A stretch of DNA of 64,000 bases, taken from contig NC_013943.1 in assembly GCF_000025725.1 (NCBI RefSeq), forward strand, positions 930,001-994,000, read 5' to 3'. The position numbers were made by a program, and so were the translations under genes. The DNA comes from Denitrovibrio acetiphilus DSM 12809. GTDB lineage: Bacteria; Chrysiogenota; Deferribacteres; Deferribacterales; Geovibrionaceae. Of the stretch, positions 1-64,000 are shown piece after piece (within the stretch, counting starts at the first letter, position 1; each line of letters begins with the position of its first letter). The notes beneath the pieces are model-generated. The model saw only the letters and a list, made by a program, of their open reading frames with translations, was not told where the DNA came from and ran no database searches.

Positions 1-214
1 TTGATTTTAGTGTATCACCAATCATGTCTAGATAGGTTTCTATTGCGAATGACTGTGTCTCTCTGATGGCTTTTAGCTGATCAAAGGTTGCTCTTGTAAG
101 GCTTTTTTTACTTTGAACGACAGCAGTAAGAGTGACCAGACCAGACAAAACAATAAAACTAAAGAGTATAACGCTGATAAGTTTAAGGTTCAATGAAGCA
201 GTTTTTTTGTTCAT
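1..214 (-). CDS. N-terminus of a methyl-accepting chemotaxis protein or related membrane sensor (partial)
   Basis: The gene is cut by the window start; about 71 codons are visible. Translation from ATG at 214 gives MNKKTASLNLKLIS, then a hydrophobic membrane segment (about residues 10-32). A charged helical stretch follows with the pattern TFDQLKAIRETQSFAIETYL. Such a stretch commonly follows TM1 in chemoreceptors with a periplasmic sensing domain. A GGAG ribosome site lies 8 nt before the ATG. A histidine kinase with the same N-terminal layout cannot be excluded because signalling domains are outside the window. Confidence 0.55.
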   Translation of the reverse strand, partial: MNKKTASLNLKLISVILFSFIVLSGLVTLTAVVQSKKSLTRATFDQLKAIRETQSFAIETYLDMIGDTLKS

Positions 215-380
215 TATATAAACTCCGACTAAATTGATTGTGCGCTGTATAGGATATTTTTAGCTAAATTAAGCATAACACAATTTGTATTTTGTATTGT
301 TTCAACGTTGTGTTACATGATTACATATATTATGAATTGCAGGGCTGACGTTGTCAATAATATCTGGAATGGTTATTATT

Positions 381-1106
381 ATGGTTAATACTAATGATAG
401 TATAGTTGATAAAAATTTGGTGATATGCCAGCCGGCAAAGGGATTCAGGTTCGCAGTGGATGCTGTTTACCTCGCATGGTTTGTTAAGTTTGAAAAGCAA
501 GCCTCGCTTATAGATATAGGCTCTGGGAGCGGGGTTGTGTCTGCTCTGCTTGCTTTTAAAAAGGGGTTTAGCGATGTGTGTGCGGTTGAATATCAGAAGC
601 GGATGTTCAGCTGCCTTAAAACGACAGTTGAGCAAAACAAGCTTGAGGTGGTCACCCCTGTGAATGCCGATATAAGAACCTATAAGCCAGACAGAGAGTT
701 TAATATAGCAGTCTGTAACCCTCCATACAGGCACCCTGACACAGGCAGAGTTCCTGAAGATGAAACAGAGCTGAACGCGCGTTTTACTACGACGCTTTGT
801 GCCGAAGATGTCTTCAGGTTTTGCAGGAGCTATCTGAAAAACTCAGGTAGTTTGTATCTCAGCTATGATGCTGATATGACAGCAGATCTTTTCGAGGCGG
901 GGTTCAAATACGGCTTTGAACCGAAGAGGCTCAGGTCTGTCTGTCCTGACCTGTATGTTAAGCCTAAAATAGTTCTTATGGAGTTTCGTAAGAATGCAGG
1001 TAGAGAGATGAGTTTTGAACCTCCTCTTTATCAGAAGATAAATGGTGAGCAGTCCGAAGAGGACAAAAATATTATGCAAGGAAGATGGATTGATAAACAA
1101 AACTGA
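381..1106 (+). CDS. TrmN6-like tRNA1(Val) adenine-N6 methyltransferase (COG4123 type)
   Basis: A class I SAM-dependent N6-adenine methyltransferase, probably acting on a tRNA in the cytoplasm. The SAM-binding motif I is LIDIGSGSGVVSALLA, and the catalytic NPPY motif of N6-amino methyltransferases appears as VCNPPYRHP. The region before motif I (QPAKGFRFAVDAVYLAWF) is typical of the COG4123 family. ATG 381 is preferred because the protein then begins just before the conserved region; in-frame ATG 369 and TTG 351 are possible and no start has a strong ribosome site. The gene overlaps the next methyltransferase, so the two are probably cotranscribed. The exact RNA target is inferred from family only. 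Confidence 0.8.
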   Translation: MVNTNDSIVDKNLVICQPAKGFRFAVDAVYLAWFVKFEKQASLIDIGSGSGVVSALLAFKKGFSDVCAVEYQKRMFSCLKTTVEQNKLEVVTPVNADIRTYKPDREFNIAVCNPPYRHPDTGRVPEDETELNARFTTTLCAEDVFRFCRSYLKNSGSLYLSYDADMTADLFEAGFKYGFEPKRLRSVCPDLYVKPKIVLMEFRKNAGREMSFEPPLYQKINGEQSEEDKNIMQGRWIDKQN

Positions 1107-2253
1107 GATTCGCGACACAGCCTATGGCGGCTATGGTGTCGGGACAATGCCTGACGGCAGAGTGATTTTTATTCCCCATACTGTAAAAGGGGATGTTGTG
1201 ACATTTCAGGTCACAGAAGACAAAACTAACATGCTTTACGGCGAGCTTGTAAAGCTGACGGAGCCTTCCCCACTCAGAGGAGAGCTTTACTGTCCGCATA
1301 TAGGCAAGTGCGGAGGGTGTGTCTTCGGGCATATTTCTTATGAGAATCAGCTCGAACTTAAGGCTGGATTTCTTAAAAATGCGCTGGAGAGGAACAGAGT
1401 GGAATTTCCTGAGCCGGAGATAATTTCGGCTGATTTTAAAGAATTCCGCAACAGAGCAACTTTCCGTATCAGAGACGGGAAGATAGGATTTTATAAATTC
1501 AAGACAAATGACTTCATACCTATAGATGAATGTCCCGTAATTAAAAAGTCTATGATTGAAAAGGCTAAAGAGCTTGCAGGAGCAGTTGAGGGGAGATCAT
1601 ACATATACATCACTGAAAATGAAAAAGGTGAAGCCCTTGGCAGAACTGATGCAGCGCTTGACTCCAAATTCAGCTTTGACGGTCTGAAATCAGGAGAAAA
1701 AGCGATAGGTAGAAAGCACCTCGGATTTGACACCAGATATGGAACTTTTTATGTAGGCTTTAACTCCTTTTTGCAGGGGAACAGATACATTTCTAACGCT
1801 TTGCAGGATTTTGTGCTGGAGCATTCAGAGGGGCGTCTTGGGCTGGAGCTTTATTGCGGCTCAGGATACCTGACACTGCCTATGGCAAGAAAATGCGAGA
1901 AAATTGATGCGGTGGAGAGTTATGCCCCATCCATACGGCTCGCTGAAAGAACTAAACTGAAAAATGTGACATGGCATGTCGCCATGAGTGAAAATATGAA
2001 AGGTATGGGCAAAAGAAGCCTTGATATGATAGTCGCCGACCCTCCACGTACCGGCATGGAGAAAGAGGTCTGCAATTATATCAAAAACAGTGATGCAGAC
2101 AGGTTTATCTATATCTCATGCGACCCGAACACTTTTGCAAGGGACGCTGCAAGACTTTCAGAGTTTTACAAGATTGAACATATGGTCATTTGTGACATGT
2201 TTCCCGGCTCATATCACCTCGAAACTATGGCTTTGTTAAGAAGGAAAAAGTGA
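1090..2253 (+). CDS. RlmD/RumA-type 23S rRNA (uracil-5)-methyltransferase
   Basis: This cytoplasmic enzyme would make 5-methyluridine in rRNA or tRNA using SAM. An N-terminal TRAM-like domain is followed by the Fe-S cysteine group CPHIGKCGGC. Next come motif I (LELYCGSGYLTLPMA), the DPPRTG motif, and the nucleophilic cysteine in YISCDPNTFARD. These are diagnostic of the TrmA/RlmC/RlmD family. TTG 1090 is chosen because AAGGA lies 7 nt upstream and the protein then starts at the TRAM domain; an in-frame ATG at 1042 gives a longer form that overlaps the previous gene by 65 nt. Which uridine is modified cannot be told from sequence alone. Confidence 0.87.
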   Translation: MINKTEIRDTAYGGYGVGTMPDGRVIFIPHTVKGDVVTFQVTEDKTNMLYGELVKLTEPSPLRGELYCPHIGKCGGCVFGHISYENQLELKAGFLKNALERNRVEFPEPEIISADFKEFRNRATFRIRDGKIGFYKFKTNDFIPIDECPVIKKSMIEKAKELAGAVEGRSYIYITENEKGEALGRTDAALDSKFSFDGLKSGEKAIGRKHLGFDTRYGTFYVGFNSFLQGNRYISNALQDFVLEHSEGRLGLELYCGSGYLTLPMARKCEKIDAVESYAPSIRLAERTKLKNVTWHVAMSENMKGMGKRSLDMIVADPPRTGMEKEVCNYIKNSDADRFIYISCDPNTFARDAARLSEFYKIEHMVICDMFPGSYHLETMALLRRKK

Positions 2254-2306
2254 ATAAAATCCTTTCCAGTCGGGCTTTAGACAAGTGTTTACGCATAAAC
2301 TTAATC

Positions 2307-2335
2307 TTGACTGAATAGTATTATTTCATTATTAT
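2307..2335 (+). promoter_or_regulatory. Sigma-70-type promoter of the liv operon
   Basis: TTGACT (2307-2312) and TATTAT (2330-2335) are separated by exactly 17 bp, with the livK start 43 bp downstream of the -10 box. Both hexamers differ from consensus at one position. Confidence 0.7.
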
Positions 2336-2377
2336 AACTGCCTACGTTTGAAAAACTAATATCTAGGGGGAATTAGA

Positions 2378-3487
2378 ATGAGAAAAATTCTATCCGTAAT
2401 CGCTCTTTCAGCAGTTATGACTGTAGCATCAGTCGCAAACGCTGAAACTATTAAGATTGGTGTTGCCGGAGCTCACTCAGGTGACCTCGCGTCTTATGGT
2501 ATCCCTTCTGCGAAAGCTGCAGAAATCTATGCGAACGAAGTAAATGCTGCCGGCGGTCTGCTTGGCAAACAAATCGAACTTATCAAAGCCGACGACGTGT
2601 GTAAACCTGAAATAGCAGTTAACTCAGCCCATAAACTTGTTACAGACAAAGTTATATTTGTTCTCGGACACATTTGTTCCGGTGCAACAAAAGCTGCTCT
2701 CGGTACATACACAGAAGCGGGCATACCAGTTATGTCACCATCTGCAACAAACCCCGGTCTTACCAAAAGCGGGGATTATCCTAACTTTTTCAGAACAATT
2801 GCCCCTGACGACGCTCAGGCTAAGCTTGCAGTAGACTTTACAATTGATAAACTTAGTGCGAAAAAGATCGCTGTAATCCACGATAAAGGGGACTACGGTA
2901 AAGGTTTTGCTGAGTTTGCTAAAATGTTTATCGAAGATGGCAAAAAAGCTGAAGTTGTACTTTTTGAAGGTGTGACACCTGGTGCTGTGGATTATACTGC
3001 TGTTGTTCAGAAAATTAAACGCAGCAAGGCTGATGCGGTTATCTTCGGCGGTTACCACCCTGAAGCTTCTAAAATCATCACAGCTATGAAAAAGAAAAAA
3101 GTTAAAGCTGCTTTCGTCTCTGATGATGGTGTGAAAGATGATACATTTATCAAAGTTGCCGGAGAATACGCAGAAGGCGGATATGCCACCGGACCTAAAG
3201 ATAACTCTATGAATCCGCTTAATAAACAAGCTATAGCAAACCACAAAGCTGCTTATAACGAAGATCCAGGTGCATTTTACATAGAAGCATATTCTGCTAT
3301 GGTTGCCATAACAGAAGCTATCAAAGCTGCCGGAAGCACAGATTACGATAAAGTAACTGCTGCTCTCAGAAGCAACTGGGTTGACACTCCTATCGGAAAA
3401 ATCAAGTTCGATGAAAGAGGCGACGCTATCGGTGCCGGTTTTGCTGTTTATCAGGTACAAAACGGACAATACGTCGAAGTTAAGTAA
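2378..3487 (+). CDS. livK: Branched-chain amino acid ABC transporter, periplasmic binding protein
   Basis: A Sec signal peptide (about residues 1-22, ending ASVANA) precedes a mature protein starting ETIKIGVAGAHSGDLASYG. This is typical of type I periplasmic binding proteins of the Leu/Ile/Val family (Peripla_BP_6). The length of 369 residues is normal. A strong ribosome site (AGGGGG) stands 8 nt before the ATG. It is the first gene of a complete livKHMGF set, so it should deliver the ligand to LivHM. Specificity for branched-chain amino acids is a family inference; related proteins also bind amides or other amino acids. Confidence 0.93.
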   Translation: MRKILSVIALSAVMTVASVANAETIKIGVAGAHSGDLASYGIPSAKAAEIYANEVNAAGGLLGKQIELIKADDVCKPEIAVNSAHKLVTDKVIFVLGHICSGATKAALGTYTEAGIPVMSPSATNPGLTKSGDYPNFFRTIAPDDAQAKLAVDFTIDKLSAKKIAVIHDKGDYGKGFAEFAKMFIEDGKKAEVVLFEGVTPGAVDYTAVVQKIKRSKADAVIFGGYHPEASKIITAMKKKKVKAAFVSDDGVKDDTFIKVAGEYAEGGYATGPKDNSMNPLNKQAIANHKAAYNEDPGAFYIEAYSAMVAITEAIKAAGSTDYDKVTAALRSNWVDTPIGKIKFDERGDAIGAGFAVYQVQNGQYVEVK

Positions 3488-3516
3488 ATTTCGTATCAAA
3501 CACATATCAAAAATGT

Positions 3517-3544
3517 CAGAGGGGTGCATTTATGTACCCCTCTG
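3517..3544 (+). terminator. Hairpin between livK and livH, likely partial terminator or mRNA-stabilising structure
   Basis: CAGAGGGGT and ACCCCTCTG form a perfect 9-bp stem with a 10-nt loop. No run of T follows, so complete termination is unlikely. Such a hairpin after the binding-protein gene is a common way to keep more binding-protein mRNA than permease mRNA. Confidence 0.55.
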
Positions 3545-3565
3545 CTTATTACGGGATAAAATAAT

Positions 3566-4468
3566 ATGGAATACTTCCTTGAACTTTTCCTCGGCGGGCT
3601 GACCAGAGGGAGCATTTATGCTCTTATAGCTTTGGGATATACCATGGTTTACGGTATTATCCAGCTCATAAACTTTGCCCACGGGGAAATATACATGATA
3701 GGGGCTTTTACAGCCCTGATATTTGCCAGTGTCTTTTCCATACTCGGCTGGCCTGTTGCAGCTATATTTATCATAGCAACACTTGCCGCGGTTGTTTACT
3801 CGTCCGCATACGGGTATACGATAGAGAAGATAGCTTATAAGCCTCTTCGTAACGCGCCCAGACTATCTCCGCTTATCAGTGCAATAGGCATGTCACTTTT
3901 TTTACAGAATTATGTGCTTCTTGCTCAGACATCAGACTTTCTGCCTTTTCCACAGCTTATCCCCGACTTCGAGTTTATGGAGCCGATTTCACATATATTC
4001 AGTTCAGCCGAACTGGCAATCGTTTCGACAACCATTATTGTGATGCTGCTGCTGACTTTCTTTATCAAGTTTACGAATATGGGCAAGGCTATGCGTGCGA
4101 CAGCGCAGGATAAAACCATGGCTCTTCTCATAGGTATAAATGTTGACAGGGTAATCTCTGTGACTTTTATAATCGGTTCGGCTCTTGCTGCCCTTGGTGG
4201 TGTGCTGATTGCGAACCATATCGGGCAGGTGAACTTTTATATCGGCTTTATTGCTGGGATAAAGGCATTCACGGCTGCTGTTCTCGGCGGTATCGGGAGT
4301 ATCCCCGGTGCAGTGCTCGGTGCACTGATACTTGGCTGGACAGAGAGCTTTGCAACCGGATATATCTCCAGTGACTATGAAGACGTTTTTGCATTTGCAC
4401 TGCTCGTTCTGATACTCATATTCAGACCTGCCGGACTTCTCGGCAGATCAGAAACGAAGAAGGTGTGA
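3566..4468 (+). CDS. livH: Branched-chain amino acid ABC transporter permease LivH
   Basis: A 300-residue polytopic inner-membrane protein. It has the LivH-type N-terminus (GLTRGSIYALIALGYTMVYGI) and the conserved INFAHGEIYMIGAF segment. The C-terminal loop region GGIGSIPGAVLGALILG corresponds to the conserved coupling region of this permease family. It would form the translocation channel with LivM. The livM start codon follows its stop after one nucleotide, so expression is coupled. Confidence 0.94.
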   Translation: MEYFLELFLGGLTRGSIYALIALGYTMVYGIIQLINFAHGEIYMIGAFTALIFASVFSILGWPVAAIFIIATLAAVVYSSAYGYTIEKIAYKPLRNAPRLSPLISAIGMSLFLQNYVLLAQTSDFLPFPQLIPDFEFMEPISHIFSSAELAIVSTTIIVMLLLTFFIKFTNMGKAMRATAQDKTMALLIGINVDRVISVTFIIGSALAALGGVLIANHIGQVNFYIGFIAGIKAFTAAVLGGIGSIPGAVLGALILGWTESFATGYISSDYEDVFAFALLVLILIFRPAGLLGRSETKKV

Positions 4469-4469
4469 T

Positions 4470-5675
4470 ATGAGCTATATGATCAAATCACTTAAAGTCG
4501 CCATATGGTTTATGTTTCTGACTTTTCCTATTATCGTTATCAAAGTCAACACTATAGAAAATCTCGTGATGTGGCGATGGAAAAACATGTTTTACATGGG
4601 AGTAGGTGTCTTTTTTGTCTCTATGCTCTGGAGATACCTTCTGGAGCGAAAGGAGCGTGCCGGAAAGTCGGATGTTCAGGATAAAAAAACCATCACTCAG
4701 ACAGTTATGGAAAATCCGAAGATCCTTCGTATTGTTGTTTTCTCACTTCTCGCTATCCTCTGTATATTCCCATTTGTAACAGATGCTTATCAGATAAATA
4801 TTTTAACAGTTGCGTTGATGTATGTTGTGCTGGGACTTGGTCTTAACATCGTTGTGGGACTTGCCGGACTTCTCGATCTTGGTTTCGTAGCATTTTATGC
4901 AGTTGGTGCTTATACATATGCTCTGCTGAACCATTATTTCGGCTTATCCTTCTGGCTCCTGCTGCCTGTGGGCGGTCTTATGGGGGCGGTATTTGGTGTG
5001 CTTCTTGGTTTTCCTGTGCTTCGTCTCCGTGGTGACTATCTCGCTATTGTAACCCTTGGTTTTGGGGAAATCATCAGACTTGTTCTTGAAAACTGGAATG
5101 ATTTTTCAATGGGACCAAGCGGTATTGCCAATATCGACAGACCTTCATTTTTTGGTATAGATTTTTCTTTGGAACAGTCAACAATTTTTATATATTTTCT
5201 TATGGTGCTATTTACGCTGTTTACCATATTTTTTGTAAACAGACTCCAAAACAGCCGCATAGGTCGTGCATGGCTCGCCCTGCGAGAGGATGAAATTGCC
5301 TGCCAGGCTATGGGGGTCGGACGCACCAGAACAAAGCTGATGGCTTTTGCTTTGGGAGCTACCTGGGCTGGGCTCATGGGGGTTGTATTTGCAGCGAAAA
5401 CTACATTTATTAATCCTGCGAGTTTCACATTTCTTGAGTCAGCAATCATACTTTCTGTTGTAGTTCTCGGTGGAATGGGGTCTATTCCGGGGGTGATCCT
5501 TGGTGCGCTGATTATGATACTTCTGCCTGAATACCTCAGAGCATTTTCTGAATACCGTATGCTCGTTTTTGGCGGTGCGATGGTGGTTATGATGGTTTTC
5601 CGTCCGCAGGGGCTTGTGAGCAACTTCCGGCGAAAATATTCGTTTCACGCAGAAGATGAAAGGTTTGGGCAGTAA
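4470..5675 (+). CDS. livM: Branched-chain amino acid ABC transporter permease LivM
   Basis: A 401-residue inner-membrane permease. The LivM core begins around residue 105 (TVALMYVVLGLGLNIVVGLAGLLDLGFVAF) and the coupling motif is GGMGSIPGVILGALIM. The N-terminal ~100 residues add about three hydrophobic segments, an extension seen in long LivM proteins. A weak AAGG ribosome site overlaps the livH end. It lies between livH and livG in the operon. Confidence 0.94.
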   Translation: MSYMIKSLKVAIWFMFLTFPIIVIKVNTIENLVMWRWKNMFYMGVGVFFVSMLWRYLLERKERAGKSDVQDKKTITQTVMENPKILRIVVFSLLAILCIFPFVTDAYQINILTVALMYVVLGLGLNIVVGLAGLLDLGFVAFYAVGAYTYALLNHYFGLSFWLLLPVGGLMGAVFGVLLGFPVLRLRGDYLAIVTLGFGEIIRLVLENWNDFSMGPSGIANIDRPSFFGIDFSLEQSTIFIYFLMVLFTLFTIFFVNRLQNSRIGRAWLALREDEIACQAMGVGRTRTKLMAFALGATWAGLMGVVFAAKTTFINPASFTFLESAIILSVVVLGGMGSIPGVILGALIMILLPEYLRAFSEYRMLVFGGAMVVMMVFRPQGLVSNFRRKYSFHAEDERFGQ

Positions 5676-5677
5676 AT

Positions 5678-6466
5678 ATGGAACATATATTAAACGTTAA
5701 CGGACTTACAATGGACTTCGGTGGGCTGCGTGCAGTGGACTCCGTTGATCTTTACGTGGATAAACAGGAGATTGTGGCTCTCATCGGACCCAATGGTGCG
5801 GGGAAGACCACTTTTTTTAACTGCATCACCGGAATATATAACCCTTCAAAGGGGGACATCAAGGCTTTGACGCATTCCGGTGCAGTAGCCAGGCTGAACG
5901 GTCTTAAACCAAATCGTGTAACAGAGAGAGGTCTTGCCAGAACCTTTCAGAATATACGGTTATTTCCTAATATGACAGTGTTGGAAAACGTGATGATAGG
6001 TAAGCACTGCCGTATGAAAGCAAAGGTTCTCGGTGCACTTTTCCGCGATAAAAAAACCAGAGCAGAAGAGCTGAAAGCAGCTACCGAAAGCTATGAAATA
6101 CTTGAAAAGATGGGACTTGAGAAGTTCAGTGATGAGATGGCGTGCAACCTGCCGTATGGCGACCAGAGAAAACTTGAGATAGCTCGTGCGCTCGCCACAG
6201 AACCTTCGCTTCTGCTTCTGGATGAACCCGCTGCCGGTATGAACCCATTTGAAACAGTCGAACTGACCAATCTTATTCGTCAGATACGCGATCAGGAAAA
6301 GATTTCAATCCTGCTCATAGAACACGACATGAAACTTGTTATGAACCTCTCTGAACGGATTTACGTTATGGATCACGGACAGAAAATCGCTGAGGGGACA
6401 CCCATTGAGATAAGAAATAATCCTGAAGTTATTAAGGCTTATCTCGGGGAGGATATGGATGCTTGA
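5678..6466 (+). CDS. livG: Branched-chain amino acid ABC transporter ATPase LivG
   Basis: A 262-residue ABC ATPase on the cytoplasmic side of LivHM. Walker A is GPNGAGKTTFFN, the Q-loop region is ARTFQNIRLF, and Walker B is LLLLDEPAAGMNP, followed by the H-loop in IEHDM. The usual LSGGQ signature is replaced by LPYGDQRK, as is common in LivG. It overlaps livF by 8 nt. Confidence 0.95.
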   Translation: MEHILNVNGLTMDFGGLRAVDSVDLYVDKQEIVALIGPNGAGKTTFFNCITGIYNPSKGDIKALTHSGAVARLNGLKPNRVTERGLARTFQNIRLFPNMTVLENVMIGKHCRMKAKVLGALFRDKKTRAEELKAATESYEILEKMGLEKFSDEMACNLPYGDQRKLEIARALATEPSLLLLDEPAAGMNPFETVELTNLIRQIRDQEKISILLIEHDMKLVMNLSERIYVMDHGQKIAEGTPIEIRNNPEVIKAYLGEDMDA

Positions 6467-7166
6467 AATAAATAATATAGATACATATTACGGTAATATA
6501 CAGGCTCTGCATGATGTATCAATCAGTGTTAAAGAGGGTGAGATAATCACTCTGATCGGTGCTAACGGTGCAGGTAAAACAACAACTCTGATGTCTATCA
6601 GCGGAATTGTGACTCCTAAAAGGGGTACGATCTCTTTCAACGGTGAAGTTATCAGTGATAAGAAACCAGATGATATTGTTAAGATGGGACTTTCACATGT
6701 TCCGGAAGGGAGGCACATCTTCCCTTATCTGACTGTTATGGAAAACCTTGACCTCGGTGCGTTTCTTCGTAAGGATAAGGCAGGGATTAAGAAAGACCTT
6801 AAGCATGTTTTTGAGCTTTTTCCAAGGCTTCATGAGAGGCGTAATCAGCAGGGGGGGACACTTTCCGGCGGTGAACAGCAGATGCTTGCAATATCCAGAG
6901 CACTAATGGCAAAGCCTAAACTTCTGCTTCTGGATGAGCCGTCACTTGGGCTTGCGCCCATCATCGTACGTCAGATTTTTGACATAATCAGGCTGATCAA
7001 CAAAGAGGATAAGACTACAATATTTCTTGTGGAGCAGAACGCCAACCTTGCACTGAAAGTCGCAAACAGAGGTTATGTTATGGAAAACGGACGCATAACT
7101 CTGGAAGACTCAGCACAGAATCTTTTGGTGAATGAAGAAGTTAAAAAGGCATATTTGGGGATATAA
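6459..7166 (+). CDS. livF: Branched-chain amino acid ABC transporter ATPase LivF
   Basis: A 235-residue ABC ATPase that pairs with LivG. Walker A is GANGAGKTTTLM, the signature is LSGGEQQML, and Walker B is LLLLDEPSLGLAP, followed by VEQNA at the switch position, which is typical for LivF. It is the last gene of the operon. The three palindromic repeats that follow may act as its 3' end structure. Confidence 0.95.
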   Translation: MLEINNIDTYYGNIQALHDVSISVKEGEIITLIGANGAGKTTTLMSISGIVTPKRGTISFNGEVISDKKPDDIVKMGLSHVPEGRHIFPYLTVMENLDLGAFLRKDKAGIKKDLKHVFELFPRLHERRNQQGGTLSGGEQQMLAISRALMAKPKLLLLDEPSLGLAPIIVRQIFDIIRLINKEDKTTIFLVEQNANLALKVANRGYVMENGRITLEDSAQNLLVNEEVKKAYLGI

Positions 7167-7186
7167 AAATAACGTATAACGTATAA

Positions 7187-7292
7187 CGTCACTGCGAGGG
7201 TTTGTCCCGAAGCAGTCTTATTTTATTGAGTCTGATACTGTTTAGTAATCAGACATCGTTGTAAGATTGCTTCACGTTCGTTCGCAATGACG
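7187..7292. repeat. Intergenic palindromic repeat, copy 1 of 3 in tandem
   Basis: A ~105-bp unit whose ends are inverted (CGTCACTGCGAGGG at the left, CGCAATGACG at the right). Sub-terminal GAAGCAGTCTTA and TAAGATTGCTTC are likewise inverted. A central stem forms from TCTGATACT and AGTAATCAGA. The whole unit can fold as a long imperfect cruciform. There is no coding potential. Confidence 0.85.
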
Positions 7293-7317
7293 GAACGGGA
7301 AATAAAGCACACATATA

Positions 7318-7422
7318 CGTCACTGCGAGGGTTAATCTCGAAGCAGTCTTATTTTATTGAGTCTGATACTATTTAGTAATCAGACATCGTTGTAAGATTG
7401 CTTCACATACGTTCGCAATGAC
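7318..7422. repeat. Intergenic palindromic repeat, copy 2 of 3 in tandem
   Basis: Nearly identical to the copy at 7187-7292. It is separated from it by a 25-bp spacer of unrelated sequence. It differs by a few substitutions, mainly in the GGTTAATCTCG segment. Confidence 0.85.
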
Positions 7423-7437
7423 ATTTCTGTATATAAA

Positions 7438-7543
7438 CGTCACTGCGAGGGTTAATCCCGAAGCAGTCTTATTTTATTGAGCCTGATACTGTTTAGTAAT
7501 CAGACATCGTTGTAAGATTGCTTCACATACGTTTGTAATGACG
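7438..7543. repeat. Intergenic palindromic repeat, copy 3 of 3 in tandem
   Basis: Third copy in the same orientation, 15 bp after copy 2. Its right end is slightly decayed (GTTTGTAATGACG). It ends just before the convergent membrane-protein gene at 7562. Confidence 0.85.
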
Positions 7544-7561
7544 GAGCAGGGGGATTGTTTT

Positions 7562-8695
7562 TTACCCTTGTTTTTTACTACTTTTCGCAAATACTGTAGT
7601 GAAGAGCCAGCCGGCGATAACTGCCGTGACAGGTGCAACCATCACAAGCCCGATGCTGCCCACCAGTGTACGGAATATCTCTGCTGCAACCATCTTCATA
7701 TTCAATATGCGTATGAAAGATGAATTTTTAGCAACAAAAAGCATCAGCATTGTCAGGTAACCTCCGGAATAGGCGAGAAGCAGTGTTGTAGTCATCGTTC
7801 CCACAACTGTCCTGCCAACATTCAGCCCTGATTTTATGAGCTGACCTGCGGGTATGTCAGGGCTCTGCTCTTTAACCTCATACATTGCCGCAGAAACGTC
7901 CATAGCGATGTCCATTGCGGCTCCGGATGCGCCGATAATAACAGCTGCGTAAAATATACCCCGCATATCAAGTCCGATATATCCTGAAAAGAGCAGTGTG
8001 CTTGCAAAAGGTGCCGTGTGACCGAACAGCATCATCCTTTCACCAAATATAAGTGTAAGCGATATGGCTATTGCTAGCCCCGTGAGTGTCCCAAGTACAG
8101 CAGCCAGAGCCTTTCTGTTAAACCCAGCGACCGAATATATTATTACCACGGTTAGCAGAGTCAGGGTTATGATTGTATATAGAAGCGGGTCTTCCCCCCG
8201 CAAAAGCGCAGGTATCAGAAAACGCCAGAGTATAAACAGGGATGCCACAAAAGAGAACATCGCTTTTAGTCCGGTGAATCCTGCGTAAATTAGCAGAAGA
8301 GCCAGAAATATTCCGAAAAGAAGACTTTCGTTCCCTTGCCTGTTCCTGTTGAGGGTTTTTGATTCGTGTATTATGTCGTCCATAACGTGCATGACAAGTA
8401 CGATGTTATCCCCTTTTCTATAAACCTCGTCAACATCAAGCTGCCCCAGCAGATCATTTTTCGCTGTAACAGATTTGCCTTTATGATCGCCCTCTGTTAA
8501 AAGTACATCAACGAGCTGGAAGCCTATGCTGGATATGCCTACTGTGGTGATGTCGTCGTTATCAACATTAGTCACAACTCCTTTGGAATAAAGCAAATTT
8601 TCATCCTGTTTTTTCAGAGGATGGTTGTATAGAGTTAAAATTATAAATGTCGCAATAAGTGCAGAAACTATGATCCATGCTGTCAGTCTTTTCAT
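7562..8695 (-). CDS. YibE/F-like multi-pass membrane protein
   Basis: A protein of about 377 residues with an N-terminal membrane anchor and an extracytoplasmic domain of about 100 residues. Seven or so further membrane helices follow, carrying the conserved segment IIGASGAAMDIAMDVSAAMYE and the motif SGLNVGRTVVGTMTTTLLLAYSGG. This arrangement is characteristic of the YibE/F family, whose biochemical role is not established. ATG 8695 is chosen because AGGG stands 5 nt upstream. An upstream in-frame ATG at 8728 would lie inside the terminator of the preceding gene. Confidence 0.82.
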   Translation of the reverse strand: MKRLTAWIIVSALIATFIILTLYNHPLKKQDENLLYSKGVVTNVDNDDITTVGISSIGFQLVDVLLTEGDHKGKSVTAKNDLLGQLDVDEVYRKGDNIVLVMHVMDDIIHESKTLNRNRQGNESLLFGIFLALLLIYAGFTGLKAMFSFVASLFILWRFLIPALLRGEDPLLYTIITLTLLTVVIIYSVAGFNRKALAAVLGTLTGLAIAISLTLIFGERMMLFGHTAPFASTLLFSGYIGLDMRGIFYAAVIIGASGAAMDIAMDVSAAMYEVKEQSPDIPAGQLIKSGLNVGRTVVGTMTTTLLLAYSGGYLTMLMLFVAKNSSFIRILNMKMVAAEIFRTLVGSIGLVMVAPVTAVIAGWLFTTVFAKSSKKQG

Positions 8696-8705
8696 GATTA
8701 CCCTG

Positions 8706-8741
8706 ATGAAAAATAAAGGGCACACCATAAAGGCGTACCCT
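8706..8741 (-). terminator. Rho-independent terminator of the alkaline phosphatase gene
   Basis: On the minus strand AGGGTACGCC and GGTGTGCCCT form a 10-bp stem (two G-U pairs) with loop TTTAT. TTTATTTTT follows directly. It lies just after the stop codon of the phosphatase. Confidence 0.8.
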
Positions 8742-8759
8742 GTATAATTTTCTTAATAA

Positions 8760-10187
8760 TTACTTGGAAGCAACTTTAACATCGGCGAGTCTGAAATTAA
8801 GCAGAGAAGCAAGGGTCTGCGCTATCTCTGTGTTATCCTTGAACCCTACGAACTGCTCTGCACCAACACCTACGGCAGACATAGGGATCTGTGTACCTGT
8901 GTGTGCAAAGGTTGTCCACTGGATATTTGCACGTTCAGACAGAATGTGTGCAACGGCTATCTGTGTTGGTGTGTAACCGCCATATGACGATGCTTCGTTT
9001 GCTCCTTTATCCTGAGCTTCCATAGCAAGCAGAAGCTTAACACGCTCGTCTGTCGTCATGTCGGCGAGTCCGTAATACTGTTCCACAAACTTCACAAATG
9101 ACTCTTTATCACCGGTGTATGCTTTTGCCATACTGTCATCGATGGAGCGTCTTACTTTGTCGAGTTTTTCAATTTTAAGGAAATAGTTTTTAGCAAAGCC
9201 GAGTCCGAGACCGCCTGTTTCGTGGTCGCCTACAACAACGATAAGTGTCTCATCAGGGTGCTGGTTGTAGAAAGCGAGTGCCTCACCTATCGCTTTGTCA
9301 AAAGCAACTGTGTCCATTATTGACCCGAGAACATCGTTTGCATGGCAGGCGTGGTCAATACGTCCGCCTTCGACCATCATAAAGAAAGGTTTATCGTGAC
9401 CTGCGAGAACCTGAATCCCTTTCTCTGTCATCTCAGCTATGGAAGGGGTAGAGCTCATGTCTTTATATATTCTGTCAACTTCATATGGTGCGTGGCTGTA
9501 AGAGAAAGCTGCGAAAACTTTGTCACCCTTGGCAGGTACATAGTTGCGGAAGTATGACGGTTCGTTCTTCTCGCCTACGAAAGTTTTGTAGCCCATCTGA
9601 GCCAGCTCTTTTACGAGGTCTTTGTCATCTTTACGTTTTGATTTGAGGCTGCCGTCTTTTGGTACGAAGTGTCTGTAACCGCCGCCTGCTATATATTCTG
9701 CACCGCTTTGTGTCATTTCGGCTGCGATTTCATTTTCGTTGTCACGGGATATGTTGTGGGATGCAAAAACAGCAGGAGTGGCATGTGTGAGCCTTGTTGT
9801 TGTGACTATGCCTGTCACCCAGCCTTTGCTTTCTGCGATTTCCATGAGAGAATCAACTTTTGTCCCATCAGGGAGCATGGATATCATACCGTTATTTGTT
9901 TTGTATCCTGTGGCGAGGGCTGTTCCTGCCGCTGCTGAGTCTGTTACTAACGTATCTGCGGAATACGTGGTGTTGATGCCAACCGCAGGCATTTTGTCCA
10001 TATGCAGTTTGTATGCTTTATTTCCGGTTTTTTGCTGCATGTAGTATTCGGCAACCTGTCTTTGTGATGATCCAAGACCGTCACCGATGAAATAGAATAC
10101 ATACTTTGGAACCTGAGCAAATGAGCTGACAGCGAAGACTGCAACAAGCAGTGCCGTCATGAAAATTTTCATAGTGAAGTTACGCAT
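8760..10187 (-). CDS. Alkaline phosphatase (PhoA family), periplasmic
   Basis: A 475-residue secreted phosphomonoesterase with a Sec signal peptide (about residues 1-24, ending SSFA). The nucleophilic serine lies in TDSAAAGTALATG. Metal-binding motifs include FIGDGLG, GRIDHACHAND, VVGDHETGG and FAHTGTQIP. All are diagnostic of metal-dependent alkaline phosphatases. GGAGG stands 8 nt before the ATG. It has its own terminator. I could not identify a convincing Pho box upstream, so phosphate control is unproven. Confidence 0.93.
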   Translation of the reverse strand: MRNFTMKIFMTALLVAVFAVSSFAQVPKYVFYFIGDGLGSSQRQVAEYYMQQKTGNKAYKLHMDKMPAVGINTTYSADTLVTDSAAAGTALATGYKTNNGMISMLPDGTKVDSLMEIAESKGWVTGIVTTTRLTHATPAVFASHNISRDNENEIAAEMTQSGAEYIAGGGYRHFVPKDGSLKSKRKDDKDLVKELAQMGYKTFVGEKNEPSYFRNYVPAKGDKVFAAFSYSHAPYEVDRIYKDMSSTPSIAEMTEKGIQVLAGHDKPFFMMVEGGRIDHACHANDVLGSIMDTVAFDKAIGEALAFYNQHPDETLIVVVGDHETGGLGLGFAKNYFLKIEKLDKVRRSIDDSMAKAYTGDKESFVKFVEQYYGLADMTTDERVKLLLAMEAQDKGANEASSYGGYTPTQIAVAHILSERANIQWTTFAHTGTQIPMSAVGVGAEQFVGFKDNTEIAQTLASLLNFRLADVKVASK

Positions 10188-10339
10188 GGCTTAATCCTCC
10201 ATAAATAATTTTTGGGCTGGATTAAGTTTAGATTGTGCGTGTTATGAAACTTATAGGTCTATGTTCGAATTTTGAGTGTGATTTTTATGATAAAAGTTAC
10301 AAAACTAAATAATTATTATTTGGATAATGTGAAATAAAG

Positions 10340-11689
10340 CTAGTCGACAATTCCGTTAAGATGTTTAGCTATTTTCACTGCATAGTTGTCTGTCATTCCG
10401 GAGATATAGTCCGTAACTTTCTGATAAGCAGAGTAAAGAGAGTCGGAAGATGACGGTGAATTTTCCCCCATAAGCTTCAGAAGGCGGGTTGAGTTGCCTG
10501 ATGGTTTTTTGTTGTTTATAACTTCGTATGCCGCGCCGCAGAAGTGATCCAGCAAGGTTGATAGTGTAGTGTTTGCAGAAATTTCCAGAAGAGTTTTGCG
10601 GTCTGTGGTGAAAACTTTATCGTGAGAAAGCCTTTTTGCCTCTTTCATAGTATCCGCTATTTTGGGGTTGCAGTTTTCTATAAGATTGTGACTGTGGGGG
10701 AGGTCGCCTCTGAGGATTTCACTGTATTTGTCAAAGAATTCTTCCACAACAGCGTTGACACATTCAGAGACAGCCATGGCACGCAGATGAGAAATCGACT
10801 GTTTGCTCTTGGGTGAAAGGTATTTGTCTGCATCAAAATTCTTCCGGTTTTGGAAGAAGCCGAGGAACACGTCAGTAACTTCATTGAAATTTAATATATG
10901 AAGTTCGTAAGCATCTTCCAGATCCATAAGGTTATAACAGATGTCGTCTGCTGCTTCAGACAGAAATGCAAAAGGGTGTCTGCTGTACGAGTTTGGTGTT
11001 TTATCCGATGATTTTAAACCGCATGTTTCCGCCAGTGTTTTAAGCTCTGGTATTTCGCTGGTGAAGGCACAGAATTTACTTTTCGTAAGTGTTTTAGAGA
11101 AAGCCCAAGGGTATTTCAGCATGCTGCCGACAACTGCGCTGGTTGCCTGAATGCCACCTTTGTTTCTGCTCATGGCAAGCTTAGTTAAAACCCTGAATGC
11201 CTGTGCGTTCCCTTCGAAATTCATCAGGTCGTCTTTCTCTGTTTCTTCAAGGTTTTCATTACCGTTTGCGATAAAATATTTCCTGAACCACTCTTGAATA
11301 AGTTCTTCCCCTGCGTGTCCGAAGGGAGGGTTGCCTATGTCGTGCGCAAGGCATGCCGACTGAACGATCTGCCCTGTAAGTATGGGTACAACAGAGTCGT
11401 GAATATCTCCAAATGGATTCATTTTGTAATCGTTTACAAGTCTTTTACCTACTTCGGAACCGAGGGATCTGCCAACGCATGAGACCTCCAGACTGTGCGG
11501 GAGCCTTGAGTGGACATGGTCATTGTCTTTGAGCGGGTGAACCTGAGTTTTTTTGTCCAGCCTTCTGAAATTTTCAGAAAATATTATTCTGTCAAAATCC
11601 CTTTGGAACGGCGATCTGCTCAGGTCTATGTCGCTTCGTTTGTTTTCATTAAAGAAATCATTTGAAGACAAAAGTTTAGTCCAGTCCAT
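10340..11689 (-). CDS. dgt: Deoxyguanosinetriphosphate triphosphohydrolase-like protein (HD superfamily)
   Basis: A 449-residue cytoplasmic HD-domain hydrolase that would convert dGTP or other dNTPs to deoxynucleoside and triphosphate. Family motifs are FRRLDKKTQVHPL, HSRLPHSLEVS, the HD pair in CLAHDIGNPPFGHAGE, and AADDICYNLMDLED. AGGAG lies 5 nt before the ATG. Its length is that of the dGTPase type 1 group. The gene is monocistronic in appearance; the repeat-rich gap at 11690-12049 separates it from htpG. Confidence 0.92.
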   Translation of the reverse strand: MDWTKLLSSNDFFNENKRSDIDLSRSPFQRDFDRIIFSENFRRLDKKTQVHPLKDNDHVHSRLPHSLEVSCVGRSLGSEVGKRLVNDYKMNPFGDIHDSVVPILTGQIVQSACLAHDIGNPPFGHAGEELIQEWFRKYFIANGNENLEETEKDDLMNFEGNAQAFRVLTKLAMSRNKGGIQATSAVVGSMLKYPWAFSKTLTKSKFCAFTSEIPELKTLAETCGLKSSDKTPNSYSRHPFAFLSEAADDICYNLMDLEDAYELHILNFNEVTDVFLGFFQNRKNFDADKYLSPKSKQSISHLRAMAVSECVNAVVEEFFDKYSEILRGDLPHSHNLIENCNPKIADTMKEAKRLSHDKVFTTDRKTLLEISANTTLSTLLDHFCGAAYEVINNKKPSGNSTRLLKLMGENSPSSSDSLYSAYQKVTDYISGMTDNYAVKIAKHLNGIVD

Positions 11690-11845
11690 GGTATCTCCTG
11701 AGGGTTTTGAGTAATTATAAACGAGTCGATGATATTTTAAAAGGAGTAAAGAAAATGGGCAGCGTCATATCTGGAGCATCCCTCAAAATATCTAACGCAT
11801 ACAAAAATATTATTGCGAACCACGGGCGAAACAATCTCCCTCTCT

Positions 11846-11951
11846 GTCATTGCGAATGTATGTGAAGCAATCTTACAACGATGTCTAATTACTAACCAGC
11901 ATCAGGCTTAATAACATATAAGACTGCTTCGGGATAGACCCTCGCAGTGAC
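11846..11951. repeat. Fourth copy of the intergenic palindromic repeat, inverted orientation
   Basis: GTCATTGCGAATGTATGTGA at the left and CCCTCGCAGTGAC at the right match the reverse complement of the unit at 7187-7543, including the TAAGACTGCTTCGGG segment. A shorter relative (GCGAACCACGGGCGAAACAA) lies just to the left at 11815-11837. The gap 11690-12049 holds only these repeats and the hairpin at 11981. Confidence 0.82.
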
Positions 11952-11980
11952 ATTTCTGTTGTAGCAGATAATGCTGAAAG

Positions 11981-12010
11981 ATCGCGAACCCTCTAAAGAG
12001 GGTTCGCGAT
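11981..12010 (-). terminator. Perfect 14-bp hairpin after htpG
   Basis: ATCGCGAACCCTCT and AGAGGGTTCGCGAT are perfectly complementary with only AA between them. It lies 40 bp beyond the htpG stop. On the minus strand only CTTTC follows rather than a T run, so it may be a weak terminator or another member of the palindromic repeat family, whose ends (GCGATGAC) it resembles. Confidence 0.55.
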
Positions 12011-12049
12011 GACTTCCTTCTTTATGCTATCTGTCCCTTTAAATATATG

Positions 12050-13927
12050 TTACTTAACGTTTTCAGTCATAACCTTTGTCAGAAGCTGTGTGAAGCGGTT
12101 GGTGTCTTCCGGCATGCTCCCTTCCAGTATAAGTGCCTGATTATAGAGAAGCTCCCCTATGTCTGCAACTTTTTGGCTTTCAGCATCTTTATCAAACTCG
12201 GTGTTAAGTGCTGTGACTAGAGCGTGTGTCGGGTTGAGCTCGAGAATTTTCTGTCTCGGCGGCACTGCCTGCCCCATAGCTTTCAGCATCATTTCCATCT
12301 GCATGTCTATGTCTCCGTCACCGGAAACAAGTACACACGGAGAGTTTTTCAGCCTGGCACTGAGGCGGACTTCACTGACTTTATCCCCGAGGATGTCTTT
12401 TATCTTGTCTGTGAGCTTACCGAAGTTTTCTTTGCTCTCTTTCTTCTCTTCCTCTGTCTGGAGATTGATGTCGCCTTTCAGGATGGACTTGAAGTTTTTG
12501 TCCTTATATTTCATCAGGCTTGAGATGATAATGTCGTCTATTTCGTCTGTCATAAAGAGGACTTCGTAGTCTTTCTCTTTCAGAGCTTCGAGGTAAGGGC
12601 TGTTTTCAAGCTCTTTTCTGTTTTTACCTGTGATGTAGTATATTTCGTTCTGTTCGGTCTTCATTCTGGATACATAGTCAGCGAGAGTTGTGTATTTACC
12701 GCTTTCTGTTGATGTGGACTGAACAAGCAGAAGGTCGGCTATCTCCTCTTTTCTGGCGAAATCGAAGTGGATCCCTTCTTTGATTACCCTGCCGAACTCT
12801 TCAAAAAAACCGACGTATGTTTCGTACTCGTTCTGTTTCATGTCTTTTATGGTTTCCAGAACTTTTTTAGTTATATTTTTACGGATGATATCCATCATCT
12901 TATTTTTTTGCAGCAGCTCACGTGAGACGTTCAGCGGAAGATCCGATGAGTCAACTATACCTTTTACGAACCTGAGCCATACAGGTACGAGGTCTTCGCA
13001 GTTTTCCATGATCTGAACCCTGCGGACATAAAGTGCAGGACCTGATTTATACTCAGGGTAGAGGATGTTCATCGGAGCCTTTTTAGGCAGGTAAACCAGA
13101 ACATTGAACTCTGTTGTCCCCTCGGCTCTGTAGTGTATAGTTTTAAGAGGGTCACCGAAGTCGTGTGTGATGTGTTTGTAGAACTCGTTATACTCTTCCT
13201 GAGTTACATCTGATTTATCTTTCAGCCAGATAGCCTTCATAGAGTTAAGAGTTTCCTCTTCGGTGACGTCTTTATCTTCAACTTTTTTTGTTGTGTCCAT
13301 CACAACCGGGTAGCTTATATAATCGGAATATTTCTTGACAACTTCTTTTATTTCCCATTCGTCCAGATAGTTTTTATCTTCCTCTTTCATATACAGAACA
13401 ACGTCCGTACCTTTTGTCTCTTTTTCGCATTGTTCAATGGTGAAAGAACCGTCGGCGTTGGATTCCCATTTGATCCCGACAGATTTGTCCTCGCCTGCTT
13501 TACGGGATGTAACAGTGACTTTGTCCGCAACCATGAACGCAGAGTAAAACCCCACACCGAACTGACCGATGAGCTCCGGGTTGTCTTTGACCTCTTTACT
13601 TTCGAGCAGTTTCATGAATTCTTTTGTGCCGGAGTGAGCTATAGTTCCGAGTGAGTTTACAGCCTCATCTTTTGTCATACCGATGCCGTTGTCTGATATT
13701 GTGAGGGTGCCGGCTTCTTTGTCTGCTGTCAGCTTAATTTTGTAGTTTGCGTCCCCCTCTGTGAGGGCGTCATTCTTGATAGCTTCGAATCTGAGTTTGT
13801 CGATGGCGTCAGACCCGTTTGATATCAGCTCTCTGAGGAAAATTTCCTTGTGAGAGTATAGTGAGTGAATCATCAGCTCCAGAAGTTTGTTCACTTCCGT
13901 TTTGAACTGCATCTTTTCCTGTGCCAT
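12050..13927 (-). CDS. htpG: Chaperone HtpG (Hsp90)
   Basis: A 625-residue cytoplasmic ATP-dependent chaperone. The N-terminal GHKL ATPase motifs are ELISNGSDAIDKLRFE, DNGIGMTKDE and GQFGVGFYSAFMV. The middle domain carries the catalytic-loop region RVQIMENCEDLVPVWLRFVK and SSDLPLNVSRE. Length is typical of bacterial Hsp90. AAGGAGG stands 7 nt before the ATG. It appears monocistronic, and its upstream region is shared with the divergent RqcH gene. Confidence 0.97.
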   Translation of the reverse strand: MAQEKMQFKTEVNKLLELMIHSLYSHKEIFLRELISNGSDAIDKLRFEAIKNDALTEGDANYKIKLTADKEAGTLTISDNGIGMTKDEAVNSLGTIAHSGTKEFMKLLESKEVKDNPELIGQFGVGFYSAFMVADKVTVTSRKAGEDKSVGIKWESNADGSFTIEQCEKETKGTDVVLYMKEEDKNYLDEWEIKEVVKKYSDYISYPVVMDTTKKVEDKDVTEEETLNSMKAIWLKDKSDVTQEEYNEFYKHITHDFGDPLKTIHYRAEGTTEFNVLVYLPKKAPMNILYPEYKSGPALYVRRVQIMENCEDLVPVWLRFVKGIVDSSDLPLNVSRELLQKNKMMDIIRKNITKKVLETIKDMKQNEYETYVGFFEEFGRVIKEGIHFDFARKEEIADLLLVQSTSTESGKYTTLADYVSRMKTEQNEIYYITGKNRKELENSPYLEALKEKDYEVLFMTDEIDDIIISSLMKYKDKNFKSILKGDINLQTEEEKKESKENFGKLTDKIKDILGDKVSEVRLSARLKNSPCVLVSGDGDIDMQMEMMLKAMGQAVPPRQKILELNPTHALVTALNTEFDKDAESQKVADIGELLYNQALILEGSMPEDTNRFTQLLTKVMTENVK

Positions 13928-13982
13928 AGTTAGTCCTCCTTAAAAGGCAAATAGTTATAGTTATTTTGATTTAATGATTAAT

Positions 13983-13999
13983 TCGTATGATTTATACGA
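13983..13999. promoter_or_regulatory. Small inverted repeat upstream of htpG
   Basis: TCGTAT-N5-ATACGA is a perfect 6-bp inverted repeat 56 bp upstream of the htpG start, in very AT-rich DNA. It is not a CIRCE element. It could be an operator for htpG, but a 6-bp arm in AT-rich sequence may be chance. Confidence 0.3.
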
Positions 14000-14127
14000 T
14001 TTTAATAATATACATCCGGACGAAAAAATCAAGAGGGTTGAGCGTGTTTCACTCAAAAACTTTACGAAGATGCACTTCATGTCATCGAAAAGCAAATAGG
14101 TGATTTATTTTCACCCGACTTATGTAG

Positions 14128-14133
14128 TATAAT
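14128..14133 (+). promoter_or_regulatory. -10 element of the RqcH gene
   Basis: A perfect TATAAT hexamer lies 30 bp upstream of the TTG start codon. No clear -35 hexamer is visible 16-18 bp upstream. Confidence 0.45.
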
Positions 14134-14162
14134 GCACTTCTGCAAAGAATGGAGGAGATATT

Positions 14163-15707
14163 TTGGACGGACTCAGCATCACAAAAGCAGTTAATATTCT
14201 GAAAAATAGATATGAGGGGAATAAAGTTACGAAGGTTACTGTCACGGAAGACAGCCTCTGCGTAGGGGTTTATTCTGATGATCGTGCTTCTGTCATGGTG
14301 CAGATCACAGGAGGGAAACCTTCTGTTCATACTGTCTTTTCCCATGAAGGGGTTGCAGACAAAAGTCTAGACAGGCTTAACGGCGGGCAGATAGTTAGCA
14401 TTGGATGTCGCAGGTATGACCGCGTGTTTTATCTTGATATTAAAAAACGCCGCCCAAGCGGAAAGATAGAGTCGCACAGGCTTGTTTTTGAGCTGATAGG
14501 TAAGATGTCTAATGCCATGCTGGTAAACGAAGACGGTATGGTTATATGGACTTTTTGTAAGAATAATCCTGACGCCGACCGTGAAATAGGTATAGGCAAA
14601 CAGTATCAGATGCCGAAGAGCAACAAAAGTCGGAATCTGGATAGATATGATACTGACAACTTTGCAGACCTGCTTGGCTTTTACCCTGTTACAGTCAAAC
14701 ATGCCATAAAATATATGGAGAACAACTACTCATTTGACGAAACCGCTGTTTTTATAAAAGAATCCATTGATGATGATATCTTCTATCTGGACGAAGCAGG
14801 CAAGCTCATACCTTTTAAACCTTTTACCGGCGGGCAGGAGGTCAGGTTTGATGATATCTTTACCCTGACAGATGTTAAGCAGGAAGCGAAGAGGGATATC
14901 AGTATTAGAAAGAAGCTGATGCGTTATTTCGAAAAGCAGGGAGAAAAATATATAACTCTGAAAGCTAAGCTGGAAAAGGAACTTGTTCAGGCTGAACAAT
15001 ATGACAAGCTGTTATCATCCGCAGAACTTCTAAAAAGTAATATATATAAATTAAAAAATGTAAGAGGCTCGGTTGAGCTGGACGAATACACAGAAAATGG
15101 TGTAAATAAGATATTGTACGAAATACCGGAAGCGTTTGATGTTAACAGAGAAGTTGAAAAACTTTATAAGAGGTCTGATAAACTTAAACGTTCTGTGCCT
15201 ATTCTTAAGGCACGTATAGAAGAGATCGACAATAACATAGACTCTGCACTGGAACAGCTCTATTTCATAGAGATTTCCGCTGATGATGACGAACTGCGTG
15301 AACTCGCCCTCGAGATGAAGAGGAAAGCTCCGAAACAACAGAAGCGTCAGATTAACCAGAAACAGTTTGATAAAATAGAGATAGGCGAAGGCACTGCCTA
15401 CATTGGAAGAAATTCCGTGAGTAACCACAGGCTCGTGTTTCAGTTTGCGAATCCGTCTGACTGGTGGTTTCATGCCCAGAAGATACCGTCAGCTCACCTT
15501 GTTTTCCGCAAAGACGGAATAGTGACAGATGTGGAGATTGAAAAATGTGCGGCGATAGTTGCCGGGCTGAGCAAGGCGAAGGATGATCTGAAAGTTACAG
15601 TAGATTATACCCAGAAGAAACATGTGAAAAAACCTAAAAATACTCCCCCGGGGTTTGTGATATACCACAGATTTTCTTCGGTGACAGTTGAACCTGAAAG
15701 TGTGTAA
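14163..15707 (+). CDS. RqcH/NFACT-family ribosome quality control protein
   Basis: A 514-residue protein of the NFACT family (RqcH/Rqc2, earlier called FbpA). These bind stalled large ribosomal subunits and recruit tRNA-Ala to add C-terminal alanine tails. The N-terminal NFACT-N domain includes the Asp-Arg pair D86-R87 (RYDRVFYLD), which corresponds to the DR motif needed for tailing. A coiled-coil region spans about residues 240-390. The NFACT-R domain follows with DWWFHAQKIPSAHLVFR. TTG 14163 is the start because GGAGGAG stands 5 nt upstream. It is somewhat shorter than the Bacillus protein. Function is a family inference. Confidence 0.85.
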   Translation: MDGLSITKAVNILKNRYEGNKVTKVTVTEDSLCVGVYSDDRASVMVQITGGKPSVHTVFSHEGVADKSLDRLNGGQIVSIGCRRYDRVFYLDIKKRRPSGKIESHRLVFELIGKMSNAMLVNEDGMVIWTFCKNNPDADREIGIGKQYQMPKSNKSRNLDRYDTDNFADLLGFYPVTVKHAIKYMENNYSFDETAVFIKESIDDDIFYLDEAGKLIPFKPFTGGQEVRFDDIFTLTDVKQEAKRDISIRKKLMRYFEKQGEKYITLKAKLEKELVQAEQYDKLLSSAELLKSNIYKLKNVRGSVELDEYTENGVNKILYEIPEAFDVNREVEKLYKRSDKLKRSVPILKARIEEIDNNIDSALEQLYFIEISADDDELRELALEMKRKAPKQQKRQINQKQFDKIEIGEGTAYIGRNSVSNHRLVFQFANPSDWWFHAQKIPSAHLVFRKDGIVTDVEIEKCAAIVAGLSKAKDDLKVTVDYTQKKHVKKPKNTPPGFVIYHRFSSVTVEPESV

Positions 15708-15731
15708 ATATTAATTGTATGGAGATATGCT

Positions 15732-16043
15732 ATGGATAAAATTGAAATGCTGAAAAAGAAGGCGATATTTCAGGCTGCAAGGCGTGCGATGCTCGAAAAC
15801 GAGATATTCCTCAGAGAATACGTTACTAATTTTCTTCCGGAAAGTTATGGTGAAGAGGAGCTTGTGAGGCTTAATGTCCTTCTTGAGAAGATCTTCGATA
15901 ATGATCTTTTTGATGTTGTTATGGGGAATAAGATGCCGGAGCAGTTCGAGGGGCTTTATGATCTTGATCTTCTTCAGGACATATCTGCTTTTGCGTGGAA
16001 ACACAGAGAGCTGATCAAAGAGCGTGATAACAAAAAGCTCTGA
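15732..16043 (+). CDS. SdhE-like flavinylation factor (DUF339 family)
   Basis: A 103-residue protein whose first 60 residues follow the SdhE fold pattern: AARRAMLENEIFLREYV, then a short-helix segment ending DNDLFDVVMG. SdhE proteins help attach FAD covalently to succinate dehydrogenase or fumarate reductase. The hallmark RGxxE motif is here RAMLE, with Gly replaced by Ala. The protein has a C-terminal extension of about 20 residues compared with the E. coli form. It follows the RqcH gene by 24 nt. Its stop codon abuts the stop codon of the convergent kinase gene. Confidence 0.6.
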   Translation: MDKIEMLKKKAIFQAARRAMLENEIFLREYVTNFLPESYGEEELVRLNVLLEKIFDNDLFDVVMGNKMPEQFEGLYDLDLLQDISAFAWKHRELIKERDNKKL

Positions 16044-17933
16044 TCATATTTCAAATTTCGCCGGTGCTTTGGGCAGAGTTAGTATGAATTCTGCTCCTCC
16101 ATTTATGTTTTCCGCCCTTAGTCTGCCGCCGAAGTGGTCATCTACTATTACTTTAGAGATGTAGAGTCCTATACCTGTCCCTTTCCCTTCGTCTTTCGTT
16201 GTGAAATAGGGGTCAAATATTTTAGGCAGAACATCTTCCGGTATGCCCCCGGCATTATCTCTGAATGTAAGAATGACACTGGTTTTGGTCACATCCAGAA
16301 TAATAGTAATGGCAGGGCTTGGTGTTTCATGGTCCATGAATGCGTCTCTTGCGTTAGATATAATATTCTGAAGAACCTGTTTGAATTCTCCTGAGTGTCC
16401 GAGAATTTCAATTTCCGTATTTTTACATATCAGATCCATACTGTTCACATCATATATGTGCCTGTTGTCGCAGGCTTTGCATTCTATGCTGTATTTGATG
16501 TTGCTGCTGTCCAGCTGTGCACTTGTCAGTTTTAAAAAGTCTTTGAGTGCATGGACAACATTGAACCTGTCTTTTTGCTTATTTGCTGAGAAGAAAGTTC
16601 TGAAGTCGTCTATTGTCGCTGACATGTTCTGAACAATGCTTATTAGTGATTGTGAGTATGAATCGAACTCCTCCACAGTCATTTTTTTGCTGTGAAAGCC
16701 CTCATGTAAATATTGCTGAATAAGACCTATGTTGTTGAGGGGCTGCCGCCACTGATGAGCGATGGCGTTTATCATCTGTCCCATGTCGGCGAACTTCTTC
16801 TGTTCAAACAGCAGTTGTTCCATTTTCCTTGTTTTCTGTATTTCAGTAGAGATTTTCTTTTGCAGCCCTATATTGAATTCCTGCAATTGCATATTATTGT
16901 CTTTCAGTTTTTTAGTCATTCTATTAAATGCTTCTGACATTTCGCCTATTTCGTCATGAGATATTATATCTACGGTTTTGTTCAAGTTACCGCCTTCTAT
17001 CTCTTTTGCCACTGCGGCGAGGTGTTTTATAGGGTTAACAATGCATTTAATGTTGTATGTCATTAGTAGGATGCACATAGCAATAGTTGATGCCACAACA
17101 AGGAATATGATGAAGGCAATGTAGTTCAGCAGTTTGAATGCCTCGGTGATTTTATGTTCAGAAACTATGGTGAACAGCTGATTTCCCAAGTCGATCTTTG
17201 TGTAACATATATAGGCAAGGTCTCCGGTGATCCCTTTTGTGATAGTTTCGTCAGATACCTTATATATAGTATTTCTTAACACCATAGAGGGGTTAGGGTG
17301 TGCGACCAGCCGTCCGTCGGAGTCCAGAATATATATTTGCTGACCTGGCTGGACACTGATATTCGCAAGCAGATTCCATATGGGTTTCAGGCGGAGAGAT
17401 GTTATCATAACTCCTTTGAACTCTTTACTGACCAGGTCTCTTACGTCAAACGATATATCAGCAATAGGTTCGCCTGTCTCAGGAGCAAAGCTGACATCAC
17501 CGAAGTACATACTTTTATTAAGTTTGGGATAAAGATATTCCATCTCTTTTGCATATTTCTTATCCTGATGTATGGGTAAGATTTTAAACCTGTGTACGTG
17601 AGCAATTTCGTTTCCTTCGGCATCAATAAAGATAAGCTGATCGAAATTGTTATTGAACATAATCTGAGCGGTGAGCTTGTCTTTCAGGTTTGCCGGGGTG
17701 TTGAAGGGCATATTATGGAGGTCTGTCAGGTGTTTTAATTGTGACATGTTATTGTTCACGTAGTTTTCAAATTCAGATGCTACTCTTTTTGTCATTTGGG
17801 TATGAATGATGTTAAGCTGATTCATCTCAGTGTTTTTTATTTGTGTGAGTATTACGGTAGCTCCGATTAGAATAGGTATTATCACCAGCAGGATGAAAGA
17901 CCCGACTACCTTAGCTCTGAGAGTTTTAAACAT
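16044..17933 (-). CDS. Sensor histidine kinase with periplasmic dCache domain
   Basis: A 629-residue inner-membrane sensor. TM1 (about residues 8-30) is followed by a ~230-residue periplasmic double-Cache-like domain. Then come TM2 (about 268-290), a HAMP domain (VNPIKHLAAVAKEIEGGNLN), a short coiled coil and a phosphoacceptor histidine in AHQWRQPLNNIGLIQQYLHE. The ATPase domain has an N box (NIISNARDAF) and G boxes (DNAGGIP, GTGIGLYISK). It lies 3 nt after the binding-protein gene on the same strand, so that protein is the likely periplasmic partner. No response regulator is encoded nearby. Confidence 0.9.
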   Translation of the reverse strand: MFKTLRAKVVGSFILLVIIPILIGATVILTQIKNTEMNQLNIIHTQMTKRVASEFENYVNNNMSQLKHLTDLHNMPFNTPANLKDKLTAQIMFNNNFDQLIFIDAEGNEIAHVHRFKILPIHQDKKYAKEMEYLYPKLNKSMYFGDVSFAPETGEPIADISFDVRDLVSKEFKGVMITSLRLKPIWNLLANISVQPGQQIYILDSDGRLVAHPNPSMVLRNTIYKVSDETITKGITGDLAYICYTKIDLGNQLFTIVSEHKITEAFKLLNYIAFIIFLVVASTIAMCILLMTYNIKCIVNPIKHLAAVAKEIEGGNLNKTVDIISHDEIGEMSEAFNRMTKKLKDNNMQLQEFNIGLQKKISTEIQKTRKMEQLLFEQKKFADMGQMINAIAHQWRQPLNNIGLIQQYLHEGFHSKKMTVEEFDSYSQSLISIVQNMSATIDDFRTFFSANKQKDRFNVVHALKDFLKLTSAQLDSSNIKYSIECKACDNRHIYDVNSMDLICKNTEIEILGHSGEFKQVLQNIISNARDAFMDHETPSPAITIILDVTKTSVILTFRDNAGGIPEDVLPKIFDPYFTTKDEGKGTGIGLYISKVIVDDHFGGRLRAENINGGAEFILTLPKAPAKFEI

Positions 17934-17936
17934 GGT

Positions 17937-18911
17937 TTACTGCCTTATAATAAAAGCATTACTGCTTAAATAGTCTGGTATAGTCAGCCCTATCTGCTCT
18001 GCTGTTGCTATGTTTATGGAGAGTGTGAATTCTGAAAGCTCAACAGGAATCTCCACGGCAGGAGTGCCGCTTAAAATCATATGAACTATCCTTGACGCTT
18101 GAACACCGACATTTTCCAGACTGAAGCCATATGAAAACAGTGCACCAGCTTTAACCCCTTCTTTTTGCGGGCAGGTGTAAGGTAGTTTTCTTTGTATTGC
18201 AAAATTTGCTATAGCCTTAGCGTAAGAAACCTGCATGGAGTCAGTGGGCGAAAAGACAGCATCGATGTCAAGTGGTGCATTCGTAAGCTGTTTGCTGAAG
18301 TTGCCTTCATATGTGAGGACGATAGGAATAATCTCCAGTCCGAGAGTTTCGGCGACCAGTTGAATCTTTTTAAGACTTATGACCGGGCTTTTGTCATTAG
18401 GGTTGTAGGGAACCAGAATTCTTTTGATCTCTGGAACAAAACGGGTGAGCATCTCTAGTCTACGCGGTTCCTGCGGTCCGAATGTCACCCCTGTGATATT
18501 TTCGTCAGGATGTTTGAGGCTTGTGACTATTCCAGACTCCAGTGGAGAATTTACGGGGCCGAAAACTATAGGTATGCCTGTTTTTATTCCAACTTCTTTA
18601 GCTGCGAGTGTTGCAGGTGTGGATATGGAGTATATCAGGTCAGGGTTCAGAGCTGCCAGCTCTGCCGCTTCCTTTGGGAGTTGTTTTTTGTCACTTATGC
18701 ATCCGTGGTATATAATAGTCAGATTGCCCCCTTCGATGTATCCCTGTTTTTCAAGACCCTTACGAAGCCCTTTTAATGCACATTCAGCAGCAGGACTGTA
18801 ATTCAGAACAGCGATCTTATATTTCCTGTTATGGGGTTTCAAAAAAATGCTATATATAGTGAAAGCCAAGACCGCTAATAAGGTTATTGCGATTATTGAC
18901 AGCTTTTTCAT
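17937..18911 (-). CDS. ABC-type periplasmic binding protein of the PF04392 (TrpX/YtrF-like) family
   Basis: A 324-residue protein with one N-terminal membrane or signal segment (residues 4-24) and the family pattern KIAVLNYSPAAECALKGLRKGLEKQGYIEG. Further conserved parts are GIPIVFGPVNSPLESGIV and NITGVTFGPQEPRRLEML. Family members bind amino acids or other small ligands and often work with ABC permeases. Here there is no permease, but a Cache histidine kinase follows directly. A sensory role as ligand-delivery subunit for that kinase is therefore likely by inference. The ligand is unknown. Confidence 0.75.
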   Translation of the reverse strand: MKKLSIIAITLLAVLAFTIYSIFLKPHNRKYKIAVLNYSPAAECALKGLRKGLEKQGYIEGGNLTIIYHGCISDKKQLPKEAAELAALNPDLIYSISTPATLAAKEVGIKTGIPIVFGPVNSPLESGIVTSLKHPDENITGVTFGPQEPRRLEMLTRFVPEIKRILVPYNPNDKSPVISLKKIQLVAETLGLEIIPIVLTYEGNFSKQLTNAPLDIDAVFSPTDSMQVSYAKAIANFAIQRKLPYTCPQKEGVKAGALFSYGFSLENVGVQASRIVHMILSGTPAVEIPVELSEFTLSINIATAEQIGLTIPDYLSSNAFIIRQ

Positions 18912-19072
18912 GGTTTGGCCTCATTGTGAATTTATACTGTATAATTATAAACTAATTTGCTACTGTGAAAAACATTAATTTCTATTATGTTGAATAAAGA
19001 ATCGATAAGAAACAGTATGTAAACAATAATATTTATAGCAATTTAGATTTATATAAAAAGGAAAGGTGAAAG

Positions 19073-19375
19073 ATGGAACATCGGTGGATGCTTGTCTCTG
19101 AAGATATGACATGGCAGGAAGTTGACCTTCATTGTGAACCTGAAAACTGCGAAGTCTATGTTTATAAAGACAAGAAAAAGATTCAAGGCAGAAAGATAAA
19201 AGAGAATGACGTGACGAAAGTTGTACGGGTTAAAGATAAGGTAACCGGGGACTATATGGACATAGTTGACTTTAATGAAATGGATAGGTTTTTTGAGTTA
19301 AATAAAGTTATTTTTAAAAACAGAGTAGGACTGCATAAAGAAGTCAGAAGATATATAGACTTTAGCCTTAAATAG
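19073..19375 (+). CDS. Hypothetical protein, 100 residues
   Basis: A charged, soluble protein starting MEHRWMLVSEDMTWQEVDL, rich in Lys, Glu and Asp, without signal peptide or membrane segment. AAAGG stands upstream of the ATG at suitable distance. I do not recognise the family. It stands alone between the divergent kinase operon and another small hypothetical gene. Confidence 0.6.
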   Translation: MEHRWMLVSEDMTWQEVDLHCEPENCEVYVYKDKKKIQGRKIKENDVTKVVRVKDKVTGDYMDIVDFNEMDRFFELNKVIFKNRVGLHKEVRRYIDFSLK

Positions 19376-19645
19376 CTAAGTGTATTATGTGAAAAATATT
19401 TCTTCTGAAATGTTTTTTATATTTTAAGAGTATATTTCCTCTATATATAGGATGTGGGCTTTGAGTTATGGTTGAGCGCTAATTCATTATTGCTGTAAAC
19501 CCCCGTTATAAAAGAGGTTTCGTGAGTGTTAAAAACAAATGAAATCTTACTGAATATTCAAAATTCCCTTGCGGGAATGCACCAATGATGCAATGATATA
19601 ACAAAACACAGGTGCGTGTTTCAATATCGTGAGGTGAATCGGGAG

Positions 19646-19960
19646 ATGATCGAACAACAGGAATACGGTGTCGGTGATATTTTTAAAATATACGACAGGG
19701 GACTCCAGAAAGACAAGTTTGTTGTACTTTCTCGGTTCGTTTTTAAAGCGGAACACTTTGTACTTCTAAGTTTCAGCACATTTGAGCGCTGGACGGACAG
19801 AGAACTCACTTTCAAAAACGAATTTGAAAAAACAAGACTTTCAAAAGAGGAGGTCCTCTATCTTTCTGGTGACGAAGAGATGACCTATATGGGAAATATT
19901 AATACTATCAGATGGGATCTCTTTGACTTTATAAACGAGAAGCTTTCACCTGTTGACTAA
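19646..19960 (+). CDS. Hypothetical protein, about 104 residues
   Basis: A soluble protein starting MIEQQEYGVGDIFKIYDRGL, with a likely all-beta N-terminal half (KFVVLSRFVFKAEHFVLLSFS). No recognised domain. ATG 19646 has GAGGTG 9-14 nt upstream; an in-frame GTG at 19616 would add 10 residues. A good terminator follows the stop codon, which supports a real gene. The 270-bp gap before it holds only a small hairpin (ATTCCC-TTGC-GGGAAT at 19563-19578). Confidence 0.6.
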   Translation: MIEQQEYGVGDIFKIYDRGLQKDKFVVLSRFVFKAEHFVLLSFSTFERWTDRELTFKNEFEKTRLSKEEVLYLSGDEEMTYMGNINTIRWDLFDFINEKLSPVD

Positions 19961-19980
19961 GGTGTCTGCACAATCAAAAT

Positions 19981-20020
19981 AAAAGTGGGGTGCTTGTTTA
20001 AGGCACCCCTTTTTTATTAT
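19981..20020. terminator. Bidirectional rho-independent terminator
   Basis: GGGGTGC (19987-19993) pairs with GCACCCC (20003-20009). TTTTTT follows on the plus strand, and ACTTTTATTTT follows on the minus strand. It serves the small gene on the left and the OmpA gene on the right, which end convergently. Confidence 0.85.
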
Positions 20021-21123
20021 CTGATTACAGTGTCAATTCTGCGGTTTTTACGCATGTTTTCAGGTGAGTCGTTTGGAGCAATTGGTTTTGTTTCTCCGTA
20101 GCCTATTACGGAGATTCTGTTTTCGGCAATACCGTATTTTTCTGTCAGCATTTTAGCGACAGATTTTGCACGCTTTTCAGAGAGCACCATATTATAGTCA
20201 TCAGTACCTCTGCTGTCGGCATGCCCCTGAATTTCTATATTTATAGCGGGGCTGTCTTTCATGAATTTAACAAAGAGGATTATGTCATCCACATATGATT
20301 CATCAATTTCTGAGCTGTTGGTTTTAAACCTGACATCCAGTGTACGTGCGGTGAAACATCCGGCAGAATTGACTTTTACGCCTTTTATAGTGTTCGGGCA
20401 TCTGTCCTCAAAGTCGTATACGCCATCACCGTCAGTGTCTGGAGTGCAGCCCATGGCATTGACAGGATATCCGTCAGGTGTGTCCGGGCATTGGTCTTCA
20501 TCGTCAAACACCCCGTCACCATCACTATCTTTTTTAACCACAGCCGCAGCCTCTTTCTTTTGTACTTTAGCTTCTGCCAGTTCTTCTTTTACTACAGTTT
20601 TTGCCGGTTCAGCTTTCGGAGCCATAGGCTTAGGAGCTTTACCGAAGTAGTAGTTCAGACCGATAGAAGGGATTATGTCGTTTCTGCCTGTTGAATGATA
20701 CATGTCTTTGACTCTGAAATCAAAGCTCACAAAGTCGTTGATATCGTATTTTGCACCGAGACCGCCCACAAGTGATGCCATGTTGTCATCCTGAAAGAGC
20801 CCCCCGACCCCTAAGAATATAAAAGGCTGGAAATTACTTGTGACATTGAAAAATTTCAGACCTGACAGCGACACTGAAGTTGCTCCCTGTGAGCCTTCTT
20901 TGTCGTGGTCTGTGTTGGTGTAATCCACTTCTGCCTCTACAGAGTGGTCTTCCATGAAGAAGTATCCGAGCCTGGCACCTATTTCAGCTTTGTCGTCAAG
21001 CCTTTGGTCATCATCAAAAAAGTGGTAGCCAAGAACAGGACCGGCGTAGATTGATCCGATCTGTTCCGCTGTTGCTGGGAGAGAAATCAGCGCTATTAGC
21101 ACTGCAATAATAGTTTTTTTCAT
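20017..21123 (-). CDS. OmpA-family outer membrane protein with thrombospondin type 3 repeats
   Basis: A 368-residue protein with a signal peptide (about residues 1-20, ending ATA). A beta-barrel of about 160 residues follows, ending in IGLNYYFG. A Pro/Ala/Lys-rich linker comes next, then two calcium-binding repeats (DSDGDGVFDDEDQCPDTP and DTDGDGVYDFEDRCPNT). The C-terminal OmpA domain includes GHADSRGTDDYNMVLSEKRA, which binds peptidoglycan. It should anchor the outer membrane to the cell wall. ATG 21123 is chosen because GGAGG stands 6 nt upstream; an in-frame ATG at 21156 precedes the signal peptide by 11 codons. Confidence 0.92.
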   Translation of the reverse strand: MKKTIIAVLIALISLPATAEQIGSIYAGPVLGYHFFDDDQRLDDKAEIGARLGYFFMEDHSVEAEVDYTNTDHDKEGSQGATSVSLSGLKFFNVTSNFQPFIFLGVGGLFQDDNMASLVGGLGAKYDINDFVSFDFRVKDMYHSTGRNDIIPSIGLNYYFGKAPKPMAPKAEPAKTVVKEELAEAKVQKKEAAAVVKKDSDGDGVFDDEDQCPDTPDGYPVNAMGCTPDTDGDGVYDFEDRCPNTIKGVKVNSAGCFTARTLDVRFKTNSSEIDESYVDDIILFVKFMKDSPAINIEIQGHADSRGTDDYNMVLSEKRAKSVAKMLTEKYGIAENRISVIGYGETKPIAPNDSPENMRKNRRIDTVIR

Positions 21124-21200
21124 ACAAATCCTCCGATGATGTATTATATCACACATAAAGGAGTTATAGTAAAAGTTGATTTGGCATTTTTACCATTAGT

Positions 21201-21833
21201 TTAGAAATGTTCAGTAATCTCGACGGGAGTATTGAATATCCGAACTGCGTCTTTAAGCTCATCAGGGCTTCCAAAACCGTATGAAACACCGTAAGGAGTG
21301 ACTTTGTTATTGCAGGCACCCTGTATGTCATAGCGTCTGTCACCTATCATAGAAGAGTTAACAGACAACAGATTTTCTTTTTGGAGGATGTGGCTTATAA
21401 GGTGTGATTTGTCCACAAGGCTTCCGTCGAGATTGCTCCCGTATATCCCTTTGAAGTAATGATCGAACCCGAAATATTCGGCAATCTGTTTTGCAAATAC
21501 CTGTGGTTTGGAAGTGCATATGTAAAGAGCATATCCCTTGTTATTAAGGTAGCTGAGAGCAGTGTCGATACCATCATAGGGCTGATTTTCAAAGAGCCCT
21601 TTTGTGGAAAATCTCTCACGATAGAGCATAACGCCTTTGTTGGCTTCTGCGTCGCTGTCGGTATTAAGCATCTCTTTAAAACTTTCCCAAAGAGGTGGAC
21701 CGATGTATTTTTTAAGCTTATTGTGAGACGGTATTGGCGCATTTAATTTGTCCAGAGCGTACTTTATTGATTTGATAATCCCTTCATGAGGATCTGTGAG
21801 TGTTCCGTCAAGGTCGAATAATATGTTTTTCAT
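21201..21833 (-). CDS. HAD-superfamily hydrolase, phosphoglycolate phosphatase-like
   Basis: A 210-residue cytoplasmic HAD phosphatase. The nucleophile motif is ILFDLDGTLTDPHEG, motif II is YICTSKP, and motif IV is IGDRRYDIQGACNNKV. A helical cap follows motif I. The substrate may be phosphoglycolate or another small phosphate ester; the family does not tell. ATG 21833 is preferred because the HAD motif begins at residue 4, as is usual. An in-frame ATG at 21890 adds 19 residues with no family match. Confidence 0.85.
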   Translation of the reverse strand: MKNILFDLDGTLTDPHEGIIKSIKYALDKLNAPIPSHNKLKKYIGPPLWESFKEMLNTDSDAEANKGVMLYRERFSTKGLFENQPYDGIDTALSYLNNKGYALYICTSKPQVFAKQIAEYFGFDHYFKGIYGSNLDGSLVDKSHLISHILQKENLLSVNSSMIGDRRYDIQGACNNKVTPYGVSYGFGSPDELKDAVRIFNTPVEITEHF

Positions 21834-22044
21834 TATGAAGTTATATAATACAAAATCAGATTTGAAAACAGTATTGTGCAGAATTTTCACATCTGTGCAA
21901 AATCAGCACAATAGCTTTAATTTCTTTTTCATGATTAATAGATACTTATGAGCATATGCTATTTGGCACCGACATTGCATGGTGCTATATGGTAATATTA
22001 TACAGTTCTTGCAACTGTTAAATAATGAATATGGGGTGTAACAC

Positions 22045-22929
22045 ATGAGCAGGAGTATTTTGCGTAAAGCTGTTTCTATGACGGCACTGTTTTCTTTTAT
22101 TTATCTGACGTTCAGCGGGGTAGTGATGTACATTACGCCACCGGGGCGTATAGCATACTGGGCTGACTGGAGCATTTTTGGTATGGATAAAACCATGTAT
22201 AATCAGACACATACAACCATGTCTATGCTGTTTATTGCTGTTATGGTTCTGCACATATGGCTGAACTGGAAACCCTTATTCAGCTATATGAAAAACCGTG
22301 CAGGCAAAGTGGTAGTGTTTACGAGAGAAACTGTTTTCGGCTTATTGCTTTCAGTGGTTTTTATCGTCGGTACTCTGACCTTGACCCCGCCTTTCGGTAC
22401 TGTTGTTAATTCCCTTGATAGTGTGAAAGAAGGTTATGAAGAATCCTTAGGCAATCCTCCGTATCCTCATGCAGAACTCACAACTCTGTCTGCCTTTATA
22501 AAACGAATGAAATTTGATGAGAACCAGGCTGTTGAGGTATTGCAGAATGCAAAAATAAGGTTTACCATGGAACAGAATTTGAAAACAGTGGCAGAGTATA
22601 ATAATACTGATCCTGCTCATATCTATGAAATTCTGAAACCAACCAGAAAAGAAGGGGCGGAAGATGAGCCTATTCAGATGTATGACGGTGTTCAGAATGG
22701 CGTGGATATGTCAAAGTATGAATCTATGACAGGATCCGGTATGGGGAAAAAGAATGTTGCTGATGTCGCTGAAAGCCTTGGTTTAACACTTGAGGAGGCC
22801 ATTGAGAGGCTGAACCATTATGATATTAAGGCGGAAGGGGCAGACACTCTGAAAGATGTAGGTGCATCCGCAGGGGTAATGCCTATGGATATTTATATAA
22901 TCATCGACTCAGGTGTGAAACCGGAGTAG
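22045..22929 (+). CDS. DUF4405 membrane protein with C-terminal soluble domain
   Basis: A 294-residue protein whose N-terminal half has three membrane helices. Histidines lie in MYNQTHTTMSML and MVLHIWLNW, resembling the haem-binding histidines of small cytochrome b561-like proteins (DUF4405). A periplasmic or cytoplasmic half of about 170 residues follows TM3. It contains two similar helical repeats (about residues 150-175 and 235-265, each ending near 'AVEVLQNA' or 'AIERLNHY'). Function unknown; a role in membrane electron transfer is only suggested by the histidines. It is followed by a strong terminator. Confidence 0.65.
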   Translation: MSRSILRKAVSMTALFSFIYLTFSGVVMYITPPGRIAYWADWSIFGMDKTMYNQTHTTMSMLFIAVMVLHIWLNWKPLFSYMKNRAGKVVVFTRETVFGLLLSVVFIVGTLTLTPPFGTVVNSLDSVKEGYEESLGNPPYPHAELTTLSAFIKRMKFDENQAVEVLQNAKIRFTMEQNLKTVAEYNNTDPAHIYEILKPTRKEGAEDEPIQMYDGVQNGVDMSKYESMTGSGMGKKNVADVAESLGLTLEEAIERLNHYDIKAEGADTLKDVGASAGVMPMDIYIIIDSGVKPE

Positions 22930-22993
22930 GTCTTTATATAAAACATTTTTGAATAAGACTGGCTCTCAATGCCTTGATAGATAAGAGATTATG

Positions 22994-23034
22994 TTTGCGG
23001 TTGGACGTTTGCGTCCTTCCGCAAATTTTTTTTT
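22994..23034 (+). terminator. Strong rho-independent terminator after the DUF4405 gene
   Basis: TTTGCGG and CCGCAAA, plus inner GGACG and CGTCC, form a 12-bp stem with a TT/TT internal loop and a TTTG loop. Nine T follow. Confidence 0.9.
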
Positions 23035-23375
23035 ACACTGTAAATGTTGGTATTTTAAACAATTGTACTCGTTTTTATAAATGTTTTGTATATACCTGTT
23101 TAGCGATACTGTACTGCGATTTGCTTTTCAAACAATTTAAACTACTTATAAACAAGATTATTATGACAAATCTATAGTTTTTAGATATATATAGTGCGGT
23201 ACTATTTGTTTTCTGAATAGCTATGGTTTTTAGAAAGTTATAGAAATAAAACATAGTGCTGTAAACTGGTGTTAATACTGCATTAATGAAACAAAAATAA
23301 CGCTTGTTTTATTATTTTAGAGGTATATTGTTTCAATAAATACAAGAGAGCAATAATTTGTTTATGAGGTGCATT

Positions 23376-23456
23376 ATGTACGCAATAGCTTTAGGAACCG
23401 CATGTGTTTTGGCAATCGCTGCCTATTGGGGATTTGTCTGGCATCACGGCAAGTAA
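23376..23456 (+). CDS. Small membrane peptide, 26 residues
   Basis: A very short reading frame (ATG to TAA) with an excellent ribosome site, GAGG 6 nt before the ATG. The peptide begins MYAIALGTACVLAIAAYWGF and ends VWHHGK. It is one hydrophobic membrane helix with a short, positively charged, His-containing tail. Small subunits of oxidases and small accessory proteins of symporters have this layout, but I cannot assign it to a family. A rho-independent terminator 75 bp downstream supports a separate transcript. The rest of 23035-23712 is AT-rich and shows no other gene. Confidence 0.55.
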   Translation: MYAIALGTACVLAIAAYWGFVWHHGK

Positions 23457-23525
23457 TATAACAAAAACACCCTGAACATATCAGGGATAATCCAAGTAGT
23501 AAACTTTTCATAGAACCCCCTTAGT

Positions 23526-23562
23526 AAAAAGACCGCCCTGAGCAAGCGGTCTTTTTCTTTTT
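23526..23562 (+). terminator. Rho-independent terminator after the 26-residue gene
   Basis: GACCGC (23531-23536) pairs with GCGGTC (23546-23551). It is flanked by AAAAA on the left and TTTTTCTTTTT on the right, so it can work in both directions. Confidence 0.85.
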
Positions 23563-23712
23563 CAAAGATATGTATAGTTCCTATACTATGCATACAGAAG
23601 CCTATTATTGTTCACTTTTTCAGTGGCAAATCTTATAAAACATATTGACATAATGTCATGATAATGATAGTCAAAATCAAATACATGCTGCATTTGATTT
23701 TAAGAGGCTTAT

Positions 23713-25026
23713 ATGTCCGATGTTAAGACCGGAATTAATCTACGAAGTATCGTAAACGCAATTTCCAGCACAGTGGATCTTGTAAACGATAATGTTACCA
23801 GACATCATCAGAGGGTTGCCTACATCTCTCATATGATAGGGCAGGAGATGCATATAGGGGATGTCAGAGGTTATGATCTTATCGTTGCCGCAGCTATGCA
23901 TGACATAGGTACTTTATCCGATCAGGAGGTTACCTGTTTTCTGCATAATGTTATAGACGAAAATGTTGAAGAACATGCTGAGATAGGTTATCTGCTGTTA
24001 AAGGATTTTAAACCCCTGTCAAAAGTCGCAAATATCATTAAATATCATCATCACCAGTGGAACGGCGGCAGAGGGCACGTTGCGCATAATGAAATAGTTC
24101 CTTTTGAGGGACATATAGTCCATCTTGCTGATACCATCGAGACCCTGATTGATAAAGAGAAACACGTATTAACTCAGAAACACAACCTTATTGAAATAGT
24201 CAGATCCCAATCAGGGAGTATGTTTGCTCCTGACGCGGTTGACGCTTTTCTTCGTGCTTTTGAGAATGATTATTCATGGCTTGCTTTAGATGATATAAAT
24301 TTCAGAACACTTATAGATAAAGAGTTTGGGGAAGAGCGGCAGGAACTGTCTCTTGACGAACTATCACAGTTCTCGAAAATTATCTCCTATATCATAGATT
24401 TCAGAAGTCCTTATACTGCTTCGCACTCTTCCGGAGTTGCTGCGGTTGCTTATGCCCTCGGCAGGCTGGAAGGTTTCGGTGACGAAGACTGTAAGCTGTT
24501 GAAAATAGCAGGATATTTTCATGATCTGGGTAAGATTGCAATACAGCCGGAAATCCTCGAAAAAGAGGGTAAGCTTAGTGAAGCTGAATACGCTGTAATG
24601 AGATCCCACAGTTACCACACTTTCAGGATTCTTTCCGAGATCAAAGGCTTTGAAAAAGTCACTGAGTGGGCATCTTTTCATCATGAAAGGCTGGATGGTT
24701 CCGGATATCCTTTTGGACTGACAGGGAAATCTATTTCAAAAGGTGCGAAGATTCTTGCTGTTGCAGATGTCTTCTCAGCTCTTATAGAAGAACGTCCTTA
24801 CCGTACAGGGATGTCTGTTACGGAAGCACAAACGGTTATGGAAGAGCTTGCCCATGCAAATAAATTAGACAAATCACTGGTTGATACACTCATCAGCAAC
24901 ATCACGGACATATATAAAATAAGAAAAATTTCTCAGGCAAAAGCTCTGGAGGAGTATGTCAAAATTAATAAAAGCGACAGCAAAAGAACAAATGGTATTG
25001 TGCTTTCAGGAGAAAAAAGCATATAA
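23713..25026 (+). CDS. Dual HD-domain protein with C-terminal HD-GYP domain
   Basis: A 437-residue cytoplasmic protein with two HD modules. The first (about residues 30-165) has HHQRVAYISHMIG, AAAMHDIGTLS and YHHHQWNGG, but no GYP motif. The second (about 225-400) is a canonical HD-GYP domain: SHSSGVAAVA, FHDLGKIAI, SHSYHTFRIL, HHERLDGSGYP and LAVADVFSALIEERPYR. HD-GYP proteins hydrolyse cyclic di-GMP. No receiver or sensor domain is present, so its input is unknown; the first HD domain may be regulatory. AAGAGG stands 5 nt before the ATG. Confidence 0.9.
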   Translation: MSDVKTGINLRSIVNAISSTVDLVNDNVTRHHQRVAYISHMIGQEMHIGDVRGYDLIVAAAMHDIGTLSDQEVTCFLHNVIDENVEEHAEIGYLLLKDFKPLSKVANIIKYHHHQWNGGRGHVAHNEIVPFEGHIVHLADTIETLIDKEKHVLTQKHNLIEIVRSQSGSMFAPDAVDAFLRAFENDYSWLALDDINFRTLIDKEFGEERQELSLDELSQFSKIISYIIDFRSPYTASHSSGVAAVAYALGRLEGFGDEDCKLLKIAGYFHDLGKIAIQPEILEKEGKLSEAEYAVMRSHSYHTFRILSEIKGFEKVTEWASFHHERLDGSGYPFGLTGKSISKGAKILAVADVFSALIEERPYRTGMSVTEAQTVMEELAHANKLDKSLVDTLISNITDIYKIRKISQAKALEEYVKINKSDSKRTNGIVLSGEKSI

Positions 25027-25129
25027 TTCTTTTGATAAAAATTATTACAAGAAAAACTGCCTTATAAATTGCAGAGAATTTCAACTTGTGCTAGTATGTT
25101 TTAATAATTAACACAAGGAGGCTATTACA

Positions 25130-25723
25130 ATGGCTAAAAGTCTTAAAGGAACTGCAACATTAGAAAACCTTATGAAATCATTCGCTGGTGAATCTCAGGC
25201 GCGTAACAGATACGATTATTATGCAGGAGTTGCTGGCAAAGAAGGATTCAAACAGATACAGAACATTTTCCTGGAAACATCTATCAACGAAAGAATGCAT
25301 GCAAAACGTTTTTTTCAGTATGCCTGCGACGGGGTTGATGAGATGCCTCTTATGGTAAACATCAACGCCGACTATCCGGTTGCCTTTTCAAGCACTCTGG
25401 ACAACCTTAAATATGCTGCTGACGGCGAACATGAAGAGTGGGAAATTCTTTATCCCAACTTTGCTAAGATAGCTGCTGAGGAAGGTTTCCCACATATAGA
25501 AGCTCTTTTTAACAAAATTGCTGCGATAGAAGCTCACCACGAAGCTAGATATCTTAAACTTGCTCAGAATATGAAAGATGGGCTGATCTTCAAAAAGAAT
25601 GAAGTTGTTCAATGGAAATGTCTCGTCTGCGGACATGTTCATTCCGGTATAGAAGCTCCGACAGTCTGCCCTGTCTGCGCACACAAACAAGAGCACTTCG
25701 AGCTTTTCATCGAAACATACTAA
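25130..25723 (+). CDS. rbr: Rubrerythrin
   Basis: A 197-residue cytoplasmic non-haem iron protein that reduces hydrogen peroxide in anaerobes. The diiron four-helix domain has the Glu-rich segments SFAGESQARNRYDYYA, NERMHAKRF and AAIEAHHEARY. The C-terminal rubredoxin domain has CLVCGHVH and CPVCAHK. AAGGAGG stands upstream of the ATG. It forms a single-gene unit. Confidence 0.95.
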   Translation: MAKSLKGTATLENLMKSFAGESQARNRYDYYAGVAGKEGFKQIQNIFLETSINERMHAKRFFQYACDGVDEMPLMVNINADYPVAFSSTLDNLKYAADGEHEEWEILYPNFAKIAAEEGFPHIEALFNKIAAIEAHHEARYLKLAQNMKDGLIFKKNEVVQWKCLVCGHVHSGIEAPTVCPVCAHKQEHFELFIETY

Positions 25724-25807
25724 GGTTTTCAGAGCTATTCTCCTGAGCATTAGGTTCAGATATTGAAAACTAATAAGCATGTTCAGGCAGATAACTTAAA
25801 ATAATTC

Positions 25808-25839
25808 AGTCCCCGGTATTAGTGATAATATCGGGGACT
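25808..25839. terminator. Stem-loop downstream of rubrerythrin
   Basis: AGTCCCCGGTATT and AATATCGGGGACT form a 13-bp stem (one G-U) with a 6-nt loop. No T run follows (TCTCCGTTTC), so it may be a weak terminator or 3' stabilising structure. The remaining ~300 bp to the next gene is AT-rich without recognisable features. Confidence 0.6.
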
Positions 25840-26145
25840 CTCCGTTTCAGAATAAGTCTTTTAACAATGTATCTATGGGTTTATTTTTTCCAGGCTAACT
25901 GTATTTTCCAATCTTTATGTAAGTCATTCTTAAAAATACATTATATTCTATACCTCATAGCAGATACCACATACCGGAATCCTTGCCAGATATTTTCATA
26001 GAGTTCGATAAGTTTTTGTGACAGAACAGATTTCGTTTAAGTCATTTAATCAGTATAGATTTATTATTGAAATTCGATAAAAAATTATTGAATTTTGAGA
26101 AAAATCTATTATGATGCAAATATGAATAATCTAAGAGGTGTAATT

Positions 26146-26688
26146 ATGGGAAATATCGCAAAGATAAAAAAAGTGAGTGAAGTATTTTATAAAATACTTA
26201 CTGCGATACTTTTTTTGATACCAATTTTCTATATTATTTTTTGGTGGCGGATAAATGACCTGCCAACAAGCTTTATAAATGTTAATATGACACCGGAAAA
26301 TATCATACAGAACAAACTTTCTCCGTCATTGCAGCTAATCGGCTTTGGTGTCAGTTTGCTGCCTATGGGGGTTCTTATGTATGGTTTTTATTATATAAGG
26401 CGTTTGTTTGGCTTATACAGAGAAGGGATGGTTTTTACATCAGATCATTCATTGTTTTTCAAAAGACTGGCAAAAGCTTTTATATTATGGATATTTTCAT
26501 CTATTGTATATGAATCTGCCACAAGTGTGATCTTTTCTATAGGTAATCCTCCGGGGAGCAGGGTGTTAACAGTCGGAGTGAGCAGCAGTGAGATGCTCAC
26601 TCTCCTTATAGCATGTGTGATCTGGGTTATCTCATGGGTTGTGGATGAGGGGCGGATTCTGGCAGAAGAAAATAAATTCACAGTTTAA
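26146..26688 (+). CDS. DUF2975 membrane protein
   Basis: A 180-residue protein with four predicted membrane helices (about residues 15-35, 70-95, 110-130 and 148-170). The conserved-looking segment YYIRRLFGLYREGMVFT is typical of DUF2975 proteins, and the tail VVDEGRILAEENKFTV is cytoplasmic. ATG 26146 is chosen because AAGAGGTG stands upstream at proper distance; in-frame ATG codons at 26122 and 26095 lack ribosome sites. The following XRE regulator is the usual partner of this family. The role is not known. Confidence 0.75.
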   Translation: MGNIAKIKKVSEVFYKILTAILFLIPIFYIIFWWRINDLPTSFINVNMTPENIIQNKLSPSLQLIGFGVSLLPMGVLMYGFYYIRRLFGLYREGMVFTSDHSLFFKRLAKAFILWIFSSIVYESATSVIFSIGNPPGSRVLTVGVSSSEMLTLLIACVIWVISWVVDEGRILAEENKFTV

Positions 26689-26702
26689 TTTCTGGAGTTG
26701 TA

Positions 26703-26906
26703 ATGCCTATTATTATTAAATTAGACGTTTTACTTGCAGAACGAAAAATGAAATCTGTTGAGCTCGCCGGGCTGATAGGGATAACTGAGCAAAATCTATC
26801 TATCCTTAAAACCGGAAAGGCTAAAGCTATAAGAGTGTCCACTATTGAGGCTATATGCAGGCATCTTCACTGCCAGCCAGGAGATATCCTTGTTTATGAG
26901 GAATAG
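26703..26906 (+). CDS. Small XRE-type helix-turn-helix regulator (YozG-like)
   Basis: A 67-residue protein that is almost only a DNA-binding domain: KSVELAGLIGITEQNLSILKTGKAKAIRVSTIEAICRHL. The ending CQPGDILVYEE is typical of the YozG-like group. GGAG lies 5 nt before the ATG. It lies 14 nt after the DUF2975 gene; this pair is frequent in many bacteria and probably forms a regulatory unit with the membrane protein. Confidence 0.85.
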   Translation: MPIIIKLDVLLAERKMKSVELAGLIGITEQNLSILKTGKAKAIRVSTIEAICRHLHCQPGDILVYEE

Positions 26907-26960
26907 GGCGGGGGTTTTTGTTTAAAGATTTGGGAAAGAGGATACTATGCCAGCAATTAG

Positions 26961-26998
26961 AAAACAGAACCTAAAGGTTGCCGGGGTTCTGTTTTTAT
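26961..26998. terminator. Bidirectional terminator between the XRE gene and the tonB operon
   Basis: CAGAACC (26965-26971) pairs with GGTTCTG (26985-26991). TTTTTATT follows on the plus strand and TTTTCTAATTG on the minus strand. Confidence 0.75.
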
Positions 26999-27352
26999 TG
27001 TGCAGTAAATTTGCATAACTGACCGAAGATGTACTTAATATCATAAACAATTCCCATCAGCACAGATATCAGGAAAAGGATTATTACAGTGGCGAAAAGC
27101 TCACCAAAAGCTAGCGACACAGCCGTAGGGTATTGTGTCTGCTCGGATGTTGAAAGCATCATAGGGATAAGTCCGCACACAGTGGTTGCAGTTGTCAGAA
27201 GGATAACTCTGAATCTGCTTGAACCTGCTTCGGACAATGCATTTTGTACACTGCACCTGCAAGCAGGTCGTTGAAGCGTGTCAACATCACCAGGCTGTCA
27301 TTAACGACTATGCCGGCAAGAGCAAGCATTCCGCTCTGGGGTATAAAAGACC
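26995..27352 (-). pseudogene. C-terminal remnant of an RND efflux transporter, frameshifted
   Basis: Read on the minus strand, one frame gives PQSGMLALAGIVVNDSLVML, the strongly conserved motif of HAE1/AcrB-type RND pumps. The next frame continues QNALSEAGSSRFRVILLTTA and later YPTAVSLAFGELFATVIILF, the final conserved part. The two frames are joined only if a frameshift near 27245-27265 is allowed. The N-terminal ~90 percent of a pump is missing, as the tonB stop codon lies just upstream at 27386. It is a decayed fragment, not a functional gene. Confidence 0.82.
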
Positions 27353-27385
27353 TATTTTTCTATTGAGTTGTAAGGTTGTGCAGAG

Positions 27386-28129
27386 CTAGTTAAGATTAAA
27401 CGACACGGGCAGAACCAGTCTGATCGGCTGGTCACCTGATGGGAATGGAGCGGCATCCCGTACAGCTTTAACTGCTTTTTCATCGAGCAGGTCATAGCCG
27501 CTTGACTGCTGAACATTCACGTTGCGGACACTCCCCTCCCGTTCTATAAGGAAAGAGACGATGACCCTGCCTGTCCACCCCTTTCTGCGGGCATAAAGAG
27601 GGTATTGAAGAACCTTTTTTATTGATAAAAATATCTGCTTCTGATTCTGCATGATGTACGCTTTCCTCGCCTGCTCTTCATACTCCTGTTGCGAGGGGCT
27701 TGTTTTGACAGGAACATTTTTATGCATAGGTGTAATCACATCTTCATTCCGGCTCGTCGGCATAGGTGCGGTTGCTGGGGCTGAAACTGTTGGCTGCATT
27801 TCTCTTCTGGCTGGAACTTTCGGCTTTGGTACGGGCGTTGGTATTGGCTGAGGTTTTACAGTTTTCGCCTTTTTTTGTAAGGGGAGAGGCTTTGGTTTCT
27901 TCTTTACATAAGCAGGAGCCTTGTCCGGCAGCGTTTTTGATTTTTCAATTGTTTTAACAGTCGTTTGCTCTTTCTTTGCAGGCTTTGGCTTTTGAACTAT
28001 GAAAGTTGAAAGCGTTATAATTTCATTTTTCGCAGGCACTTCCTTGTTACCCATAAGAGGTAAAAACCAGAGCAGAGTTGCAAACATAAGTAGATGTATA
28101 ATTGCTGATTCAGCCAGAGACCTGAACAT
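27386..28129 (-). CDS. tonB: Energy transducer TonB
   Basis: A protein of about 247 residues. One N-terminal membrane anchor (AESAIIHLLMFATLLWFLPL) is followed by a Pro/Lys-rich periplasmic linker (about residues 45-140). The TonB C-terminal domain includes YPLYARRKGWTGRVIVSF and SSGYDLLDEKAVKAVRDAAPFP. It couples the proton motive force to outer-membrane receptors. ATG 28129 lies 1 nt after the exbD stop and fits translational coupling; an upstream in-frame ATG at 28162 lies inside exbD. Confidence 0.9.
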   Translation of the reverse strand: MFRSLAESAIIHLLMFATLLWFLPLMGNKEVPAKNEIITLSTFIVQKPKPAKKEQTTVKTIEKSKTLPDKAPAYVKKKPKPLPLQKKAKTVKPQPIPTPVPKPKVPARREMQPTVSAPATAPMPTSRNEDVITPMHKNVPVKTSPSQQEYEEQARKAYIMQNQKQIFLSIKKVLQYPLYARRKGWTGRVIVSFLIEREGSVRNVNVQQSSGYDLLDEKAVKAVRDAAPFPSGDQPIRLVLPVSFNLN

Positions 28130-28130
28130 T

Positions 28131-28508
28131 TTACTCGTGTATCTCTGTGGAAAGGCTGACACGTTGAAAGTTGTTCTTGTTCAGCAGAGACATAAGAGAC
28201 GCAAATGGCTGTATTGTCGCATTTTTGTCAGCGGCAACGCTAACAAGGGTATTTTTGTCAAGAGTGACCAGCAGGTCAGACAGGTCCTCAAGCGTAACAG
28301 GCTTGTCTTTGATATAATACTTTCCGCTATCTGTAAGAGTGATCAGAACCGGCTCTGTATGTGCGGCGGCGGAACTGACTTTCGGCAGGTCAACTTTGAT
28401 CATACCTGTTGTCATAAAAGTCGCTGTTGCAAGCACAATCGTAAGTAAAACAAGCATAATGTCTATAAACGGAACGACATTTATAGAGTCAAACGGTTTC
28501 TCCCTCAT
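28131..28508 (-). CDS. exbD: Biopolymer transport protein ExbD
   Basis: A 125-residue inner-membrane protein with a single helix (VVPFIDIMLVLLTIVLATATFM) that contains the essential Asp of the ExbD/TolR family. A periplasmic domain follows. It works with ExbB as the proton-driven motor for TonB. It overlaps exbB by 20 nt and is followed directly by tonB. Confidence 0.93.
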   Translation of the reverse strand: MREKPFDSINVVPFIDIMLVLLTIVLATATFMTTGMIKVDLPKVSSAAAHTEPVLITLTDSGKYYIKDKPVTLEDLSDLLVTLDKNTLVSVAADKNATIQPFASLMSLLNKNNFQRVSLSTEIHE

Positions 28509-28923
28509 TTTCAGCCTCTTTCAACAGTATTAATTCATTCGCTCTTCTGTTGAGAATGTTGTACAGAATAATTGCAGGGATAGCGGTTACAAGCCCTGCT
28601 GCTGTGGCCTTCAGTGAAAGCGCCAGACCGGTCATAATCATGTTCACATCTGTTGTGCCTTTTGCGCCTATTGCATAAAAAGTATGCATAATACCCAATA
28701 CTGTGCCGAGCAGACCGACATAAGGTGCGTTGCTGCCAACAGTTGCAACGATGTACATCCTTTTTGTGAGGACAGCTTCATAAGCCTGAACAGTTTTATA
28801 ATCAGCGGGTACGATCTTTCTGAAAGTTCTCAGACGCTCAATGTAAACTGCCACAGCGAGAATGCTCATGAGAACAAGTACACCTATGATTCCGTAATCG
28901 ATAATGTATTTCATCGACGGCAT
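28489..28923 (-). CDS. exbB: MotA/TolQ/ExbB proton channel protein ExbB
   Basis: A 144-residue protein with three membrane helices and the family segments APYVGLLGTVLGIMHTFYAIG and MTGLALSLKATAAGLVTAIPAII. It forms the motor with ExbD. ATG 28923 is chosen because AAGGAG stands 6 nt upstream. A GTG at 28974 would add 17 residues and lies at the -10 region of the likely promoter. Confidence 0.92.
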   Translation of the reverse strand: MPSMKYIIDYGIIGVLVLMSILAVAVYIERLRTFRKIVPADYKTVQAYEAVLTKRMYIVATVGSNAPYVGLLGTVLGIMHTFYAIGAKGTTDVNMIMTGLALSLKATAAGLVTAIPAIILYNILNRRANELILLKEAENEGETV

Positions 28924-28964
28924 TAGCCACTCCTTATACTCAGATGCTGAACTTGATCCGGATG

Positions 28965-28993
28965 ATTCTAACACCCGCTATTTTCAAAATCAA
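28965..28993 (-). promoter_or_regulatory. Promoter of exbB-exbD-tonB
   Basis: On the minus strand TTGATT (28993-28988) and TAGAAT (28970-28965) are spaced 17 bp, 42 bp upstream of the exbB ATG. Confidence 0.55.
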
Positions 28994-29002
28994 TGGCAAA
29001 GT

Positions 29003-29025
29003 AATACTTTTTTAAAAAAAGTATT
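29003..29025. promoter_or_regulatory. Perfect palindrome between the divergent uptake operons
   Basis: AATACTTTTTT and its exact reverse complement AAAAAAGTATT flank a single central A (11-bp arms). It lies just upstream of the exbB -35 box and 10 bp before a perfect TTGACA (29035-29040) reading toward the receptor gene. The placement fits an operator for a metal-responsive repressor controlling both directions. It does not resemble a Fur box closely. Confidence 0.5.
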
Positions 29026-29121
29026 ATTCTTTTATTGACAGTTAATTTAGGCTGTGGTACTCCTCAGTTTAATGAGTTTCAATGTTATCAGAGTTCTGAA
29101 AATATTGAACGGAGGGTGAGT

Positions 29122-31308
29122 GTGAAGAAAATTAGTTTAATGATATTTGTTTTACTGTCGGCAGGTTTTGCCTACTGTGTCGATGATCTTATGCTGGATA
29201 CAATCTACCTGGACGAGATAAACGTTAACGAAAGGGCATATACCGATGACACAGGTAAAAAGCTGGATACGTCGGAAGTGAAAGTTATAGAAAAAAACAG
29301 AAGCAACAACATTGCTGACTTCCTCGTAAAAGAACCCGAAATTTCACTTAAAAGAAAGGCGGCGTTCGGTGACAGCGGCGACATTTTGTCTATAAGAGGG
29401 CAGGGGAGCAAGCGTATCCTCATGAACCTCGACGGCAGAGCCATCAACTCAACTGGAACAGTGGGCGGTAATTACATAGATTTCGGAACAATACCGCTCG
29501 ACAATATAGACAAGATAGAAATTATCAAAGGGGGCAGTTCTGTTGAATATGGTAATAATGCTCTCGGTGGTGTTATTAACGCATATACTGCCCGTCCGGA
29601 CAAAAATGCACGCTTCAGCGCATACGGCACAGCCGGCGGCTGGGGATCGCAAAAGGATTATCATAACATCCGCGGCAGCTACTCAAAACAGCTAGGAGAG
29701 CTTGGCATCAGTGTTGGAGTCAGTCATCAGGCCGCTGACGAATATCTCAGAAACAACGACTATTCATCATTCCATCTTGCACCGAAATTTTTCATAGGTA
29801 CTCCCGGAGGCGGTGAGTTGATTTTCGGTTATAATTACAGCGAAACCAGAAGGGGGCTGATACGGTCTAATCGTAATGACGGTGACCCTACCAGCGACTC
29901 AAATCCGGATGTTGCGGGGTATAACAGCAAAATAGACGGTGATTTCCCACTTTCAAGCGGTGAATACTTTGCAGGCGGAAGTCCGACGCCCTCTATGACT
30001 GTTATCGGCGACAACGCACACTGGAAAAAAACAAAACATATGCTGGATGTCCAATTCACTCAACCGATCAGCGATAACGCTTACGCAGAAATTTCAGCTT
30101 ATAAAAATATTGAAGACAGACATGAGAAAAACTACGCTGATGTCGAGGCGAGACTTCAGGCACAGAATAGTCCTATGGACACATTTGACCCCGCCCTTAC
30201 GGATGACGGTGACCTTGTGCTGGACAGGAAGGTTGTTGTTGACAGAAGCTACGGCGGTAAAGCCAAAGCAGAGATCGAAACCGCCAGACATAAACTTCTG
30301 TTCGGAGTGGAAACAAAGCACCTTAAATCCGGCGGTATCTTTGTGAAGCATATAGACGAAAACTACAACATAGGCGGTCCTAATGGATGGACAGGTAAAA
30401 TGGCGTCTTCTAACGACGGCTCTTATGCTGTCAATAACAGTGCTTTCATATCAGAGAAATACAAACTTAATGACGTAGTGAGTTTTAATCTGGGAGTACG
30501 CTATGACAACTTTTCCGCCAATCAGGTGACAAAAGACTATGACGATGATGTTTTTACTCCCAAGCTGGGTGTTTCGTTAAATTTAACGGATGATGATCAG
30601 ATAGCTTTCTATGCATACCGTAACTTCAGGACACCTACGATACCTGAGCTATACTGGAACTCTAATTCCATTTCCGGTGAGATTGAATATCTGGAGGGGA
30701 GGAGTTTTAAAGGTGAAACAGCTAACGCTCTAGACGTTGTACTGAAGCACACTTTCCCCGGAGCCGGATATGTGCGTCTTTCCGGTTTTTACTATGATGT
30801 TGAAGATTACATTATGCATAAGCCTGTGCCGGTCAGCTACTCAACATCCAAGACACGCTTCGCCGCTTATAATGCCGATGCTAAATTTATGGGAGTTACT
30901 GCTGATACCAGCTATGACATTGTAAAAGACCTCAGCGTCCGGGCGGGTGTTACGTATCAAAAGACTAAAAAAGAGAACGATCCGGCTGATCCTGACGGGA
31001 TACTGGAGAAAGTTGACTATATACCGGACTATAAAATTGTGTTAGGCACAACATGGCAAGCGGTTAAAAATGTTACTGTTGATTTTGGTGTGAACTACAT
31101 AGGTAAAAGGTACTATGCGCGGAGCTCAACGGATGTCGAAAATTTAGGAAGCTATACAACTCTCGATGGGAGTGTAAAGGTTAAGATAAGTGACAGCGTC
31201 ACATGGGAACTTTACGCTGAAAATATAACCGATACAGACTATGAAGAGAGCTGGGGGTATCCGTCAATGGGATTTAATATGGGGACTAGTTTAAGATGGA
31301 GCATGTAG
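29122..31308 (+). CDS. TonB-dependent outer membrane receptor
   Basis: A 728-residue receptor with a signal peptide (VKKISLMIFVLLSAGFAYC). The plug domain has NIADFLVKEPEISLKRK, LSIRGQGSKRILMNLDGRA and IEIIKGGSSVEYGNNALGGV. A long beta-barrel follows, ending in an aromatic residue region (NMGTSLRWSM). The TonB box may be DTIYLDEINVNE near residue 25. GTG 29122 is chosen since GGAGGG lies 5 nt upstream and the signal peptide then starts at residue 1. The operon has a metal-chelate ABC importer, so the cargo is probably an iron or other metal complex or a corrinoid. No cobalamin riboswitch is visible. Confidence 0.92.
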   Translation: MKKISLMIFVLLSAGFAYCVDDLMLDTIYLDEINVNERAYTDDTGKKLDTSEVKVIEKNRSNNIADFLVKEPEISLKRKAAFGDSGDILSIRGQGSKRILMNLDGRAINSTGTVGGNYIDFGTIPLDNIDKIEIIKGGSSVEYGNNALGGVINAYTARPDKNARFSAYGTAGGWGSQKDYHNIRGSYSKQLGELGISVGVSHQAADEYLRNNDYSSFHLAPKFFIGTPGGGELIFGYNYSETRRGLIRSNRNDGDPTSDSNPDVAGYNSKIDGDFPLSSGEYFAGGSPTPSMTVIGDNAHWKKTKHMLDVQFTQPISDNAYAEISAYKNIEDRHEKNYADVEARLQAQNSPMDTFDPALTDDGDLVLDRKVVVDRSYGGKAKAEIETARHKLLFGVETKHLKSGGIFVKHIDENYNIGGPNGWTGKMASSNDGSYAVNNSAFISEKYKLNDVVSFNLGVRYDNFSANQVTKDYDDDVFTPKLGVSLNLTDDDQIAFYAYRNFRTPTIPELYWNSNSISGEIEYLEGRSFKGETANALDVVLKHTFPGAGYVRLSGFYYDVEDYIMHKPVPVSYSTSKTRFAAYNADAKFMGVTADTSYDIVKDLSVRAGVTYQKTKKENDPADPDGILEKVDYIPDYKIVLGTTWQAVKNVTVDFGVNYIGKRYYARSSTDVENLGSYTTLDGSVKVKISDSVTWELYAENITDTDYEESWGYPSMGFNMGTSLRWSM

Positions 31309-32051
31309 CAATAAAACAGAAAGAATTCTGGAACGGCAAAGCACAGGTCTTCCCGAGGTATGAACCATGTGAAAATAACTATGAAGCGCGGATGCTCAAC
31401 ATAGCGAAGAAACACGGGGTGGATTTTACCGGACAGAAAATACTGGATGTCGGATGCGGAACCGGGATGTATACGATACGTCTTGCTCAGGAGGCTGCCT
31501 CTGTTCTGGGAACAGATATTTCGGAAGAGATGCTGGATATCCTGAACACTGATGCAAAGAGAGAGAATATAACAAATTTACGCACAGTTCTGACAGATTG
31601 GAAGGATTTTGAGACAGATGAAAGGTTTGACCTTATATTTTGTTCAATGACTCCGGCTGTTCATGATAATTATACCCGTGAAAAGCTTTTTAAATATACG
31701 GATAGATGGCTGATATTTATGGGGTTTGCTGGGGTGATGCAGTCTGATGTAATGGCAGAGGTCTACAGACACCACGGTGTGACTCAGAGAAAGTTCAATA
31801 ACGGTAAGGATATGGAAGACTGGCTTGTAGAAAACAAACGGGAATTCACCGCCTACCCCGTGGAGGGTGAGTGGGTTCAGAACAGACATGCGGAAGGGAT
31901 GGCGGTTTGTTGCAGAAATATGCTTAGCAGTTATGACGTTGAGATGGACGAAAGCTTTATTCTCAGCCATATAGAAAACTTCAAAAACAGCGACGGCTCA
32001 TATACCGAGAGAATAAAATATAAAATAGAGATGATCATATGCGAAATCTGA
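31296..32051 (+). CDS. Class I SAM-dependent methyltransferase in the metal-uptake operon
   Basis: A 251-residue cytoplasmic methyltransferase. Motif I is KILDVGCGTGMYTIRLA, followed by VLGTDISEEMLDIL and FDLIFCSMTPAVHD. It overlaps the receptor gene and the binding-protein gene by 13 nt each, so it belongs firmly to the transport operon. The substrate is unknown. A role in modifying the imported chelate, or in making a methylated metallophore, is inference from position. Confidence 0.82.
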   Translation: MEHVAIKQKEFWNGKAQVFPRYEPCENNYEARMLNIAKKHGVDFTGQKILDVGCGTGMYTIRLAQEAASVLGTDISEEMLDILNTDAKRENITNLRTVLTDWKDFETDERFDLIFCSMTPAVHDNYTREKLFKYTDRWLIFMGFAGVMQSDVMAEVYRHHGVTQRKFNNGKDMEDWLVENKREFTAYPVEGEWVQNRHAEGMAVCCRNMLSSYDVEMDESFILSHIENFKNSDGSYTERIKYKIEMIICEI

Positions 32052-33121
32052 TAACTGCTCTTCTTGTTGTTCTCCTCATCACGGCGGCATCCGCTTCCGC
32101 AGGAACGGTTACTGATGCTTTTGGCAGAAATGTCGTAGTGCCAGACAAAATAGAGAGGCTCGTTGCTATAGGCAGCAGTATGAGCTTTGTTGCGTGCCTT
32201 GGTGCTCAGGATCTGGCGGTGGGCGCGGAAGACATCGAGCAGAAAAAGTTTCTCACAAAACCTTATATCTACGCGAATAGCGAAATGCTGACCAAGCTAC
32301 CCACAATAGGGAAAGGTGGCCCGATAAGGATTCCCTCCTATGAGATGCTTATAAAGCTTAAGCCGGATGTGATATTTATTGTGTCTGTGGAGAAGTCAGA
32401 ACCGGAACTTATCCAGCGCAAATTAAACATCCCTGTTGTAGCCCTCAGCTACGGAATTCCGTCTTTTGCCCCTGACGTGTTTTACAAGTCATTCAGGACA
32501 GCGGGGAAAGTTCTGGGCAGAGAGAGCAGGGCTGAAGAGCTGATCAGTTTTACAGAAAACCTGATAGAAGAGCTGGACTATCGACCGGAAGAGCCTGTCA
32601 GTGCATACATCGGAGGCATCTCCTATAAAGGTATGCAGGGACTTGAGAGCACATCTGCTGATTTTCTGCCTATGCAGATCGCTGGGATAAAGAACACTGC
32701 TGATTCTTTCGGCAGAAAGGGACAGATTTTTATAAACAGAGAATACATTCTGATCAGTAATCCTTCTTTGCTTTTCATAGACGGAAACGGGTTTTCAATT
32801 ATTAAGGAGAAGATGAGGAGCGATCCCGGCTTTTTCCAGAGGTTAGTTGCGTTCAGAGAGGGGAGAGTTTATCTCCTTTTGCCTGACACCTCATATTTTG
32901 TGAATCCAGAGGTTATGATTGCGAATGCTTTTATGATGGCAAAGGCGGCTTATCCGGAGCGTTATGCTTTGCTGGATCCGGTGAAAAAGGCTGACGAGAT
33001 ATTTACTTTTTACTACGGAAAGCCTCTGTATGAATATTTTAAAAGAGACACCGGCGGGTATGCAAAACTTAAAATGAGTGGCGGAACGCTTATTACGGAA
33101 GAAATCAATGGCGTTGAGTAA
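32039..33121 (+). CDS. Periplasmic metal-chelate binding protein (FepB/BtuF type)
   Basis: A 360-residue protein with signal peptide (about residues 1-22, ending ASASA). The class III binding-protein pattern is TDAFGRNVVVPDKIERLVAIG, then YEMLIKLKPDVIFIV. It delivers siderophore, haem or cobalamin complexes to the permease. The insert of about 20 residues after residue 60 (EDIEQKKFLTKPYIYANSEM) is a feature of a subset of iron-chelate proteins. It overlaps both neighbours. Confidence 0.88.
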   Translation: MRNLITALLVVLLITAASASAGTVTDAFGRNVVVPDKIERLVAIGSSMSFVACLGAQDLAVGAEDIEQKKFLTKPYIYANSEMLTKLPTIGKGGPIRIPSYEMLIKLKPDVIFIVSVEKSEPELIQRKLNIPVVALSYGIPSFAPDVFYKSFRTAGKVLGRESRAEELISFTENLIEELDYRPEEPVSAYIGGISYKGMQGLESTSADFLPMQIAGIKNTADSFGRKGQIFINREYILISNPSLLFIDGNGFSIIKEKMRSDPGFFQRLVAFREGRVYLLLPDTSYFVNPEVMIANAFMMAKAAYPERYALLDPVKKADEIFTFYYGKPLYEYFKRDTGGYAKLKMSGGTLITEEINGVE

Positions 33122-34142
33122 AACCGCTTTCTGTACGGCACTGGCAGCTTTGATGTTTGCGCTTATTCTTTACGCTGTCAAGCACGGGGCTTTGGATGTC
33201 TCTTGGAGAGAGGTTATTCAGGCTATTTTCGGTTACGGACAGAATGATGATCTGAAATATATAATATGGAACCTGCGTCTGCCGAGGATAATAGCTGCGG
33301 TGGTTGTGGGTGCTTGTCTGGCTGTAACAGGAGTTGTACTTCAGAATATACTGAACAATCCCCTTGCCTCATCATTTACACTGGGGATATCCCACGGAGC
33401 GGCTTTCGGAGCTTCATTCGCCATACTTGTAATGGGTGCTGGCGGACTGTCACACATAGGGTCAGGAGTTGTTCTGAGCAAGCTCCACAGCATAGCTGCA
33501 GGAGCCTTTGCAGGTTCGCTGGCAGCATCTGGTGTAATACTGCTGTTTTCATTTTTCAGTGGTATTACAGCGCAGGGGCTTATTCTGGTGGGGATAGCAA
33601 TGTCTTCATTCTTTAACGCCTGTACAATGCTGTTGCAGTTTTTTTCCACAGATAGCCAACTTGCCGCTGCGGTATTCTGGACATTCGGAGATCTGGGGAA
33701 GGGCGGATGGACAGAAGCCTTTATAATCACAGGCGTTCTGATTGCCGGGTGTCTTGCGCTTATAAAATTCAGCTGGGATTATGATGTGATAAGGTGGGGG
33801 CAGGCAACGGCAGAGGGGCTTGGTGTTGATGTGAAAAAGGTTAGGCTTATATCCCTGCTGATAACATCTCTGATGGCTGCCACGGCGACAGCATATTACG
33901 GTGTCATAGGTTTTGTAGGATTGATCGCACCGCATATGGTCAGGCTTGTGTTCAGGCATAGCGGGCATCTTTTTCTTATCACTGCTTCCGGTCTTCTGGG
34001 GGGTGTGTTTCTCCTTTTTGCGGATATATTGGGGCAGAGTATTGTTTCCCCTCTGAGCCTTCCTGTTGGGATACTTACAGCCTTTACGGGGGTGCCTGTG
34101 TTCCTGTTTCTCCTTTTGAAGAGGTCGGTGAAAGATGCTTAA
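33108..34142 (+). CDS. FecCD-family permease
   Basis: A protein of about 344 residues with around ten membrane helices. Conserved segments are WNLRLPRIIAAVVVGACLAVTGVVLQNILNNPLASSFTLGIS (positions about 50-90) and VIGFVGLIAPHMVRLVF. Both identify the FecCD/BtuC family. ATG 33108 is chosen because GGAAG lies upstream; an in-frame ATG at 33078 lies deeper inside the previous gene. It overlaps the ATPase gene by 8 nt. Confidence 0.92.
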   Translation: MALSKTAFCTALAALMFALILYAVKHGALDVSWREVIQAIFGYGQNDDLKYIIWNLRLPRIIAAVVVGACLAVTGVVLQNILNNPLASSFTLGISHGAAFGASFAILVMGAGGLSHIGSGVVLSKLHSIAAGAFAGSLAASGVILLFSFFSGITAQGLILVGIAMSSFFNACTMLLQFFSTDSQLAAAVFWTFGDLGKGGWTEAFIITGVLIAGCLALIKFSWDYDVIRWGQATAEGLGVDVKKVRLISLLITSLMAATATAYYGVIGFVGLIAPHMVRLVFRHSGHLFLITASGLLGGVFLLFADILGQSIVSPLSLPVGILTAFTGVPVFLFLLLKRSVKDA

Positions 34143-34881
34143 AGTTGACAATATTTCATATAGACGAAACGACAGAAACATATTGCGGTCTGTGAGCTTT
34201 GAAACCTGCAAAGGTCAGCTATACGCTGTGATCGGTCCGAATGGAGCGGGTAAAAGCACTCTGTTGAATATTATTTCAGGACGGATCAGACCTTCCCACG
34301 GCAGCGTTTTTATCGGTGAAATGAATGTCGCAGAGCAGAACCGCAGGAGTATCGCAACATATGTTTCCTATCTCACTCAGGCAAATCAGGCTGTTCCGTG
34401 TTCTGTGGAAGATTCAGTTATGATAGGACGCAAACCCTATATAAGCTGGCGGGTTTCAAAGGATGATTTAATAAAAACTGATAAAGTTATTGAGGAACTT
34501 AACTTAGGCTATATCAGAAAAAAATGTGTTACGCAGATATCCGGCGGAGAATTTCAGAAAAGCCTTATAGCCAGGGCACTTGTACAGGAGACTGATGTCG
34601 TTTTGATGGACGAGCCTATTAATCATCTGGATATACGGAATCAAATTGAGATTATGGATATAATCAGGCACGTTACCCAAACAAAAGCTCTTAATACTGT
34701 TGTGGTCATGCACGACATAAATCTGGCTATGAGATATGCAGATAAAATTCTGCTGCTTGACAAAGGGGAAGTCAGGAGGTTTTGTTCGCCTGACGAGTTT
34801 GATGAGAAAGATGTGTCATCGGTTTACAATGTCCCGTTTTTTACAAAAGGGATAAATGACAGAAAATATCTCCTTTACTGA
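34135..34881 (+). CDS. ABC transporter ATPase (FepC/BtuD type)
   Basis: A 248-residue ATPase. Walker A is GPNGAGKSTLLN, the signature is ISGGEFQKSLIA, and Walker B is VVLMDEPINHLD, followed by VVMHDINLAMRYAD. It drives import through the FecCD permease. It is the last gene of the TonB receptor operon. Confidence 0.93.
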   Translation: MLKVDNISYRRNDRNILRSVSFETCKGQLYAVIGPNGAGKSTLLNIISGRIRPSHGSVFIGEMNVAEQNRRSIATYVSYLTQANQAVPCSVEDSVMIGRKPYISWRVSKDDLIKTDKVIEELNLGYIRKKCVTQISGGEFQKSLIARALVQETDVVLMDEPINHLDIRNQIEIMDIIRHVTQTKALNTVVVMHDINLAMRYADKILLLDKGEVRRFCSPDEFDEKDVSSVYNVPFFTKGINDRKYLLY

Positions 34882-34958
34882 TAGTATTTAAAACGGGTCT
34901 GTTAAGGTGTTTGCTGCACCTGGGTTTTCAGGGAGGCTGCAGAGCTAGGCTTTTGTTG

Positions 34959-34984
34959 AGGGTTCAATCAAACCCTTGTTTTTC
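34959..34984 (+). terminator. Terminator of the uptake operon
   Basis: AGGGTT and AACCCT form a 6-bp stem with loop CAATCA, followed by TGTTTTTCTT. Confidence 0.65.
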
Positions 34985-35043
34985 TTGCAATGCATCAATA
35001 TCATATATATGTACAGAATATATTTATTGAGGTAAGCTGAAGC

Positions 35044-35913
35044 ATGGGGAAATACGTTTTTTTTATACTATCCATCATTCTGGTTTGTGTGGCATCTTTT
35101 GCAGAGCCGCTCCATATAGGCATCGCATCTATAGTTTCTCCAGATGAGTCGCTGGCTCTTTACTATGATTTTAATAACTATATTGGAAATAAGCTTGGTA
35201 TGGAGGTGGAAACCATTATCAAGCGTGATTATGACGTTATGAACCGGATGATAAAAGATAGTGCGGTTGATGTTGCTTTCATATGCACGGGAGCCATAGC
35301 TGCTTTGGATGAGTCCGAAGTGCGCATACTGGCAGTGCCGGAAGTTGCTGGTAAACAATCTTATAGATCTTATATAATCACGAATAAATCATTTGATATT
35401 AAAAATATCTCTGATCTGGAAGGGCGGAGTTTTGCATTCACCGACAGACTTTCCAACAGCGGGACAATCTATCCGTCTTACCTGCTGATTCAGCATTTCA
35501 ATAAATCGCCGGAAAAAATACTGCGCAAGATTTACTATACAAAAAGCCACGATAAATCAATTTTTTTAATAAACAAAGGAGTAGTTGAAGCTGCCGCAGT
35601 AGACAGCCTTATTTTTGAATTTATAAAAAAGAAACAGCCTGAGAAAGTTGAGAATATAAAAATCATTTATACCCTGCCTGAAATGACCTCTCCGCCGGTT
35701 GTAGCATCTTCTCACATTAGTGACGAGATATTTAATAAAATACGTTACTTACTGTTGAACATGGATAAAGATCCAGACGGAGTAAAAATTCTGAAATTTC
35801 TGAATATCGATAGATTTGTTGAGGCAGAAATGGAAGATTTCAATGTAATAAGGAAAATCAGTGAAACGGTTGAAGAATTTAATTCTAAGAATAACCCCCA
35901 AAAGCTTCAGTAA
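35044..35913 (+). CDS. PhnD-like periplasmic oxyanion-binding protein
   Basis: A 289-residue protein with signal peptide (residues 1-20, ending ASFA). It has the PF12974 pattern: EPLHIGIASIVSPDESLALY, VDVAFICTGAIAALDE, FAFTDRLSNSGTIYPSYLL and a repeat-like Lys/Asp-rich middle. This family binds phosphonates, but relatives serve as sensors for arsenite (AioX) or form the sensory part of TtrS. The kinase gene overlaps it by 53 nt, so a sensing role is likely. The nearby molybdoenzyme suggests its substrate as the ligand. Confidence 0.82.
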   Translation: MGKYVFFILSIILVCVASFAEPLHIGIASIVSPDESLALYYDFNNYIGNKLGMEVETIIKRDYDVMNRMIKDSAVDVAFICTGAIAALDESEVRILAVPEVAGKQSYRSYIITNKSFDIKNISDLEGRSFAFTDRLSNSGTIYPSYLLIQHFNKSPEKILRKIYYTKSHDKSIFLINKGVVEAAAVDSLIFEFIKKKQPEKVENIKIIYTLPEMTSPPVVASSHISDEIFNKIRYLLLNMDKDPDGVKILKFLNIDRFVEAEMEDFNVIRKISETVEEFNSKNNPQKLQ

Positions 35914-37252
35914 ACGGATAGCCCTACTTGTTGCGGTTCTTGCTTTTTTTACGATGCTGATAAATATTCTGATCGTATTTCTGTTCGAATATTCAAACGA
36001 TTCAAAAAACGCACAATACAGCATTGATTCGCAGTTTAGCATAATGAAAAAAGATGTTTCTGAGGCTATTATTACTGATGATATATACAGTCTTTATACA
36101 ATGATCAGTGAGGTCTCAAAAAATATAGACCACATTGATAATATTATAGTTTTTGATCCTCAGGGCAACTACATTACAGACGCGAAAGTGCTGAGGAAAC
36201 CCCCGCAGGAAGACAACAGACTTACAAAAATAGAAAAAGAAGTAAATGCAGGTGTCAGCCCGGTGGGAGTGATAGCCTTTTATATTGATAAGAGGTCAAT
36301 ACTCATTGATGTTTTAGGAAAAGTTGAATATCTGGCAATTTCTAATACCATCATAATCCTGTTAGGTGCGCTTGCAGGTATTTATCTGAGTAAGATGCTT
36401 ACAAGTCCGCTTACGACTCTCCATGCGCAGCTATCACAAGTTAATGTTCTGGATCTGCCGTTTAAATTCTCTCTGCCGGCATACAGCTCTTCAGAAACAT
36501 GCCAGCTCAAAGAGATAATAGAGGATCTGTCCTGCCGTCTGAAGGAGTCACTGGAAAAAATCTCTCATCAGCAGAAAGAGATGTCGCGTTCTGAAAGACT
36601 TGCATACCTTGGCACGATGTCTGCCGGACTCGCTCATGAACTTAAAAACCCCATAATGTCAATAAATCTCGTTATAGATTCCATGGTGCAGGACAATGCA
36701 AATGACCCTCAGTTTCTTGAAGATTATAAAATAGTAAAATCTCAGGCAGATAAATTGGTTTACCGCATAAATGAATTTCTGGAATATTCAAAACCTGTGA
36801 AAATTGAAAAAACTGCGTTTTCTTTGTTTAGTCTCGCGTCACAAATAAAACAGCAGAGTTATTCAGAAAAACTGATTGAAATAGATATGAAATTTGATAT
36901 TCCGGAAGACAAAATTGTTTTTTCTGATTTAGAAAAAATAGTTCAGCTTTGTCAGATCATGCTCCATAACTCTATACAAGCAAACGCTTCGCAAGCTAAC
37001 ATCGCCATGACTGTTACTGACGACAACTTCAGGATGGTATATACCGATAACGGTAAGGGGTTTGCTGATGCCGATATCTCAAAAATAATGCTTCCTTTCT
37101 ATTCAACAAAGAAAGAAGGAGTTGGGCTGGGGCTTGCGATATGCTCTACTATACTGGATGCCATTGACGGGCAAATTGAAGCAGACCCATCATATAAAAG
37201 CGGAGCCTGTTTCATTATCGTATTCCCTGCTGGTGAGAATCAGCAGCTGTAG
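35861..37252 (+). CDS. Sensor histidine kinase paired with the PhnD-like protein
   Basis: A 463-residue kinase with TM1 (about 20-45), a short periplasmic domain (about 46-155) and TM2 (about 156-180). A HAMP-like linker and a coiled coil follow, then the phosphoacceptor motif LAHELKNPIMSINLVIDSM. The ATPase domain has an N box (LHNSIQANASQ) and G boxes (YTDNGKGF, GVGLGLAICS). GTG 35861 has AAGGA 6 nt upstream. The NtrC-type regulator at 41639-43003 is the likely partner, on the other side of the molybdoenzyme genes. Its end overlaps the convergent small gene by 13 nt. Confidence 0.88.
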   Translation: MKRLKNLILRITPKSFSKRIALLVAVLAFFTMLINILIVFLFEYSNDSKNAQYSIDSQFSIMKKDVSEAIITDDIYSLYTMISEVSKNIDHIDNIIVFDPQGNYITDAKVLRKPPQEDNRLTKIEKEVNAGVSPVGVIAFYIDKRSILIDVLGKVEYLAISNTIIILLGALAGIYLSKMLTSPLTTLHAQLSQVNVLDLPFKFSLPAYSSSETCQLKEIIEDLSCRLKESLEKISHQQKEMSRSERLAYLGTMSAGLAHELKNPIMSINLVIDSMVQDNANDPQFLEDYKIVKSQADKLVYRINEFLEYSKPVKIEKTAFSLFSLASQIKQQSYSEKLIEIDMKFDIPEDKIVFSDLEKIVQLCQIMLHNSIQANASQANIAMTVTDDNFRMVYTDNGKGFADADISKIMLPFYSTKKEGVGLGLAICSTILDAIDGQIEADPSYKSGACFIIVFPAGENQQL

Positions 37253-37596
37253 TCCCGTTCTTCAGCTTTTCTGGGAGCTATCAGAAATCTTATGATCTCG
37301 CTTGCCCTTTCTGTGGTTATCTCAATTTTTATTCTTTCTTTTTCAAAACAGAAATTATCAAAATAGAGTTTACCCCCCTCTTCAGAGGAATAAAGACCGT
37401 CAGTTTCTGTTATACCTTCTGTGTTCGAAATAGTCATACAGGACTTATTAACGCTGACAGAAAAATCTTTTGTTTTATGTAGTTTTATATAAAAATTTTC
37501 ATATTCTCTGACAGTCTTCGGTGCATCAGCGATAAAGTCTCCTGCATAAGACCAGCAGGGGATAAACAGGACTATTATAAGTAGGAGATTTCTCAT
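37240..37596 (-). CDS. Small secreted protein next to the molybdoenzyme genes
   Basis: A protein of about 118 residues with a Sec signal peptide (MRNLLLIIVLFIPCWSYAG). A mature part of about 100 residues with likely beta structure carries cysteines in NKSCMTIS, DNFCFEKE and the C-terminal DYSC. GAGG lies upstream of ATG 37596. It follows the catalytic subunit gene after a hairpin, so it may be a weakly expressed third gene of the operon. I recognise no family. Confidence 0.6.
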   Translation of the reverse strand: MRNLLLIIVLFIPCWSYAGDFIADAPKTVREYENFYIKLHKTKDFSVSVNKSCMTISNTEGITETDGLYSSEEGGKLYFDNFCFEKERIKIEITTERASEIIRFLIAPRKAEERDYSC

Positions 37597-37614
37597 TATT
37601 AACCTCAAAATGTT

Positions 37615-37637
37615 AGGCGGAGGGTTAACCTCCGCCT
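37615..37637 (-). terminator. Hairpin after the molybdoenzyme catalytic gene
   Basis: AGGCGGAGG and CCTCCGCCT form a perfect 9-bp stem with a GTTAA loop. Only AACATTTTG follows on the minus strand, so read-through into the small gene is probable. Confidence 0.6.
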
Positions 37638-37644
37638 GTTTAAA

Positions 37645-40600
37645 TTACGCTTTTACAACTTGTATTTTTGTATCATAAAAGGATGCGCTCCCCCCAATTT
37701 TGTCTGTGGGGCACATGTCTCCGAGCACAGGATCAACAGCGTTTACAGCATTACTGCAAAGTCCTGCTGCTCTCTTTGATTCGCCTTTGATGACTTCACC
37801 ATCGAGAATGATGTCAGAAGCACCATATGCCCAATGACCGTAATGCCATGATACGGCAACTGTGCCGGGGCGTATAGCTTCAGAAACTTTAACGTTTCCA
37901 ATCATAGGAACTTTTTTACCGTGTTTAAGATCCCAAACACCTTCCGGGTTAAAGGCAGACACAAGCTTACCTTTGTCACCGTCGCTAAAGCCCAGCCTGT
38001 CAGCATCTACAGAGTTCATCAGGATAAAATTCTCTGCCTGATGAAGCTCATTCTGCCAGTAATTTCCTATTGTTCTGGACTGACCGCCTGTGATTTCCTT
38101 ATAGGTAATAAGGTGCAGATCCGCTCCTTTGAAGTCGAATGGTCTGTCAAACATATCTGCAGCTTGGGTATAAACAGGGAACCCTAAAAAGCGTTTGCCG
38201 GTCATAGAGTCTTTTGTAGTGGCCACTCTTGGAACATACAAGGATATCTTGTTCTTATACTGAGCAGCAACTTTGTCGCCTTTATATGCTTTTGTGAGCT
38301 GAGCGAATCTTCCCCCTCTATTCAGAACATATACTATGTTTGCCCAGTTTTTAGTAGAAGACTTAGCTCTTTCTATGTCAAATGCAGTAGGTGAAAGGTG
38401 TTTTCTCGCAGCAGCGAATACCTGTAGTTCATCTTCTGATGCAGCAGGTACACCGTCTCCTTCCATAGCAATGTTCTCTATAAGCTTCATAAAGAAATCA
38501 TCTTCTCTCAGGTTGTCCATGCCTTCACCGAAACCGTCTTTACCAAATCCTGCTAGACCTAGTTTTTCAGCGATAGCATATGCCACAGCCTCCATAGAGA
38601 GGTGGACTTTCTGGTTGTATATCGTTGTTGTTTCAGTCTGTGGTTCAACCATAGGCTGTCTGATTTTAGATGACTTGGATGCTACATCGGGAGTGGTGTG
38701 AGATGTCCCCCAGCGTTCCCAGATAGCTTTGTCGGGGAAGATGTAGTCTGCATACATACTGGTCTCTCCAACAACTATATCAGATGCTATAAACAGCGGA
38801 AGAGCTTCAGTGTTACACAGCATGTCTATAAATACATTACCAGCGGGAGAGGCGTAAGCCGCTGTTCCCATATGAGTGAATAAACACTTTATGCCATAAG
38901 GAAATTTCTCATGTCCTGAAGGTATTATCTCCTGATATACGTTTCCGGTAAAAGGGTAGAAAGGACGTTTTGCAGGATATCCTGAGAAGAATGATGTTTT
39001 TTCATAATGAGTTTTTTCTCTGGTCACAGGGTATCCGAATTTTCCGAGTTTGTTTTTAACCAGTTTGCTCATGTTGTAAGGATTGCCTTTCTTGCCGCCG
39101 TACTCATGCCAATGGCTTCCGCCCAGCATCATGCCGCCTTCCCAATCAGTGTTGCCGAGCATCACATTGAGAGCAATGATAGCTGTTGCGTTATAATAAC
39201 CGTTAGTATGCTGCACCGGACCACGATAGAAATCTATTGTCCCCTGCTTGCCTGCTTTCGCAAATTCGTCAGCTACATCTGTGATGTCGCGAACAGGAAC
39301 ACCGCATTCATCTGCCCAGTCGGAAAGAGACTTTGAAAAAGCGGATTCTTTATAAATAGTGAAGCCGGATTTAACCTTTATACCGTTGATAACAGTGTCC
39401 ACCTCAAGCTCACCAAAAACAGAATCGCCTTTTTCAGTGCCGGCGAACGGCTTACCGTCTTTCATCACAACAAAATCGCCCTCAAGTCCGATTTCTGAAG
39501 GTTTCAGAATATCTGCCGGACCGTCAGCCTCTATTTTGACCAGCCATGTTGAGTTTGTGAAGTTTGTTTCATTTATGCTGTTGCCGGCTCTAAAGTTAGC
39601 CGCAGCAAGATATTTGCTGTCGAACAACCTTTTTTCTATCATATATCTTCCCATACCGAGTGCGTATGCAGCATCAGTACCGGCTTTTATAGGTATCCAT
39701 CTGGTAGCTTTTGCAGCTGTTTTAGAAAATCTGGGGTCAACTACAAAAACTTTCATACCTCTTTCAGTAAGACCTTGTGTGATTTTTTCGCTGAGTGGTG
39801 GAGGTCCGAAGTTTGCTTCGAATCCGCCTGTTCCGAAATACAGCACGCATTTGGAGTTCATGAGGTCAGGCTTTAAGTGGTGTTTACCTTCAAACATTTC
39901 ACCGTAGCCTATGTGGTGAGACTGCTCGCATATAGTTGTATGCTCAAAAAAGTTAGGAGAACCGAAACAGTCGTTCATAAATCTCTTCATGAATTCCTTA
40001 CGCCCGTGTTCGATACGTCCCCCCATAAATACAAACTGAGCATTTGCCGGGCCGGCATCCGGATGGTCAGGATTTGCGAACAAGTCCATTTTACCTGCGT
40101 ATTTCGCTTTAAAATCGGTCATAGACATTTTTTTATCTGCAACAGCCTTAGCATCCTCAGCCATCTGTTTCATAGTTTTTGCGTCACGGACTCTATAAAT
40201 ATCTTTGAGTCCTTCTACAAAGCGGTTCTCTTCACCGGGAACGTTGGAGAAGAGGTTTCCTCCGTCAACTATCTCATCAATAGCTTGCTGAAAATCTATG
40301 CTCACCCATTTGTTTTCGCCTCTTTTGCCTGCCCGTTTAAGAACCTTTGTGACTCTATACGGATCGTAAAGCGATTGTATACCCGCTTGCCCTTTGGGGC
40401 AGATTTTTGCATCAATTCTGGCGCTCCTCTCCAGAGGTTCGTCCAGATCAAGGTTAGGGTAAAGGTTTTGTGCAGCATATGGATTACCGTCAATCTTCAG
40501 AAGCACACCCTCTGCCACCTTACCTTTGATAGCGCATGCAGTGTGGCACTGCAAGCAAATTGAATAGATGACATGCTCAGGAGATGCAAGATCGTACTTG

Positions 40601-40755
40601 CTGTTTATGGAGTTGTCAGTCATTTTTTTCATTGCTGAATTCGCACATCCCAGATTGGAGATGAGCATGGCTGAACCGCCCAGAAGAGCCGAGGTTTTCA
40701 TAAACCCTCTCCTGCTTAGTTCCAGTTTATTAAGTATCTTTTTATTTTGACTCAT
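37645..40755 (-). CDS. Tat-exported molybdopterin oxidoreductase, catalytic subunit (tetrathionate/selenate reductase-like)
   Basis: A 1036-residue periplasmic enzyme of the DMSO reductase superfamily. The twin-arginine signal is SRRGFMK (residues 14-20). The N-terminal cluster ligands are C67, C70, C74 and C119 (CLQCHTAC, ICPKGQAG). A long insert (about 165-240) precedes the Mo region, where C276 in TTICEQSHH is the probable Mo ligand. The C-terminal molybdopterin domain includes TYKEITGGQSRTIGNYWQN. Length and insert fit the TtrA/SrdA branch better than nitrate or arsenate reductases. The exact acceptor (tetrathionate, selenate, arsenate or other) cannot be decided from sequence. Ribosome site GGAGG is present. 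Confidence 0.85.
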   Translation of the reverse strand: MSQNKKILNKLELSRRGFMKTSALLGGSAMLISNLGCANSAMKKMTDNSINSKYDLASPEHVIYSICLQCHTACAIKGKVAEGVLLKIDGNPYAAQNLYPNLDLDEPLERSARIDAKICPKGQAGIQSLYDPYRVTKVLKRAGKRGENKWVSIDFQQAIDEIVDGGNLFSNVPGEENRFVEGLKDIYRVRDAKTMKQMAEDAKAVADKKMSMTDFKAKYAGKMDLFANPDHPDAGPANAQFVFMGGRIEHGRKEFMKRFMNDCFGSPNFFEHTTICEQSHHIGYGEMFEGKHHLKPDLMNSKCVLYFGTGGFEANFGPPPLSEKITQGLTERGMKVFVVDPRFSKTAAKATRWIPIKAGTDAAYALGMGRYMIEKRLFDSKYLAAANFRAGNSINETNFTNSTWLVKIEADGPADILKPSEIGLEGDFVVMKDGKPFAGTEKGDSVFGELEVDTVINGIKVKSGFTIYKESAFSKSLSDWADECGVPVRDITDVADEFAKAGKQGTIDFYRGPVQHTNGYYNATAIIALNVMLGNTDWEGGMMLGGSHWHEYGGKKGNPYNMSKLVKNKLGKFGYPVTREKTHYEKTSFFSGYPAKRPFYPFTGNVYQEIIPSGHEKFPYGIKCLFTHMGTAAYASPAGNVFIDMLCNTEALPLFIASDIVVGETSMYADYIFPDKAIWERWGTSHTTPDVASKSSKIRQPMVEPQTETTTIYNQKVHLSMEAVAYAIAEKLGLAGFGKDGFGEGMDNLREDDFFMKLIENIAMEGDGVPAASEDELQVFAAARKHLSPTAFDIERAKSSTKNWANIVYVLNRGGRFAQLTKAYKGDKVAAQYKNKISLYVPRVATTKDSMTGKRFLGFPVYTQAADMFDRPFDFKGADLHLITYKEITGGQSRTIGNYWQNELHQAENFILMNSVDADRLGFSDGDKGKLVSAFNPEGVWDLKHGKKVPMIGNVKVSEAIRPGTVAVSWHYGHWAYGASDIILDGEVIKGESKRAAGLCSNAVNAVDPVLGDMCPTDKIGGSASFYDTKIQVVKA

Positions 40756-40773
40756 ATTATTCCTCCGACCCTG

Positions 40774-41499
40774 TTATCCGTGACACTTTTTACAAAGTTC
40801 TACGCTATCTGTAATGAACTGTGTTGTTGGTAATGTTTTTTCGTCCTGCATATAAACGTACAAATTAAGCTCTTTTGCCTTTTGGGCGACGAGACTTTCG
40901 GGGTCGTTAATGTCTCCGAAATATGTGGCTCCGCCAAGGCATGTTGTCACGCATGTAGGCAGCATGCCGGATTTAAGCCGGTGCAGGCAGTAGTGACACT
41001 TTCTACAACTGTTTATTGTAGAGCTGTCGTCATTTCTTTTATACTTCTTGTCGTATTCGTAAACGGGGCCGTGCTCATATGCCTCGTTGCTGTAGAAGTC
41101 GCCTTTATCAAGCGATACAGCACCATAAGGGCATGCGTCCACTGCATTGCCGCCACAGCCCACGCACTTGGAATAATCGATAGCGACTATTCCGTCCTGC
41201 CTTTTATAAATGGCTCCTGAAGTGCATGCTGTTATGCATGGAGCGTTGTCGCACTGCATACACATGCCAGGCATAAATATTCTCATTACGTTAGGATAAG
41301 TGCCGTCTTCAGCTTCTTTTACCCATCTGTAGTTTACTCCTGGCGGAGTCTTATTTTCTGCTTTGCATGAAACTGAGCATGAGTGACACCCTGTACATTT
41401 TCTGACATCAATCAACATGGCCCATTTTCGTTTTGCTTCAGGCCTTAAAAGAGCTTTTTCAAGGTCTCTCTGCATCCTTACGATATTGGATTCGTTCAT
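40774..41499 (-). CDS. Ferredoxin-type Fe-S subunit of the molybdoenzyme
   Basis: A 241-residue electron-transfer subunit like TtrB/SrdB, without its own signal peptide, so probably exported together with the Tat subunit. Cysteine groups are CTGCHSCSVSC, CMQCDNAPCITAC, CVGCGGNAVDACP and CRKCHYC with TCVTTC. The third group lacks the usual third Cys (CxxCxxC) and has one extra residue, so one cluster may be [3Fe-4S] or altered. The protein ends with CKKCHG, a CXXCH haem-type motif at residues 236-240. It is the first gene after the sigma-54 promoter, and the catalytic gene follows 18 nt after its end. No NrfD/TtrC membrane subunit is encoded nearby. Confidence 0.87.
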   Translation of the reverse strand: MNESNIVRMQRDLEKALLRPEAKRKWAMLIDVRKCTGCHSCSVSCKAENKTPPGVNYRWVKEAEDGTYPNVMRIFMPGMCMQCDNAPCITACTSGAIYKRQDGIVAIDYSKCVGCGGNAVDACPYGAVSLDKGDFYSNEAYEHGPVYEYDKKYKRNDDSSTINSCRKCHYCLHRLKSGMLPTCVTTCLGGATYFGDINDPESLVAQKAKELNLYVYMQDEKTLPTTQFITDSVELCKKCHG

Positions 41500-41532
41500 A
41501 ATGGTACCTCCAGATATGTTCCAAATCTTAAA

Positions 41533-41548
41533 TGCAATTCAAGTGCCA
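41533..41548 (-). promoter_or_regulatory. Sigma-54 promoter of the molybdoenzyme operon
   Basis: On the minus strand TGGCACTTGAATTGCA matches the -24/-12 consensus TGGCAC-N5-TTGCA. GG and GC are spaced by exactly 10 nt. It lies 34 bp upstream of the Fe-S subunit start. The adjacent NtrC-type regulator is the expected activator. Confidence 0.85.
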
Positions 41549-41638
41549 GTTATTAGCTTTGTAAGTTGTTGATAATTAGAATTGAAAGAGAAGAAGCGCC
41601 GGATTTGACTACATCGCTGTGTCGGTTTGCTGTACAGG

Positions 41639-43003
41639 TTAACGATTTAGTTTCTTGATTTTATCATAGAGGGTAGCACGGCTTATTCCCAGTTTTTTAG
41701 CTGCAAGTGTATGGTTCCCTGCGCTATCTGCAATGCATCTGTTGATCAGATTTGACTCAAGTTCATCGACTGATTTTTGAAGGAGGTTTTCACCGTTGTA
41801 TTTCATAAAATAATCAAGGAGTTCATCAGAAGTGCCATATGAACTGCCTAATGCTTCCATAACCGTGTCAGCTCTTAATGCTTTAGAGTTTGTGTTAACT
41901 GCTAGCTTTGCCATGGTGTTTTTCAGTTCACGTACATTGCCAGGCCATTTTTGTTTTTCAAATACTTCTCGTACTGATTTTTCTATAAATGTAATATCTT
42001 TGTTTATTTCGGCAGCCTGAAGCTTCAGATAATGTATGCATAAAGGCCATATATCATCTTTTCTGAGCCTGAGCGGCGGAATACTTATTTCGAAAGCATT
42101 AATTCTGTAAAAGAGGTCTTCTCTGAAAAGCCCGTCTTTGACTATTTGTTTCATGGATCTGTTGGTGGCTGAAATGATGCGTATATCAACCTTCTGAAAT
42201 GAGTTATCCCCTATCCGTTGTATTACACCGTCTTGCAGAACATGCAGGAGTTTCCCCTGAAGAGAGATAGGCATATCTCCTATTTCATCAAGAAAAATCG
42301 TTCCACCGTCTGCCGCCTGAAATTTCCCCTGTTTGTTTGCGACAGCACCTGTAAATGAGCCTTTTATATGTCCGAAGAATTCACTTTCAAGAAGATGCTC
42401 GGGGATGGCAGCACTATTTATGCTGATAAACGGCTTATCCTTGCGTGGACTGTATCTATGTATAAGCTTTGCAACGACATCCTTACCAGTGCCGCTTTCG
42501 CCTGTTATCAGCACAGGGGATCTCGTTGAAGAGATAACTGCAACTTTTTTCAGAACTTCTTTCATTGCAGCAGATTCAGCGATAACCAGCTCACTGTTCA
42601 ATGTCTCCGGAAGCCTTTCGAAATATTCAGGGTCATGGCTGAGGCTGAAACATCCGGCGTATTTTTCGATTGCGCCAGTCAGTTTACAGGCATCTACAGG
42701 TTTGGAGAGGAAGTCAACAGCACCGTATCTTATGGCATCTATCAGGATTTCTGACGTGCCATGTGCTGTCAGCAGAGTGACCGGGACGTTTTCGTTGGTA
42801 GACCTGATTGTTTTGAGAACATCCAGACCGTTTTCATCATTTAGCTGGTAGTCAAGAAAGATAAAATCAATCTCTATATCTTTCAAAATTGCATATGCTT
42901 TAGATGAATCCAGAGCAGTAAAAACCTCGTAAGATTTAGATAAAGAACGTTTTATACTATAACATATCGACTCATCGTCATCTATCAGCAAAACTTTCAG
43001 CAT
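41639..43003 (-). CDS. NtrC-family sigma-54 response regulator
   Basis: A 454-residue regulator. The receiver domain has acidic residues LLIDDDES, phosphoacceptor Asp in FIFLDYQLND, and Lys in SKPVDA. A sigma-54 AAA+ domain follows with Walker A GESGTGKD, the loop GSFTGA (variant of GAFTGA) and GGTIFLDEIGDMP. The Fis-type HTH is HTLAAKKLGISRATLYDKIKKL. ATG 43003 has AAGG 8 nt upstream. It lies upstream of the molybdoenzyme operon on the same strand and most likely activates the sigma-54 promoter at 41533-41548 when phosphorylated by the kinase at 35861-37252. Confidence 0.92.
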   Translation of the reverse strand: MLKVLLIDDDESICYSIKRSLSKSYEVFTALDSSKAYAILKDIEIDFIFLDYQLNDENGLDVLKTIRSTNENVPVTLLTAHGTSEILIDAIRYGAVDFLSKPVDACKLTGAIEKYAGCFSLSHDPEYFERLPETLNSELVIAESAAMKEVLKKVAVISSTRSPVLITGESGTGKDVVAKLIHRYSPRKDKPFISINSAAIPEHLLESEFFGHIKGSFTGAVANKQGKFQAADGGTIFLDEIGDMPISLQGKLLHVLQDGVIQRIGDNSFQKVDIRIISATNRSMKQIVKDGLFREDLFYRINAFEISIPPLRLRKDDIWPLCIHYLKLQAAEINKDITFIEKSVREVFEKQKWPGNVRELKNTMAKLAVNTNSKALRADTVMEALGSSYGTSDELLDYFMKYNGENLLQKSVDELESNLINRCIADSAGNHTLAAKKLGISRATLYDKIKKLNR

Positions 43004-43206
43004 ACTATTAACCTTGAGACTCATTAAATAAAATATTCAGCCCAGCTAAGTCTTCATTTGCCATTTCTGATATTATTATAAACCAGCCTAATCAATTTTA
43101 TATATATGAAAGTATAATTAGAAAACATTAAAAATCAATAACAACCACTTAACTTAAAATGATATTTTCAGGTCAAGTGTATTTCAGTAAAAGATATAAA
43201 TATTGA

Positions 43207-43246
43207 ACGTAAAGAGAACAATTACCTTGAACTGCTCCCTTTACGT
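43207..43246 (-). terminator. Stem-loop after the arsR-like gene
   Basis: ACGTAAAGAGAACA and TGCTCCCTTTACGT form a 14-bp stem (two G-U pairs) with a 12-nt loop, 14 bp beyond the stop codon. The following TCAATATTTATATC is only weakly T-rich. Confidence 0.55.
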
Positions 43247-43259
43247 ATTTGTTTAAGTC

Positions 43260-43652
43260 TTATTCTGAACGGACAGCCTTCCACTTGTCGCTGTCCGGAC
43301 CTACTACGCAGCATCCGTTCTGCCGCATAGCGAGTCTTCTTTTACAGTTCTCTATCTCCTGAGTAAACTCAGAGGTGGGGATACTGCGAACAGCCTGAAG
43401 CAGATTAGAGAAAAAAGGCGAGTCATCTTTGTTCAGTGTATAAAACACCCATTTGCCTTCACGCTGAGCTGTTACTAAACCAGCCTTGAGCAATGATTTG
43501 AGATAGCGGGATACATTATAGTGGGACTCACCCAGCACATCCATTGCTTCTGCAACACATATACGCTCGTCAATCTGTACCAACAGAAAGTAAACACGCA
43601 AGCGGCTTGGTTCGGCCAGAGCTTTTAAAGCATCCACATAACGTCCATCCAT
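43260..43652 (-). CDS. ArsR/SmtB-family transcriptional repressor
   Basis: A 130-residue winged-helix repressor. Pattern: ALAEPSRLRVYFLLV, then VAEAMDVLGESHYNVSRYLKSLLKAGLVTAQREGKWVFYTLN. Cysteines occur at DERICVAE and near the C-terminus (ENCKRRL, NGCCVVG). A vicinal Cys pair at the C-terminus could bind As(III), Sb(III) or another soft metal. The classical ELCVCDL site of E. coli ArsR is absent. ATG 43652 has AGGAG 9 nt upstream. It is the last gene of the permease operon but may also have its own promoter (TTGACA at 43746-43741). Confidence 0.85.
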   Translation of the reverse strand: MDGRYVDALKALAEPSRLRVYFLLVQIDERICVAEAMDVLGESHYNVSRYLKSLLKAGLVTAQREGKWVFYTLNKDDSPFFSNLLQAVRSIPTSEFTQEIENCKRRLAMRQNGCCVVGPDSDKWKAVRSE

Positions 43653-43723
43653 ATCTATTTCAACTCCTTGCAAGATTTATGCATATTTTGTCCGGCTGTT
43701 TCTAACAGCATCCTTTACCTATG

Positions 43724-43740
43724 TACTCTTCGACAGAGTA
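43724..43740. promoter_or_regulatory. Inverted repeat in the arsR promoter region
   Basis: TACTCT-N5-AGAGTA is a perfect 6-bp inverted repeat that directly follows a TTGACA -35 box on the minus strand. It thus lies between -35 and -10, a typical repressor position. A further hairpin (GCTGTT-TCT-AACAGC, 43695-43709) follows. Confidence 0.5.
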
Positions 43741-43749
43741 TGTCAAATG

Positions 43750-44031
43750 TCAATTATTTTTTGACAATCCTATGATCATCAGCACGAACCCTATCAGGAT
43801 TACAAAACCGGAGTGTCCTGCCTGTAACAATAAATCGCTACGGCTTGCCCCTCCAAAATATGCCGCCCAGAAAAAAGGACAAAATATGCCTAGCAGAATC
43901 ATCATTGCACCGGGGCGGGCAGAAGAGGGCAGACGGCGTTCTTGTACCGCTGTTTTTACTGCTCCCCATAGCACCGAATACGGGCAAAACTGCATAAGCT
44001 TCCGCAGACAGCTTTTATTTTGATGTTTCAT
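43750..44031 (-). CDS. Small membrane protein between permease and arsR genes
   Basis: A 93-residue protein with Cys residues near the N-terminus (KSCLRKLMQFCPYS). Two likely membrane helices follow (about 42-62 and 72-90), with PFFWAAYFGG between them. AGGAG lies 6 nt before the ATG. It is in the permease operon, 26 nt after the permease gene. Family not recognised; an accessory role with the permease is inferred from position only. Confidence 0.65.
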   Translation of the reverse strand: MKHQNKSCLRKLMQFCPYSVLWGAVKTAVQERRLPSSARPGAMMILLGIFCPFFWAAYFGGASRSDLLLQAGHSGFVILIGFVLMIIGLSKNN

Positions 44032-44057
44032 AATAAGCTCCTATCAGTGCCTACAGA

Positions 44058-45038
44058 TCAAAGTATAACCTGAAAAATAATACCGCCGAGAACAGCCGCT
44101 CCCAAAACAGTAACAATAAATGCTACGACAGCTTTCGGTTTGAGAACAGATGAGATTATAGCTATCTCGGGCAAACTTGCCCCCGTACCGCCGATAACCA
44201 GAGCCATAGCTGCCCCCATGCTCATCCCTTTTGCAATCAGCACCTTCAGCAGAGGTATAGCCATTTCTATACGCAGATATAACGGTATCCCGATAGCGGC
44301 GGCGATAGGGATAGAATACCATTTGTCTCCTCCGGCATACTTTTCCACTATTTCAGCAGGCAGGTACGCCGCTGAAACCGCACTGATGAGAGCGCCTATT
44401 AATACATATGGAATTATACGTTTAAACAGTACCCATGCGAATTTCATCGCACGTTTAAACACCTGTTTTGGTTCATCTGACTGCTGTGTGACATCTCCAC
44501 AACATCCGCTTGGCTGTGGGGGTATGTCTGCACAGCTCTGACGGTTTGCTGTGTCCTCCGCTCCGCATGCGGGTGCAGAGCCTGAGCTTTTGTCAAGTTC
44601 AGCACCACGTTTTATCTCATGGCGCCATGGAGAACGTTCCATTATAAAGCCTGAAAGGACTGCAATGCAAAATGTTATGATGAAATATATTGCCGTCACC
44701 TTAAAACCGAAAACTGCCAGAATCATCCCTGTAACTACAAAATTACACAGAGGTGCCGAAATCAGGAAACCGAAAATAGTACCCATAGAAACACCCATTT
44801 CTGCCATTCCCATGGACACAGGCACCACAGATGCACTGCAAAAAGGGGTTAAAACCCCGAAAGATGCACCTATTAAAGAACCAAATCTGCTCTTTTTGGC
44901 GAGTTTACTCTGAAGCTTTTTCTGCGGGATATACTCGCGCATTACCCCTGTCAGAATAGAAACTATGGCGATGATGCCGACAAGAGCACCGCCCACATGA
45001 ATAAACTCTGCCAGAGCTATTGCGAAACTGTCTTGCAT
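44058..45038 (-). CDS. DUF318/UPF0718-family permease (ArsP-like)
   Basis: A 326-residue inner-membrane permease with about eight helices in two halves. Conserved parts are FGVLTPFCSASVVPVSMGM, the FLISAPLCNF segment in the first half, and GIPLYLRIEMAIPLLKVLI in the second half. The cytoplasmic loop between halves (about residues 145-190) is rich in Cys (SAPACGAED, RQSCAD, SGCCGD), suggesting metal binding. ArsP members export trivalent organoarsenicals; others have unknown cargo. The ArsR gene in the same operon supports a metalloid role. GGAGG stands 7 nt before the ATG. Confidence 0.82.
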   Translation of the reverse strand: MQDSFAIALAEFIHVGGALVGIIAIVSILTGVMREYIPQKKLQSKLAKKSRFGSLIGASFGVLTPFCSASVVPVSMGMAEMGVSMGTIFGFLISAPLCNFVVTGMILAVFGFKVTAIYFIITFCIAVLSGFIMERSPWRHEIKRGAELDKSSGSAPACGAEDTANRQSCADIPPQPSGCCGDVTQQSDEPKQVFKRAMKFAWVLFKRIIPYVLIGALISAVSAAYLPAEIVEKYAGGDKWYSIPIAAAIGIPLYLRIEMAIPLLKVLIAKGMSMGAAMALVIGGTGASLPEIAIISSVLKPKAVVAFIVTVLGAAVLGGIIFQVIL

Positions 45039-45086
45039 TCTTATGCCTCCTTACAAATTATTTTACAGTTGGATTGTTTCGAGATC

Positions 45087-45104
45087 ATACGCACATATGC
45101 GTAT
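45087..45104. promoter_or_regulatory. Candidate ArsR operator upstream of the permease
   Basis: ATACGC-N6-GCGTAT is an inverted repeat 49 bp upstream of the permease start. It has the AT-rich dyad form usual for ArsR/SmtB operators. The remaining gap to 45345 contains no recognisable gene. Confidence 0.5.
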
Positions 45105-45345
45105 TTATGCAAGTGTTATTTCGTGAGTTGATAAAGAAAAATAAGTGGTCGTATCTTATCTGTCTGCTGGGGACAGATCATCGAGAAGTGGGCATATTTA
45201 TTTTATGAAACAAATGATGGTTCAGGGAATCCTATCGGGTTTGTTGAAATGTCAATAGTTACTGTGTGGTATGTTTTCTTATTTTGTCAAGATTACCAGA
45301 CACATAACGACTGAGCTGGCTATGTCGTACGTTACGCTGTCTATG

Positions 45346-46869
45346 CTATAATAAACCTAGTTTTTTCATCCTGTGCCTGAGAGTGTTTGGGTGCATCTTC
45401 AACAGCGAAGCGGCTCCTTTTGTACCACTGATTCGCCATTTTGTTTGCTCAAGAATTTTCAAAATATGTTCTCGCATCATATTATCCATATCTTTATTGC
45501 AAGCGGCATTTTTGTCTGGCTGCTTATGTCGCTCGGTGGAATCGAGATCAGATATTTTAAGTTCTATTGCTTGAGCGCTGCCGAAGTTTTGAATTATTTC
45601 TCTTTCTAGAAAATTTTCCATTTCTCTGACATTCCCAGGCCAATCATACTGTATAATTTTTTCCATTTGGTCGGGACTTATAACAGGAGGTTCGGTAATT
45701 TCCAATCTTTTACATATCTTCATTATGAGGCAGGTGATAAGATCAGGGATATCCTTTTTTCGTTCCCTTATTGGTGGAATTTTCAGTGGAAAAACATTTA
45801 TTCTCCAGTATAAATCCTCTCTAAAGTCACCGTCTTCTATCATTTGGATGAGGTCTTTATTTGTTGCAGCGATAATCCTTACATTCACTTTTATTGTTTT
45901 GGTTCCTCCAAGTCTCTCAAATTCACCAAACTGTACTACTCTTAATAATTTTGCCTGACAGTTCAGCGGCAGCTCTGCCAGCTCGTCAAGGAATAGAGTG
46001 CCCTTATCTGCCAGTTCAAAGCGTCCTTTTTGTGTCGAGTCAGCACCAGTAAAAGCCCCTTTTTCGTGCCCGAAGAGTTCATTGTCTATTAAATTTTCAG
46101 GGATTGTTCCGCAATTAACTTTTATGAAAGGTTCATTATTACGTGTGGAGTTTCTATGGATGTAGTTTGCAAAGACTTCTTTTCCAACGCCGGTTTCACC
46201 TGTAATTAGAACTGAGGTTGAAAATTTCGCCACATTCTTAGCTGATTCGAATAAATTATGCAGGCACCCTTCATTGATGGTGTTTTCATCATTTTTACTT
46301 TCTGGGAAAGTGTATCTTTTGTCCCTGATGGCCATATCTTTTAAAGTTTTGGCAGTGATAGTAGTAGAGTTATAGCTGTATATATTTTTGTTTATGACCT
46401 CACTGCATAAAACTTTAGTGAATGGTGAGATAAGAACTCTTACGAGCTCTTTATGTTTTTCTGTATATATGTTCTCTCCTTTGACCCCGAGAGATACGAA
46501 TCCAAGGCTTTGGTCTGCATATGTGCACTGCAGAACAAGAAAAGAATAACCATGTACAGGCAGAGAAGTAAAAAGATCATTTCCACATAAGTTCTGCGCG
46601 TCAATGTCTGTGAAAACATTATCATATGGATACTTGTCTTTAGCGACTTTAGGAAGCTGTAATGCAGTGTCCTTTTTGAAAAGTGTTTTACCTACTGAAC
46701 ATAAGTTGAAAAGCGAATGGGATTCTTTGAAATAGCACTTCATGCTTATGAAATCGACAGGAATCTGTTTCTTCATTTCCGACAAAGTGTTATCTAAGAG
46801 TGTTTCTGTATTGTCGAAAATAAAAGCTCGTGAAATGATGTCACTGATAAATATGTTTTGATTCAGCAT
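45346..46869 (-). CDS. Sigma-54-dependent activator with N-terminal GAF-like domain
   Basis: A 507-residue regulator of the FhlA/NorR type. An N-terminal sensory domain (about residues 15-165, GAF-like, no receiver Asp) carries cysteines at CYFKES, NLCSVG, NLCGND and QCTYAD. The AAA+ domain follows with GETGVGKEVFANYIH, GAFTGA and GTLFLDELAELP. The C-terminal Fis HTH is GTKGAASLLKMHPNTLRHRMKKL. It is divergent from the flavoprotein operon, whose sigma-54 promoter at 47077-47092 is its likely target. Activation by a small ligand or redox signal at the GAF domain is inferred. Confidence 0.92.
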   Translation of the reverse strand: MLNQNIFISDIISRAFIFDNTETLLDNTLSEMKKQIPVDFISMKCYFKESHSLFNLCSVGKTLFKKDTALQLPKVAKDKYPYDNVFTDIDAQNLCGNDLFTSLPVHGYSFLVLQCTYADQSLGFVSLGVKGENIYTEKHKELVRVLISPFTKVLCSEVINKNIYSYNSTTITAKTLKDMAIRDKRYTFPESKNDENTINEGCLHNLFESAKNVAKFSTSVLITGETGVGKEVFANYIHRNSTRNNEPFIKVNCGTIPENLIDNELFGHEKGAFTGADSTQKGRFELADKGTLFLDELAELPLNCQAKLLRVVQFGEFERLGGTKTIKVNVRIIAATNKDLIQMIEDGDFREDLYWRINVFPLKIPPIRERKKDIPDLITCLIMKICKRLEITEPPVISPDQMEKIIQYDWPGNVREMENFLEREIIQNFGSAQAIELKISDLDSTERHKQPDKNAACNKDMDNMMREHILKILEQTKWRISGTKGAASLLKMHPNTLRHRMKKLGLL

Positions 46870-47076
46870 TTCATCCTCTCATCTCATAATTATTAAGTAT
46901 ATGGTTAAAAATGTCAAGCTCTATGATTGGTCATAATTTTCGATTCTTGCAGTGTTTTATTTTATTTTTTTTATAGTCCTTGTGGATTTCACCATATATC
47001 GTGAGTTTGGTCATTATGTTTATGTTTATTTTTCACAACTCAAGCCTAAAGTGTTAATAATTATAGTTTTTAAATT

Positions 47077-47092
47077 TGGCAAGCTTTTTGCA
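47077..47092 (+). promoter_or_regulatory. Sigma-54 promoter of the flavoprotein/cytochrome operon
   Basis: TGGCAAGCTTTTTGCA matches TGGCA-N6-TTGCA with GG and GC spaced by 10 nt. It lies 208 bp from the start of the divergent activator gene and 516 bp before the flavoprotein ATG. Transcription would begin near 47104. Confidence 0.82.
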
Positions 47093-47103
47093 TATCAAGA
47101 GAT

Positions 47104-47607
47104 AGTGTTCATAACTTTCTGACATTGTTACGCAATTTCATAAATAATGATGTTTATATATAGCTTATGTTCTTTCAGATAGTTGTGATGTAAAGAAATA
47201 TTCAACAGGAGGTGTGTTTATTATGAGTTAATCTTAGTTGTTTAATTTATATATTTTAAGGAGGATTAATAAGGAGAAAATTTATAAAAATTATTTAACC
47301 CTCATTTTTTGACATTTTCTGGCTTCTATTAAGCAGTTGTGTGTCAAAAAAATAAACCCTGTTGTTACAGGGAGTTCATCGTTGTGAGGGTACGTATTAT
47401 GTACATTATACTGCCAAAGCTATCATGGTGTTGAAGTCTATCTTTATAGACACTATCAGCACAGAAAACTTACTTAATAGGATTAGTCTCAGCATGGACG
47501 AGGTGCAACTTTTGGTGAATTTTACCGATACGCAGCTTCAGCTATTTGGAGATTATCCTGGATAAATAATTACGCAGTAATAGTCTTAATTTACTAAGGA
47601 GTATTAG
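47104..47607 (+). promoter_or_regulatory. Long 5' leader of the flavoprotein operon
   Basis: About 500 nt lie between the sigma-54 promoter and the first gene. They contain AGGAGG at 47207-47212 followed by ATG-AGT-TAA at 47223, a two-codon frame. A second AAGGAGG near 47258 has no start codon. An 11-codon frame follows at 47399 behind GAGGG. TTTTTTGACA and TGTCAAAAAA (47305-47314 and 47342-47351) form a perfect 10-bp inverted repeat. A small hairpin forms from CCCTG and CAGGG at 47357-47372. A 67-codon open frame at 47362-47565 without ribosome site is not convincing. Confidence 0.5.
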
Positions 47608-49482
47608 ATGGGCAACAAAGATAATAAATTTGAAAAAGGCGGCATCACCCGCCGGAGCTTTTTAAAGTACGGAGGGATCGCTGCTGCAAGCCTCGCTGTT
47701 GCATGCGGTGGAAGCGGTGGTTCCAGTGGAAGCTCAGATTCATCTGGTTCTGATAATGGAATTTCTTATAAAGTCTTTTCAACTGATTTGCTTTTCATAG
47801 GTGGTGGATTTGGTGCGATGTCTGCTGGTTACGAAGCAGTTAAAAATAACAAAAATATCACTATACTTGACAAAGGTCCCTTCAGAGCCAGCGGAGGAGC
47901 CGGTATGAACTGGGATGTCCAGTATGTCTGGTATCCCACTACAGACGATAATAATGGTATAAACATTGCTGGATATAAAGCGGACTCAGGATTGAAATTT
48001 GTCACAAACAAAAAGGCAATCCAGAATGCCGACCTTACGGATCCTAACAGGTCTGCACTGGAGTTTTTTGGTAACAGAGGCGAACTTTTTCCATACCGAG
48101 AGGAAGATGGCTCTCTTGAATATGATCTAAATTATCCTACTATTGCTATGGTTCCCGGTGGCTATCCACGTCATATACAAGATGAGCTTATTAAATCAAC
48201 GTTAGTTAATGTAAGCGATAGAACAATGGTCACAAGCCTTCTTATGGAAGACGGAGTGTGCGTAGGAGCTGTTGCTGTCCACCTGCCAACCGGTGAGTAT
48301 CGTATTTATAAAGCTGATGCAGTAATACTCGCAGCAGGTGCGAACTGTTGGCTCAATGGCTGGAATACAGTTGCAGCTAACAGTATGAACTCTCCCGACA
48401 ATACATCTGATGTAGAAATGGCTGCATATCGTCTTGGTGCCAGAGTCGGTGAGTCTGAATTTGGATCTTACGACCTGATATCCATTTATCCTTCAGGCAT
48501 TGCGTATTCGTTTAATGCAGGTCTCGGAGCAGATGCAAACGAGAACCAGTATATTCTCGATGCTGATCATGTAGCATTTCTTCAAGATGCAAAATATGAT
48601 CAGACCCGTTTTCTGACTGACCGCCCGTATTTCAACCAATGCGTTGGTGAGTACATGACTGACGAGAGTAAACTGACTCCGAACGGAGGACTTTACCTTG
48701 ACCTGTCAGATCCTGCTACTCTTGAGGAGATACGTCCTTGTTACTCAAGAAGTGCACAGCTCTGGAAGGATAATTTTGACATAGACGTTACGAATGGTGC
48801 CTATGTGGAAATTGGTTTTGAAATGTATGAACATGGCGGCGCGCCTGTTATTGATGAAAAAATGATGACAGATATTCCCGGACTTTTCTGTACCCGTGGT
48901 GCAGGCATAAACGGTGAAAGAGGGGGAACCGCAGAATATATGAATATAAGAATGGGATCCTACACTCTGCGCTCCGCACTTGAATATATTGATGGTTATT
49001 CGAACAATACATCTGATTATTCCTCAGCGATAGAGGAGTTTGAAAGATTGGAAGAGATAAGAAAGAGGTCAGCAAAAAGTGGTCTCCGCCCTCACGTAGT
49101 ACGTCAGAATATTCAGAAGGCTGTAGGACCTGCATTCAGTGTTGTTCGTACTACTGAAAAACTTGAAGCTGCAAGTGCTGAACTTGCCAGGATTAGAGCG
49201 GAAGATTTGCCAAATCAGATTTGTGCTGATAATTCAAAAACTTATAATACCGAGTGGAGAATGGCTATCGAAAACTACAATATGATTGAGATTGCAGAGA
49301 TGGCAATTAATGCAACTCTCATGCGTGAAGAATCCCGTGGTTATTACCGTCCAGAGTATCCCGATAAGGATGATGAGAACTGGGGATGTATGCTCGCTGC
49401 CAAGCTTGTTGACGGCGAAATGGAATTCGAAAAAGTCTTTTTTGATGACATCTCTTGGGACAACGTTACCTGGGAATCTTAA
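47608..49482 (+). CDS. Tat-exported FAD-dependent oxidoreductase lipoprotein (fumarate reductase flavoprotein-like)
   Basis: A 624-residue flavoprotein. The twin-arginine signal is RRSFLK (R15-R16) and a lipobox LAVAC puts the lipid-modified Cys at 33. A Gly/Ser-rich linker follows to about residue 50. The FAD-binding fold starts TDLLFIGGGFGAMSAGYEA with ASGGAGMNWD downstream. The second FAD segment is TDIPGLFCTRGAGINGERGG. It belongs to the FrdA/SdhA/AprA superfamily, but the fumarate-reductase active-site pattern is not obvious to me and length is near AprA. The partner genes suggest a membrane-anchored periplasmic reductase for an unknown acceptor. AAGGAG stands upstream of the ATG. Confidence 0.8.
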   Translation: MGNKDNKFEKGGITRRSFLKYGGIAAASLAVACGGSGGSSGSSDSSGSDNGISYKVFSTDLLFIGGGFGAMSAGYEAVKNNKNITILDKGPFRASGGAGMNWDVQYVWYPTTDDNNGINIAGYKADSGLKFVTNKKAIQNADLTDPNRSALEFFGNRGELFPYREEDGSLEYDLNYPTIAMVPGGYPRHIQDELIKSTLVNVSDRTMVTSLLMEDGVCVGAVAVHLPTGEYRIYKADAVILAAGANCWLNGWNTVAANSMNSPDNTSDVEMAAYRLGARVGESEFGSYDLISIYPSGIAYSFNAGLGADANENQYILDADHVAFLQDAKYDQTRFLTDRPYFNQCVGEYMTDESKLTPNGGLYLDLSDPATLEEIRPCYSRSAQLWKDNFDIDVTNGAYVEIGFEMYEHGGAPVIDEKMMTDIPGLFCTRGAGINGERGGTAEYMNIRMGSYTLRSALEYIDGYSNNTSDYSSAIEEFERLEEIRKRSAKSGLRPHVVRQNIQKAVGPAFSVVRTTEKLEAASAELARIRAEDLPNQICADNSKTYNTEWRMAIENYNMIEIAEMAINATLMREESRGYYRPEYPDKDDENWGCMLAAKLVDGEMEFEKVFFDDISWDNVTWES

Positions 49483-49506
49483 TTATAAGTTTGAAAGGAG
49501 ATATAA

Positions 49507-50202
49507 ATGAAACTGGAAATATACAAATATAATCCTGATGTTGATAATTCAGCTTCGTATGTTTACGTAAATATTGACTATAAAGATAAAATGACCGTTC
49601 TTGAAGCGATTCAGTTTGCACATGAGAAAACACCTATCCATTTTGATTACAGCTGCCACGGGCGTGCCTGCGGAAGATGCTCTGTTGTGTATGACGGCAC
49701 ACCTGTTCTTGCCTGTATAACACCAATAACAGATGGGGATCATACTATTGAGCCGATGAAAGGACACACTGTCCTGCGTGACCTTATTATTGATAAAAGC
49801 GAGGCTCATGCAGACCTTAGCCAGCGTTACAGAAGAACCAGAGCGGTTAACTTGACTGAAGAGCAGATAGAAACAATCTATGATACAAGTGTGGCGGAGC
49901 AGATTAGCGCTATTGAGTGGTGCACAAGATGTATGATGTGTACTGCCATGTGCCCTGCTTATAAAGCCAACCCTTCAACGTATGTAGGTCCTGCTGCAAT
50001 GCTTGCAACAGCGTATCGTTATTATGACCCTTATGATGAAGGAAGCAGAGTGAATGAGGCCGTTCAATCAGGTCTCTGGAACTGTATAATGTGTGGACAG
50101 TGTGACTATGTCTGTCCTCAAAAAGAGATAGAGAGAGTCTCACAAATATGGAAGGACCTCCGTGAAGCCGCGACAGATGCGGGGCTTGGAAACGAATCTT
50201 AA
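49507..50202 (+). CDS. FrdB-like iron-sulfur protein
   Basis: A 231-residue protein with an N-terminal [2Fe-2S] domain (C50, C55, C58, C70 in DYSCHGRACGRC and VLAC). The C-terminal domain has two full CxxCxxCxxxCP groups (C139-C149 CTRCMMCTAMCP; C193-C203 CIMCGQCDYVCP). In classical FrdB the second group lacks one Cys and binds [3Fe-4S]; here both look able to bind [4Fe-4S]. There is no signal peptide, so export would need co-transport with the Tat flavoprotein, or the protein stays in the cytoplasm. The ribosome site is AAAGGAG. It is 24 nt after the flavoprotein gene. Confidence 0.87.
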   Translation: MKLEIYKYNPDVDNSASYVYVNIDYKDKMTVLEAIQFAHEKTPIHFDYSCHGRACGRCSVVYDGTPVLACITPITDGDHTIEPMKGHTVLRDLIIDKSEAHADLSQRYRRTRAVNLTEEQIETIYDTSVAEQISAIEWCTRCMMCTAMCPAYKANPSTYVGPAAMLATAYRYYDPYDEGSRVNEAVQSGLWNCIMCGQCDYVCPQKEIERVSQIWKDLREAATDAGLGNES

Positions 50203-50304
50203 TAGACAATATTAAGCTTTCTAACGTGTAAGCCGGTGCAGCTACTTAGTAAATATACATAATTAGTTGCCCGGTTGTTTACCAAAAATAGTGAGGAGGT
50301 TCAC

Positions 50305-51615
50305 TTGAGACACTTGACCACATTTAAAAAACTCTGTGGTGTTGCTAATAAAGGTCTGCTAAAAGGTGCTTTTGTTATTTGTGCAATAGCGATACTCATT
50401 CTTCCGGATTTCTCCTTTGCCGTGGACTTGCAAGCTGATTCGAAGCTTATGCTTCGTGCCAGACAAACCGCAGATGAAAAAGACTTATTACCTGTTTATG
50501 ACTATATGAGCTTGGCAGCAACAAATATTCTTGATCCAAGATTATCTTTTTATGCCGGCGCATGGCTGAGATTGGATTTACATGATAAAAGCTCTGATGA
50601 TTCAACTGAAGGAGAGCTTCAGTATGCTTATCTTAACTTTCACTCTGACAATAATAACCTTGTTGCTAATCTTGGTCGTCAGTTTGTTACAGAGGGTGGA
50701 ATCTCAGAGAGGATTGACGGAGCTTATGTAAGCTCAGATCTTCCTGCCGGATTTGGTGTTGCTGCATTCGGAGGAGCACCTGTCACCACAGATACTGATG
50801 AAGATGGCGGAGACATCATTTATGGAGGCAGGTTATCACACTCTGATTCCCGATGGTATACATTAGGTGTGAGCTACTTGTATGTTGGTGAGGATGGTGA
50901 CGATTTCCGTGAAGAAGAAGCTATCGATTCATGGATTCATCCTATCTCTCAGGTGGATATCACAGGACTGTCATCTTACAACTCAATCACAGACGGATGG
51001 ATGGAACATGACTATCTCGTGTCCGTTACGCCTCTGGACGAGATCAGCATCGATGTTAATTATACCAGGATAAACTACGCTGATTACTTTTACAATATGA
51101 CATCCAATGTATTTAGCCTGATCACGCTGTCTAATCCTACAGGAACAATGGATTCCAGAGAAGAGATGCGCAATATCGGTGGTTCAGTGACATATTCACC
51201 AACGGAACTGGTTTCTCTGACTGCTGAATATAAGAACTACGACTACGAAATCGCTGGAAGTGCTGATCTCTATGGGGGAAAGATCCTGCTTAGTTTCAGT
51301 TCTATTAATTTATCCTCCGGTGCTTCTGTCCACAGGATGGAAGGTGACACAGATGAAACCTGTTACTGGGCATACAGACTTTTTACTTCTTATAAGGCTG
51401 ATAAACTCATCACAACATTAGATTTTCTGAATATGGTGTTTGATGAGAGTATTAGCGGAGTCGATAACTCTTTTGTAGCTGTTGCTTCAGCTTCTTACAA
51501 TGTTAATTCCAGTCTGAAAGCCGGATGCAGCGCAGAATATTCTGAAAGCCCTGAATTCGATGACGAAGTCAGAGGTATGCTGTATTTATCTTATCTGTTC
51601 GGGAGGGCTGAATAA
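50305..51615 (+). CDS. Outer-membrane beta-barrel protein of the flavoprotein operon
   Basis: A 436-residue protein with a long signal segment (hydrophobic about 20-42, ending FSFA). Many amphipathic beta strands with alternating aromatic residues follow, such as SFYAGAWLRLDLHD and NNNLVANLGRQFV, ending in MLYLSYLFGRAE. It resembles porins found beside multihaem cytochromes, but I see no haem motif in it. TTG 50305 is the start since GGAGG stands 5 nt upstream. The haem lipoprotein gene follows after 2 nt. It could form the outer-membrane passage or conduit for the system; this is inference. Confidence 0.75.
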   Translation: MRHLTTFKKLCGVANKGLLKGAFVICAIAILILPDFSFAVDLQADSKLMLRARQTADEKDLLPVYDYMSLAATNILDPRLSFYAGAWLRLDLHDKSSDDSTEGELQYAYLNFHSDNNNLVANLGRQFVTEGGISERIDGAYVSSDLPAGFGVAAFGGAPVTTDTDEDGGDIIYGGRLSHSDSRWYTLGVSYLYVGEDGDDFREEEAIDSWIHPISQVDITGLSSYNSITDGWMEHDYLVSVTPLDEISIDVNYTRINYADYFYNMTSNVFSLITLSNPTGTMDSREEMRNIGGSVTYSPTELVSLTAEYKNYDYEIAGSADLYGGKILLSFSSINLSSGASVHRMEGDTDETCYWAYRLFTSYKADKLITTLDFLNMVFDESISGVDNSFVAVASASYNVNSSLKAGCSAEYSESPEFDDEVRGMLYLSYLFGRAE

Positions 51616-51617
51616 AA

Positions 51618-52043
51618 ATGAAAAATATTATTATATTATTGATGTTTACGTTATTGATCGTGGCTTGTGCCCACACAGTTAGCATTCCGCGGGAGCACCC
51701 TGAGAAGCTTGATGCTATGCCTAATTGTGCAGACTGTCATGACAATGAACTGCAGGCTTTCAGCCATACTAAGCCTGCATTTTTCAAAAAACACGGTGCA
51801 TATGCAAAGCAGGAGAGACTTGTCTGTAATTCTTGCCATACTGAATCATACTGCTCTGACTGTCATACAAACAATGACGAGCTTAAGCCGAGTGAGAAAT
51901 TTCCAGACGCTCCTTTGAGAAACAGCCCACACCGAGGAGACTATCTTACTCTTCACAGGATAGATGGAAAAATTAATGCGGCACCTTGTGCCAAATGTCA
52001 CGGCAGACAAAACAATGAAAGGTGTGCAACATGTCATCAATGA
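51618..52043 (+). CDS. Pentahaem c-type cytochrome lipoprotein
   Basis: A 141-residue protein with a lipoprotein signal (LLIVAC, Cys17). Five CXXCH motifs occur: CADCH, CNSCH, CSDCH, CAKCH and CATCH. Additional histidines (FSHTKPAFFKKHGAY, NSPHRGDYLTLHR) can give second axial ligands. It should be anchored to a membrane from the periplasmic side and pass electrons to or from the flavoprotein. Its stop overlaps the next ATG by the ATGA arrangement. Confidence 0.9.
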   Translation: MKNIIILLMFTLLIVACAHTVSIPREHPEKLDAMPNCADCHDNELQAFSHTKPAFFKKHGAYAKQERLVCNSCHTESYCSDCHTNNDELKPSEKFPDAPLRNSPHRGDYLTLHRIDGKINAAPCAKCHGRQNNERCATCHQ

Positions 52044-52657
52044 AAAAAGCAATAATCTACATATGCATGACTGCGGCAATGGCTTTTATAATCGCAGGCT
52101 GTGGTGCGTCCAACGATGATAATGTTTTTTCGTCCACCAGTGATGAAGCACACTATCAGGATAACTGGCTTGAAACTAAACACTCTGAAGCGGCAGTAAA
52201 AGACCTCGAAGGTTGTATGGATTGTCACGGTGATGACTTTGAAGGCGGTATATCCAATACAGCATGTACTACATGTCACCTGGGTGATGCAATTAACATG
52301 CACCCGGTTGACTGGGGAGATAAAGCATACGCAAAGCATTACGAATATATTAAAAATACAGGATATATCGAGGCACTGCTGAGCTGTAATGATTCATATT
52401 GTCACGGCGAAGATTGGCTGGGTGGCGACACAGGTCCTTCATGCAGAACATGTCATATGGGGGGAGTCGGACTCATTCACCCTATATCTGATGTCGTTGT
52501 TTGGGCGAAAGGAACAGAAGATGATGAGTCCCACGCAACATATGTTAAGAGCAACGGAATATCATCTTGTGCTCTCGCGTCATGTCACGGGGTAAACCTT
52601 GAAGGCGTCGCAGAAACCGGTATGAGCTGTATCTCATGTCATCAACAGAATTGGTAG
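52040..52657 (+). CDS. Multihaem cytochrome lipoprotein with CXXCH and CX4CH motifs
   Basis: A 205-residue lipoprotein (signal AMAFIIAGC). Four CXXCH motifs occur (CMDCH, CTTCH, CRTCH, CISCH). Two CX4CH motifs (CNDSYCH, CALASCH) alternate with them, so up to six haems. The alternation of CX4CH and CXXCH resembles the Geobacter-type CxxxxCH/CXXCH repeat domain (TIGR01904). ATG 52040 is the first codon of the signal peptide and overlaps the preceding stop. It likely works in the same electron chain as the pentahaem protein. Confidence 0.85.
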   Translation: MKKAIIYICMTAAMAFIIAGCGASNDDNVFSSTSDEAHYQDNWLETKHSEAAVKDLEGCMDCHGDDFEGGISNTACTTCHLGDAINMHPVDWGDKAYAKHYEYIKNTGYIEALLSCNDSYCHGEDWLGGDTGPSCRTCHMGGVGLIHPISDVVVWAKGTEDDESHATYVKSNGISSCALASCHGVNLEGVAETGMSCISCHQQNW

Positions 52658-52671
52658 AGTGGTGATAGATA

Positions 52672-53034
52672 ATGAGAATCTGCTTTCCGGTATGTTGTAA
52701 CATAGGTCTTGACAGCCTGCTTTTTGACAGCTTTTCCTGTGCTCCAGAGTATGTGATAGCTGATACAAAAAGCATGAAGGTGATAACTGTTAGCAATATT
52801 GGACAGATATTACAGTATGGGACATGTGATCCTGTTGAAGAACGCGATGGCTTTGAGATTGATATAGCCATAATAAAATCCATAGGGGATGCATTGCTCC
52901 ACAAACTAAATAGTGTGGATATAAGTGTATTCCAAGCACAACGGGAAGATGTTGGCGGTAACATTAATATGTTGCTGACCGGAAATCTGGTACAGCTTAT
53001 CTCGGATAAAGGATATCAACATATTCATGTCTGA
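52672..53034 (+). CDS. NifX/NifB-C-like dinitrogenase cofactor-binding domain protein
   Basis: A 120-residue protein with the PF02579 pattern. It begins MRICFPVCCNIGLDSLLFDS, then SCAPEYVIADTKS, and later IIKSIGDALLHKLNSVDISVFQA with an ending LTGNLVQLI. Members bind Fe-Mo cofactor or other Fe-S/Mo clusters, and many are found outside nitrogen fixation with unknown roles. It has several Cys (residues 4, 8, 9, 23). It is 14 nt after the second cytochrome gene and appears to be the last gene of the operon. Its presence is unexpected. Confidence 0.7.
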   Translation: MRICFPVCCNIGLDSLLFDSFSCAPEYVIADTKSMKVITVSNIGQILQYGTCDPVEERDGFEIDIAIIKSIGDALLHKLNSVDISVFQAQREDVGGNINMLLTGNLVQLISDKGYQHIHV

Positions 53035-53059
53035 AAGACTGTATTCTGCATAAATTTTC

Positions 53060-53088
53060 AAAGAGGGCGGTAATCTTCCGCTCTCTTT
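53060..53088 (+). terminator. Stem-loop after the flavoprotein operon
   Basis: AAAGAG-GGCGG and CCGC-TCTCTTT form a stem with one mismatch and a TAATCTT loop, 25 bp after the last stop codon. It is followed by AAAATT rather than T. Confidence 0.5.
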
Positions 53089-53402
53089 AAAATTAAGTAT
53101 AAATATCTGCAGATATAATTATGTATATTCTGTCTAATCTGTGTACTGCTTATCACTTTAGGACAATACGTATGGCGCAAAAGAACAAGTAATGACTTAT
53201 TTTGAAGATCAGAAGATGTTGGCATAAAAACGCTCATAAAATACCTTAAAGAAATGCATAACAGAGATTGTGGGTTTTATAAATAAGCTTTGTGTCAAAC
53301 CTTTAGCCAATTTTTTGCTGCTTTGATTATAGCTGAAAGCCCTTTATTTGGATCCCGATATCAATGAGAGCATGAAGTTCCTCCTCTCTCACTGGTGTTA
53401 AT

Positions 53403-53445
53403 AGACAGCTCTGGTCTATATATGACCGAGCTGTCTTTATTATTA
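53403..53445 (+). terminator. Strong rho-independent terminator in the 53-kb gap
   Basis: AGACAGCTC and GAGCTGTCT, with inner GGTC and GACC, form a stem of about 13 bp. TTTATTATTA follows. No gene is recognised in the 315 bp before it; it may be the real end of the operon transcript or belong to an unrecognised small RNA. Confidence 0.75.
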
Positions 53446-53596
53446 GTTGTGAATTAATAATTTATACTTGTGTTAGTGCAAAAGATATTAAATATGAATC
53501 AAAGGCTTTTACCCTGCCGCCTGAAGACTTAGAAAAGTTTTAAAAACAATATTCATTATTATTTTCAATTCGTATAAGCTGTAGTTTAATGTATAG

Positions 53597-53929
53597 TATA
53601 ATTTTTATTCAGGTGAGAACCTGTAGATGAAAGTGAGCTTGACACCCATTTAAGCTATAAGAACATATGCCGCCGCACCATATGGCATGCAGAGAAACGA
53701 CAGTCGCAAGATCAAGCATAAAGGAGAAAGCATAAGGAGGAGTCTGTCGGAAACAGCCTGGCTTTTAACTGACTTATACTTAAAAAAGAAAGATTCTCTA
53801 TGCGGTGAAAGTGTACGCATAAAAACGCTACACTGTTTGAAAGCTTCCAATCCTAATGTCCGAATTAAGCGATACAAGTACTTATTACAATATAAAGAGC
53901 CCTTGCCTTTTCAGTGGGGGTTCTTTTTT
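53597..53929 (+). ncRNA. Candidate transcribed non-coding element
   Basis: A perfect TATAAT (53597-53602) is followed by a CAGGT-GAGA-ACCTG hairpin (53610-53623). About 270 nt of sequence without a convincing gene come next. An intrinsic terminator closes it: AAAGAGCCC pairs with GGGTTCTTT, then TTTTTT (53894-53929). No -35 hexamer is clear. A 94-codon open frame at 53687 has no family features. Region 53446-53596 shows nothing recognisable. The call rests only on the promoter-terminator pair. Confidence 0.3.
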
Positions 53930-53976
53930 CTGTATCTGATCTGTGCCTTATATGCGTATAACTATTTTTGAAATAA

Positions 53977-54711
53977 TTAAAATTCTCTCCAAATCCAGAC
54001 TACACGCCCAATAATAGGGTTGGAGGCGTTTTCTTCGGATAAATTTACTACTATTGCATCATGTGTTCTATTTTCAGGGATCAGAGTTAAAAATTGTTCC
54101 TTTATCACTTTTGCTTTTTTGAAAGTGTAGCCAGTACCGTAGTTGTCATCAAGCTGACAAAAATAAATAAATTCAGAATTTAAAGAGTTCAGGTCAGGTA
54201 CTGCTTTGTATATGCAGACCCCTGCTATGTCGCCCTTACATAAGTGCGGCTCCATAGAGTCGTCCCTTATGTGAAATGCTTTTAATTCACAGAATTTATT
54301 TGATGCGCTGTTTGGTACGCATACCCACCTGAGAGTTTTGTTATTTGTTATTCTCATTACAGATGAGCCAGCTAATGATTCAGTTTCACGCACTGGGATA
54401 AACTCAAAAGCATTTTTATTAATAACATCCGGCGGAATATTGCCGTAATAAACCTGAACATCTGAGGAGACAAGAGGTGACGAGTATCGGTTTTTTGCCA
54501 GGCTAGCAGGTGTTTCCAGGTCAAAGATAGTGTTGTAGTCAACCCCCAATGCATTAGCTATCTTGATAATTTTGTGTGAATCGAAATTTCCTGTTTTTTC
54601 ATGATGTTGATAGGTTTGATAAGTGATACTGAGAATATCTGCAATTTTGACTTGCGTATAATTCTTAATTCTTCGTAAATCTTTTATTTTTTCACCAATA
54701 TGTTTGTACAT
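53977..54711 (-). CDS. CI/LexA-like repressor with XRE HTH and S24 peptidase domain
   Basis: A 244-residue regulator. The N-terminal HTH is GEKIKDLRRIKNYTQVKIADILSITYQTYQHHEKTG (about residues 6-42). The C-terminal S24-type domain has the serine motif IRDDSMEPHLCKGDIAGV and a later Lys-rich strand region (YTFKKAKVIKEQFLTLIPEN). Proteins of this form are phage repressors or stress regulators that may self-cleave. No phage genes are present. It is divergent from the nos cluster, with three matching operators between. A role in repressing the nos operon is inferred. Confidence 0.88.
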   Translation of the reverse strand: MYKHIGEKIKDLRRIKNYTQVKIADILSITYQTYQHHEKTGNFDSHKIIKIANALGVDYNTIFDLETPASLAKNRYSSPLVSSDVQVYYGNIPPDVINKNAFEFIPVRETESLAGSSVMRITNNKTLRWVCVPNSASNKFCELKAFHIRDDSMEPHLCKGDIAGVCIYKAVPDLNSLNSEFIYFCQLDDNYGTGYTFKKAKVIKEQFLTLIPENRTHDAIVVNLSEENASNPIIGRVVWIWREF

Positions 54712-54727
54712 TTTAGTATTTTATCAT

Positions 54728-54742
54728 GCAGATTAAACCTGT
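54728..54742. promoter_or_regulatory. Operator copy 1 (GCAG-N7-CTGT)
   Basis: GCAGATTAAACCTGT, 17 bp from the repressor start, has the same spacing as the two perfect sites but one mismatch in the right half. Confidence 0.55.
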
Positions 54743-54746
54743 ATAA

Positions 54747-54761
54747 GCAGAAAATACCTGC
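54747..54761. promoter_or_regulatory. Operator copy 2 (GCAG-N7-CTGC)
   Basis: GCAGAAAATACCTGC has perfect dyad half-sites with 7-bp spacing. Its centre is 19 bp from copy 1 and 42 bp (about four helical turns) from copy 3. Confidence 0.65.
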
Positions 54762-54770
54762 TATTTTTAG

Positions 54771-54799
54771 TTGACTATTAATTAATATGCAGATATATT
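54771..54799 (+). promoter_or_regulatory. Promoter of the nos cluster
   Basis: TTGACT (54771-54776) and TATATT (54794-54799) are spaced by exactly 17 bp; each has five of six consensus bases. It reads toward the cytochrome and nosZ. The -10 box is inside operator copy 3. The leader to the first gene is about 155 nt and includes a 13-bp palindrome TGCTGTAACAGCA (54874-54886). Confidence 0.72.
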
Positions 54800-54803
54800 C
54801 TGC
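54789..54803. promoter_or_regulatory. Operator copy 3 (GCAG-N7-CTGC) on the -10 box
   Basis: GCAGATATATTCTGC carries perfect half-sites, extended by flanking ATTAA and TTAAT. It is centred on the TATATT -10 element, so a bound repressor would block polymerase. Confidence 0.68.
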
Positions 54804-54961
54804 ATTAATAAGCATATGTTTGTAAGTTTGGGCATGGGTTCATATTCATAAGAGAATAAATGAAATAAGTGTTTGCTGTAACAGCATAAAATATCAGCCT
54901 TGATAGAACATAAAATAAGTTGGTTACAATAAACTCATGAAAAATACTACAGGAGATTCTT

Positions 54962-55276
54962 ATGAAAAAAGTTTTGATACTAACTTTTATGGTTCCTTTT
55001 ATAGCGGTTGCGTCTATCGGACCGTCAGAAATAAATCTCAGGGAGACATGGGGTGTCCAGGGAACCAGAGGAGATGTCATTTTTAAACACGAGTTCCATC
55101 AGGATAATAATTCATGTACTGACTGTCACAAAACCGATGAAGGCGGGAAGTTTAAACCTGAGGGTGAAATCAAAGGTATGACCAATAAAAATGCTGCACA
55201 TAAATTTTGCTGGACATGCCACCAGTCGAAACATCTCCCCGCTGTAAAAAGATGTGACAAATGCCATACGAAATAG
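54962..55276 (+). CDS. Small trihaem c-type cytochrome (c7-like)
   Basis: A 104-residue periplasmic cytochrome with a signal peptide (about 1-18). Three CXXCH motifs occur (CTDCH, CWTCH, CDKCH), with histidines spaced as in cytochrome c7/c3 (KHEFHQDNN, AAHKFCW). GGAG lies upstream of the ATG. It precedes nosZ by 26 nt and may deliver electrons to the reductase. Confidence 0.87.
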   Translation: MKKVLILTFMVPFIAVASIGPSEINLRETWGVQGTRGDVIFKHEFHQDNNSCTDCHKTDEGGKFKPEGEIKGMTNKNAAHKFCWTCHQSKHLPAVKRCDKCHTK

Positions 55277-55302
55277 AACCATTATTTTAGAAGGAGGTTT
55301 TT

Positions 55303-57882
55303 ATGTCGAAAGTTAGGAATGTATTTTTGCTGTTTTCTCTTTTTGTCTTTGTGACAGGTGCTTCAGCCAGCACATTGCAGGATATTATGAAACAGCGCAA
55401 CCTGTCAGAAAAGGATATTCTGGCAGCAGCAAAAACTTATCAACCTTCTGGTAGAAAAGACGAATTTATTACCTTTTCTTCCGGTGGTCAATCAGGTCAG
55501 GTTATAGTTTATGGTGTTCCCTCTATGAGGATTTACAAGTACATAGGAGTATTTACACCTGAACCGTGGCAGGGTTACGGCTATGATAATGAATCCAAAA
55601 AAGTTTTAGAAGGTGGCAATTTCAGAGGGAAGAAAATTACATGGGGAGATTCGCATCACCCTGCTTTGACTGAAAAAAATGGTGAATACGTTGGTGATTA
55701 CCTTTTCATTAATGATAAAGCCAACCCCAGAATTGCTGTTATTGATCTGAAAGATTTTGAAACAGTTCAGATTGTAACAAACCCAATAATGAAAAGTGAA
55801 CACGGAGGTGCCTTTGTCACCCCTAACAGTGAATACATTATTGAGGCAACACAATATGCAGCACCTCTTGATGACCAATGGCATCCTATAGAGGACTACG
55901 AAAATTCGTTTCGTGGTGCTCTGACTATGTGGAAGTTTGATTATGACAAGGGCAGAATTAATACTGATAAATCTTTTTCACTGGAACTTCCTCCTTACAT
56001 GCAGGATCTTTCAGATGCAGGTAAGGGCGTTTCCAACGGATGGGGTTTTATAAACTCTTTTAACTCAGAAATGTATACTGGCGGGATTGAAAAAGGTCTT
56101 CCTCCTTTTGAAGCAGGTATGAGCCGTAATGACAATGACTACCTTCATATTTTCAATTGGAAAATCCTTGAAAAACTTGCCGAGGACGAGAAAAACTATA
56201 AGATCTACAACGGTCATAGAGTTATTTCTATGGAGGCTGCTATCAAAGCAGGCGCTCTTTTCCTTATCCCGGAACCGAAGTCTCCTCATGGTGTAGACGT
56301 CTCTCCTGACGGAAGATTTCTGATTGTATGCGGCAAGCTTGATACTCATGCTTCTGTTTATGATTTCAATAAAATCAAAGGTTTGATTGATAAAAAAGAA
56401 TTTATTGGTAAAGACCCTTACGGTATACCTATTCTGGACATGAAGAAAACACTTCATGGTCAGGTTGAGCTTGGGCTCGGGCCTTTGCATAGTTCTTTTG
56501 TGCCTGAGGAAGGTGTTCTTTATACCTCTCTTTACGTTGATTCTCAGATTGTCAAATGGGATTATAAGAATCTTAAAGTTCTCGACAGAATCAATGTTCA
56601 CTACAACATAGGTCACGTTGATGCTATGGAAGGTAAATCAGCTAAACCTGCTGGTAAATATGTGATTGCACTTAATAAGCTATCCATCGACAGGTTTAAT
56701 CCCGTGGGACCCCTTCACCCTCAGAACCATCAGCTTATTGATATAACAGGTCCGAAAATGGAACTGCTATACGATATGCCTATTCCTCTTGGTGAACCCC
56801 ATGATGTTGTGACTATAGCCGCATCAAAACTTAAGCCTAAAAAAACATATGATATGGGTAGCGACTCGCGTACTGGTAAACCGCACCCTGACGCAACTCT
56901 TGCCGGCAGCGAACGGATTGAGAGAAACGGTAAAAATGTAAAAGTTTATGCGACCATGGTTCGTTCACACATAAACCCTGAGCATATTACTGTCAACAAA
57001 GGTGATGTTGTTACAATCGTTGTGACAAACCTTGAGAGAGCACAGGACGAAACACACGGTTTCGGTGTTGACGGTATGAACGTTCACGCTTCAGTTGAGC
57101 CGGGCAAAACGGCAAGTGTAACTTTTGTGGCAGATCAGGAAGGTGTATTCCCATATTACTGTACAGAGTTCTGCTCTGCTCTACACCTTGAGATGATGGG
57201 ATATCTTTTCGTCAAAGATCCTGACAAAAAGTACGAAGATATCAAAAAAACTCAGCTTAAAAAGATGAGCCAGGAAGAGCTCATGGCTGAATATAAAAAG
57301 ATAATAGCCACAAATAAAGCGACTGATGATGTCATCCAGTCTGTAGTTAAGTATCTGAAAGATAATAACTATCAGAAATATTCCAGCATTGAAAGGCTTG
57401 TAGTTGACGCCCTTGATCAATACGGCAAGATTCCTGAGGTAAAAGCGAAAGCAGATGATGCCTATAATAAAGGCAATCTGGATGAAGCTATCCTGTGGGA
57501 AAACCAGGTATGGCAGTACATGGTTAAAACCGCCGATGTCGGACTGCGCGCCAAAAATAACCTTGCGAGAACGATTGCCACTCCGATGAGTGATGCAGCA
57601 GCAAGAGGCGAGCTTGCATATCTTGAAGGCGGGTGTAACGGCTGTCATGTTATCGGTCAGGTCAGCTCCGGTCCCGACCTCACAGGTTCAATCTGGCGTA
57701 CGAACGAAAAATGGGTTTGGGAATTCATCAAAGATCCGGCACCGAAATATAACGAACCTTACGTTAAGGAATACATCGATTACTTCAATCTCAGAATGCC
57801 GAACCAGAATATGTCCGACAAAGAGGTGGATGATATAGTGGAGTATATGAAGTGGATTGATGAAAACGCCGATTTGTTCTAA
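55303..57882 (+). CDS. nosZ: Clade II nitrous oxide reductase with fused cytochrome c domain
   Basis: An 859-residue periplasmic enzyme that reduces N2O to N2. It has a Sec-type signal peptide (FVFVTGASA), not Tat, as in clade II. CuZ histidine motifs are GDSHHPAL (H118-H119), SEHGGAFV, SPHGVDVSPDG, GLGPLHSSF, IGHVDAMEG and GEPHDVV. The CuA site is C620, C624, H628, M631 (CTEFCSALHLEMM). The C-terminal domain carries haem motif C778-N-G-C-H. The same fused arrangement is known from Wolinella. AAGGAGG stands upstream of the ATG. Confidence 0.97.
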   Translation: MSKVRNVFLLFSLFVFVTGASASTLQDIMKQRNLSEKDILAAAKTYQPSGRKDEFITFSSGGQSGQVIVYGVPSMRIYKYIGVFTPEPWQGYGYDNESKKVLEGGNFRGKKITWGDSHHPALTEKNGEYVGDYLFINDKANPRIAVIDLKDFETVQIVTNPIMKSEHGGAFVTPNSEYIIEATQYAAPLDDQWHPIEDYENSFRGALTMWKFDYDKGRINTDKSFSLELPPYMQDLSDAGKGVSNGWGFINSFNSEMYTGGIEKGLPPFEAGMSRNDNDYLHIFNWKILEKLAEDEKNYKIYNGHRVISMEAAIKAGALFLIPEPKSPHGVDVSPDGRFLIVCGKLDTHASVYDFNKIKGLIDKKEFIGKDPYGIPILDMKKTLHGQVELGLGPLHSSFVPEEGVLYTSLYVDSQIVKWDYKNLKVLDRINVHYNIGHVDAMEGKSAKPAGKYVIALNKLSIDRFNPVGPLHPQNHQLIDITGPKMELLYDMPIPLGEPHDVVTIAASKLKPKKTYDMGSDSRTGKPHPDATLAGSERIERNGKNVKVYATMVRSHINPEHITVNKGDVVTIVVTNLERAQDETHGFGVDGMNVHASVEPGKTASVTFVADQEGVFPYYCTEFCSALHLEMMGYLFVKDPDKKYEDIKKTQLKKMSQEELMAEYKKIIATNKATDDVIQSVVKYLKDNNYQKYSSIERLVVDALDQYGKIPEVKAKADDAYNKGNLDEAILWENQVWQYMVKTADVGLRAKNNLARTIATPMSDAAARGELAYLEGGCNGCHVIGQVSSGPDLTGSIWRTNEKWVWEFIKDPAPKYNEPYVKEYIDYFNLRMPNQNMSDKEVDDIVEYMKWIDENADLF

Positions 57883-57975
57883 GCATCAAAGTGGGTTTAT
57901 CCACGCCTAACATAACTATGTAGCGCAGAGGAGGACTCCTTCTCTGCGCCCCTATTTACCAATTTTGGAGCAGTA

Positions 57976-58740
57976 ATGAAAAGGTTCAGAAAATCAAATA
58001 TCTATGCAGGGATCGCTCTTTGCATACTGATTATTGCATTTGTATTCCCTGTGATGGTTTATCATAAAGTCCCTGAAAAGATCGCTTCAGGAAATATAGA
58101 GAGTATACCGTCCTATATTGCCCCTGTGTGGGATCTTTACCAGACCGGTCGTTATGTCAGTCCGTATACTCCCCAGGGAGCTGAAAAGGATTTTAAAGAG
58201 CTTGTCAAGCGCAGGGCTGAAATAGGAGTTCCTTCTGTTCCGGTGTGGTTTGTCTCTCTTGAAGCACCGAACTATCCCAAAGAAGCTTTTCCAAACGGGA
58301 TCCCGGTTTATTTCCATATGGACGGATATTCCGGGGATGTTCATGAAATGAACACAATCAACCACTTCATCGGTATGTACCCAATGGAAAGAGGGGGCAG
58401 GGTCGAACGTATTTTTTTGCCATATCTGCTGCTTTTTGAAGTTTTTCTTTTCCTGCTTTTTATGACCATGAAGCATCGTGTAGTTACGGTAGGAATGCTT
58501 TTGCCTGTTCTGTTTCCTGCTGGGTTTCTCGCTTTCTATTCAGGATGGCTTTATTGGTACGGGCATAATCTGCAGGAATGGGGCATGTTTAAAGTTAAGC
58601 CTTTTATGCCAACTGTCTTCGGAGACGGGAAAGTTGCACAGTTTACAACGCACTCATACCCATCGTTGGGATTTTATCTGCTGCTTGTAATATCTGCTCT
58701 TTCGATCCTTGCCATACTGTCACGCAGAAATGAATCTTAA
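57976..58740 (+). CDS. nosB: NosB-type membrane protein
   Basis: A 254-residue inner-membrane protein with an N-terminal helix and a ~120-residue periplasmic segment. At least three C-terminal helices follow (around 155-175, 178-198 and 230-250). The position directly after nosZ and before nosD is that of NosB in clade II clusters. NosB is needed for N2O respiration in Wolinella, but its mechanism is not known. The gap of 93 bp after nosZ contains no clear terminator. Confidence 0.82.
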   Translation: MKRFRKSNIYAGIALCILIIAFVFPVMVYHKVPEKIASGNIESIPSYIAPVWDLYQTGRYVSPYTPQGAEKDFKELVKRRAEIGVPSVPVWFVSLEAPNYPKEAFPNGIPVYFHMDGYSGDVHEMNTINHFIGMYPMERGGRVERIFLPYLLLFEVFLFLLFMTMKHRVVTVGMLLPVLFPAGFLAFYSGWLYWYGHNLQEWGMFKVKPFMPTVFGDGKVAQFTTHSYPSLGFYLLLVISALSILAILSRRNES

Positions 58741-58751
58741 AGGTCGAAACA

Positions 58752-59975
58752 ATGGCTATACGTTTACTTTTCGCTGTATTGCTGACAATCACGCAAGCTG
58801 CTTATGCAGGTGTACTTCAGGAAGCTATAGATAATGCTCCGGAAGGCTCCACTCTTGTTCTGGGGAAAGGCACATACAGGGGAAACATAGTAATAAACAA
58901 ACAAATTAATATTGACGGCATTGATGGCGGTGCAGTGATTGTTGGCGATGGAACGGGAACTGTTATAACAGTGAACTCCAGCTACGTTACGCTTCAAAAC
59001 CTTTCAGTGCGTGGAAGCGGTGATAATCATGATTTTATAGATTCATGCATCGCCGTGAAAAATGCTGATGTAGTAAAAATACATGACAACAAAATATCAG
59101 ACTGCCTGTTTGGTGTAAATCTTGAACAGGTCAACAGGTCTGTTGTTGAAAATAACAGGATCGAGTCAAAGCCGTTCAGTCTCGGACTGCGTGGGGACGG
59201 AATAAGGCTCTGGTACAGTCACTTAAACGTAATACGTTCTAACATATCAAATAATGTCCGTGATACTGTCTTCTGGTATTCCAGCGGAAACCAGATCGAA
59301 AGCAACACTGTTACAAACAGCAGGTACTCACTACATTTCATGTATGCAGACAGAAACGTAGTATACAACAACACTTTTAATGGAAATTCTGTCGGAGCCT
59401 TCTTTATGTTCAGCCATTCGTCAAGGGTTCAGAAAAACAAAATGCTCAGGGGAGTGGGAGCCTTCGGCATAGGGATAGGCATGAAGGAGTGCTCAGATTT
59501 CTTAATTACTGATAACACCGTTTTGTATAACGCCAGAGGCATGTATGTTGACCAGTCTCCCCATCAGCCGGGTATGACCAATATCTATAATAACAATCAG
59601 GTAATGTACAATTCCGTTGGGATACAGTTTCACGGAACAACAATCGAAAGCAGTTTCGAAGGAAATACTTTTAAAGGCAACATAACAGATCTCTCAAACA
59701 ACTCGCTAGAGTCAAAGCTTGAGCTCAACAAATGGCTCATGAACGACTGGGACGCATACGAGGGGTTTGACTTTGATGGTGACGGTTTCGGCGACACCCC
59801 TATGGTCGTAATGTCTTACGCTGATTCAATATGGCAGTACAGACCGTCAGCAAAGTTTTTCTATGGAACGCCGGCACTCAGTCTGCTTGATTTTCTGGCT
59901 CGGTTATTACCCTTTTCTGAGCCTCAGATTTTAGGTGTTGATGAAAAACCGGTCATGGAGAGAACTTATGAGTGA
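58752..59975 (+). CDS. nosD: NosD, periplasmic copper-site maturation protein
   Basis: A 407-residue protein with a signal peptide (about 1-19, ending AAYA). A right-handed beta-helix is built of repeating turns with Asn and Asp, for example SNISNNVRDTVFWYSSGNQI and NVVYNNTFNGNSVGAFFMF. A C-terminal hydrophobic stretch is followed by a short charged end. With NosF and NosY it supports assembly of the CuZ centre. It overlaps nosG by 8 nt. Confidence 0.94.
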   Translation: MAIRLLFAVLLTITQAAYAGVLQEAIDNAPEGSTLVLGKGTYRGNIVINKQINIDGIDGGAVIVGDGTGTVITVNSSYVTLQNLSVRGSGDNHDFIDSCIAVKNADVVKIHDNKISDCLFGVNLEQVNRSVVENNRIESKPFSLGLRGDGIRLWYSHLNVIRSNISNNVRDTVFWYSSGNQIESNTVTNSRYSLHFMYADRNVVYNNTFNGNSVGAFFMFSHSSRVQKNKMLRGVGAFGIGIGMKECSDFLITDNTVLYNARGMYVDQSPHQPGMTNIYNNNQVMYNSVGIQFHGTTIESSFEGNTFKGNITDLSNNSLESKLELNKWLMNDWDAYEGFDFDGDGFGDTPMVVMSYADSIWQYRPSAKFFYGTPALSLLDFLARLLPFSEPQILGVDEKPVMERTYE

Positions 59976-60651
59976 GCTAAGCAGAAGAAGATTTATATGG
60001 TATGCAATTGCAGTTGCTGCGGGGGGCGGTGGATTTTTGCTCCCGTCTGTTTCACATAGTTTTTATGGTCTGAGACCTCCTGCGGCTCTTAAAGAGAGCA
60101 CCTTTCTGGCTACCTGCATCAAATGCGGGCAATGTGTTCAGGTCTGTCCTTATCACAGTGTCACTTTGCTTGACATGAACTACGGAGTGGCGGCGGGAAC
60201 ACCTGTAATAAAGCCGGATGAGCGTGGATGTTATCTTTGTGATTTATTGCCATGCGTGCTTGCCTGTCCTTCAAGTGCACTTGACCACAGCGTGGATGAT
60301 GCTTTCGGTGTCTCTATGGGCAAGGCTTATATAGATAATATAAAGGACTGTTTGTCATATAAAGAAAGTCGGCTGACAGATGAAAATATTGCAAGTCTCA
60401 CTGATGGCAAGCCGGAGAAAACAGATGTTGAGAGAAAACTTAATCAAACGCTGAAATCCCGTGTCTCGACAGACTGCGACCTTTGTGAAAGGTATTGTCC
60501 ATTTCCTGAGAAAGAGAATGCGATAGGGTTTGTTAGCGAGAACGGTAAAAGAATACCGGAAATAAGAGAAAAATGTGTGGGGTGCGGTGTCTGTGTGGAG
60601 CTTTGCCCTGTAAACATTATTAAAATAATACCCGTGGACAGGAGGGTTTAA
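59968..60651 (+). CDS. nosG: NosG, NapG-like Fe-S protein
   Basis: A 227-residue Tat-type protein (SRRRFIWY at residues 5-12). It has four cysteine groups: CIKCGQCVQVCP, CYLCDLLPCVLACP, CDLCERYCPFP and CVGCGVCVELCP. With NosH it should form a membrane quinol dehydrogenase that passes electrons to the c-type cytochromes. ATG 59968 has GGAGAG 5 nt upstream; an upstream ATG at 59935 lies in nosD. It overlaps the next ATG by one base. Confidence 0.9.
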   Translation: MSELSRRRFIWYAIAVAAGGGGFLLPSVSHSFYGLRPPAALKESTFLATCIKCGQCVQVCPYHSVTLLDMNYGVAAGTPVIKPDERGCYLCDLLPCVLACPSSALDHSVDDAFGVSMGKAYIDNIKDCLSYKESRLTDENIASLTDGKPEKTDVERKLNQTLKSRVSTDCDLCERYCPFPEKENAIGFVSENGKRIPEIREKCVGCGVCVELCPVNIIKIIPVDRRV

Positions 60652-61178
60652 TGAAGCATTTAGTTTTTGTTTTTTCTTTTTTGCTTCTTATAGGCTGTAC
60701 AGAGGAAAAGCAGAATCTCACTCCAGATGAACCGGGGGAAGTACAGGTGATAACCGGTGATATCACAGATATGTCGAAAGACATCTTCTACGGCTATAGC
60801 TCAAAAGGCGAGCATATCGTTAAATATGCCCCTGACGGTGAAGAGAATGCAACCACAAGAGCAGTGGGCGCTGTTGTTACAGCAAAAAGTACGCCTTATG
60901 GAAGTATAGGTCTTAATATGATCGAAAAAAAGCTGGGTAAAAGTTACGTGGTGAAATGTGCTCCATGTCACGACGACTATGCTAACGGGGTTATAGGTCC
61001 GTCTCTGCTGGATAAAGACGACAAGCAGATTTATCAAATGATAACTAAATACCGGAAAAACGAAGAGAAAAATACATTGATGCAGAGGTTTGTCAATAAA
61101 ATGACAGATGAAGAGATACGTGAAATAGCAGTCCGTATCAAAGAATTTAACGATGAAGTCAAACGGAGCGGATTATGA
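60651..61178 (+). CDS. nosC1: NosC1, monohaem c-type cytochrome lipoprotein
   Basis: A 175-residue protein with lipoprotein signal (LLLIGC, Cys16). One haem motif CAPCH is in the C-terminal half, with a likely Met ligand in the later MQRFVNKMTDEEI segment. It is placed as NosC1 of clade II clusters, to carry electrons from NosGH to NosZ. GGAGG stands 5 nt before the ATG. Confidence 0.87.
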   Translation: MKHLVFVFSFLLLIGCTEEKQNLTPDEPGEVQVITGDITDMSKDIFYGYSSKGEHIVKYAPDGEENATTRAVGAVVTAKSTPYGSIGLNMIEKKLGKSYVVKCAPCHDDYANGVIGPSLLDKDDKQIYQMITKYRKNEEKNTLMQRFVNKMTDEEIREIAVRIKEFNDEVKRSGL

Positions 61179-61606
61179 ATAAAACTATGATAATAATAGG
61201 TGTTTTGCTAATACTTGCTTTTGGTTTCTTACTTGTTCAGGAGTTTTCCTCTGTTGAAAGTGAAACGGTGGTTTCCCAGCCTGAAGCGCAGGAGGTGGGG
61301 CAGAGCTCAGAGCAGCCTTCGGTCACCGAGGAAAGCCTGAAAAAACAAGTTGTAAGTGAGCTCAGTAATGAGCCAGGCAGAGCCGAGCGCAGTAAAAATT
61401 ATCTCGTTAAGTGTGCTCCCTGCCACAGTCGCGACGGTTCAGGACCAGTGGGGGCAGCTATCAAGGGTATGAAGAAGGATATTTTACTGAAAAAACTCAA
61501 TGACTATAAACACGGCAGAGTTGAAAACTCCATGATGAGCGGACTTATGAGGAATATGACGGATGAAGAGATAAACGAATTGGCTGAGGAGATATCAGGG
61601 TTTTAG
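61175..61606 (+). CDS. nosC2: NosC2, monohaem c-type cytochrome
   Basis: A 143-residue protein with an N-terminal membrane anchor (about 4-22), a Glu/Gln/Ser-rich linker and one haem motif CAPCHSRDGSGP. The C-terminal part (LMRNMTDEEINELAEEI) is similar to that of NosC1, so the two arose by duplication. It overlaps nosC1 by 4 nt. Confidence 0.87.
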   Translation: MNKTMIIIGVLLILAFGFLLVQEFSSVESETVVSQPEAQEVGQSSEQPSVTEESLKKQVVSELSNEPGRAERSKNYLVKCAPCHSRDGSGPVGAAIKGMKKDILLKKLNDYKHGRVENSMMSGLMRNMTDEEINELAEEISGF

Positions 61607-61608
61607 AT

Positions 61609-62478
61609 ATGGATAAATACAAAAAAAAGGTAACATTGAACAATACTGGTCTGGTGGACAGTCTTTTCATAAGACATAACGCAAAGACAAAACTTTCTTT
61701 ACGTGCTTTCCGCTGGCTGTCAGTTTTTCTGATTACTATGCTTTTTGTGCTGTCATACCACGCTGATATTCAGATGCTTGAGGGGACATTGGTTGGGTCG
61801 CGGTTTATCGGATTTCACCTGATAGATCCTACTGTTTTTTTGCAGTATATGTTTGCCTCTCATATGTTTCCTGTAAATCTTGTCATAGGAACGTTTACTA
61901 TTGTTTTCTTTTATCTGATCTTTGGCAGAGCGTTTTGTTCGTGGGTTTGCCCTTACGGATTGATCAGCGAGCTTGGAGAAAAACTTAACAATATACTCGT
62001 TACTAAAAAAATAGTTAAACCGCATACTCCTCCGAAATATATGAACGCCGTATTTTTTGCGCTATTCATGTTGCTGAGTTTTGCGACAGGATATTTGATT
62101 TTTGAAACAATCAACCCGGTGGGGATAATAAGCCGGGTTATTTTGTACGGCACATGGGGCTCAATAGTGATTCTGGTACTGATATTTATGCTGGAAATAT
62201 TGGTCGGTAGACGCATTTGGTGCAGAGCTGTTTGTCCTGTGGGTTTTGTCTATGGGCTTCTGAATATAGTCTCCGCAGTGAAAGTACATTATGGCACTGA
62301 CTGCGATAACTGCGGTTCATGCCGGTCTGTGTGCCATGTTCCGCATGTTCTTGAAAGCACAGGGAAAGGCGTGGAAAAGTATATCACCCATATCGATTGT
62401 ACCATGTGCGGCAGATGTATTGATGTATGCCACAACGATACTCTGACATATAAAAGCAGACTCAAAAAACTGGTGTAA
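61609..62478 (+). CDS. nosH: NosH, NapH-like membrane Fe-S protein
   Basis: A 289-residue protein with four membrane helices. CSWVCPYG and CRAVCPVG motifs follow helices 2 and 4. Two C-terminal cluster motifs are CDNCGSCRSVCH and CTMCGRCIDVCH, where the usual CP is CH. It is the membrane part of the proposed NosGH menaquinol dehydrogenase. It lies 2 nt from nosC2 on one side and 1 nt from nosF on the other. Confidence 0.9.
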   Translation: MDKYKKKVTLNNTGLVDSLFIRHNAKTKLSLRAFRWLSVFLITMLFVLSYHADIQMLEGTLVGSRFIGFHLIDPTVFLQYMFASHMFPVNLVIGTFTIVFFYLIFGRAFCSWVCPYGLISELGEKLNNILVTKKIVKPHTPPKYMNAVFFALFMLLSFATGYLIFETINPVGIISRVILYGTWGSIVILVLIFMLEILVGRRIWCRAVCPVGFVYGLLNIVSAVKVHYGTDCDNCGSCRSVCHVPHVLESTGKGVEKYITHIDCTMCGRCIDVCHNDTLTYKSRLKKLV

Positions 62479-62479
62479 C

Positions 62480-63118
62480 ATGATAGAGATAAAAGAACTT
62501 GTAAAAAAATTTGGTGATCAGACGGTACTGAATAGTATAAATCTGACTGTTTCCGATAAAGAAAAACTGATGATCCTCGGACAAAACGGAGCAGGGAAAA
62601 CTACTCTGATGCGCTGCATTTTAGGCGAATATAAACCTGATGCCGGAAGTATTGTAATTAACGGCTATCAGACAATTGAGGAAAGAGTGAAGTCTCTTGA
62701 AAAAATATCTTTTGTCCCTCAGCTCCCACCTCCTCTGAGGCAGACTGTGAGAGAGCTTATTAACTATTCTTCAAGTCTGACAGGTTTTGACAAAGGGAGC
62801 ATTGCTAATTTTTGTCAAAAAATGGATCTGGATATTGAGCCTCATTACAAAAAACCATTCTTTAAACTCTCTGGAGGGATGAAACAGAAAGTTCTTATAA
62901 GCATAGCGCTTGCCAGAGATTCAAATGTACTGATATTTGATGAACCCACAGCGAATCTCGACCTGAAAGGTAGAGAACGGTTCTATGATCTGATAAATGA
63001 ATACTGCATGGATAAGATACTTATGTTTATAAGTCACAGGGTTGAGGATCTTGCCGGGCTTGCCAACAGAAAGATTGAGCTTGATATAGGAAAGATTGTC
63101 AGTGATGAGAAAATTTAA
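62480..63118 (+). CDS. nosF: NosF, ABC-type ATPase for NosZ maturation
   Basis: A 212-residue ATPase. Walker A is GQNGAGKTTLMR, the signature is LSGGMKQKVLI, and Walker B is VLIFDEPTANLD, followed by SHRVED. It is shorter than NosF of proteobacteria (about 300 residues), lacking the C-terminal extension. NosY should follow, but is not in the window. Confidence 0.9.
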   Translation: MIEIKELVKKFGDQTVLNSINLTVSDKEKLMILGQNGAGKTTLMRCILGEYKPDAGSIVINGYQTIEERVKSLEKISFVPQLPPPLRQTVRELINYSSSLTGFDKGSIANFCQKMDLDIEPHYKKPFFKLSGGMKQKVLISIALARDSNVLIFDEPTANLDLKGRERFYDLINEYCMDKILMFISHRVEDLAGLANRKIELDIGKIVSDEKI

Positions 63119-63141
63119 ATATTAACCATAAGGAGGGTGAA

Positions 63142-64000
63142 ATGCTTAGTAGAAGGAAGTTTATACAAACCACTACAGTTGCTGCAACTGCCATGTCTCT
63201 CGGAATAATAGGGTGCGGCAACAGTGAACCTAAGCCTTGTAAAATCAACTATGACCGTGATGCATGTAAAAGATGTTTAATGCTTCTCAGTGATCCCAGA
63301 TTCTGCGCTCAGGTTGCACATAAAACAAACGGCACCCATGAAGTTTTTGAAGATATGGGATGTGCGGTTATATGGCTTGATGAAACAAAAGGGTGGGACG
63401 ACTATGTTATGTTTGTGCCTAATATCAATAACCCGGAAAAAGAGTGGATAAAAGCTGATGATGCTGTTTTTGCGGACGGATACCTCACTCCTATGTCGTA
63501 CGGGATCGCAGCCCACAAAGAGAAGTCAACTGTTGACCCCGAAAATAACATTCTCACTAAAGAGGAAGCCTTCGCTGTAATCAGAAAGATAGACAGTAAA
63601 AGAGTTGCTGCCGGACAGCATTATTCTGCGGAGCAGCATACTGAGCAGAAAGCAGAAGATGGTGTGAAGCTTAGGAAGATTGATACCGGAAAAGATGTCT
63701 GTAAAAAATGCAATATGAAGATAGAAGTTCCTGCCTTTGCCGCGCTGACACTGAATAAACACAACAAGACACAGGAAGTTTTTGACGATCTGGGGTGTGC
63801 TGTTGTTTGGCTGGATACTGTAAACGGGTGGGATGACCATATGATTTATGTCCCAGATCTCGATACCCTTAAGTGGCTCAGTCTGGATGAGGCTGTACTG
63901 GCGAAAGGCTACGTCTCACCAATGAATTACGGGATAGGTGCACATCGGGACAGGTCTTTTGTAGAGTCTGGCAAAACGATTATAAATAAAGATGAAGCCA
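63142..64000 (+). CDS. nosL: Tandem NosL-like copper chaperone lipoprotein (partial)
   Basis: The gene runs off the window end; about 286 codons are visible. It starts MLSRRKFIQTTTVAATAMSL with a twin-arginine and a lipobox IIGC (Cys25). Two NosL-like units follow. Unit 1 has DACKRCLMLLSDPRFCAQVA, VFEDMGCAVIWLDE and GYLTPMSYGIAAH; unit 2 has DVCKKCNMKIEVPAFAALTL, VFDDLGCAVVWLDT and GYVSPMNYGIGAH. Both keep a CxxCxM Cu(I) motif (CLM in unit 1). NosL gives copper to NosZ. The usual protein has one unit of about 170 residues. AGGAGGG stands before the ATG. Confidence 0.85.
   Translation, partial: MLSRRKFIQTTTVAATAMSLGIIGCGNSEPKPCKINYDRDACKRCLMLLSDPRFCAQVAHKTNGTHEVFEDMGCAVIWLDETKGWDDYVMFVPNINNPEKEWIKADDAVFADGYLTPMSYGIAAHKEKSTVDPENNILTKEEAFAVIRKIDSKRVAAGQHYSAEQHTEQKAEDGVKLRKIDTGKDVCKKCNMKIEVPAFAALTLNKHNKTQEVFDDLGCAVVWLDTVNGWDDHMIYVPDLDTLKWLSLDEAVLAKGYVSPMNYGIGAHRDRSFVESGKTIINKDEA

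Follow-up and report, generated by a model that had tools for sequence, protein, structure and literature searches.

The nos locus and its flanking genes

Denitrovibrio acetiphilus N2460T is a nitrate ammonifier with a genome of 3,222,077 bp and 42.5% G+C (PMC3035293). The window analysed here is a 64-kb stretch of this genome (64,000 nt; contig NC_013943.1, positions 930,001 to 994,000). It carries a clade II nos operon and, divergent from it, the gene of a phage-type repressor, with the following features:

53701 to 53889, plus strand: degenerate IS21-family end, comprising the istB 3' end and sequence beyond it, immediately behind the repressor gene
53977 to 54711, minus strand: XRE-S24 (CI-type) repressor gene, 244 aa, Pfam HTH_19 and Peptidase_S24
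54718 to 54745, minus strand: putative repressor promoter, TATACA-16-TAAAAT, 9 of 12 matches in a consensus scan, TG before the -10 box
54728 to 54742, no strand: operator-like site 1, GCAGATTAAACCTGT, centre 54735, one mismatch, by pattern search
54747 to 54761, no strand: operator-like site 2, GCAGAAAATACCTGC, centre 54754, perfect, by pattern search
54771 to 54799, plus strand: putative nos operon promoter, TTGACT-17-TATATT, 10 of 12 matches in a consensus scan
54789 to 54803, no strand: operator-like site 3, GCAGATATATTCTGC, centre 54796, perfect, by pattern search
54962 to 55276, plus strand: c7/c3-type multihaem cytochrome heading the putative operon, Pfam Cytochrome_C7 (2.1e-7)
55303 to 57882, plus strand: nosZ, Sec-dependent (clade II) N2O reductase with a C-terminal cytochrome c domain, TIGR04246 (860 bits, over the cut-off)
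57976 to 63118, plus strand: nosB, nosD, nosG, nosC1, nosC2, nosH and nosF, in the order typical of clade II, named by synteny and similarity

The combination of a Sec-type NosZ with nosBDGC1C2HF is that of a clade II nos operon. NosD is named by Pfam, nosG and nosH fall in NapG/NapH-type families, and the gene order is as in related clusters. The nearest NosZ relatives, at 76–81% identity, are those of Mucispirillum-type Deferribacterota and Campylobacter. Full nosZ is absent from the same-genus and same-family species of the 60-genome set, and thus the nos cluster has probably been acquired or differentially lost. Further upstream in the window, 45346–46869 encodes a sigma-54-dependent activator, NorR/NifA-like by NCBIfam below the cut-offs, and 47608–52657 holds the divergent flavocytochrome/multihaem cytochrome cluster. 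A 211-aa cytochrome of that cluster has no match in the 12 relatives searched.

The repressor protein

An earlier note on this DNA had described the divergent gene as an XRE-S24 protein of the phage-repressor type, and the domain searches agree. Both Pfam matches are over the Pfam cut-offs, with HTH_19 (1.1e-7) at residues 6–66 and Peptidase_S24 (9.4e-8) at residues 143–238. The protein also matches phrog_4, "transcriptional repressor", over practically its full length (residues 3–243, 2.7e-23). It thus has the one-chain layout of CI-type phage repressors, with an N-terminal HTH and a C-terminal S24 domain. A putative catalytic dyad is present as Ser152 (in SMEP) and Lys198, the latter being invariant in the homologue alignment. 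A possible cleavage bond, Ala114-Gly115, is found 37 residues ahead of Ser152, in a stretch that the Pfam match does not cover and where the homologues have no Ala-Gly; self-cleavage at this putative site may occur. The structure predicted from the single sequence has a pLDDT of 34.6, too low to be of use. The open reading frame is intact, and this repressor and LexA are the two S24 proteins of the genome.

The nearest relatives of the repressor among the 60 related genomes reach only about 30% identity. With the single sequence as query, no close relative was found in genome contigs, phages, plasmids, or viral contigs. An alignment query against viral contigs found five weak relatives, two of which retain GRVxWxWR as a C-terminal signature and are encoded opposite small divergent HTH genes.

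Three operator-like palindromes

The earlier note had reported three sites in the intergenic DNA, starting at 54728, 54747 and 54789 with centres 19 and 42 bp apart, and a pattern search finds them just so. All three are 15-bp palindromes of the form GCAG-N7-CTGC/T, and complementarity extends to the bases that flank the arms (T..A, A..T, and T..A in sites 1, 2 and 3, respectively). They were evaluated by a motif-agnostic palindrome test, in which any 4-bp arm with a spacer of 3–12 was scored against base composition and compared with dinucleotide shuffles. For the 250-bp intergenic DNA, none of 20,000 dinucleotide shuffles was as extreme, and this DNA ranks first among the 250-bp stretches of the window, with a margin of over three orders of magnitude. 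A cruder palindrome count that ignores composition found similar families in 8.9% of shuffles and was not significant, which is the one point for chance palindromes. However, set against the composition-aware result and the lack of any comparable stretch in the 64 kb, chance is scarcely credible as an explanation, and the three palindromes are far beyond chance. A degenerate 23-nt copy (78%) of the junction between sites 1 and 2 (54739–54761) is found at 54876–54898, beside a perfect 13-bp palindrome, TGCTGTAACAGCA, at 54874–54886. The copy is possibly a fourth weak site or a chance resemblance.

Across the 3.2-Mb genome, GCAGAWWWWNYCTGY, the consensus of the sites, has 10 matches, including the three at this locus, a count that is descriptive because the consensus was derived from these same sites. 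Six of the other seven matches fall within open reading frames and the seventh in a small intergenic gap at 862583; no second cluster is present elsewhere in the genome. A genome-wide regulon was therefore rejected, and the sites appear to serve the nos locus. LexA was likewise rejected as their binder, the separate lexA gene of the genome having a Bacillus-type box, CGAACACATGTTTG, upstream.

These counts also bear on whether a different host regulator binds the palindromes, the XRE-S24 gene being merely another of its targets. Sites on both promoter-like sequences are what a global regulator might show. In contrast, the missing second cluster and the near absence of intergenic copies fit a dedicated local regulator, and the sites are neither LexA boxes nor FNR boxes. 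A different host regulator is hence considered distinctly improbable.

Promoter-like sequences and the placing of the sites

The boxes of the putative nos promoter are TTGACT at 54771–54776 and TATATT at 54794–54799, separated by a 17-nt spacer, although promoter-like matches in such a consensus scan are generally as frequent in shuffled sequences and a match alone is no proof of function. The predicted start is at about 54806, with a leader of 156 nt; the actual start may be nearer the cytochrome gene. Site 3 lies over the -10 box with its centre at -10 of the predicted start, and so the overlap with a 17-bp-spaced promoter-like sequence reading into cytochrome-nosZ, which had been claimed before, is present as written. 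No terminator-like site was found between this promoter and the cytochrome gene, and read-through into the nos genes is therefore expected if the promoter works. A structured leader or riboswitch was considered for the 156 nt and rejected, as the fold z-score is -0.16 and the sole Rfam match, a 28-bit hit to mir-367, is a chance one. Copying of the cytochrome promoter from the paralogue at G000:C1:1869478 was also rejected, since there is no upstream similarity.

On the other side, the predicted transcript of the repressor gene starts at or near the ATG at 54711 and would be leaderless. Site 1 is inside the spacer and the -35 box of the putative repressor promoter, at -24 of this predicted start, and site 2 is at -43. 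Relative to the predicted nos start, the same two sites are at -71 and -52.

With sites 1 and 2 on the upstream side, the S24 protein might act chiefly as an activator of nos, in the manner of lambda CI at PRM, and not as its repressor. CI-type activators use the -42 position, and neither -71 nor -52 corresponds to it. Moreover, site 3 over the -10 box is in a blocking position. Activation as the main role is very improbable on this geometry.

Comparison with relatives

The pairing of the repressor gene with nos genes was found in none of the 60 related genomes and is known from one genome only. Neither the translations of the 3.5 kb upstream of other nos clusters nor blastp revealed an XRE-S24 gene ahead of them. 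The nos clusters of genomes G016, G040 and G042, whose NosZ is 79–81% identical, have neither a relative of the repressor nor a site cluster. In the first of these, the DNA preceding nosZ encodes a ParA-like protein and a small XRE protein of 79 aa (L053:13390-15192); by blastp the latter is unrelated to the D. acetiphilus repressor.

All three of these clusters have a 9/10 FNR box, TTGATATATGTCAA or TTGATTTAAGTCAA, within 130 bp of nosZ, each reached by a fraction of 0.02–0.05 of shuffles, with G040 and G042 not independent of each other. Ahead of the D. acetiphilus nos genes, the best box of the TTGAT-N4-ATCAA type scores 8/10 and is reached by 39% of shuffles (0.39), and the looser Nss-type TTGA-N6-TCAA is at chance level (0.69); two degenerate matches of these types are at 54900 and 54920. 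In contrast, perfect FNR boxes are present in D. acetiphilus ahead of hcp and a narK-type transporter, both named from translations (L106:1501-1514 and L109:1501-1514). Because the relatives have near-perfect boxes, those at nos here are at chance level and the host boxes at hcp and narK are perfect, the comparison suggests that FNR-type control has been lost or weakened at this nos cluster, with the operator set replacing it.

Homologues of the repressor at about 30% identity within the same order provide a second comparison. In G018, G024 and G013 (L056:8008-8754, L057:8438-9163 and L058:7906-8646), a shared palindrome near TAACCGATTGGTTA lies within about 25 bp upstream of the start codons of these XRE-S24 genes; the corresponding position in D. 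acetiphilus holds another sequence. The palindromes look like those of autoregulators in their placing, and cognate operators close to the gene thus look like a habit of the family.

Mobile-element traces

The earlier note had stated that no phage genes surround the repressor. This holds for the flanking open reading frames, as no cro-like or phage gene was recognised in the ORF lists, part of which was scanned against PHROGs; the statement did miss the IS21 remnant at 53701–53889. Over 190 bp, the remnant shares 70% identity with the terminus of an istA-istB element located at G000:C1:296247, the family name being taken from the translated istA and istB. Nearby, an 82-bp intergenic stretch at 53535–53616 is 71% identical to one at G000:C1:2712149. 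The gene opposite the repressor encodes a cytochrome and not Cro; with no phage genes seen, the repressor is thus family-like as a protein, but the locus is not a phage immunity region now. At 36.6% G+C, the repressor gene is below the 42.5% of the genome (PMC3035293); the intergenic DNA is also AT-rich. The base composition, the IS21 remnant and the phage-type family together favour capture from a mobile element.

The same observations feed the chief rival to a co-opted nos repressor. An AT-rich repressor gene beside an insertion sequence remnant could be recent debris, namely the leftover immunity region of a decayed phage or integrative element next to an acquired nos cluster. Its repressor would still autoregulate, the juxtaposition would not be physiologically important, and nos would be expressed mainly from a promoter nearer the cytochrome gene under FNR-type or other control. 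The phage-type relatives of the repressor and the absence of such a neighbour of nos genes in any relative fit this account as well. However, the open reading frame is intact, all three sites are well preserved, and no other element gene was recognised. The open path from the site-3 promoter into the cytochrome gene, with the read-through expected if that promoter works, also speaks against mere juxtaposition. Leftover debris is therefore a serious but unlikely explanation.

A probable co-opted local repressor of nos

Operator-like sites on both divergent promoter-like sequences, a fitting repressor family, and the lack of a regulon elsewhere support a different reading, which we hold to be the probable one with some reserve: the CI-like XRE-S24 repressor would have been co-opted as a local, dedicated nos regulator that autoregulates, represses nos, and replaces or overlays FNR-type control. 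For this putative repressor, binding, repression, autoregulation, cooperativity and the signal are what we infer. Repressor dimers would occupy all three GCAG-N7-CTGC operators between the two divergent genes. By binding site 3 they would cover the -10 box and shut off the cytochrome-nosZBDG promoter, and by binding site 1 they would repress the leaderless promoter of the repressor gene itself. Site 2, at -43 of the latter promoter, has the position from which a lambda-like repressor would stimulate its own transcription or assist the filling of site 1. Derepression, via self-cleavage or some ligand or partner, would then switch N2O respiration on. Several points weigh against this reading: the occurrence of the pair in a single genome, the 156-nt leader that the nos promoter implies, the equal frequency of promoter-like matches in shuffles, the AT-rich repressor gene next to an IS21 remnant, and the two degenerate FNR/Nss-type matches at 54900 and 54920.

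A stronger version of the co-opted repressor is a true CI-like switch, in which a self-cleaving and cooperative repressor would keep nos off until nitrosative or DNA damage releases it through RecA-dependent cleavage. N2O reduction would then be part of a damage response, perhaps all-or-none. This version is judged improbable.

Comparison with known systems

In lambda OR, several short palindromic operators serve two divergent promoters, the repressor transcript is leaderless, one site is near -42, and one is over the repressor promoter. The D. acetiphilus locus resembles this and phrog_4 immunity regions in its HTH and S24 domains, in multiple palindromes on two divergent promoter-like sequences, in a predicted repressor transcript that looks leaderless, and in having one site close to -42 and another over the putative repressor promoter. 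It differs from lambdoid CI regions in that cro is missing, cytochrome-nosZ occupies the early-lytic place, and there is no prophage. The site spacing is also different, 19 and 42 bp here and about 23 in lambda.

A closer parallel is FddR of Francisella, an S24-family co-opted phage repressor outside any prophage (PMC13148647). The FddR promoter contains the palindromic operator GTG-N11-CAC, and FddR autoregulates, controls the divergent gene, and has almost no other regulon (PMC13148647). It has been tested experimentally, is conserved genus-wide, and is linked to DNA damage, with uncharacterised genes or dinB as targets (PMC13148647). The two regulators are alike in being phage-type S24 proteins without a prophage, with palindromes at their own promoter (a putative one here), a divergent gene, and hardly any sign of a regulon elsewhere. 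In contrast, the operator sequence is different, and the putative target here is a respiratory operon, known from sequence in one genome.

The control of clade II nos genes has been linked to Crp/Fnr-type proteins and TTGA-N6-TCAA-type boxes, as for NssA/B/C of Wolinella (PMC6682613) and in Nitrosophilus (PMC11539149). These organisms share the enzyme clade and a related nos gene cluster with D. acetiphilus. Such a box is found in the Deferribacterota clusters compared above, whereas the D. acetiphilus cluster has none above chance. Another S24-type regulator at an operon of redox or anaerobic metabolism is cyanobacterial LexA at the hox hydrogenase operon, where its direct role is disputed in a review (PMC4264147). 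That regulator is LexA itself, whereas the protein here is of phage type and encoded by a gene divergent from the operon.

Novelty and significance

The regulators known to control nos are of the FNR/Crp type, NosR, or responsive to NO/N2O. A full-text literature search found no paper that pairs nosZ with a CI repressor. A CI-like switch for N2O respiration had been put forward as new; the target genes indeed appear to be new, but the design is known from FddR (PMC13148647). The expression of nos decides whether a nitrate ammonifier is an N2O sink. If the proposed role is true, the captured phage repressor would illustrate how a regulator from a mobile element can rewire a horizontally moving respiratory cluster, and the inducing conditions would be predicted to differ from the ones that clade II N2O reducers are assumed to have.
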